DNA of 25,659 nucleotides from a virus, in IMG/VR virus record IMGVR_UViG_3300030116_003392, positions 1 to 25,659 of that record, one strand, 5' to 3'. Below, one piece after another: positions 1-25,659 of this stretch; position 1 is the first letter of the stretch; the number at the start of each line of letters is the position of its first letter. The notes beneath the pieces are model-generated. The model was given only the letters and a program-made list of their open reading frames with translations. It did not search any database and was not told where the DNA came from. A program made the position numbers and the translations under genes.

Positions 1-157
1 GATGATGTCTAAGCTCATGCCCGAACGATATTATATTCGAATGAATTTATCAATCTAACATAGGTAGCCGCCGCACACGACCACACACGCCCGATCCTGG
101 GGGGTGGGGGGTTAGGAGAACAAATCGTGAACAACTAATTGATTAAAGTAACCCCGA

Positions 158-202
158 TTTAGTGTTAATATTTACTACCTTTTTTTAGTGTTAGTATTTA
201 CT
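158..202. repeat. 19-nt direct repeat pair, 26-bp spacing
   Basis: The sequence TTTAGTGTTAATATTTACT at 158-176 is repeated at 184-202 with one change (TTTAGTGTTAGTATTTACT). The copies start 26 bp apart and are separated by a CC-T tract. The arrangement is iteron-like or operator-like. It lies upstream of the first promoter, so a regulatory or origin role is possible but unproven. Confidence 0.6.
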
Positions 203-264
203 GTTTTCCATTACCACTAAATGCCGTCAAATTACTGACACATAAAAGTTGTTTTACTTTTCTT

Positions 265-293
265 TTGGGTATTGTGTTGTCCCGTATTTTAAT
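265..293 (+). promoter_or_regulatory. Putative sigma70-type promoter for first small operon
   Basis: TTGGGT (265-270) and TTTAAT (288-293) are separated by 17 nt. The -10 matches the consensus at five of six bases and the -35 at three of six. It precedes the gene starting at 339, which also has a good AAGGAG ribosome site ten or so bases before its ATG. The match is moderate and other hexamers in this AT-rich stretch could serve. Confidence 0.35.
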
Positions 294-338
294 ATACAAC
301 TGTAGTTGTTAACTTAAACATTATACAAGGAGTACATT

Positions 339-557
339 ATGTTTAAACAATTCAAACCATCCCCCAAATTCTGGGCGGTTAGTTTCTACCTAGCATCCAG
401 CCTTTTCATGGCGTGGTTTGCTTTATTGTGTGCTGTTGAGATGTATGCGCTTTATCCATGGATTGGCTCACTCATTTGCATTTTATCTGCACTAACATCT
501 GGCTTACTTTTCATTCTTGCAATGATTGCTGGTGCCACCGAACAGGGAGTTTACTAA
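339..557 (+). CDS. Small membrane protein, two predicted TM segments
   Basis: This is a 72-aa protein of unknown function. Two hydrophobic stretches, at about residues 12-33 (FWAVSFYLASSLFMAWFALL) and 40-65 (YPWIGSLICILSALTSGLLF), are long enough to cross a membrane, with a short loop between them. The N terminus is basic (Lys-rich), suggesting it stays in the cytoplasm. The start is supported by AAGGAG upstream. Its stop overlaps the next start as TAATG, so the two are translationally coupled. It could be an early inner-membrane protein such as a superinfection-exclusion or host-modifying factor, but nothing in the sequence proves this, and a holin-like role is not excluded. Confidence 0.6.
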   Translation: MFKQFKPSPKFWAVSFYLASSLFMAWFALLCAVEMYALYPWIGSLICILSALTSGLLFILAMIAGATEQGVY

Positions 558-895
558 TGAATGATATTGAACAAGATATGATTATCTTAATGGCGGCGGA
601 TGCGGTAGCATCTGCTGTCGCTAAACGTAAGGAAGCGGATGATGCTGAGCGTAAAGCTAAAGCATGGATGACTGAAGTTTTTGAAACAACCAACACATCC
701 TCTGCCACAGCATCCGATGGCACGACTATCGCACTTAAAGAAACAGCATCCCGCACATTGCGGACTGTTAATGGTGGTCGTCCTAGCGATGACAACCCTT
801 ACATCATTGACGTAGAATTGACTAGAGAACAACAGGAAGTCTTCTATAGCTTCAAACCTGTTGTTCGCATGTACGTCAAACCACCAAAAAAGTAA
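557..895 (+). CDS. Hypothetical phage protein with helical N-terminal half
   Basis: This 112-aa protein starts at the ATG overlapping the preceding stop (TAATG). An earlier in-frame ATG at 458 is rejected because it would run through the upstream membrane gene. The first 50 residues are Ala/Lys/Glu-rich and probably helical (AVASAVAKRKEADDAERKAK). The second half contains a Thr/Ser-rich stretch and a segment that reads like a beta-rich domain ending in a Pro/Lys tail (VKPPKK). I do not recognise a family. A strong terminator follows immediately, so this is probably the last gene of its transcription unit. Confidence 0.6.
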   Translation: MNDIEQDMIILMAADAVASAVAKRKEADDAERKAKAWMTEVFETTNTSSATASDGTTIALKETASRTLRTVNGGRPSDDNPYIIDVELTREQQEVFYSFKPVVRMYVKPPKK

Positions 896-902
896 ACCAA
901 CA

Positions 903-934
903 GGGGAGACCAGGATCCTGGTCTCCCCATTTTT
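903..934 (+). terminator. Intrinsic terminator, perfect 26-bp palindrome plus T-run
   Basis: Bases 903-928 are a perfect inverted repeat: arms GGGGAGACCAGG and CCTGGTCTCCCC around a central AT, with a GGATCC core. ATTTTT follows at 929-934. The stem is unusually long and has no built-in loop, so the hairpin must open a few central pairs. It follows the stop at 895 by 7 nt. A perfect palindrome can also be a protein-binding site or act in both directions. Confidence 0.85.
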
Positions 935-941
935 AGGAAAC

Positions 942-1205
942 ATGAAAATGACTAACCCTTGGCAATATCCCCGAATAGAGTTCACAAGCTCGGTTGATTT
1001 TGAGGAGTGGCTCAAGAACTATAACATTGAGACCGACCTCACAAAAATAAAGCTTGCAAAGCTTGGCCCGGATAATGTTCTGGAGTTTCCTTCTCCAGAG
1101 TTTGATTACTGGACTCTTGATCATGAGCTTGTCTGTTGTGAAACAAACGATAGCGTGGGTTCTGTTTATCGTAAGGAGGGACGTATAAGAGTAGAGTTCT
1201 GGTAA
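942..1205 (+). CDS. Hypothetical small acidic protein
   Basis: This is an 87-aa protein of unknown function. The ATG at 942 is chosen because TAGGAAA sits just upstream and because the longer reading frame would pass through the terminator palindrome. A second ATG at 948 is almost as plausible. The protein mixes acidic residues with aromatics (FPSPEFDYWTLDHEL) and has a Cys pair (VCCET). No membrane segment is seen. The stop overlaps the following ATG as TAATG. No known domain was recognised. Confidence 0.55.
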   Translation: MKMTNPWQYPRIEFTSSVDFEEWLKNYNIETDLTKIKLAKLGPDNVLEFPSPEFDYWTLDHELVCCETNDSVGSVYRKEGRIRVEFW

Positions 1206-1588
1206 TGCTACGCGCTCCACAATATAGACGGCGGCGGCACAACCGCCGTCGCCTGTTTCTTGCAGACCAGATTGCCATTACATATCTGAAACCAGACGCA
1301 AGAGAAACAGTTAAACCACCTTGGCAAAAAGGATACTCGAAACAATTCTCTTTAGAACACGCCGCCCGGATGATAGCAACACAGACGCAAGTGCCTGTTT
1401 GTGGATGTTGTGGCGAAGACGCAAGCACTGTCTTTGAAGCAATCGCTATGATCTACACAAAAGGCGAACGCCCGCTATGCGATACTTGCTGGAAGATACA
1501 AGGTACTGAAAACGCAAGTGGCACAATAGGCTGGATGTATTACCGCTATCACCGCAAAAAATCATTAGAAGAAGAAGAAAGTATTTGA
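1205..1588 (+). CDS. Hypothetical protein with CxxC zinc-ribbon-like pairs
   Basis: This 127-aa protein begins with a strikingly arginine-rich segment (YRRRRHNRRRLFL). Its central region has two Cys pairs, CGCC near residue 62 and CDTC near residue 92, spaced like the halves of a treble-clef or HNH-type zinc ribbon. No His-Asn-His catalytic set is evident, so a nuclease is not claimed. The C terminus is Glu-rich. A GC-rich hairpin (1228-1251) lies inside the first codons. The ribosome site is weak (GGAGG is about 27 nt upstream), so expression may rely on the TAATG overlap, or the true start may be further in. Confidence 0.55.
   Translation: MLRAPQYRRRRHNRRRLFLADQIAITYLKPDARETVKPPWQKGYSKQFSLEHAARMIATQTQVPVCGCCGEDASTVFEAIAMIYTKGERPLCDTCWKIQGTENASGTIGWMYYRYHRKKSLEEEESI
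1228..1251 (+). promoter_or_regulatory. GC-rich hairpin within 5' end of the 1205 gene
   Basis: GACGGCGG and CCGCCGTC form an 8-bp inverted repeat around CGGCACAA. It lacks a following T-run, so it is not a canonical terminator. It begins 23 nt after the ATG, where a stable stem can hinder early elongation or cause transcription attenuation. Confidence 0.5.
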
Positions 1589-1613
1589 CTATTCCCCACG
1601 AATAGTTCAATAT
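1585..1613 (+). promoter_or_regulatory. Putative promoter (TTGACT-ATTCCCCA family)
   Basis: TTGACT at 1585-1590 is followed 17 nt later by CAATAT (1608-1613), a poor -10. The -35 and the adjoining TTCCCCA are shared with the stronger promoters at 3052 and 4602. The downstream gene also shares a leader (ACAGAAAGGTAAA) with the gene at 3105. The shared context supports it more than the -10 does. Confidence 0.4.
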
Positions 1614-1659
1614 TGTTTTGGGTAATGTTGCCCAAGTCACCAACAGAAAGGTAAATCAA

Positions 1660-2031
1660 ATGTTGGCATTTTTAATCAACCCGACGACGGAGACAATCGA
1701 AGTTGTCGAACACGATGGAGACTACAAGAACATTCAAAAGCTAATTGGAGCTAGTTTGTTCACAACAGTTTGCATTAAATATGACGAAGACAAAGGCGTA
1801 TCCACTGATATTTATGTGGACGACGAAGGCATGTTAAGCCTTACCGCCGATACCAAGTTTATCAAATTTGATAACTACCCGTACCCACTAGCAGGTAATG
1901 GTCTTGTTCTCGGATGTGATGTTGAAGGTGAGAGTATTGCGCCGATGATTAGCAAAGAAGAACTAGAAGATAGTGTATCCTTTATGGATTTCTTTGAAGT
2001 TCGTGAACTTGCAATGAAGGAGGGCATATAA
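1660..2031 (+). CDS. DUF3846-like phage protein
   Basis: This 123-aa acidic protein has the pattern seen in DUF3846-type phage proteins: an N-terminal strand with an INP motif, a central IYVDDEGML, then a FDNYPYPLAGNGLVLGCD segment near residues 69-86. The function of that family is unknown. The start at 1660 follows AGAAAGG, and the longer frame from 1618 lacks such a site. The gene follows a putative TTGACT promoter and overlaps the next start (TAATG). The family assignment is pattern recognition by eye and would need a profile search. Confidence 0.6.
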   Translation: MLAFLINPTTETIEVVEHDGDYKNIQKLIGASLFTTVCIKYDEDKGVSTDIYVDDEGMLSLTADTKFIKFDNYPYPLAGNGLVLGCDVEGESIAPMISKEELEDSVSFMDFFEVRELAMKEGI

Positions 2032-2585
2032 TGGGAATGGACGTTTATGGATTAAACCCCGTTCTGAAAGGAGCTAGACCAGAGATAGACTGGTCTAGCA
2101 ACCCGTCAGAAGAAGAGAAACAAGCATACTTTGCCGCAAACGACGCATGGCATGCTGAAAATCAAGGCGCATATTTTCGTAATACCGTCTGGTATTGGCA
2201 TCCATTGTGGGAGTTTGTCTGTATTGCTTGTGATGATGTTCTTTCCGAAGAAGCAAAACACAAAGGCACTTTCAATGAGGGTTACCAATACGACGCAGAA
2301 ACCGCGTTAATAATAGCGGACAGATTGAAAGAGGCGTTGGAAGGCGGTAGCGTTCAAGTATACGCCGAGCAACGTCAAGCCCGTCTTGATAGCTTGCCTC
2401 TTGAAACTTGCAACTTGTGTAACGGCACTGGTGTTCGTGATGACGAATATGTGCAGGGCAAGTGCAATGGCTGTGATGGCACAGGCAAGGTCAAAAATTG
2501 GGACACGCACTACCCCTTTGATGCTGGCAACGTGAAAGAGTTCGAACAATTCTGCCGCCTGTCTGGTGGTTTCGAAATTTGCTAA
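2031..2585 (+). CDS. Phage protein with C-terminal DnaJ-type zinc finger
   Basis: This is a 184-aa protein. The N-terminal 110 residues (MGMDVYGLNP at the start, then YFRNTVWYWHPLWEFVC) match a conserved phage family of unknown function that I have seen in other phage genomes. Residues about 126-152 carry two CxxCxGxG repeats (CNLCNGTG and CNGCDGTG), the hallmark of the DnaJ central zinc-binding domain. Only two of the four repeats of true DnaJ are present, enough for one zinc site. There is no J domain, so this is not a complete Hsp40. AAGGAGGGC precedes the ATG, and a terminator follows 20 nt after the stop. A nucleic-acid or protein-binding adaptor role is an inference. Confidence 0.75.
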   Translation: MGMDVYGLNPVLKGARPEIDWSSNPSEEEKQAYFAANDAWHAENQGAYFRNTVWYWHPLWEFVCIACDDVLSEEAKHKGTFNEGYQYDAETALIIADRLKEALEGGSVQVYAEQRQARLDSLPLETCNLCNGTGVRDDEYVQGKCNGCDGTGKVKNWDTHYPFDAGNVKEFEQFCRLSGGFEIC

Positions 2586-2604
2586 TCCTGTTGGTGGCAG
2601 GTGG

Positions 2605-2635
2605 GAGGGCGGCACTTCGGTGCTGCCCTCTTTTT
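2605..2635 (+). terminator. Intrinsic terminator with TTCG tetraloop
   Basis: The arms GAGGGCGGCAC (2605-2615) and GTGCTGCCCTC (2620-2630) pair over 11 bp with a single G-U wobble around a TTCG loop, followed by TTTTT (2631-2635). This is a textbook rho-independent terminator, ending the unit that starts at about 1660. Confidence 0.93.
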
Positions 2636-2651
2636 CAGAAAGAGGATAGAT

Positions 2652-2963
2652 ATGACACCCGAAGAAATTAAAACTTTAAGACAAAGCATGGTAAACACCA
2701 AAAACAGCAAAGCACCAAGCCAAAGAACATTTAGCGTTTTTTTAGGTTTTGGAACGGCAACGATAGCTCGTTACGAGTTAGGTTATAAACCTCAAAAATC
2801 GCATGAGATTATTCTTAGAAAGCTTTCTATTGATCCAAAGTTTATCCACGATATTTCAGAGTGGAATAAAGAAAGCTCCAACCACAAAAACGATTTTGAT
2901 ATTGTTCCTAATTGGGAACGCCTTGCAAAACTAAAATTACAGAAAACTTTGTTCCCTGCGTAA
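2652..2963 (+). CDS. Helix-turn-helix DNA-binding protein (XRE/MqsA-like)
   Basis: This is a 103-aa protein. Residues about 23-45 (SQRTFSVFLGFGTATIARYE) read as the helix-turn-helix of the XRE/Cro fold in the variant used by MqsA-type antitoxins and related regulators: residues 5-10 form helix 1 (EIKTLR) and 'IARYELG' closes the recognition helix. The remaining 45 residues are Lys-rich and may form a C-terminal helix. The ATG at 2652 is preceded by AGAGGATAG. No toxin partner is adjacent, so a phage regulator is more likely than a toxin-antitoxin pair. The gene follows directly on a terminator, and its promoter was not identified. Confidence 0.65.
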   Translation: MTPEEIKTLRQSMVNTKNSKAPSQRTFSVFLGFGTATIARYELGYKPQKSHEIILRKLSIDPKFIHDISEWNKESSNHKNDFDIVPNWERLAKLKLQKTLFPA

Positions 2964-2992
2964 ACCCCAGGATCAAGCTGCAGAAATCGTTT

Positions 2993-3051
2993 CCGGGGCG
3001 GCGGCCCCGGGCGGCCCGGATCCCGGAGACGCAAGAGACGCAAGGCGCAAG
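2993..3051 (+). repeat. GC-rich island A with GACGCAAG repeats
   Basis: After a long run of C and G (2993-3027, including GGCGGCCCCGGG) come two perfect GACGCAAG units (3028-3035 and 3037-3044) and a variant GGCGCAAG (3044-3051), directly abutting the promoter at 3052. The same order of parts recurs at 3397-3458 (island B). The composition differs strongly from the neighbouring AT-richer genes, which suggests an inserted or duplicated element. Confidence 0.75.
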
Positions 3052-3079
3052 TTGACTTTTCCCCAGGGAAAGTTATAAT
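3052..3079 (+). promoter_or_regulatory. Strong sigma70-type promoter
   Basis: TTGACT (3052-3057) and TATAAT (3074-3079) are separated by 16 nt. The -35 matches at five of six bases and the -10 is perfect. TTTTCCCCA follows the -35, as at two other sites. It drives the gene at 3105, whose leader contains AACAGAAAGG. Confidence 0.85.
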
Positions 3080-3104
3080 GAAGTATTAACAGAAAGGTAA
3101 ACAC

Positions 3105-3326
3105 ATGACAGCATATAATGGACACAGATCCTGGAACGCCTGGAACGTAAGCTTATGGATTAATAACGACGAAGGTCTTTATTTTCGAGCACGAGACCTG
3201 GTTAAAGAACACGGCATAACGAAAGCCGTCAGGCTTCTTCTGGAAGAATTACCCGCCACCACCCCAGACGGCGGACGCTACAATAAAACTTGCGTCCACG
3301 AAGCAATCAGAGATATACTAAACTAA
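3105..3326 (+). CDS. Conserved phage hypothetical (NDEGLY motif)
   Basis: This 73-aa protein contains the W-N-V-x-L-W-I-x-N-D-E-G-L-Y pattern near residues 13-26. I recognise that pattern from a widespread family of small phage and bacterial proteins of unknown function, usually starting with a YNGY or NGH segment, which is present here as YNGHRSWNAWN. No catalytic motif is evident. The start follows AGAAAGG and a strong promoter, and a terminator begins 17 nt after the stop, so this is a single-gene transcript. Such strongly expressed stand-alone small genes are often early host-interaction factors, which is inference. Confidence 0.75.
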   Translation: MTAYNGHRSWNAWNVSLWINNDEGLYFRARDLVKEHGITKAVRLLLEELPATTPDGGRYNKTCVHEAIRDILN

Positions 3327-3342
3327 TCCCTCCCTGGATACT

Positions 3343-3383
3343 GAGTCCGCGACTTCGCACAATGGTCGCGGGCTCTTCTTTTT
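3343..3383 (+). terminator. Intrinsic terminator
   Basis: GAGTCCGCGAC (3343-3353) pairs with GTCGCGGGCTC (3365-3375) over 11 bp with one wobble around an 11-nt loop. TTCTTTTT follows. It ends the monocistronic unit starting at 3052. Confidence 0.88.
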
Positions 3384-3396
3384 CCAGGCCCGGCTG

Positions 3397-3458
3397 CCCC
3401 GGACGGCGGCCCCGGGGACACCCGGAGACGCAAGACGCAAGGAGCCGCAAGACGCAAG
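3397..3458 (+). repeat. GC-rich island B with GACGCAAG repeats
   Basis: CCCCGGACGGCGGCCCCGGG leads into CCCGGA and three GACGCAAG units (3427-3434, 3434-3441, 3451-3458), with a variant AGCCGCAAG between. It mirrors island A in order and sequence. Further units follow at 3528-3535 and 3542-3549 inside the end of the nuclease gene on the other strand. No plus-strand gene is supported here, and the plus-strand frame over 3290-3640 is judged spurious. Confidence 0.75.
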
Positions 3459-3520
3459 TAAAAACAATGACTTACAAAAGAACGATAATGCTGCGCGCAG
3501 CACCCGGTACCTGGCCCGGA

Positions 3521-3907
3521 CTATTCAGACGCAAGGCGCAAGACGCAAGAAACACAGTCCGCAAGACTCGAACCGTGATACATGGGGCTGGTTTCCAACC
3601 CTTTTTCGTGCAAATCGAGGCTTTGACCGCCGCCAAATAAAAATACATCGCCCTTCGAGGGGCGTGAAACTAAGAAAAAATTTTTACCACCAGCAAGAGA
3701 ATACTCATAATTCCATGCAATTTGAGCAGGACGTAGGTCAATTCGGTTAGCTTTTGCTATCTTTAGTTCCAACCAGAAGGCTGACCCGTTATATGCAATA
3801 TGACTATCTGGAATACCTACGCCGACAGTATTCTCAATCCTTGTCGTGTGTGATTTGGGCGGGAGTTCTTTCTTTACTTGTTTCCACAATCTCTGTTCCG
3901 GTGACAT
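3521..3907 (-). CDS. VRR-NUC-type PD-(D/E)xK nuclease
   Basis: This 128-aa protein has the core of VRR-NUC nucleases: R23-x-E25-N26 followed by GIPD (D34), then E47-x-K49 (WLELK) and Q62, the metal-binding and catalytic set of the PD-(D/E)xK fold. Family members cut branched or flapped DNA, and stand-alone phage versions are thought to act as junction resolvases in replication or before packaging. The start at 3907 follows AGGG. It overlaps the end of the terminase gene by 74 nt, so they are coupled. The last residues (VLRLASE) are encoded by GACGCAAG-type repeats read on the opposite strand, so the C terminus may be a late addition. Confidence 0.82.
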   Translation of the reverse strand: MSPEQRLWKQVKKELPPKSHTTRIENTVGVGIPDSHIAYNGSAFWLELKIAKANRIDLRPAQIAWNYEYSLAGGKNFFLVSRPSKGDVFLFGGGQSLDLHEKGLETSPMYHGSSLADCVSCVLRLASE

Positions 3908-4403
3908 CCCTGACGTTCCCTTCGATAAAAGCAGATGGATATTCGTTGCGTAATTTTGAAAGACGTTCGGCTATTTCTTCTCGTGACATATTATCAATAG
4001 AATGTATGTGCTGGTTTTCACGGCGGTCTACAGTAAGACCACCAAGTGATGACCTAATCTTTTCAGCATTGATGGCGGCAGAGAATTGTCCTTCTTCTTC
4101 GGCTGATCTAGAGAGTTCTGATAATCTTTGAAGCTGACCTATCAGCGTGACACCATATTTCTTTTCTCGTTCTTCTCGTAACTCGGTGATATGCTGTGTG
4201 ACCAAAGGATAATCTTTGCCATTTAACAAACGGGAAGCATGAACATTCGCACTTTCTTTTGCGTACCCAGCCCGCCTAGCACATTCTGCATTGGAATAAA
4301 TACCTTCAATATAAAGTTTAGCAAACTCTCGTTGTCTGTTTGTAAGATAACGACCTTCGTTTTCTATATCTTCTTTAGATTTATTTTCTTTTATCTCTGA
4401 CAT
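3834..4403 (-). CDS. terS: Terminase small subunit
   Basis: This is a 189-aa protein. Residues about 20-62 (LTNRQREFAKLYIEG, then AECARRAGY and ASRLL) match the N-terminal helix-turn-helix of Terminase_2-type small subunits, which recognise phage DNA and load the large subunit for packaging. The middle is a charged helical segment (ELREEREKKYG) suited to oligomerisation, and the C terminus is acidic and probably flexible. AAAGGAT precedes the ATG. No large subunit is adjacent, as the downstream partner is the VRR-NUC nuclease. Separation of the small subunit from the head genes is unusual but occurs in phages. The assignment rests on the N-terminal pattern and length. Confidence 0.78.
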   Translation of the reverse strand: MSEIKENKSKEDIENEGRYLTNRQREFAKLYIEGIYSNAECARRAGYAKESANVHASRLLNGKDYPLVTQHITELREEREKKYGVTLIGQLQRLSELSRSAEEEGQFSAAINAEKIRSSLGGLTVDRRENQHIHSIDNMSREEIAERLSKLRNEYPSAFIEGNVRDVTGTEIVETSKERTPAQITHDKD

Positions 4404-4601
4404 TTCTATCCTTTTGACCCATTAGAAGTGTATACTATGTATCCTATATGTATTCTCTAGATGTAATAAAAACAATGCTTTAGTATACAAGTATACAGAT
4501 ATACATTAGATACACTGTAAATGAAAAAAATTTACTAAACATTTTTAAATCTACAGAGAGTATATGCTGTATTATTTTTCAGCACTTTCCCAAATGATTT
4601 G

Positions 4602-4630
4602 TTGACTTTCCCCAAATAAAAATAGATAAT
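4602..4630 (+). promoter_or_regulatory. Strong promoter for the early small-gene operon
   Basis: TTGACT (4602-4607) and GATAAT (4625-4630) are separated by the optimal 17 nt. The -35 matches at five of six bases and the -10 at five of six. TTTCCCCA follows the -35, as at 3052 and 1585. It reads into the run of genes from 4682. Confidence 0.8.
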
Positions 4631-4633
4631 ACA

Positions 4634-4658
4634 TACGCCTGATTATACGGGCGTTTTT
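4634..4658 (+). terminator. Weak leader hairpin with T-run, possible attenuator
   Basis: ACGCC and GGCGT can pair over 5 bp around about ten bases and are followed by TTTTATT. It lies between the promoter at 4602 and the first gene at 4682, so it could attenuate transcription of the early operon. The stem is short. Confidence 0.35.
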
Positions 4659-4681
4659 ATTAACTTTCAACGAGGTATAAC

Positions 4682-4900
4682 ATGACTATAGAAAGCACCG
4701 AGGTTCACGAACCAAGTGACGCTGACATTGACGACATGAGAATACACATGACGTTGCATGATTTGCGTGGCTTGATTGACATGAACTTATCCATTCAAGA
4801 CGTGAACATAATCATATCGGCACTTGAGCCGATACACATGGCTTTGACCAGCAAGATTACTGTGTCCGGCGATGTTGAAGAGGAGTCACAAGATGATTAA
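4682..4900 (+). CDS. Small very acidic protein, first of early operon
   Basis: This 72-aa protein has Asp and Glu throughout and only about three Arg/Lys residues, which makes it strongly acidic. Acid-rich runs (SDADIDDM) occur near the N terminus and at the end (EEESQDD). The middle is a probable helix with regularly spaced hydrophobics. AACGAGG lies upstream of the ATG. It overlaps the next gene by 8 nt. Small acidic early phage proteins sometimes mimic DNA and block host nucleases or RNA polymerase. This is a general analogy and no such family was recognised here. Confidence 0.6.
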   Translation: MTIESTEVHEPSDADIDDMRIHMTLHDLRGLIDMNLSIQDVNIIISALEPIHMALTSKITVSGDVEEESQDD

Positions 4901-5174
4901 AGGCGTATTCAAAATAAAGGAATTGATTGAGAAGCTAGAGCAGTTTCAATCTGATGAGAGCGTTGCGCTGTATTTGGTTGACGAGGCTGATGTCCACAAG
5001 TGGAACACTGAAGCGAGTGACATCATGTCGATGGACTTGGGTTCGTTTGTCGATGCGCTTGATGAGGGCATGGTCAAATGGATAGACGAGGACGACGAGT
5101 TTGATTTGACCCCTAGCTGTGTCAACAAGATATTGGATTGGTATCCGCCGAGTTGGGTTGGAGGTAAATACTGA
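4893..5174 (+). CDS. Small acidic protein of unknown function
   Basis: This is a 93-aa protein. The ATG at 4893 is chosen because it follows GAGGAG at the right distance, and the longer frame from 4872 runs back into the previous gene. It is acidic, with an initial amphipathic helix (IKELIEKLEQF) and a tail rich in Trp/Pro (WYPPSWVGG). The N-terminal IKELIEKLE plus D-x-x-V pattern resembles small phage proteins sometimes annotated as unknown, and no domain is claimed. The stop overlaps the next start (TGATG). Confidence 0.6.
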   Translation: MIKGVFKIKELIEKLEQFQSDESVALYLVDEADVHKWNTEASDIMSMDLGSFVDALDEGMVKWIDEDDEFDLTPSCVNKILDWYPPSWVGGKY

Positions 5175-5320
5175 TGTGGGACGATGAATTTATCAAGGCG
5201 GTCTACGAGATTGCTTTTGGCGAGAACGCCATTCACCGAGGATTTACATACGAAGAGGTCTTAGACCAACTCCGTGAGTTCTCAGACAAAGCCCTGATAT
5301 GGGAGGAGAACCAATCATGA
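5174..5320 (+). CDS. Micro-protein (48 aa), acidic
   Basis: This 48-aa ORF begins at the ATG overlapping the previous stop (CTGATG) and ends in ATGA with the next. Start MWDDEFIKAVYEIAFG; end WEENQS. It is probably helical. Its last five residues, EENQS, and the underlying bases are repeated exactly at the end of the next gene. Coupling on both sides, and the absence of any gap it could otherwise fill, support it as a real gene. Function unknown. Confidence 0.6.
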   Translation: MWDDEFIKAVYEIAFGENAIHRGFTYEEVLDQLREFSDKALIWEENQS

Positions 5321-5463
5321 AGGATATTACTACGAAAGATTTTTATGAGTGGCTGGATACCTACCCCAGCGATGTAATCAAGTGGGAAGTCGTGGACGTT
5401 CACGAAGGCTTACGAGTCGTTAATTTCTATGTAAGAGAAGACGAGGAGGAGAACCAATCATGA
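5317..5463 (+). CDS. Micro-protein (48 aa), acidic
   Basis: This 48-aa ORF is coupled at both ends by ATGA overlaps. GGAGGAGAACCAATC lies immediately before its ATG, and an almost identical string lies before the next gene's ATG. The protein starts MKDITTKDFYEWLDTYPSDV and ends EDEEENQS. The F-Y-E-W-L-D-T-x-P pattern resembles small phage proteins of unknown role. It has the same length and same terminal residues as the preceding gene but little other similarity, so this looks like a shared junction rather than a full gene duplication. Confidence 0.6.
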   Translation: MKDITTKDFYEWLDTYPSDVIKWEVVDVHEGLRVVNFYVREDEEENQS

Positions 5464-5645
5464 CTATGACAATGAAAATATTAGTGACCGGAAAGGTTTC
5501 TCGACAGGTATTAGTCGAGGGCAACAGTGTGGCAGAATGTGAAGCAAATGCGATAACCGAGTGGGCGGCATTGACGGGCGGTGATTACACCACCGCAGAG
5601 CCTAAAGTCGGTGTTGTGATGTCAAAGGAGACGCAAGATGATTAA
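5460..5645 (+). CDS. Hypothetical small protein
   Basis: This is a 61-aa protein. The GGAGGAG ribosome site and the ATGA overlap support the start, and the repeated MTMTM leaves the exact first Met uncertain. The pattern (VTGKVSRQVLVEGNSVAECE, then a helix with AITEWAAL) suggests a small beta-beta-alpha fold like those of short phage proteins with DUF-type annotation. It ends SKETQDD, nearly the same as the ESQDD ending of the gene at 4682, and its stop overlaps the next start by 8 nt in the same manner. Confidence 0.6.
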   Translation: MTMTMKILVTGKVSRQVLVEGNSVAECEANAITEWAALTGGDYTTAEPKVGVVMSKETQDD

Positions 5646-5817
5646 ATATAACGTAGGACGTATTCAACATTTTAAGGAATACATAATAGTCGAGGCTTCT
5701 TCAGAAGACGAAGCTTTCGACAAGCTTAGAGACGAGATAGATATTGGTGAGCGATTGAACCACGTTTATTTCGAGGGTGATGGTGAGTTGGTTTGTGTGG
5801 AGGTGAAAGATGACTAG
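5638..5817 (+). CDS. Small acidic protein (59 aa)
   Basis: The ATG at 5638 lies within GACGCAAGATG, 8 nt into the end of the preceding gene. The protein (MIKYNVGRIQHFKEYIIVEA, then SSEDEAFDKLRDE) has a strand-strand-helix-strand pattern typical of a small ferredoxin-like or swapped-hairpin domain, ending in EVKDD. It is similar in layout to its two neighbours (a signal-like strand, then an S/D-E-D-E-A helix), which suggests they could be distant paralogues. Function unknown. Confidence 0.55.
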   Translation: MIKYNVGRIQHFKEYIIVEASSEDEAFDKLRDEIDIGERLNHVYFEGDGELVCVEVKDD

Positions 5818-6079
5818 ATACAGAGTAGTGAGAACAGTTGAACTAAACACAAGTTACTATGTTGATGTTGCTGATGACGTGGACGTACAACAACTAGCGG
5901 ACATGAACCCAGAATATGACGGGTTGGATATAGAGTATGTTTACGAAGATGATGTTACAGATAGCTACACGGCGGTCATTTTCGAGGTTAAACCAGACGC
6001 AGACCCGAAAAAGTCTTTTTATGAAAACGATGGCAAGCAAGTCTACCATCATGAATGGGAGTCACAAGACTATGAGTGA
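5810..6079 (+). CDS. Small very acidic protein (89 aa)
   Basis: The gene overlaps its neighbour by 8 nt (ATGACTAG). The protein starts MTRYRVVRTVELNTSYYVDV, followed by a D-rich segment (DVADDVDVQQLADMNPE) and a second strand pair (YVYEDDVTDSYTAVIFEV). The order strand, acidic helix, strand resembles the gene at 5638 and supports a shared small fold. The C terminus, ESQDYE, again carries the junction motif seen at 4883 and 5629. Net charge is strongly negative. No family recognised. Confidence 0.6.
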   Translation: MTRYRVVRTVELNTSYYVDVADDVDVQQLADMNPEYDGLDIEYVYEDDVTDSYTAVIFEVKPDADPKKSFYENDGKQVYHHEWESQDYE

Positions 6080-6260
6080 GGACGTAGAAAAGACATTGGT
6101 CTATATCCGTGAGAGTAGAATAGGCGAAGCAGAAATGTGTGTTAAGACGGACGGCAGTTTTATTGCCGTCCCGATTACACAGAGGCAACTGATCAACATC
6201 ATCACAGGCGCAAGCGAAATACTTGCTCGTGACATACAAAGACGCAAGGAGGTTCACTGA
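6072..6260 (+). CDS. Hypothetical small protein (62 aa)
   Basis: The ATG at 6072 sits inside the end of the previous gene, after GTCACAAGACT. The longer frame from 5937 is in the shadow of that gene and is rejected. The protein has a short beta-like half (TLVYIRESRIGEAEMCVKTD) and a helical half (QRQLINIITGASEILARDIQ) ending in a basic tail. No domain is recognised. A very good AAGGAGG for the next gene is embedded in its last codons, preceded by GACGCAAG. Confidence 0.6.
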   Translation: MSEDVEKTLVYIRESRIGEAEMCVKTDGSFIAVPITQRQLINIITGASEILARDIQRRKEVH

Positions 6261-6261
6261 C

Positions 6262-6462
6262 ATGTCATTTGAAAAATACATAGAGGAAAAAACACAAGAG
6301 TATAAACGTGGCAGAATCAGACGACGAGAAAACCTTGTTATAGTTATTGGAAATGACACTCAATCTACGCAGGTAGGTTACACGAAAGGAAAAAGTTTCA
6401 GTCCTCTGGTTAAGCATAAGAGGAACTTTCCTCCTATTTTTATTAAATGGAGAAAAGCATGA
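6262..6462 (+). CDS. Small basic protein (66 aa)
   Basis: The ATG at 6262 follows a perfect AAGGAGG (6246-6252). Unlike its acidic neighbours, this protein is basic, with clusters of Arg/Lys (YKRGRIRRRENL and LVKHKRNF) and a Lys/Arg tail. It may bind nucleic acid. No structured domain is recognised. It overlaps the next gene as ATGA. Confidence 0.6.
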   Translation: MSFEKYIEEKTQEYKRGRIRRRENLVIVIGNDTQSTQVGYTKGKSFSPLVKHKRNFPPIFIKWRKA

Positions 6463-6647
6463 AAGATACAAATCAACTGACAGAAGGTTTAAGTGCCATT
6501 TGGCATGCACTACAAGCCTATCGTGAGGATTTAATATCTGAAGGTGAGGAAATGCATGACAAAGAATGGGATGAAATCTGCACGGCTATGGCTCACATTC
6601 ATGAGGCACTAGACATAAAGCATGAGGAAATTAAATGGGTAAGATGA
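6459..6647 (+). CDS. Small acidic helical protein (62 aa)
   Basis: The start at 6459 overlaps the previous stop (ATGA) and follows GGAGAAAAG. An ATG four codons earlier (6447) is also possible. The protein is almost entirely helical by composition (SAIWHALQAYREDLISEGEE, then DEICTAMAHIHEALD) and acidic, with several His residues. This helical-hairpin pattern is common in small phage proteins of unknown function. Confidence 0.6.
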   Translation: MKDTNQLTEGLSAIWHALQAYREDLISEGEEMHDKEWDEICTAMAHIHEALDIKHEEIKWVR

Positions 6648-6665
6648 GAAAAGGAGAGCATACGA

Positions 6666-7007
6666 ATGTTAAATATTAAACACGACTACAAGGGGTATGT
6701 GTATATACCCGAAGAAGACAACGACGAGGACAACGTAAAGATTAAGCATGTCATTTGGTTTGGTAATAGAATCAAGTTTCACGATACGAGTCACTCGCCC
6801 TACTCAGTCATGTCACGAAGTGATTTCGAAGAGTTCATCAACTCACACATCGAGAGGCGCATGAAGCGGTTGATGGAAGTAAAGTCATTGCTGCTTGAAC
6901 AGTCGGTTGAGTTATCCATGACGGGCGGTTCTGATGAAATGGCAGAGAAAGTTGAAAGGTGCACACAAATACTAGATGAATTATACGAAGAAGAGAGGGG
7001 CAGATAA
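6666..7007 (+). CDS. Hypothetical protein with C-terminal coiled-coil
   Basis: This is a 113-aa protein. AAAGGAGAGC precedes the ATG. The N-terminal half has Tyr-rich beta-like segments and an acidic loop (PEEDNDEDNVKI). The C-terminal half, from about residue 55, is a continuous charged helix (RRMKRLMEVKSLLLEQ and AEKVERCTQILDELYEEE) likely to form a coiled coil and an oligomer. The stop overlaps the next ATG (TAATG). Function unknown. Confidence 0.65.
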   Translation: MLNIKHDYKGYVYIPEEDNDEDNVKIKHVIWFGNRIKFHDTSHSPYSVMSRSDFEEFINSHIERRMKRLMEVKSLLLEQSVELSMTGGSDEMAEKVERCTQILDELYEEERGR

Positions 7008-7348
7008 TGGGCGAAGTAATAGATTTCAAGACGCAAAAACCTGCTGGCACTTACACGGCAGATCAGATTCGAATTGTCCCGCTTTCAGAAAACATGAAGC
7101 CGACCAAAGACCCAGACAACACAGTCTGGTGGGGCATAACGTTGTTTACGCAGTATGACGACGGGCGACGGAAGTCGAATAATTTAGCGTTGTATCAGGC
7201 AAGGCTAGTTGCGGCGTATGAAATGATGTCATACGCGGTTCGAGGTGCGTTAGTAATGGCGCACGACTTGGACGTACCAATCGACTCTGACCAAGATTTT
7301 CTTATCGAGTCAGATATTTTAGAGAAAATGATAAAGGAGACTGAATAA
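7007..7348 (+). CDS. Hypothetical phage protein (113 aa)
   Basis: Coupled to its neighbours by TAATG overlaps on both sides. The N terminus, MGEVIDFKTQKP, resembles the IDF-x-x-K starts of several small phage proteins. The middle contains WWGITLFTQYDDGRRKS, and a helical segment (ARLVAAYEMMSYAVRGALVM) follows, then an acidic tail. No catalytic motif or membrane span was recognised; the helical segment is too polar to be a clear span. Confidence 0.62.
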   Translation: MGEVIDFKTQKPAGTYTADQIRIVPLSENMKPTKDPDNTVWWGITLFTQYDDGRRKSNNLALYQARLVAAYEMMSYAVRGALVMAHDLDVPIDSDQDFLIESDILEKMIKETE

Positions 7349-7560
7349 TGGCAGTGATGGGCAGACCAAGAAAATTTGGCAAAACAACTACTTTTGGGTT
7401 TGACCTAGATGTGTCTATGAAAAAGGACATCGAGGCAATCACAAAGAAACTTAACAAGGAGGAGGAGCGCAAGTACAGCAAAGGTGACTGCATCCGATTA
7501 GCCTTGCAGTATTGGATGGATAGTGGCTATCCTATAGATTGGAGCAAAGAAAAGAGGTAG
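7348..7560 (+). CDS. Ribbon-helix-helix-like DNA-binding protein with GRPRK start
   Basis: This is a 70-aa protein. An AT-hook-like GRPRK lies at residues 5-9. It is followed by a strand (TTTFGFDLD), a Lys-rich helix (SMKKDIEAITKKLNKEEE) and a second helix (SKGDCIRLALQYWMD), the order expected of the MetJ/Arc ribbon-helix-helix fold, in which dimers insert a beta strand into the major groove. It is probably a regulator within the early operon. A second such protein is encoded on the opposite strand at 7721. The fold is inferred from the pattern. Confidence 0.65.
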   Translation: MAVMGRPRKFGKTTTFGFDLDVSMKKDIEAITKKLNKEEERKYSKGDCIRLALQYWMDSGYPIDWSKEKR

Positions 7561-7563
7561 CAA

Positions 7564-7794
7564 ATGGCAAAGCGGTTTTCACCTTGGTCAGTAGCCAAAG
7601 AACGCCTTTGGTCACGAAACACTAAAACGGAAAGCACACGGGAGCCGTGTGACCCTGTGACTTGCTCAGAGTGTCCCGGCGGTCCGCTGTGTTGTACTTA
7701 CACGCAAGAAGACGCAAGGTCTATCGACTACGACTACTCGCATAATCAGATGTATCGGGCTCGGGGACACCAACGCCGATACTTCCTTCCATAG
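7564..7794 (+). CDS. Cys-rich small protein
   Basis: This is a 76-aa protein. Residues about 29-45 carry five or six Cys in a tight cluster (CDPVTCSECPGGPLCC), suited to binding zinc or an Fe-S cluster. The rest is basic and Tyr-rich (RARGHQRRYFLP). Only 3 nt separate it from the previous stop, so it is co-transcribed. Its last 74 nt overlap, tail to tail, the end of the RHH gene on the other strand. It contains a GACGCAAG unit at 7711. No known family is recognised. Confidence 0.55.
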   Translation: MAKRFSPWSVAKERLWSRNTKTESTREPCDPVTCSECPGGPLCCTYTQEDARSIDYDYSHNQMYRARGHQRRYFLP

Positions 7795-7921
7795 TTTCCT
7801 GTTTCACGAGCCATGTTAATTGTCTCGCAACACTACGTTCATTCTTCTCAGCCATGTCTTTAAGAACATGATATGTGCTGAGAGGAATGGAAACAGTGAT
7901 AAAATTTTTATTCTTCGACAT
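7721..7921 (-). CDS. Ribbon-helix-helix (Arc/CopG-like) regulator
   Basis: This is a 66-aa protein. Residues 6-41 (strand FITVSIPLSTYHVL, then helix LKDMAEKNERS and helix VARQLTWLVKQE) match the Arc/CopG ribbon-helix-helix pattern, with the T-V-S-I-P strand that reads DNA bases in this fold. The start at 7921 is preceded by GAAAGGAAAAATT, and the longer frame from 7963 lacks a ribosome site. The C-terminal 20 residues are Gly/Pro/Ser-rich and disordered. It lies downstream of the SNF2 helicase on the same strand, about 175 nt away, and probably regulates phage promoters nearby. Confidence 0.72.
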   Translation of the reverse strand: MSKNKNFITVSIPLSTYHVLKDMAEKNERSVARQLTWLVKQETMEGSIGVGVPEPDTSDYASSRSR

Positions 7922-8096
7922 AATTTTTCCTTTCAAAGTGAGTTGCGAAAATTTACCACCCATTAAGATTAAGCCGACAATGGCTTGACCTACTTTTGCA
8001 GCCTGTTAAATACCAGTGGGGAAGCCACGCAGTAGGCATCTTCGCATTGTCTTCGGTGGACTCTTCACCACCGCCAAGGTATACCAGTCAGCCCCC
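7922..8096. other. Intergenic spacer between helicase and RHH gene
   Basis: No gene is supported. On the minus strand it contains a 6-bp stem (CGGTGG and CCACCG at 8054-8073) just after the helicase stop, without a T-run. A run TTCGCAACTCACTTTGAAAGG leads into the RHH start; it may contain the RHH gene's own promoter, but no clear -35/-10 pair was found. Confidence 0.4.
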
Positions 8097-9536
8097 TTAT
8101 ACCTTCAACCATTCCCGCATTTGTTCGCCTAACGAACGACCTGCAAGATTGATTTTGTTTCGTAATGCTTTGACGATGTGTTCGTCAACGCTATCTGGAA
8201 CCACCAAATCAATATATGTGACAGGGTTTTTCTGTCCGATCCGGTGGCATCTGTCCTCTGATTGGACACGATGTTCAAGATTAAAGTTATTCGAATAGTA
8301 GATGACATTACTAGCTGCCGTCAGCGTCAGTCCAAATCCAGCAGTCTGTGCATTGCCTACAAAGAAACGTAGTTCGGACTCTGGGTTTTGAAAGTCCTCG
8401 ACGATGCGTTCACGTTCTTCGTCTGATGTGCCGCCGTAGTATGAACCCGTGCTACTATTGCCATACTTCTTTTTCAGTGCAGACTCGATGCGCCTGATGT
8501 CCTCAACAAAACGTGCCCAGATGATTACCTTGCCGTCAATTTCTTCGATAGCTTCCATCATTGCATCGACACGATTATTTGCGATGTCAGTCAGAACGTC
8601 ATTGACAGGTAGATACCCGCACAGAACTTGCTGTAATCGTAGTAGCTGTGACATAGCCTCAGTCGCAGATACAACTTCGTCGTCAACAATCGTCATGGCA
8701 ATCTCTTTGAATGACGTGTAGTGCTTGCGTTGTTCGTCTGTCATGGACACATAACGCACAGTGTATGTCTTCTCTGGTAAATCTAGGCAGTCTTGTTTGA
8801 GCACTCGTGTAGAAAAATTTTTTAGCTTCATTGCTAACTCCTCAATGTGTCTATATCCGACAATCATATCAAACGAATGATTGCCCATCTTTTGTCGCCG
8901 GGTTATGGCGTATCGGGCTTGGAAACTCCAGTAATTCTCGTGACCCAAGAGCCCAGGATCGAGGAACGCACACTGTGAATATAAGTCCATAGGTGATTGC
9001 GTCACCGGGGAGCCCGTCAAGATTCGACGATAATTGAAATCCTGACCAAGTGATATGATTGACTTGGTGCGTTTAGCTTTGTGGTTCTTGATAGTTGTAG
9101 ACTCGTCCACGGCTATCATGTTTATCTCTGGGTAGCTACGAAACTTTCCGTAATACTCTTTGAACTTCTTTGTGATGACAGCTTCGGTGTTTACAATCAA
9201 TATCCGTAGTCCGTCTTCATACTCACATGCTTCGACAAGTTCTTCGACTTCGTGTTTGCGAGGTGAAGACCGCCAAGTAAATACTTTGTGGGGTATTCTA
9301 TCCGGCATGTGTGCAGGTATTTCTTTCAGCACCCAGTTTCGATATACGCCCTTCGGTGCAATGACAACCAGAGTTCTGAGGTTACGATTCTCGTAAAGCC
9401 ATGCGGCATTGTCGATAAGAACCTTCGACTTACCGCACCCCATTTCCATAAAATACGCCCACTCGCCAACGTTGCGAGAGTTCTCGAACGCTTGACGTTG
9501 ATGTTCGTATGGTTCTGTTTTATAAATATATGTCAT
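8097..9536 (-). CDS. SNF2-type SF2 helicase/ATPase
   Basis: This 479-aa protein has the SNF2 helicase motifs in order: the ATP-binding motif I EMGCGKSK (31-38), motif II DEST (144-147), motif III TGSP (174-177), and motif VI QSEDRCHRIGQ (425-435), which is nearly diagnostic of SNF2 family members. The N-terminal PYEHQRQA is the Q-like motif. It is a minimal phage version with no extra domains. Such proteins translocate on dsDNA and remodel protein-DNA or replication structures, and they are common in phages with family A polymerases. It is read opposite to the replication operon, from a promoter overlapping that operon's own. Confidence 0.93.
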   Translation of the reverse strand: MTYIYKTEPYEHQRQAFENSRNVGEWAYFMEMGCGKSKVLIDNAAWLYENRNLRTLVVIAPKGVYRNWVLKEIPAHMPDRIPHKVFTWRSSPRKHEVEELVEACEYEDGLRILIVNTEAVITKKFKEYYGKFRSYPEINMIAVDESTTIKNHKAKRTKSIISLGQDFNYRRILTGSPVTQSPMDLYSQCAFLDPGLLGHENYWSFQARYAITRRQKMGNHSFDMIVGYRHIEELAMKLKNFSTRVLKQDCLDLPEKTYTVRYVSMTDEQRKHYTSFKEIAMTIVDDEVVSATEAMSQLLRLQQVLCGYLPVNDVLTDIANNRVDAMMEAIEEIDGKVIIWARFVEDIRRIESALKKKYGNSSTGSYYGGTSDEERERIVEDFQNPESELRFFVGNAQTAGFGLTLTAASNVIYYSNNFNLEHRVQSEDRCHRIGQKNPVTYIDLVVPDSVDEHIVKALRNKINLAGRSLGEQMREWLKV

Positions 9537-9554
9537 AATACCGTAAAATAATGC

Positions 9555-9582
9555 TTGTAACGCTAATATAGATATGTATTAT
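9555..9582 (+). promoter_or_regulatory. Promoter for the replication operon
   Basis: TTGTAA (9555-9560) and TATTAT (9577-9582) are separated by 16 nt. Both hexamers match the sigma70 consensus at four or five of six bases. It reads into the gene at 9634, giving a leader of about 45 nt with AAAGGAG before the ATG. Confidence 0.6.
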
Positions 9583-9593
9583 GTGAATTGCAA
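9565..9593 (-). promoter_or_regulatory. Promoter for the SNF2 helicase, overlapping the opposite one
   Basis: On the minus strand TTGCAA (9593-9588) and TATATT (9570-9565) are separated by 17 nt. It would start transcription about 22 nt before the helicase ATG at 9536. It physically overlaps the rightward promoter at 9555-9582, so the two RNA polymerases would compete. Confidence 0.6.
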
Positions 9594-9633
9594 GTGGGCA
9601 CACTATAAATGCGTAACAGTGAAAGGAGACACA

Positions 9634-10197
9634 ATGTCTGAATTATTTGAGAAGATGGAAGCAGATGCAAAAGCTTTTTCCGAAGTGTCAGAAGACCAGG
9701 GGAGTGCTTTAGCTAACCTAGTTAAAGCAGCACAAGATGCGGATGCGAATATCAAATACCATAAAGAGCAACAGAATATTGCTCAAAAAGATTATGATCA
9801 AATCATAAGAGAACTTATCCCGGCAGCTATGGATTCAATGGGCTTGGAGAGTGTTAGTGTTGATGGCAACTCTATTACTCTGCAACCATTTGTCTATGCT
9901 CGTATTACAGAGGAGAACAAAGACGCATGTTTCGCGTATCTCCGTAATCGGGGTTTGGACGACATTATCAAGAACGAAGTCAAAGTCACATTCGGTAAGG
10001 GTGAAGACAACGAGGCTGGTGCGTTTTTTGATGATGCAGTCAATAAAGGTCTTTCAGTTGACAACAAAAAGACCGTTCACCCCAGCACACTCAAGGCGGT
10101 GATAAAAGACGAGATGTCTCAAGGTAAAATGTCTGACAAAGACCTCGAGACTTTTAATGTGTTTAGTGGAACAGAAGCGAAGATTAGGAGAAAGTAA
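9634..10197 (+). CDS. Coiled-coil replication-operon accessory protein
   Basis: This is a 187-aa protein. Residues 1-75 are a long charged helix (ALANLVKAAQDADANIKYHK and so on), followed by a compact C-terminal region. The layout, helix plus a small domain containing a VDG-x-S-I-T strand, resembles Gp157-like and host-nuclease-inhibitor-like phage accessory proteins encoded before ssDNA-binding proteins, but the match is by layout only. The ATG at 9634 follows AAAGGAG, and the upstream in-frame ATG at 9574 is inside the promoter region. The stop overlaps the next ATG (TAATG), which points to joint action with the ssDNA-binding-like protein. Confidence 0.6.
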   Translation: MSELFEKMEADAKAFSEVSEDQGSALANLVKAAQDADANIKYHKEQQNIAQKDYDQIIRELIPAAMDSMGLESVSVDGNSITLQPFVYARITEENKDACFAYLRNRGLDDIIKNEVKVTFGKGEDNEAGAFFDDAVNKGLSVDNKKTVHPSTLKAVIKDEMSQGKMSDKDLETFNVFSGTEAKIRRK

Positions 10198-11069
10198 TGT
10201 CGAAAGCTACAGAAACTACAGAACAGAAACCAACGAAAGTTGCAAAGAAAGAATCAAGCGGATTGATTGTGCCTGACAATTTGGCGAACATGTTTGTCGA
10301 AGACGCAGGTGCGGGACAGGCGGGCGTGGGCAAAGATGACCTTGCATTGCCCTTTATTAAAATAATTCAAAACGGTTCACCCGAGCGCAAAAAATCACAT
10401 GCCAAGTTTATCGAAGGCACGGAAGAAGGCGACATATTCAATAACGTCACCAAAGAAGTTTGGAAAAAAGATGACGGCATATATGTTGTGCCTTGTGCGT
10501 ATCGTTTTGCGTATCCAATCTTTATTCCTTTATCTGATGGCGGTGGATACCTTGGTGAGCTTGACCCAAGCGACCCGATTATACAGCAAGCAGTTCGTGA
10601 CGAAAACAACAGGGACATGCTACCAAAAGAGTATGCTGAAAAACTTGGTGCACCCGCTGTCGAACTGGTTCCAACTGCTCAACACTATGTGTTGGTTGTT
10701 GATCAGAAGACAGGTGCTTTCCAAGAAGCTCTTTTAAACATGAAAGGGGCTAGTCGAAAAGTGTCGCGCTCGTGGAACACACAGATTAAGATGCAGACAG
10801 CCAGAATAGACGATAGGGTAATAAAGCTTCCTTCTTTCGGCGCAATATGGCATCTTAGTACAGTTGAAAAAACAAAAGAAAACAAAACTTGGTGTGAGTA
10901 TTCGGTTATTGGAAGGATAAGTTATGTTCAAGATGCAGAAATGTACGAACAAGCCAAGTCTTTTAGTGAACTTATTGAATCTGGACAAGTCAACGTTCAG
11001 GTTGATGAGGAGCTTCAAGGCACAAAAAGCACACAGAGTGATGACGAAGATCTCTTTACAATGGAATAA
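10197..11069 (+). CDS. Putative phage ssDNA-binding protein
   Basis: This is a 290-aa protein. A short Lys/Thr-rich N terminus is followed by a segment LALPFIKIIQNGSPE (residues about 45-59), then a mixed alpha/beta core, and an acidic Ser/Asp tail ending DDEDLFTME. The acidic, flexible C terminus is typical of ssDNA-binding proteins that recruit replication partners. The LPFIKI-x-Q-x-x-SPE pattern is shared with phage proteins encoded just before primase or polymerase genes and often annotated as ssDNA-binding or recombination-associated. It is coupled to the coiled-coil gene upstream. The function is inferred from position and tail, not from a catalytic motif. Confidence 0.55.
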   Translation: MSKATETTEQKPTKVAKKESSGLIVPDNLANMFVEDAGAGQAGVGKDDLALPFIKIIQNGSPERKKSHAKFIEGTEEGDIFNNVTKEVWKKDDGIYVVPCAYRFAYPIFIPLSDGGGYLGELDPSDPIIQQAVRDENNRDMLPKEYAEKLGAPAVELVPTAQHYVLVVDQKTGAFQEALLNMKGASRKVSRSWNTQIKMQTARIDDRVIKLPSFGAIWHLSTVEKTKENKTWCEYSVIGRISYVQDAEMYEQAKSFSELIESGQVNVQVDEELQGTKSTQSDDEDLFTME

Positions 11070-11076
11070 GAACCAA

Positions 11077-11095
11077 GGGGGGCGTAATGCCCCCC
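11077..11095 (+). promoter_or_regulatory. Very stable G/C hairpin upstream of the primase
   Basis: GGGGGGC (11077-11083) pairs with GCCCCCC (11089-11095) around GTAAT, giving a 7-bp all-GC stem. It sits 8 nt after the stop of the previous gene and 16 nt before the primase ATG. There is no T-run, so it is not an intrinsic terminator. It could shield the 3' end of the upstream message or limit primase translation. Confidence 0.6.
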
Positions 11096-11111
11096 GCAAA
11101 CAGGTATTGCT

Positions 11112-12641
11112 ATGGACAATGTTCAAAAGTTCATGGCGGCATTTCGTGGATTTGATGGCGCACATGGACAGACAATTATTACGGGAGGGCGTGTAAATGG
11201 TAAATCGGAAGCCAAAACGCGAATCATCCGTGAGCCGATCACGGCAGAAAAAATCCAAGAACACTTCGATGGTGGAAAAGGTATTGGTAGTATTCCTATC
11301 AATGCTAACAATCAGTGCTCTTTCGGTTGTATTGATATTGACACCTATCCTTTGGATCATGCTGATCTTGTTGGCAAGTGTAGGCAACTGGATATTCCGG
11401 GCGTTGTCTGTAGATCCAAAAGCGGTGGGGCGCACATTTACTTCTTTATCGATGGTGAAATTCCTGCGGCGGATATGCGGGACAAGCTATCGGAAATTGC
11501 GGCAGTTTTGGGACAAGGTAACGCAGAAATATTTCCCAAGCAGGAAAAACTCCTTGTCGAAAGAGGCGATGTCGGAAACGCTATCAACCTTCCCTATCAT
11601 GATGTCGAACGCACTCTCCGTCCCGCGTTCACAAACAAGGGAAAGGAGGCGACTCTACAGCAGTTTCTGGCAATGGTGGAAAAGTCGCGTAAAACACCTA
11701 GCGAGTTTATGTCTATCCAAGTTTCGGGCGGCAGTGAAATACTTGTCGAAGCTCCGCCGTGCTTAGAGTGTCACGTTCGCAATGGAGTTGGACAAGGCGG
11801 TAGGAACTGTGTGGCGTTTAACCTTGCCACATATTTCAAGAAGCAGAACCCGAAGCAGTGGAAGCAGGACATAGAGTCTGCCAACCATTCGTATTTCAAG
11901 CCACCGCTTCCTGCATCTGAGCTCGTCACCATTCAGGATCAGATAGAAAAGAAAGACTATTTCTATCAGTGTACCGAGCCGCAACTCGCTATGCACTGTA
12001 ACAAAAACCTGTGTCGTCAACGCAAATACGGCATCGGCAACAGTGCTCGAAGCGTCGAGATTACTGGTCTGACAGTCGTGAAGTCAGAGCCGCGTATATG
12101 GTTTGTCGATGTGGCAGGTGCACGTCTCGAACTCACAACAGAGCAACTACAAATGCCCACGCAGTTTCAACGTGCTTGCATGGAGCAACTGAATTTCATG
12201 CCACCAAAACTCAAAGAGGACACATGGCAGACAGTTGTGAACGTAGCACTCACCGAAGTTGTCGAGATTGAAGTTCCGGTTGAACTGACAAACAAAGGGC
12301 AGTTCATGGAGTTACTCGAGAACTTCTGTACAGGGCGGGTCCAAGCGCAGTCATGGGAAGAGCTAGACCTTAACAAACCATACACAGAAGACGGGCGCAC
12401 TTACTTTAAAATGGCGGCATTGATGAACTTTCTCAAAGCACAAAACTTTCTTACCTACACCAAGGGGCAAGTGCAGGAACGTATCAAAGAATTGAACGAT
12501 GGTCAGGCATCACACCAAGTCAAGAACTACAACAACTCTAAAGCTGAGAAGAAGACGGTGAGAGTTTGGTCTGTTCCCGAGTTCAAAGAACCCATTGATA
12601 TTCCTGGCATCAATGTCGGTGGAGAGGAGATCCCGTTTTGA
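11112..12641 (+). CDS. Archaeo-eukaryotic-type DNA primase
   Basis: This is a 509-aa protein. The first 170 residues are an AEP-superfamily domain of the type also found in TOTE-associated primases: D75-I-D77 metal-binding motif (FGCIDIDTYP), SGGAH (104-108) with the catalytic His, and the EIFPKQ strand (139-144) followed by GNAINLPYH (155-163). The C-terminal half has Cys at 217, 220, 233, 287, 296 and 301, where C287-x8-C296-x4-C301 followed by RKYGIG resembles the Cys-rich region of primase C-terminal domains. It would make primers for the family A polymerase encoded two genes on. The ATG at 11112 has a weak AGGT ribosome site behind the hairpin at 11077. Confidence 0.85.
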   Translation: MDNVQKFMAAFRGFDGAHGQTIITGGRVNGKSEAKTRIIREPITAEKIQEHFDGGKGIGSIPINANNQCSFGCIDIDTYPLDHADLVGKCRQLDIPGVVCRSKSGGAHIYFFIDGEIPAADMRDKLSEIAAVLGQGNAEIFPKQEKLLVERGDVGNAINLPYHDVERTLRPAFTNKGKEATLQQFLAMVEKSRKTPSEFMSIQVSGGSEILVEAPPCLECHVRNGVGQGGRNCVAFNLATYFKKQNPKQWKQDIESANHSYFKPPLPASELVTIQDQIEKKDYFYQCTEPQLAMHCNKNLCRQRKYGIGNSARSVEITGLTVVKSEPRIWFVDVAGARLELTTEQLQMPTQFQRACMEQLNFMPPKLKEDTWQTVVNVALTEVVEIEVPVELTNKGQFMELLENFCTGRVQAQSWEELDLNKPYTEDGRTYFKMAALMNFLKAQNFLTYTKGQVQERIKELNDGQASHQVKNYNNSKAEKKTVRVWSVPEFKEPIDIPGINVGGEEIPF

Positions 12642-14182
12642 CAAGCAATCGTGCACCAACCGCCATAGTCGGACCGCCGGGAACAGGCAAAACACATAGC
12701 TTAATTGAGATTGTGCGTCAACATTTGCGTGATGGCGTACCACCAGAATCTGTGGGTTTCTTTTCGTTCAGCCGTAAGGCGGCAGAAGAGGCAAGAGACA
12801 GGGCTATTGCTGAACTAAACCTAGATCCAAAACGTTTGCTACACTTCAGAACGCTACACTCTCTAGCGTTTCGTCAGCTTGGCTTGAAGCGCAGTGATGT
12901 TATCGGATCGTCAGATTACACAAAGCTTGAAAAGATGCTGGGCGTTGAGTTCCAAAGTTCACGGAGCATGAGTGTGAATGACGGTGAGTTCTTTCGTTTG
13001 GGGCGTGACGGAGATATGTATCTGTCCGTGATTAACATGGCTAGAACTAAAGGCGTTGATCTGGAGAAACAGTTCAACGAGTTCAACAATCCATATCTTG
13101 ACTTCCGTCAGCTTAAAATCATAGATGAAGCATACACGGACTACAAAAAGTCGACTAACAAGATTGACTTTGTAGACATGATTGAAAGCTTTATTGATTC
13201 ACCTGACTGTCCGAAACTTGATTTGCTCATTGTCGATGAAGCGCAAGACCTTGTGCCGTTGCAGTGGGAAATGGTGGACAAGCTTATCGAAAACTCAAAG
13301 CAGACGTACTACGCAGGGGATGATGACCAAGCCATCTACGAATGGATGGGCGTTGACCCAGACAACTTTATCTCTCGTTGTGCAAGCAAACGAGTCTTAG
13401 ACCAAAGCTTCCGTGTACCAAAGGCGGTGCATGACTTGTCGCTAGACTTGATAAAGGGCGTAGAGAAACGTGTTGAGAAGGATTGGAATCCTGTCAGCCA
13501 CGAAGGATCTGTGTCGTTTCATTTCACATTGGACGAGATAGACATGCGAGAAGGCGAGTGGTTGATACTTTGTCGTACCAATCACATACTCAACAAAGTA
13601 GCCAAGGACATGAAAGATTGGGGCTTATTGTACTGGCGTGAGGGTGCGGGGTACAGTGCCTCGACCAGAGTGCTTACAGCGGCTCAAGCATGGACACGAC
13701 TGTCTCGTGGTGATTCTATATCGAAAGAAGAAGCAAAAGTTTTTATGTCTTTTGTTCGTGTAGATAAGACAACTCGCAAGGTTATTGATCACTGGTTCAA
13801 GTACGGCGAAGTTTGGACAACGACATCAAAACCCAGCGAAACATTCACTATGGACAACTTCCGTGAACTAACTAGTTTAAATCATGACGGCAAGAAATGG
13901 TTCGAAGTTCTTGATATTCCTGACACAGAACGAGTGTACATACAGTCTGTGTTACGAGCAGGAGAGAAGTTTGGGAAAGACCCCAGGATCAGACTGTCGA
14001 CGATACACAAGGCAAAAGGCGGTGAAGCAGACAATGTTGTTCTGTTCCTAGACTCGAGTAAAGCGTGTCAAACACTGTCAGATCAAGACTGCGAGAAGCG
14101 TGTTTTCTATGTTGGTATGACAAGAGCACGGCAAAACCTACACCTGATAGAAGGTTCTAGTAGATGGAGTTTTAAGATATGA
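12638..14182 (+). CDS. UvrD/Rep-like SF1A DNA helicase
   Basis: This 514-aa protein starts with TTG overlapping the previous stop (TTGA), after GGAGAGGAG. Motifs in order: motif I GPPGTGKT (12-19), motif Ia SFSRKAAEEA (43-52), motif II DEAQD (200-204), motif III GDDDQAIYEW (227-236), motif IV-like QSFRVP, motif V TIHKAKGGEADNVV (about 455-468), and motif VI VFYVGMTRAR (about 489-498). It is shorter than host UvrD (about 720 aa), lacking most of the 1B/2B insertions, as usual in phages. It is the likely replicative or strand-displacement helicase, sandwiched between primase and polymerase. Confidence 0.95.
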   Translation: MTSNRAPTAIVGPPGTGKTHSLIEIVRQHLRDGVPPESVGFFSFSRKAAEEARDRAIAELNLDPKRLLHFRTLHSLAFRQLGLKRSDVIGSSDYTKLEKMLGVEFQSSRSMSVNDGEFFRLGRDGDMYLSVINMARTKGVDLEKQFNEFNNPYLDFRQLKIIDEAYTDYKKSTNKIDFVDMIESFIDSPDCPKLDLLIVDEAQDLVPLQWEMVDKLIENSKQTYYAGDDDQAIYEWMGVDPDNFISRCASKRVLDQSFRVPKAVHDLSLDLIKGVEKRVEKDWNPVSHEGSVSFHFTLDEIDMREGEWLILCRTNHILNKVAKDMKDWGLLYWREGAGYSASTRVLTAAQAWTRLSRGDSISKEEAKVFMSFVRVDKTTRKVIDHWFKYGEVWTTTSKPSETFTMDNFRELTSLNHDGKKWFEVLDIPDTERVYIQSVLRAGEKFGKDPRIRLSTIHKAKGGEADNVVLFLDSSKACQTLSDQDCEKRVFYVGMTRARQNLHLIEGSSRWSFKI

Positions 14183-16134
14183 GCCAGATAAGTTTCATAA
14201 ACAGAATGGATGGCACAAAAGAAGAGATCGAAAGCGATATTAAAGAGGTAGCCACAGGTGCGTTAGACTCCGATTGGTCGCCTCCTGCGTCGTTCCCGGA
14301 TCACTACAAAGAAGCCAAAGTAATATCTATTGACTTAGAAACCCGTGACCCAAACCTAATGACATTGGGACCGGGCTGGGCGAGAGACGACGGCTACATT
14401 ATTGGATACGCTGTCGCTTTCAACAATTTCTGTGGGTACTACCCTATCCGACATGAGGGTGGTGGTAATCTGCCAGAGGCGGCAGTGACAGGTTACATCA
14501 AAGAAATGATGGCGACTAACATACCCAAGGTCATGCACAACGCTCAGTACGATGTCGGTTGGATGCGTTGGGCGGGCATCGAAGTCAACGGTGTCATCAA
14601 CGATACAATGACTGCTGCGGCTATGCTTAACGAGAACAGGCGGTGGTACAACCTGAACTCCCTTGCCATTGATTATCTCAACGAAAGCAAGAACGAGAAA
14701 GCCATGAAACGTGCGGCGGCAGACTACGGTGTTGATCCGAAGGCTGATATGTGGCGACTGCCAAGCCGATTTGTAGGCGAGTATGCAGAGCAAGATGCAA
14801 GTGTCACGCTTCGTTTATGGGAGTTATTGAGCCGTGAAATGGACAAAGAAGAGGTGCGTAGCATCTTTGATCTTGAGACAGAACTCACACGTTTACTTAT
14901 TGACATGCGTTGGCGTGGTGTGCGTGTTGATTTGGAAGCCACAGAGAACACACGGGCTGAGTTAGAAAAGCGCGAGAAGAAACTTTTAGCAAGCATAAAG
15001 AAGGAAACCGGGTTAGATATAGAACCTTGGAACCCAACGTCTATCAGCAAACTGTTTGATTGGCATGAGTTGACGTACCCCAGAACCGATAAGAGCCAAG
15101 CACCAAGTTTCACGAAACAATTTCTAGCGGCACACCCTCATCCAGTAGCACAGCAGATACTCAGGCTTCGAGAATTTAACAAAGCAAACACAACATTCAT
15201 CGAGAACATACTCAAATTTGAACACAAGGGGCGCATACATGCAGAGTTTCATCCACTTCGTTCTGATGACGGCGGCACTGTCACTGGGCGGTTCTCTTCA
15301 TCAAACCCAAATCTCCAGCAAATTCCAGCACGAGATCCTGAGATTAAGTCTCTTATCAGAGGACTGTTCTTGCCAGAAGAAGACGAGAAGTGGGCAAGCT
15401 TTGACTACGCATCACAAGAGCCTCGTTGGTTAGCGCATTACTGTGCGTCTCTGAAAGGTGCGAACAGGCATGAGCAAATAGACAGTGTGATAACCGCATA
15501 CCATGAAGGGGATGCAGACTTTCACCAAATGGTTGCGGACATGGCTGGCATCACTCGTAAGAACGCAAAGACAGTCAATCTAGGCATCATGTATGGTATG
15601 GGCGTAAACAAACTGGCAGGAGTCTTGGATGTTGACGTGGAATCTGCGAAAGAACTACTCGAAGAATATCATGAGAAAGTTCCTTTTGTTAAAGGACTAG
15701 CCAATGCTGTTCAAGGTAAAGCGGAGCGTGATGGTGTTATCCGCACGATCCTGGGACGTAAGTGTCGTTTTGACATGTGGGAGCCCCGCAGATACGGGCT
15801 ACACAGAGCACTGCCATTGGAAGAAGCCTTGCGAGAGCACGGTCCTAAAGGCAATATCAAACGTGCGTTTACATACAAAGCATTGAACCGATTGATTCAA
15901 GGTTCGAGCGCAGACCAGACCAAGAAAGCTATGGTGGACTTGTACAAAGAAAACATCGTGCCTTTGCTCACAGTGCATGATGAACTGTGTTTCAGTATTG
16001 AATGTGACGAAGAAGGTAATCTCAATGAGGATCAGATGAGAGAGATTGCTATGATTATGGAGAACTGTATCGACGCAACCGTGCCGTTTAAAGTTGACAT
16101 TGCAGTCGGTGATAATTGGGGGCAGATAGATTGA
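14179..16134 (+). CDS. DNA polymerase, family A, with 3'-5' exonuclease
   Basis: This is a 651-aa protein. The exonuclease (DEDDy type) is intact: D52 and E54 (SIDLETRD), D125 (HNAQYD), and Y202-x3-D206 (EYAEQD). The polymerase has RFSSSNPNLQQIP, motif A with D409 (FDYASQEPRW), the O-helix motif B R460-x3-K464-x3-L468-x3-Y472-G, and motif C H600-D601-E602. There is no 5'-3' exonuclease domain. The O-helix position equal to E. coli Phe762 is Leu468. The start overlaps the helicase stop (ATGA). The length fits a phage replicative Pol A. No DnaJ insert was seen in this copy. Confidence 0.97.
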   Translation: MSQISFINRMDGTKEEIESDIKEVATGALDSDWSPPASFPDHYKEAKVISIDLETRDPNLMTLGPGWARDDGYIIGYAVAFNNFCGYYPIRHEGGGNLPEAAVTGYIKEMMATNIPKVMHNAQYDVGWMRWAGIEVNGVINDTMTAAAMLNENRRWYNLNSLAIDYLNESKNEKAMKRAAADYGVDPKADMWRLPSRFVGEYAEQDASVTLRLWELLSREMDKEEVRSIFDLETELTRLLIDMRWRGVRVDLEATENTRAELEKREKKLLASIKKETGLDIEPWNPTSISKLFDWHELTYPRTDKSQAPSFTKQFLAAHPHPVAQQILRLREFNKANTTFIENILKFEHKGRIHAEFHPLRSDDGGTVTGRFSSSNPNLQQIPARDPEIKSLIRGLFLPEEDEKWASFDYASQEPRWLAHYCASLKGANRHEQIDSVITAYHEGDADFHQMVADMAGITRKNAKTVNLGIMYGMGVNKLAGVLDVDVESAKELLEEYHEKVPFVKGLANAVQGKAERDGVIRTILGRKCRFDMWEPRRYGLHRALPLEEALREHGPKGNIKRAFTYKALNRLIQGSSADQTKKAMVDLYKENIVPLLTVHDELCFSIECDEEGNLNEDQMREIAMIMENCIDATVPFKVDIAVGDNWGQID

Positions 16135-16310
16135 TTGAGTATGTATTAGTTTTGTTGGTTGAGTTACACGAGTTCAATGTCTACAGCATGACAGAGGCGC
16201 AGATAAACCTCACTCGTGAAGAGTGTTATGTGTTGGCTGAAAAGATAAACACAGACTCAAACAGCACGAAAATAGCGACGTGTATTCCGTTCGAGAAGAA
16301 ATCATACTAG
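16131..16310 (+). CDS. Small protein coupled to the polymerase
   Basis: This 59-aa protein starts with TTG at 16131, overlapping the polymerase stop as TTGA, with GGGGGCAG 8-14 nt before it, the same design as the helicase start. A TTG at 16116 is the only earlier start and lies too close to the polymerase end. The N terminus is hydrophobic (IEYVLVLLVEL), perhaps a membrane-anchoring or buried helix. The rest contains a helix (TREECYVLAEKIN) and a Lys-rich tail. It ends in TAG that overlaps the end of the opposite-strand gene at 16307. Function unknown. Confidence 0.55.
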   Translation: MIEYVLVLLVELHEFNVYSMTEAQINLTREECYVLAEKINTDSNSTKIATCIPFEKKSY

Positions 16311-16429
16311 AACTGTGTTCTCATGTGATGGCGCGGTCCGTGTTTCTTACGGATGTGTAATCCACGTTTCTTGTTTTTACGTTGTTTACGCTTCGGTGGA
16401 GCGTAGACGTTCATAACCTTTTTAGCCAT
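16307..16429 (-). CDS. Small, very basic protein (40 aa)
   Basis: This 40-aa ORF reads MAKKVMNVYAPPKRKQRKNK, then KRGLHIRKKHGPRHHMRTQF, so about 40% of residues are Lys/Arg/His. AAAGGG lies 5 nt before the start region, and it begins 1 nt after the holin stop, which supports translation. Its stop overlaps the convergent gene by 4 nt. The composition resembles small nucleic-acid-binding or ribosomal-like peptides, or a phage DNA-condensing protein. It is too small to assign. Confidence 0.6.
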   Translation of the reverse strand: MAKKVMNVYAPPKRKQRKNKKRGLHIRKKHGPRHHMRTQF

Positions 16430-16430
16430 T

Positions 16431-16622
16431 TCAACCCTTTATCTTTTTTGTTATCCATAAGACGGCTGCATAGACAAGTAAGCCGTAGATGGTAGCGATA
16501 CCAATGTCTAACAGATGCTCTCTCATATTGTAAATAAATTCGATGCCAGCTTCAACATCACTGGAGCCGCCACCTATTGTAATATTTTTTGTGCCGGAGA
16601 ACTCTTCTATCGTTTGTTCCAT
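16431..16622 (-). CDS. Holin-like small membrane protein
   Basis: This is a 63-aa protein. One hydrophobic segment lies at about residues 38-57 (DIGIATIYGLLVYAAVLWIT), followed by a Lys-rich tail (KKIKG) that would stay inside. The N terminus has an ITIGGGSSD loop similar to small phage holins seen in marine phages. The start overlaps the endolysin stop (TTAATG-type). Its place right after an endolysin is the main support. With only one clear membrane segment, it could be a class III holin or another lysis-accessory protein. Confidence 0.65.
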   Translation of the reverse strand: MEQTIEEFSGTKNITIGGGSSDVEAGIEFIYNMREHLLDIGIATIYGLLVYAAVLWITKKIKG

Positions 16623-17008
16623 TAATACGACCAGATTGTTGGGCGACGTTCGTTATCAAGATCGTCCAGGTGTATAAAGCGTGAGCCGAAGTCTCCCTTC
16701 TGGGCTATACCTACACCTGTAAAGTCTCCGCTGTCCAAGGCAAGTTGCAGGACGTTGAGTGCATCTGCTCCAGAGACAGCAATGTCCACTGCTCTTCCGC
16801 TTGCGTGTGCACCGGGCTTGGCTTTACGAGCTTCGATGGGATGATCAGGACAGCGATAGCCTGAACTAATTGTCATGCCTTTGCCGTAGGTTGATCGAAG
16901 GTTTTGTATCTTCTGCACGAAATCGAGCTCGATTCCCTCTGCGCCGCAATGCTGGCAAGTGAACTCACCCGCAGAAAAGTTCTCAAACTGTGTCCAATCT
17001 TGTTCCAT
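16622..17008 (-). CDS. Endolysin, M15 family peptidase
   Basis: This 128-aa protein belongs to the Peptidase M15_3-type fold: zinc ligands H68 and D75 in GAHASGRAVDI and H113 in FIHLDD, with the SSGYRCPDHP loop (48-57). The N-terminal FSAGEFTCQHCG is the usual opening of these phage lysis enzymes, with a Cys pair (C18, C21) beyond the catalytic core. It would cut peptide cross-links of peptidoglycan at lysis. There is no signal peptide, so release needs a holin, encoded next. The start overlaps the stop of the 1447-aa gene (TAATG). Confidence 0.9.
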   Translation of the reverse strand: MEQDWTQFENFSAGEFTCQHCGAEGIELDFVQKIQNLRSTYGKGMTISSGYRCPDHPIEARKAKPGAHASGRAVDIAVSGADALNVLQLALDSGDFTGVGIAQKGDFGSRFIHLDDLDNERRPTIWSY

Positions 17009-20000
17009 TATGCTCTTCCTAATCTTCTAGCGAGTTCCATGTTTCGCGCTTGTTCAATCGGATTATCACCCAAAATGTCTAAATCTAACGGTGTCTGTGG
17101 TCCCGTAGCGGTGGGTAATGGGGCGGCGGGCGGTGCGCTAGGCGACGAGAGAGGCTGTGACAAAACAGGAACATTTGGTAATTCGCTTCTTTCTACAGAC
17201 ACAGGCTCAATTGGTTTTAGTACATTTGGAAAGGGCATATCTAATCTTAGTTCGTCCAATTCTTCTCTACTTCTTTCGTTAAGTCTTACTGCTGTTTCTC
17301 GAACCTGTTTATATGGAGTTAAACGTCTCTGACCTTCTCGCTCTGACACAGCAGGACGAGTAAGCATACCTTTACCAATAATGATTGGTGAGAACAAACC
17401 TTTTTCTATTTGAACAATATCACGATTTGATAGGTTGGCTTTCTTTGCATTTTTTCGTAAAGCCAATGAGCTTAAACCTAAATCTTGTGCGGTTTTAAAA
17501 TCAAGATAAAGTTCTTGCTGTAGTCTAAACAAATCACTATTTGAATCAGCCCATTGTTCCTCGATCTCTGATTCAGTCGTATCATTAGCTCCTACTATTC
17601 TACTTAGCTCTCGGACAGGACCAGAGTTTCTTACTTTGTTGTATTCAGAAGAACCGAAGTAAACTAGATCAGATGATTTGAGCTCTAGACTACGAGCACC
17701 AAGTGTATTAGCCATAATTTCTTCGTATAAATCAAACTCTCTACCGTAACCTGTAGGACTTTCAGTTGCTGCTCTTGTAATCTTACCGGGGACAACTCCT
17801 CGCGCTGGATCAAGTCTTACAAAGTTCTGAACAATAGAGGGATTCATCGCACCTAAAATATGACGCATACTTTTTACTATTTTTTCGTTCGGATCATCGC
17901 CTATTTCATATATTGGAGCACCTGTTCTACGCTGTCCGCCACGTCCAAAACCTGCCACACTCACAACGTCAGCGATACGTTCAGACAGCAACGCTTCTTC
18001 AACAAACGGTTGTGCTAGTTTTCCAATAAAAGTGAAAGCACCATCAGCTATTTTTTGAATCTCGCCTCTACCTAATGCCTCACCTTTTGAATAAGCCTCA
18101 AGAGCCGCTTTCGCTGGAGCTATCGCAGAATCATACGGAGCATAGTAACTGATCGGCATGTATTGAATATCTCCATCTTTTGGCTTTGTTAAAGGAACCA
18201 TCGTTTGTCCTTCATAGAAATAAGGTTTGCCTCTATCCAAAGCCTCTATCTCTTTTTCAGTAAGACCAAGTGCAGTAGCCGCACCCGCAGCAATGGCAGG
18301 ACTAATGGCTGCCGAAGTTGTTATATATCCTGTGAGCCTTTTCGCGCCGATAGCATTAATTTCACGTTGTAAACGCCGCGCTGCTTCTTCTCCCATCTTG
18401 TTGATCATGTCATCTGTTGCACGAAAAGATATTTCAGCAGCACCCTGACGAACAATGTTATAACTGTTACGAATAATCTCTGCACTAAAGCCTACAAAGT
18501 TACCAGCGACAGGCAATCGAGCCGCCATTTTTGCGATTGCAGGAATACGACTGTATATGGGCATAACATCTTTAACAATATCCGCAGTCCATGTGTCAAA
18601 GAAGCTATCTCCAAACCCATTTGTTTTACGTTTTGCTATGCCTTGAGCAATTAAATCATCTGCGATTAACTCCCAATCAGAAGCTTTGATTGCCGCTTTT
18701 CCAGTTCCATCAAGAACCGAGTTGCGAAGTGCGGCAGCATAACGAGCTCTTTCAGAAATGAAAGCGTTCATCTTCCACAAGTTATCAGCAAAAGCGTAAC
18801 TGGTTTGAAGTCCTCTGATTGGCGCACCAGCTACTTTTACACCCGGAATTTTTTTGGCAGCATCTGTAAGAGTTTGAGTGTAACTAACTATACGCCTATC
18901 ATTCCTCTCAGCCTCTCGTAGAGTACCTCGTAACGTGTCTTGCATTTCCTTTACTAGAACACTGTCTTCGAGTAAGCCGTTTCGTAAGCCTAAGTTATAA
19001 AAGTCTGTGAAATCATCAGATGTCATGTGTGCCATTTTAGCAGCGGACACATTGAAGGCATCGAAGATGTCTCCTGCTCGTGGCAAATGACCATTGGCTG
19101 TACCAAAAAAGATACCAGACGCATAGTTACGAGCTTGAGCCATTGTGCTGAACACAGTCTTTGAAATTTGTGACGCACCTTTAGCTTGGATACCCAACGC
19201 CCATAAGTTACCAAGAGCACTCCTAGCAATAGGACGATGAGTCAAAGCATCATAAAGTTCTTTGCGAACATGGTTGCCAGCAAGAGGACCGAACTGTCCT
19301 CCAAAAACACTCTTTTGTGCTTCAGGAACTTGCACATAAAGAGCGTCTAAATTTTTGCGTAGTTCAGGAGACATGGCTTTGATATTCACCATTTCCTCGT
19401 CTTTTAAAACTGCTGGTGTTGTTTTTCCTGCTTCCAACGATTTAATAACATCATCAGCAGTGCCCGAAATATTTGGATTGTCTAGCAGGTCGTTATACAA
19501 ACGAAAAGATCCCGCAGTTCCAGCCATGTCCGTTATTGTTTGTAAGACTTTTGTAACAGCCCCATCGCGTCCACTTTTTACCTCGCCCATTAACTCACGA
19601 AGCATTGGTGCGTTTTCTAAGATGGCACTTTTTTCTTTGAAGATGTTTTCAGAAAACCTGTATAACGGAACCTCTTTCGAAAAAAGTTTTGTAGCTTCTT
19701 TTACGGAACGACCAATTGTCGCCAGTTGTTTATCTAAGTTTTCAGTTCCTTGTTTGGTTAGAGGATCTATGCGAGGTCTAACACTGGCTACACCAAGACG
19801 ATCTTTAACAACACTATCAAGCACATATTGTTCAGCTACCTGTCTCAAAAGACCTTGATCATCTATCTCTGTTAGTTTTGGTCCGCCATATGTTCTCATA
19901 GCCTCTTCGACTTCATCAACAACAGCTCTAAATTTTTCAGTCTTTGCAAACTTACCTAAATTCTTACGATCAATACCACCCGCATATATTGTGCGTAGAT

Positions 20001-21351
20001 ATTTTCCGTCACGTTCTTTAAAAGCTTTTTGAAGATCGTGATAAACGTCTTGCGCTGTTCTAACTATTGTTTTTCCATCTTCCGCGTACTCATCTTTGAT
20101 ACTTCCGTTCTTGTAGGCTGTGGCTAAACTGTCGTATAGTTGACCAGATAAATCGTTTCTAACAACAGCTAATCTACCTGCTGCTGTTTGAACACCAGAA
20201 TCGTAACCATCTAGTGCCTTTAGATCGCCTTCTAAATACTTTATTAGATCGTCATATCCAGCTTGGTATTTTTCTTTACCTTTACCAAATAAAGACATAG
20301 CACCGACAGTTCTTCTGAGTTCTTTGTCATAGTTTGACAAAAGTTTAGAAGTAAATTTTATTGCACCTTGAATTTCTGATCCTGTACCGAGGACTTGTTC
20401 GCTAAGATTTTTCTCTAACAAACCTGCTGTCGTAAAATATTTTTTGAAGTTAGTTGTGTTTATCAACGGAACTTTTTCCGCTTGTTCTGCGAGCACGTCA
20501 AAACCCCTGGTGATAGCGGCTACAGTTGGAGACACAACCGGGTTTGCCATTACGCCAACACCACCGACTAAAGCACCACCAATCGGCATACCAAGATCAA
20601 TTGCTGCACCCATACCAAAACTTTCACCAGCGATACGGAGTTTGTTTCGAACTCTCCTTGCTACTTCCTCTCGTCCAACAAGACCCATGTCTTCTTCTGT
20701 TTTAAGGAACTCAGGTAGTGCATCAAAGTGATCAGACATTGTAGACACACCGTCTGGAGCAACCATAAAGTCAGCAGTTGCTGTTGCTCCGCTAGTAACA
20801 AGACCGCGCTTTACATCATACATACGACGTGTGACAGGACCAGCACCCTCTCCTGCGAGTAAAGCTTTTCCTACTTTACTATTACCAAAAGCTTGTGCGG
20901 ACTTACCAAAATTACTGGCGGCTGGAGTTATGGCTGTCACTCCTCTAGCCGCTTTGCTTGCAGTGCTCATCCACCCGATTACAGGAATAGAAGTAGTAGC
21001 GAACAGCCCGAGTAACTCTGCCATTTCTCCTGCTTGAGTTTCAGGGTTCACGCCTAAAGTATCACGCAGTTTTGAAGTAAACTCATCGAGATCTCGCAAA
21101 CTATCTTCATCTGCTAAAGCGTCGTATAGACCAAAGCCGAGTGTTGCGATACCTTCTGGTATGCCTATTAGTGTGCCGGAAACAAGTCCTTTAAACACAT
21201 CGCCCAAAATACTAACATCTTCTGTCGTGTTTTTGATTTCACTACTGAGTTGACTTGTGCTTCCAGCAATAGTCGGACGAGCGTCGTCAAGCCCAAGAGC
21301 TTCTCTCCGTTCCATTATTCGCAGGATTTCTTCACGACTCGCCTGAGACAT
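17008..21351 (-). CDS. Very large internal virion / DNA-ejection protein (putative)
   Basis: This is a 1447-aa protein, the largest in the window. It is mostly helical, with several long Gly/Ala-rich apolar stretches that could insert in membranes: about residues 50-80 (GLVSGTLIGIPEGIATLGFG), 110-130, 250-285 (GAAIDLGMPIGGALVGG) and near 1020-1040 (SAAISPAIAAGAATALG). The C terminus is Pro-rich. Length, placement just before the lysis genes and the membrane-active stretches fit internal core or ejection proteins of podovirus-type phages. No lytic transglycosylase motif (E-S-G pattern) was recognised. The start follows GGGAG with a 3-nt gap to the previous stop. Confidence 0.65.
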   Translation of the reverse strand: MSQASREEILRIMERREALGLDDARPTIAGSTSQLSSEIKNTTEDVSILGDVFKGLVSGTLIGIPEGIATLGFGLYDALADEDSLRDLDEFTSKLRDTLGVNPETQAGEMAELLGLFATTSIPVIGWMSTASKAARGVTAITPAASNFGKSAQAFGNSKVGKALLAGEGAGPVTRRMYDVKRGLVTSGATATADFMVAPDGVSTMSDHFDALPEFLKTEEDMGLVGREEVARRVRNKLRIAGESFGMGAAIDLGMPIGGALVGGVGVMANPVVSPTVAAITRGFDVLAEQAEKVPLINTTNFKKYFTTAGLLEKNLSEQVLGTGSEIQGAIKFTSKLLSNYDKELRRTVGAMSLFGKGKEKYQAGYDDLIKYLEGDLKALDGYDSGVQTAAGRLAVVRNDLSGQLYDSLATAYKNGSIKDEYAEDGKTIVRTAQDVYHDLQKAFKERDGKYLRTIYAGGIDRKNLGKFAKTEKFRAVVDEVEEAMRTYGGPKLTEIDDQGLLRQVAEQYVLDSVVKDRLGVASVRPRIDPLTKQGTENLDKQLATIGRSVKEATKLFSKEVPLYRFSENIFKEKSAILENAPMLRELMGEVKSGRDGAVTKVLQTITDMAGTAGSFRLYNDLLDNPNISGTADDVIKSLEAGKTTPAVLKDEEMVNIKAMSPELRKNLDALYVQVPEAQKSVFGGQFGPLAGNHVRKELYDALTHRPIARSALGNLWALGIQAKGASQISKTVFSTMAQARNYASGIFFGTANGHLPRAGDIFDAFNVSAAKMAHMTSDDFTDFYNLGLRNGLLEDSVLVKEMQDTLRGTLREAERNDRRIVSYTQTLTDAAKKIPGVKVAGAPIRGLQTSYAFADNLWKMNAFISERARYAAALRNSVLDGTGKAAIKASDWELIADDLIAQGIAKRKTNGFGDSFFDTWTADIVKDVMPIYSRIPAIAKMAARLPVAGNFVGFSAEIIRNSYNIVRQGAAEISFRATDDMINKMGEEAARRLQREINAIGAKRLTGYITTSAAISPAIAAGAATALGLTEKEIEALDRGKPYFYEGQTMVPLTKPKDGDIQYMPISYYAPYDSAIAPAKAALEAYSKGEALGRGEIQKIADGAFTFIGKLAQPFVEEALLSERIADVVSVAGFGRGGQRRTGAPIYEIGDDPNEKIVKSMRHILGAMNPSIVQNFVRLDPARGVVPGKITRAATESPTGYGREFDLYEEIMANTLGARSLELKSSDLVYFGSSEYNKVRNSGPVRELSRIVGANDTTESEIEEQWADSNSDLFRLQQELYLDFKTAQDLGLSSLALRKNAKKANLSNRDIVQIEKGLFSPIIIGKGMLTRPAVSEREGQRRLTPYKQVRETAVRLNERSREELDELRLDMPFPNVLKPIEPVSVERSELPNVPVLSQPLSSPSAPPAAPLPTATGPQTPLDLDILGDNPIEQARNMELARRLGRA

Positions 21352-21354
21352 TGT

Positions 21355-22674
21355 CTAACTCCCAGCCGGATTATTCTCTCCAGCAGCAATCATTTCTTCT
21401 GCCATTTCCTGAAGTTTACTAGGCGGTGGATTCCGCCGTAGTAGGGCTCTTCGGTTCTGTGGGTTTGGTGTAGACAGTCTTGTCAATGCTTTTTGTGCGC
21501 TTTCTTGAACTCTTAAATTTTGTCTTTCAATTATACTGTCGATATAATCTATATCTCCACCTGCTTGTAATGTTTCCTGTTTTTTATTTGTCATAGCTTG
21601 CAGAGATTTGACTTCTCTCCTCACGATAGGATCTTGTTCCATCAAACTAAGGATTGTCTCGTCAGTAATAGCGGTTATTTCTGTGCCACCACCTGTGCCG
21701 CCGTCTCCACCGTCTCCACCGTCTCCGCCATCACCTGTGCCGCCGTCTTTACCATCTCCGCCATCACCTGTGCCGCCGTCTTTACCATCTCCGTCACCAT
21801 CTGTGTTGTTTCCAAGTACGTCTCTTTCAATATCTAACAACTGTAAAGTAGGACTAAAAATATATTGATCGCCGTCAAAATTAGTTTGGAAACCTGTGAT
21901 CTGACCTTTGTCGTTTTTCTTTGCAACAAAACCAGAACTAGTAGCATAATCTGCTATAGTCCGTGCTCGCGTTCCAAATGCGTCATCTTTTGGTGCTTGA
22001 TTTAAAATTGTTAAAACTTTGTCTAGTGGGTTTACGTCAGGATCTCGCATTAGTTTAACGGCTCGTGACTCTGCATCCGAGCTTAATTTGTTAAAAGAAG
22101 ATTGGAACGTGTCTAGTGTCTTTTTGTCTGCTCTAGACATAAAGTCACTTAAACCACTATATGTAGCTTTGCCTTTGGTAATACTTCCGTCTGCGTTTAA
22201 AACGGCTCCAGCGGCTGAAAGAGCGTTTCTTTGATCGCTAGTAAAACGATCTTGTATTGCTTTGGCTCTTGTTCGTCGTATAGTCTCGATGTCTACTTGT
22301 CCTTTTAACGCTGCAAGTTTTCGTGCTTCTTCTTTTTCTCTTCGTTTAGTGGCTTGGGAAAAAGCTCCTGTAAGACCAGCGATAGCGGCATCTGTTTTTC
22401 CAAGTTGAGGATTGGTTAAGGCAGACGTAGCCATGTTGATACCCAAGTCAGTTAGGAAGTTTCCTGGTGTTTTTCGACTTGCTTGCTCCAACAACAGTTT
22501 TTCATACTCGGCTAGAATATCACGTTCAGTCACCGCATTGTTAACAGATCCACCAATATTCATACGAACAGGCTCGACTTGATTCATCAGTTCTTGTGAT
22601 GACGCAAGGATACCAGCGGCTTTACGAGCAGAGCCGGGACGACGAAACATTCTACGATTTGAACCTTTAACCAT
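21355..22674 (-). CDS. Virion protein with Gly/Asp-rich repeat linker
   Basis: This is a 439-aa protein. The N terminus is basic (RRMFRRPGSARKA). Residues about 55-120 have the pattern NFLTDLGINMATSALTNP then a charged helix (KRREKEEARKLAALK), seen in phage structural proteins. Residues about 285-330 are almost all Gly and Asp with Lys/Thr (GDGGDGKDGGTG), coded by 33-nt direct repeats. The C terminus has a Lys/Gln-rich coiled-coil-like segment (MTNKKQETLQ). The linker is probably flexible and could bind Ca2+, as Asp-Gly repeats often do. It lies in the tail/ejection part of the late operon. AGAGGA precedes the start. Exact role unknown. Confidence 0.6.
   Translation of the reverse strand: MVKGSNRRMFRRPGSARKAAGILASSQELMNQVEPVRMNIGGSVNNAVTERDILAEYEKLLLEQASRKTPGNFLTDLGINMATSALTNPQLGKTDAAIAGLTGAFSQATKRREKEEARKLAALKGQVDIETIRRTRAKAIQDRFTSDQRNALSAAGAVLNADGSITKGKATYSGLSDFMSRADKKTLDTFQSSFNKLSSDAESRAVKLMRDPDVNPLDKVLTILNQAPKDDAFGTRARTIADYATSSGFVAKKNDKGQITGFQTNFDGDQYIFSPTLQLLDIERDVLGNNTDGDGDGKDGGTGDGGDGKDGGTGDGGDGGDGGDGGTGGGTEITAITDETILSLMEQDPIVRREVKSLQAMTNKKQETLQAGGDIDYIDSIIERQNLRVQESAQKALTRLSTPNPQNRRALLRRNPPPSKLQEMAEEMIAAGENNPAGS
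21694..21800 (-). repeat. 33-nt tandem repeats encoding the Gly/Asp linker
   Basis: On the plus strand CCTGTGCCGCCGTC begins 33-nt units at 21734 and 21767, each followed by TTTACCATCTCC and so on. Shorter CCGTCTCCA triplet repeats lie around 21706-21725. On the coding strand each unit adds 11 residues (GKDGGTGDGGD). Such arrays change length by slippage, so strains should differ in linker size. Confidence 0.85.
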
Positions 22675-22675
22675 T

Positions 22676-24001
22676 CTATCCTCTGCCTAAATTCTCTAAG
22701 CCATAACCAAGAGCCGCGATTCCCGCACCAGTTAACGCTGCCCCCGTGTTTGGTTGCGGAGTAGGTGGTCGTGAACCAACGCTCAGTGCTGTTTGTGTAT
22801 ACGGCACACCTTTCAAAATATCAGAGCGAATCTGAATTGCTTTATATGGATCCATGATGGCTGCTAACTGATCACCGTATAAAGCCTCATTTAGACGTTG
22901 TTCTGCACCTGCTTCTAAACCACCTAATGCTGTCAACGTTTCAATATCTAAAGCTCCAAGACCCGAGACTCGTGCGGCGAGATCAGATTGTGCTCCGCCT
23001 AAATCACTAAACATTCCGCCAGCATCGCCAAGAATACCCGCACCAAGCTCAGTTCCTGCAAGACCTGTTGTAATGCCTTTCAGACCCAGTTCTCCTGCAC
23101 CTAATCCAAGACGACCAGCTTCTGCTAATGAACCAAGACCTAGTTGATTAGCAGACAAGAACCGTGCCTGTTGATCCTCAAACGCTTTTTGCGCCCTTGA
23201 TGCAGCAGACTCAAAGCCAGCACGTCTGAGTTCAGCAGCAGTTTGTGCTTTTTGTTCAAGAGTTGCTCTATCAAGTTCAGCGTCCATAACAGCCGCACGA
23301 CTACCACCAAAACCTCCTGCTCGAGTTGCCTCTGCACGTTGTCTGTTACGAGCAATGTCTGACTCACGCTGAATGTCTGCGAGGCTCTGATCAATTACGT
23401 CCTGTGTAAACGGACTCATAAAATCACTAACACTCGTAGGATCAAACGCTTTCGCTCCACCTGCTTCAAGCCCGCCCGCAATACCTGCAATATCCGAAGC
23501 TAGACCCATACCAAGTCCAACAGAAGGTTGTGTAGCACCTGTTGCCGCCGCGCCCAAGCCAGAAGCAGTATCCGCTAATCCGCTAAGTTGATCAGCAGTT
23601 GCACCAGCATCGCTGTAATAAGACGAAGCAAGGTCAAGATAAGGCTGATACGAACCAATACCGCTAACACCAGCAAGCAATGCCATTTCTTGTGTAGGCG
23701 ATAACCCTGTTACAAATGGAGCCATTGCTGGAGTAAAGAAAGGTGTTGCCTCTGAAGCTTCTGCCAGATCAGCCAGCAATCTGTTTTGTTCTGCTTCTGC
23801 TGCTGGATTAACAACAGGGATGTTCAGACCAATTTGAGCGTCGTCACCAAGCCCACTAATCAAACCTTTTAATGACTCGTATGTTGTAGGTGGGGCTGCG
23901 GGTTCTTGAGGTTGCGTTGCATTACCTGCAGCTCCTGGAACATTTACAATGAACTGACCTCGTTCATCGTAAAGTGGATTATTTGAACGTCCTGTTGACA
24001 T
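22676..24001 (-). CDS. Ala/Gly-rich virion protein (FMSPFTQ/GGSR motif)
   Basis: This is a 441-aa protein from the ATG at 24001, chosen because AAAAAGGAG lies 9 nt before it. A frame seven codons longer overlaps the upstream stop and lacks a ribosome site. Residues about 195-260 contain FMSPFTQDVIDQSLADIQRE and RAGGFGGSRAAV, a pattern I recognise from structural proteins of many marine phages (the 'M-x-P-Y/F-x-x-x-V-I-D ... GGSR' family). It is followed by a long Ala-rich helix. It is very rich in Ala, Gly and Leu with few Cys. It probably forms part of a tail or internal core assembly. The role is inferred from motif and position. Confidence 0.68.
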   Translation of the reverse strand: MSTGRSNNPLYDERGQFIVNVPGAAGNATQPQEPAAPPTTYESLKGLISGLGDDAQIGLNIPVVNPAAEAEQNRLLADLAEASEATPFFTPAMAPFVTGLSPTQEMALLAGVSGIGSYQPYLDLASSYYSDAGATADQLSGLADTASGLGAAATGATQPSVGLGMGLASDIAGIAGGLEAGGAKAFDPTSVSDFMSPFTQDVIDQSLADIQRESDIARNRQRAEATRAGGFGGSRAAVMDAELDRATLEQKAQTAAELRRAGFESAASRAQKAFEDQQARFLSANQLGLGSLAEAGRLGLGAGELGLKGITTGLAGTELGAGILGDAGGMFSDLGGAQSDLAARVSGLGALDIETLTALGGLEAGAEQRLNEALYGDQLAAIMDPYKAIQIRSDILKGVPYTQTALSVGSRPPTPQPNTGAALTGAGIAALGYGLENLGRG

Positions 24002-24002
24002 T

Positions 24003-25451
24003 TTATGCGGCTCCTTTTTCAAGTTTATTCATCAACGCATACATTTTTGCGGCTCCTTTTTCACGGTTTCCACCACCTGCGTTGCGAACAGCCTTTGCTG
24101 TCATTACAAACTCACCGTCCGATAACAATGCTGGTACACTGTCTGATGTGCCTGTTCCGGGTCCGACTATCTCGCCGCCGTCATTTAAGCCCACTGTTTC
24201 ACGACGTTGTTTATAAAACTCACCAAATTGTTTAGCTCCTTCAGCATAGCTTGGATCACCACTTGTGCCCAACATTTGTTGTATGATTAGTTCTTGTTGT
24301 TCTGGTGACAGCTTTCTTACCTCTTCCATTTCATCTGCACTAAGCATACCGCCCAGCAGTGCTAGTCCGCCTACAGGTATAGAAGCGGCTCCTACAAAAT
24401 CTTTAAAGCTGTTTTGAAGCGTAATATCGTCGATAAAGTCGTCAGTTCCTTCTCCAAGTTTCTTGGTAAATCGTTGCATGAAATTAAGGTCTGAGTCTGG
24501 TGTAACGCTTGCTACACCTGCACCTGCACCTGCACCCGCCCCTGCTTCTACACCTGGAGTAAGTAAACCAGATTCTGATACGACATTGATTGCCTTCTCA
24601 CCAGCTATATCCTGTAGTATTTGATCTGGTGTTGTTTCTCCACTAACAATGCTATCCAAAGCGTTTTGTGGAAGATTACTTAGATTATTCATTGTTTCAG
24701 TAGCAACTTGTGCAAAATCTGGTGCTGAAATACCAACACGTTCCACTGACACTGTTGGCATTAATTCACTTGCCAATAGGGTGTCTCCAGTTCCAGCAAC
24801 ATCTCCGAGAGCCGTTGGATCTAAAATCTCGTCTATTGGTGTTGTTCTTGCGCCCGGCAGACTACCTATTCCTTTTGCAATTCCTTCTGGATTTGGAATG
24901 GTTCCCATATCACGACGACTATTCAACATGCCGCCGACCTTCTCTCCTACAAAGCTACCTGCTGCCGCTTTGAGTCCGGCTCTTAGAGCATCATCTGTTT
25001 CGGCTCCTCTTAACTTAGCCACACCACCAGAGAGAGCCGCTTGTGCTGCATATTTTTGAGCTCCAGACAAATTACCTCCGATTTTTCCTCCGAGGTAAGC
25101 TGTGCCCGCACTAAACAAAGCATCTTCTGTCGAACCACCTTCAAGTTTAGTTAAAGTTGCTGATGTTGCTGCACCTGCCATAGGCCCGAACATTGTTGTC
25201 ATAACGGTTGGTAAAACAACCGAAGCAACTTTACGAAGTTCTTTCGGTACAACCTTACGGAAAAGTTTTCCTAGTCCATATTGAGGCACACCCATTGCAC
25301 GAAGACGTTCGGCTAATTCCTCTTGTCCTCCTGCAAGACTTTCAATACCCATTGGAGAATCTGGATCAGTAATAGCAAACTGCCCCATAGCCGCTTGTGC
25401 GGGCATGGGCATGGTTGCCATAATTCCAGTGGGTTGTGCGCCATAAATCAT
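24003..25451 (-). CDS. Virion protein with GPGTGTSDSVPA/SDGEFVMT C-terminal motif
   Basis: This is a 482-aa protein. The C terminus, GGEIVGPGTGTSDSVPALLS then DGEFVMTAKAV and a final ALMNKLEKGAA, is a conserved signature of phage proteins common in marine and alphaproteobacterial phages. There it is found at the end of otherwise variable structural proteins and is thought to mark a fold or processing domain. The rest is Gly/Ala-rich, with an AGAGAGAGVA run (residues about 305-315) and several helical segments. The start overlaps the previous stop as ATGA. GAAAAAGGAGCCGCA occurs twice at its 3' end, the second time as the ribosome site of the next gene. Confidence 0.7.
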   Translation of the reverse strand: MIYGAQPTGIMATMPMPAQAAMGQFAITDPDSPMGIESLAGGQEELAERLRAMGVPQYGLGKLFRKVVPKELRKVASVVLPTVMTTMFGPMAGAATSATLTKLEGGSTEDALFSAGTAYLGGKIGGNLSGAQKYAAQAALSGGVAKLRGAETDDALRAGLKAAAGSFVGEKVGGMLNSRRDMGTIPNPEGIAKGIGSLPGARTTPIDEILDPTALGDVAGTGDTLLASELMPTVSVERVGISAPDFAQVATETMNNLSNLPQNALDSIVSGETTPDQILQDIAGEKAINVVSESGLLTPGVEAGAGAGAGAGVASVTPDSDLNFMQRFTKKLGEGTDDFIDDITLQNSFKDFVGAASIPVGGLALLGGMLSADEMEEVRKLSPEQQELIIQQMLGTSGDPSYAEGAKQFGEFYKQRRETVGLNDGGEIVGPGTGTSDSVPALLSDGEFVMTAKAVRNAGGGNREKGAAKMYALMNKLEKGAA

Positions 25452-25659
25452 GTTTTCACCTTAACAGTTCCTGAATCGTTATACAATGCTCCTACTTCTA
25501 AACCAGTAGCAGAAGTTGGCAAATCTGTTAATGTTATCTTTGTGCCTCGTAACTCACCTGCGGTACGTTCTTGATTGATAAAAAGCTCCAATGCACGAAC
25601 CAAATCTGAGATATACTCTCTTGTTATCTCTCCCGGAGGAGAAGGAAGTCGCGGTGGTG
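25448..25659 (-). CDS. Partial virion-associated protein, C-terminal part
   Basis: This reading frame is open from the right window edge to TGA at 25450-25448, giving 70 residues. It reads PPRLPSPPGEITREYISDLV, then ALELFINQERTAGELRGTKI, and ends LPTSATGLEVGALYNDSGTV followed by KVKT. The tail L-P-T-S-x-x-G-L-x-x-G-x-L-Y-N-D-x-G-x-x-K-V is a widespread pattern in small phage proteins encoded next to structural genes. The stop overlaps the next start (ATGA). The N terminus lies outside the window, so total length and start are unknown. Confidence 0.7.
   Translation of the reverse strand, partial: PPRLPSPPGEITREYISDLVRALELFINQERTAGELRGTKITLTDLPTSATGLEVGALYNDSGTVKVKT

Follow-up and report, generated by a model that had tools for sequence, protein, structure and literature searches.

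A strand-biased 7-bp word in the early region of a phage genome: a possible recognition element upstream of a promoter and beside terS

Genes of the early region

The window, which is the whole stretch of 25,659 nt that was analysed, encodes a terminase small subunit (TerS) at 3834..4403 on the minus strand (PF03592, E 5.8e-10; phrog_51, E 1.4e-17). It is paired with a minus-strand gene at 3521..3907 for a phrog_2165 protein of 128 aa. This family carries the label 'DNA helicase'. A Pfam search with the protein gave no match, and a motif in its sequence looks like that of a VRR-NUC type nuclease. A plus-strand gene at 3468-3640 was considered and rejected because the gene at 3521-3907 accounts for the frame conservation. 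Likewise, the hairpin at 3649-3664 was rejected as a terS terminator since it falls inside the same gene. Known RNA families were searched for in the first 8 kb and none was found. Two small proteins are encoded further along. The one at 7348..7560 (+) is a ribbon-helix-helix protein of the CopG type, whose orthologues match RHH_1 above the cut-off as well as CopG and ORF56 in the PDB; its predicted model is poor (pLDDT 62). The other, at 7721..7963 (-), is Arc-like with a weak match to phrog_3180.

Enrichment of the octamer

The octamer GACGCAAG was counted on both strands of the window. It occurs 14 times on the plus strand, starting at 1295, 1384, 1418, 3028, 3037, 3427, 3434, 3451, 3528, 3542, 5630, 6241, 7711 and 22601, and once on the minus strand; read backwards, it does not occur in the window. 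An earlier note, made by eye, had listed the same 14 positions, all of them exact, and a lone reverse copy at about 3290, which is present at 3289..3296 (-) within the DUF7249 gene 3105-3326. Between 0.32 and 1.7 copies are expected under Markov models of order 0 to 4 (0.64 at order 2), and GACGCAAG ranked first for over-representation among the octamers in the window (Poisson p 1e-14, Markov order 2). The copies fall into 9 clusters (separation >60 bp), so part of this count is tandem and non-independent. The strong enrichment that had been claimed was thus borne out, with a Markov-corrected count far above chance.

The enrichment is limited to the first 8 kb, which holds 13 plus-strand copies and 1 minus-strand copy; the other 17.7 kb hold a single plus-strand copy and no minus-strand copy. 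The isolated late copy at 22601..22608 (+) is antisense to the gene 21355-22674 and may be a chance occurrence. Codon usage, raised earlier as a possible cause, was examined by synonymous shuffling. The early coding sequence holds 6 copies where 0.51 are expected (p 0.001), and no excess was observed in the late coding sequence, which rules out GACGCAAG as a by-product of codon usage. In the literature, no phage study on GACGCAAG was evident by title among the matches listed.

The octamer is better described by a 7-bp word, RCGCAAG, repeated with a period of 7 bp. The spacing between units has its mode at 7 bp with 56 cases, compared with at most 9 for any other spacing.

Two settings of the arrays and the single copies

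In its first setting, RCGCAAG forms arrays of 3-4 units immediately upstream of a sigma70 promoter. Here, the array at 3028..3051 (+) has the three units GACGCAAG-AGACGCAAG-GCGCAAG, and four units are found in most relatives. It is followed by the promoter TTGACT-16-TATAAT at 3052..3079 (+), with 11/12 matches the best sigma70 match on the plus strand within the first 8 kb; its spacer holds the dyad TTTCCC-CA-GGGAAA. This arrangement of array and promoter was found in 11 IMG/VR contigs only, all from this phage group. A TTGAC follows within 30 bp in 6/13 arrays of lineages A-D, where 0.62 are expected (p 1.5e-5). A general sigma70 score, applied to those clusters of 12 lineages that are not at the terS side, gave a combined p of 0.07, and a universal linkage of the arrays to promoters is therefore unsupported outside lineages A-C. 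Since the promoter arrays precede the -35 box and are hence outside the transcript of that promoter, the transcript processing that had been proposed for the octamer is less likely for them.

The second setting is the 3' end of the phrog_2165-terS pair, where the units form a larger cluster (3427-3565). Its first part, at 3427..3458 (+), and its second part, at 3528..3565 (+), have four CGCAAG units each, and the second runs antisense over the 3' codons of the gene 3521-3907. In all lineages examined in detail, the terS-side cluster takes this position at the 3' end of the pair.

Single RCGCAAG-type copies also occur inside early coding sequence, in several reading frames. In the ORF 1205-1588, GACGCAAG reads D-A-R at 1295..1302 (+), T-Q in a different frame at 1384..1391 (+) and D-A-S at 1418..1425 (+), and the variant AACGCAAG is found at 1511..1518 (+). 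A further copy lies at 7711..7718 (+) in the coding sequence of the ORF 7564-7794. Two copies were correctly described before by their contexts: that at 5630..5637 (+) directly precedes the ATG at 5638, with an AAAGGAG ribosome site on its other side, and that at 6241..6248 (+) overlaps an AAGGAGG ribosome site and is kept in clade A. Synonymous sites within the copies were unchanged in 11 cases and changed in none, compared with 506 unchanged and 359 changed outside the copies (p 0.004).

Conservation of the word among relatives

Near DNA relatives were not found among cultured phages. Relatives retain the CGCAAG core in a spacer that is otherwise wholly different, and in one of them, L210, the same array stands in an unrelated GC-rich spacer. 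In two orthologous modules, 63/72 of the core columns were invariant, compared with 227/363 of the other columns. Orthologous arrays differ in copy number (3 or 4 units) and in the order of the units. The strand is kept: in 17 records, CGCAAGNCGCAAG was found 29 times on the early strand and not on the opposite strand. Relatives retrieved by the 73-aa DUF7249 gene alone are mostly without arrays.

The arrays share with tandem repeats the variable copy number of 7-bp units. A unit free of purifying selection, also typical of that class, was not observed, since core and synonymous sites are better kept than their surroundings in what is a modest sample. The earlier note had offered a phage-encoded recognition element, for packaging, replication or transcript processing, or a decaying repeat family, and is supported in part. 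As the CGCAAG core ranks with the most conserved columns and its flanks turn over, 'decaying' is unsupported. Judged from the sequence comparisons, a recognition element at the DNA level fits the conserved core, the synonymous-site conservation, the fixed strand and the place next to terS.

Different words in other lineages

For strand counts at the terS side, a set of loci was retrieved with TerS as the sole criterion. In this stretch, CGCARG was found 209 times in sense orientation (early strand) and 3 times in antisense. In some lineages CCCGAA or CCCGAC takes the place of CGCARG at the terS side. These words, too, favour one strand (123 copies in sense, 21 in antisense), and their modal spacing is again 7 bp. 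In these CCCGA lineages CGCARG is at background level at the terS side, and the converse holds in the CGCARG lineages. A more distant group has AAGCAAGC there. The words do not mix, and in some of the TerS-selected loci no repeated word was found. The main words each span a wide range of GC, about 0.32-0.46 or 0.30-0.51, and the same word is present across phage genomes of 30-51% GC.

Lineages with a TerS identity of at least 59% have clusters of the CGCARG or CCCGA type, and at 41% or less a different word, CAAGC, is found. On the TerS tree the word class changes 13 times, compared with 25.1 times with shuffled labels, for word classes that were defined after inspection of the data. A clustering of words on this tree is also expected from plain inheritance. 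Near its helix-turn-helix, TerS differs between CGCARG and CCCGA lineages; these differences track the tree, so the covariation of TerS and word is not independent.

Discussion

That other lineages place another word at the same spots makes these strings resemble binding sites of phage proteins. It is quite possible, at a little under an even chance, that each copy represents one unit of a directional recognition word of 7 bp, through which a putative DNA-binding protein encoded by the phage acts on the early region. We infer a phage-encoded reader from the distribution of the word, which goes with the relatedness of TerS rather than with genome GC. Such a protein would bind cooperatively to adjacent units. 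It would control early transcription through the promoter arrays and might, through the terS-side cluster, mark the DNA for packaging or processing. Against this reader model, promoter linkage was seen for lineages A-C only.

TerS is the best-placed candidate reader, judged by the position of its gene, which adjoins the most widely found cluster. The ribbon-helix-helix protein is present in clades A-D. It had no match in 12 other array-bearing or related records, which are partial, and is therefore unsupported as a general reader; it is a candidate that fits only some lineages. The Arc-like protein occurs also in relatives without CGCAAG arrays.

The same pattern could arise without a reader if lineage-specific heptamers expanded by slippage and were copied between spacers, their fixed strand coming from duplication of whole modules. 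We regard this as rather doubtful. The varying unit order and copy number of orthologous arrays and the further repeated words in the spacers agree with it, and bacteria over-represent heptamer repeats, for which slippage has been proposed (PMC4692102). Moreover, unrelated bacterial genomes contain (RCGCAAG)3 in over 115 stretches, with an estimated chance count of about 1, so such heptamer arrays can arise without this phage. However, expansion does not account for a core kept though the spacer was replaced, for the synonymous conservation of copies inside genes, for arrays adjoining promoters in lineages A-C, for a word unchanged from 30% to 51% GC, or for a strand bias of 209 to 3 at one orthologous spot.

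The terS-side cluster might instead be a pac-like packaging initiation site for TerS, possibly together with the phrog_2165 protein, and the other copies secondary. A place at or near the terS gene is a trait of pac sites, and the constant position at the 3' end of the gene pair, the word type tracking TerS identity and the differing surroundings of the TerS helix-turn-helix would agree. This remains unlikely in our view, since copies spread over 6 kb in promoters, ribosome sites and genes are unexpected for pac, some TerS-selected loci have no repeated word, and the TerS differences follow the tree. Very improbable is a host Chi-type signal, a host-specific directional word that halts or diverts a nuclease of the host at DNA ends. 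The word is octamer-like and strand-biased, lies in genes in any frame and differs between phage lineages, as such a signal would, but it is confined to the early region and arranged in 7-bp arrays, and it is common to phages of very different GC, which makes a single host lineage unlikely.

The recognition word could be part of a wider scheme, which we put forward with considerable doubt: a switchable DNA address word, directional and mostly of 7 bp, one per genome at the fixed positions of terS side and early promoters, and swapped as a set between lineages (RCGCAAG, CCCGAM, AAGCAAGC). The word would co-evolve with its phage-encoded reader, for which TerS is an example, and each lineage would thereby mark its own DNA. 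With strand and position conserved while the word changes, the vague repeat becomes a comparative system. The reader is expected to be a protein in which the residues that contact DNA vary together with the word, and its identification would show whether DNA self-marking serves packaging or early transcription.

Directional short repeats are already known from a few phage groups, mostly without a function. The stoperators of the temperate mycobacteriophage L5 are also asymmetric repeated phage sites oriented with transcription, but they are 13-bp repressor sites. The Start-Associated Sequences (SAS/ESAS) of cluster K mycobacteriophages are short asymmetric repeats of unknown function with 11-19 copies per genome, SAS being one sequence of 13 bp, GGGATAGGAGCCC, found at a distance of a few bases from the start codon (PMC3203893). 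Like SAS, the present word is asymmetric, has nearly one orientation (14 to 1, and 29 to 0 in arrays) and lies in a region of non-structural genes. Unlike SAS, it does not follow the consensus GGGATAGGAGCCC, being GACGCAAG or RCGCAAG, it stands at a ribosome site or start only at 5630 and 6241, and it forms tandem 7-bp arrays with a word that changes between lineages.

The heptads of plasmid pSM19035 are read by the ribbon-helix-helix protein omega (ParB) (PMC9499535). They too are contiguous, gapless, non-palindromic 7-bp repeats near promoters, and they overlap the promoter regions. Their sequence is WATCACW, not RCGCAAG, CCCGAM or AAGCAAGC, and an omega array comprises 7-10 units that are not all in the same orientation; the ribbon-helix-helix protein was found here in clades A-D, with 12 other partial records giving no match. 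Bacterial intergenic heptamers are repeated directly as TAACTGA in Beggiatoaceae (PMC4679880) and GGGAATC in Xanthomonas (PMC4692102). They share with the phage arrays the 2-6 tandem units, the intergenic place, the mostly forward orientation to the downstream gene and copy steps of 7 bp. TAACTGA stands just before start codons, whereas the phage arrays lie upstream of promoters and beside terS, and here the word is switched between lineages.

Enrichment and strand bias of the octamer

The 14 plus-strand copies of the octamer and the single minus-strand copy listed in the earlier note were all found. Markov models of orders 0 to 4 predict 0.32-1.7 copies, which bears out the claim of an excess over chance, and the word ranks first in significance among the octamers of the window. 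The enrichment is restricted to the first 8 kb, where small early genes lie on the plus strand, except for the terminase small subunit gene terS and the gene overlapping it, which are on the minus strand. Host codon usage had been considered as a possible cause of the copies. This was rejected by synonymous shuffling, since the early coding sequence holds 6 copies where 0.51 are expected (p 0.001); the late coding sequence holds none (0.21 expected). Because the coding copies fall in more than one reading frame, the protein sequence does not explain them either.

The window, a virus record of 25,659 bases in IMG/VR, contains genes for a family A DNA polymerase, an AEP-type primase, helicases of the SNF2 type and of a UvrD-like kind, and members of the Pam3 gp33 and gp34 families. 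No near DNA relative was found among cultured phage records, where the closest polymerase matches are Pelagibacter phage HTVC023P and phage DSL-LC04 with about 50% identity.

The repeat unit and its conservation

The CGCAAG core in the early regions of eleven relatives recurs most often at a spacing of 7 bp (56 cases, with at most 9 for any other spacing) and is mostly preceded by A or G. What was noted as an octamer is therefore better described as a heptamer, RCGCAAG. The copies in the ORF at 1205-1588 show the same A/G alternation ahead of the core as those in the spacers. In clade A, a set of close relatives (TerS 92-100%), the arrays were kept while units were gained and lost. The relative L210 has the same array in an unrelated GC-rich spacer, with eight extra bases ahead of the promoter. 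Invariant columns made up 63 of 72 in the core versus 227 of 363 elsewhere. Within genes, all 11 codons with the third base inside a copy were unchanged, compared to 506 of 865 outside (p 0.004).

The terS-side cluster and the promoter-side arrays

A cluster of eight units (3427-3565) is located where a gene pair on the minus strand has its 3' end. The pair consists of a gene for a phrog_2165 protein (3521-3907) and terS (3834-4403), and the cluster partly overlaps the final codons of the former. The more distant lineages B, C and D (TerS 63-72%) have the same layout. In group E (GC about 33%), the word of the cluster is unchanged, with CGGTCAT and TTAACATGTTAA words replacing the GC-rich spacer. 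Since group E had been found via the word itself, the wider relatives were fetched by TerS alignment only. In these loci, the 450 bp past the neighbouring gene's 3' end contain 209 copies of CGCARG on the early strand against 3 on the opposite one. By word, the 80 loci comprise 42 with CGCARG, 13 with CCCGA and 25 others, several of which are incomplete at the end or without the neighbouring gene.

On the plus strand, an array of three or four units abuts the -35 box of TTGACT-16-TATAAT, the best plus-strand sigma70 match in the early region (11/12). When IMG/VR was searched for two units, a short gap and a promoter, 11 contigs were obtained, every one in this phage group. In lineages A to D, TTGAC lies within 30 bp of 6 of 13 array blocks (0.62 expected, p 1.5e-5), and the blocks without it are all terS-side except one array in lineage C. 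A general sigma70 score applied to 12 lineages gave no clear link between promoters and the clusters away from terS (p 0.07).

The word changes between lineages

In the CCCGA lineages, CCCGAA/CCCGAC was counted 123 times on the early strand versus 21 on the other, with a modal spacing of 7, and these genomes have further clusters of their own word in at least one more place. In the same lineages CGCARG does not rise above background (14 and 13), nor does CCCGAM in the CGCARG lineages (27 and 35). In the group with TerS of 41% or less, CAAGC words often occupy the same terS-side spot. Five records show a strand bias of AAGCAAGC (10:2, 11:4 and 10:2; 8:2 and 11:1 on the opposite contig strand). 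The word classes, which were defined post hoc, require 13 changes on the TerS tree versus 25.1 with shuffled labels.

The arrays are directional short repeats of phages in which the word changes by lineage. The nearest phage phenomenon is the SAS of cluster K mycobacteriophages, likewise of unproven function (PMC3203893, PMC12699233), and the nearest bacterial one is the TAACTGA direct repeats (PMC4679880). Both differ from the RCGCAAG arrays in sequence and place.

Candidate readers of the word

The strand and the places are fixed, each genome uses one word and the core is conserved, as would be expected if the units were binding sites of a trans-acting protein. This reader is more likely encoded by the phage than by the host, because genomes sharing a main word differ widely in GC, taken here as a stand-in for the host. 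A ribbon-helix-helix protein (7348-7560) was initially favoured because its orthologues match RHH_1 above the cut-off and uninterrupted heptads at promoters are the sites read by the omega protein of pSM19035 (PMC9499535). The ribbon-helix-helix protein is missing from 12 partial records in the wider set and thus is not the general reader unless replaced there.

A pac-like role of the terS-side cluster in packaging initiation is a serious rival, since the most widespread cluster always has TerS close by, in loci themselves selected via TerS, and the TerS helix-turn-helix varies with the word class, following the tree. However, this leaves the promoter and gene copies unaccounted for. RCGCAAG may also be a repeat expanding without function, as unrelated genomes contain its heptamer arrays in more than 115 stretches and bacteria in general have an excess of heptamer repeats (PMC4692102).

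Further observations

Arrays of (RCGCAAG)3 were seen in genome contigs of many unrelated bacteria and archaea (L452-L566), with several loci each in Calidithermus, Balneolaceae and Akkermansiaceae. Tandem CAAG repeats (CAAGCAAGCAAGC) occur in L322 and L326, and one set in L322 overlaps the ribosome site preceding an ATG. In the low-GC relatives L011, L016, L054, L095, L098 and L102, many TTAACATGTTAA palindromes and CGGTCAT words share spacers with the heptamer arrays. Early promoters of the group carry a dyad between -35 and -10 (TTTCCCCAGGGAAA, TATCCCATGTTATGTGGGATA, TATCCATTGGAATA), as in the promoters at 3052-3079 and 1585-1614 of the window and in those of L448, L449 and L060; it looks like a separate operator.

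Within positions 1-4403 of the window, the minus-strand terS is several kb away from the left edge with oppositely oriented early genes in between, and in L103 a late minus-strand gene, taken for terL, seems to end at the left-edge position. A small gene at 2652-2963, by eye resembling an XRE-type regulator, is carried by some close relatives and lacking in others, the breakpoints lying just past a terminator and ahead of the GC-rich spacer. Some relatives have a DNA cytosine methyltransferase-like gene in the early region (L103 at about 6045-6651, in reverse orientation, and L450 at about 8100-8900), which has no counterpart in the window. The minus-strand gene at 21355-22674 contains 33-bp tandem repeats (21685-21805) and likely encodes a virion repeat protein.
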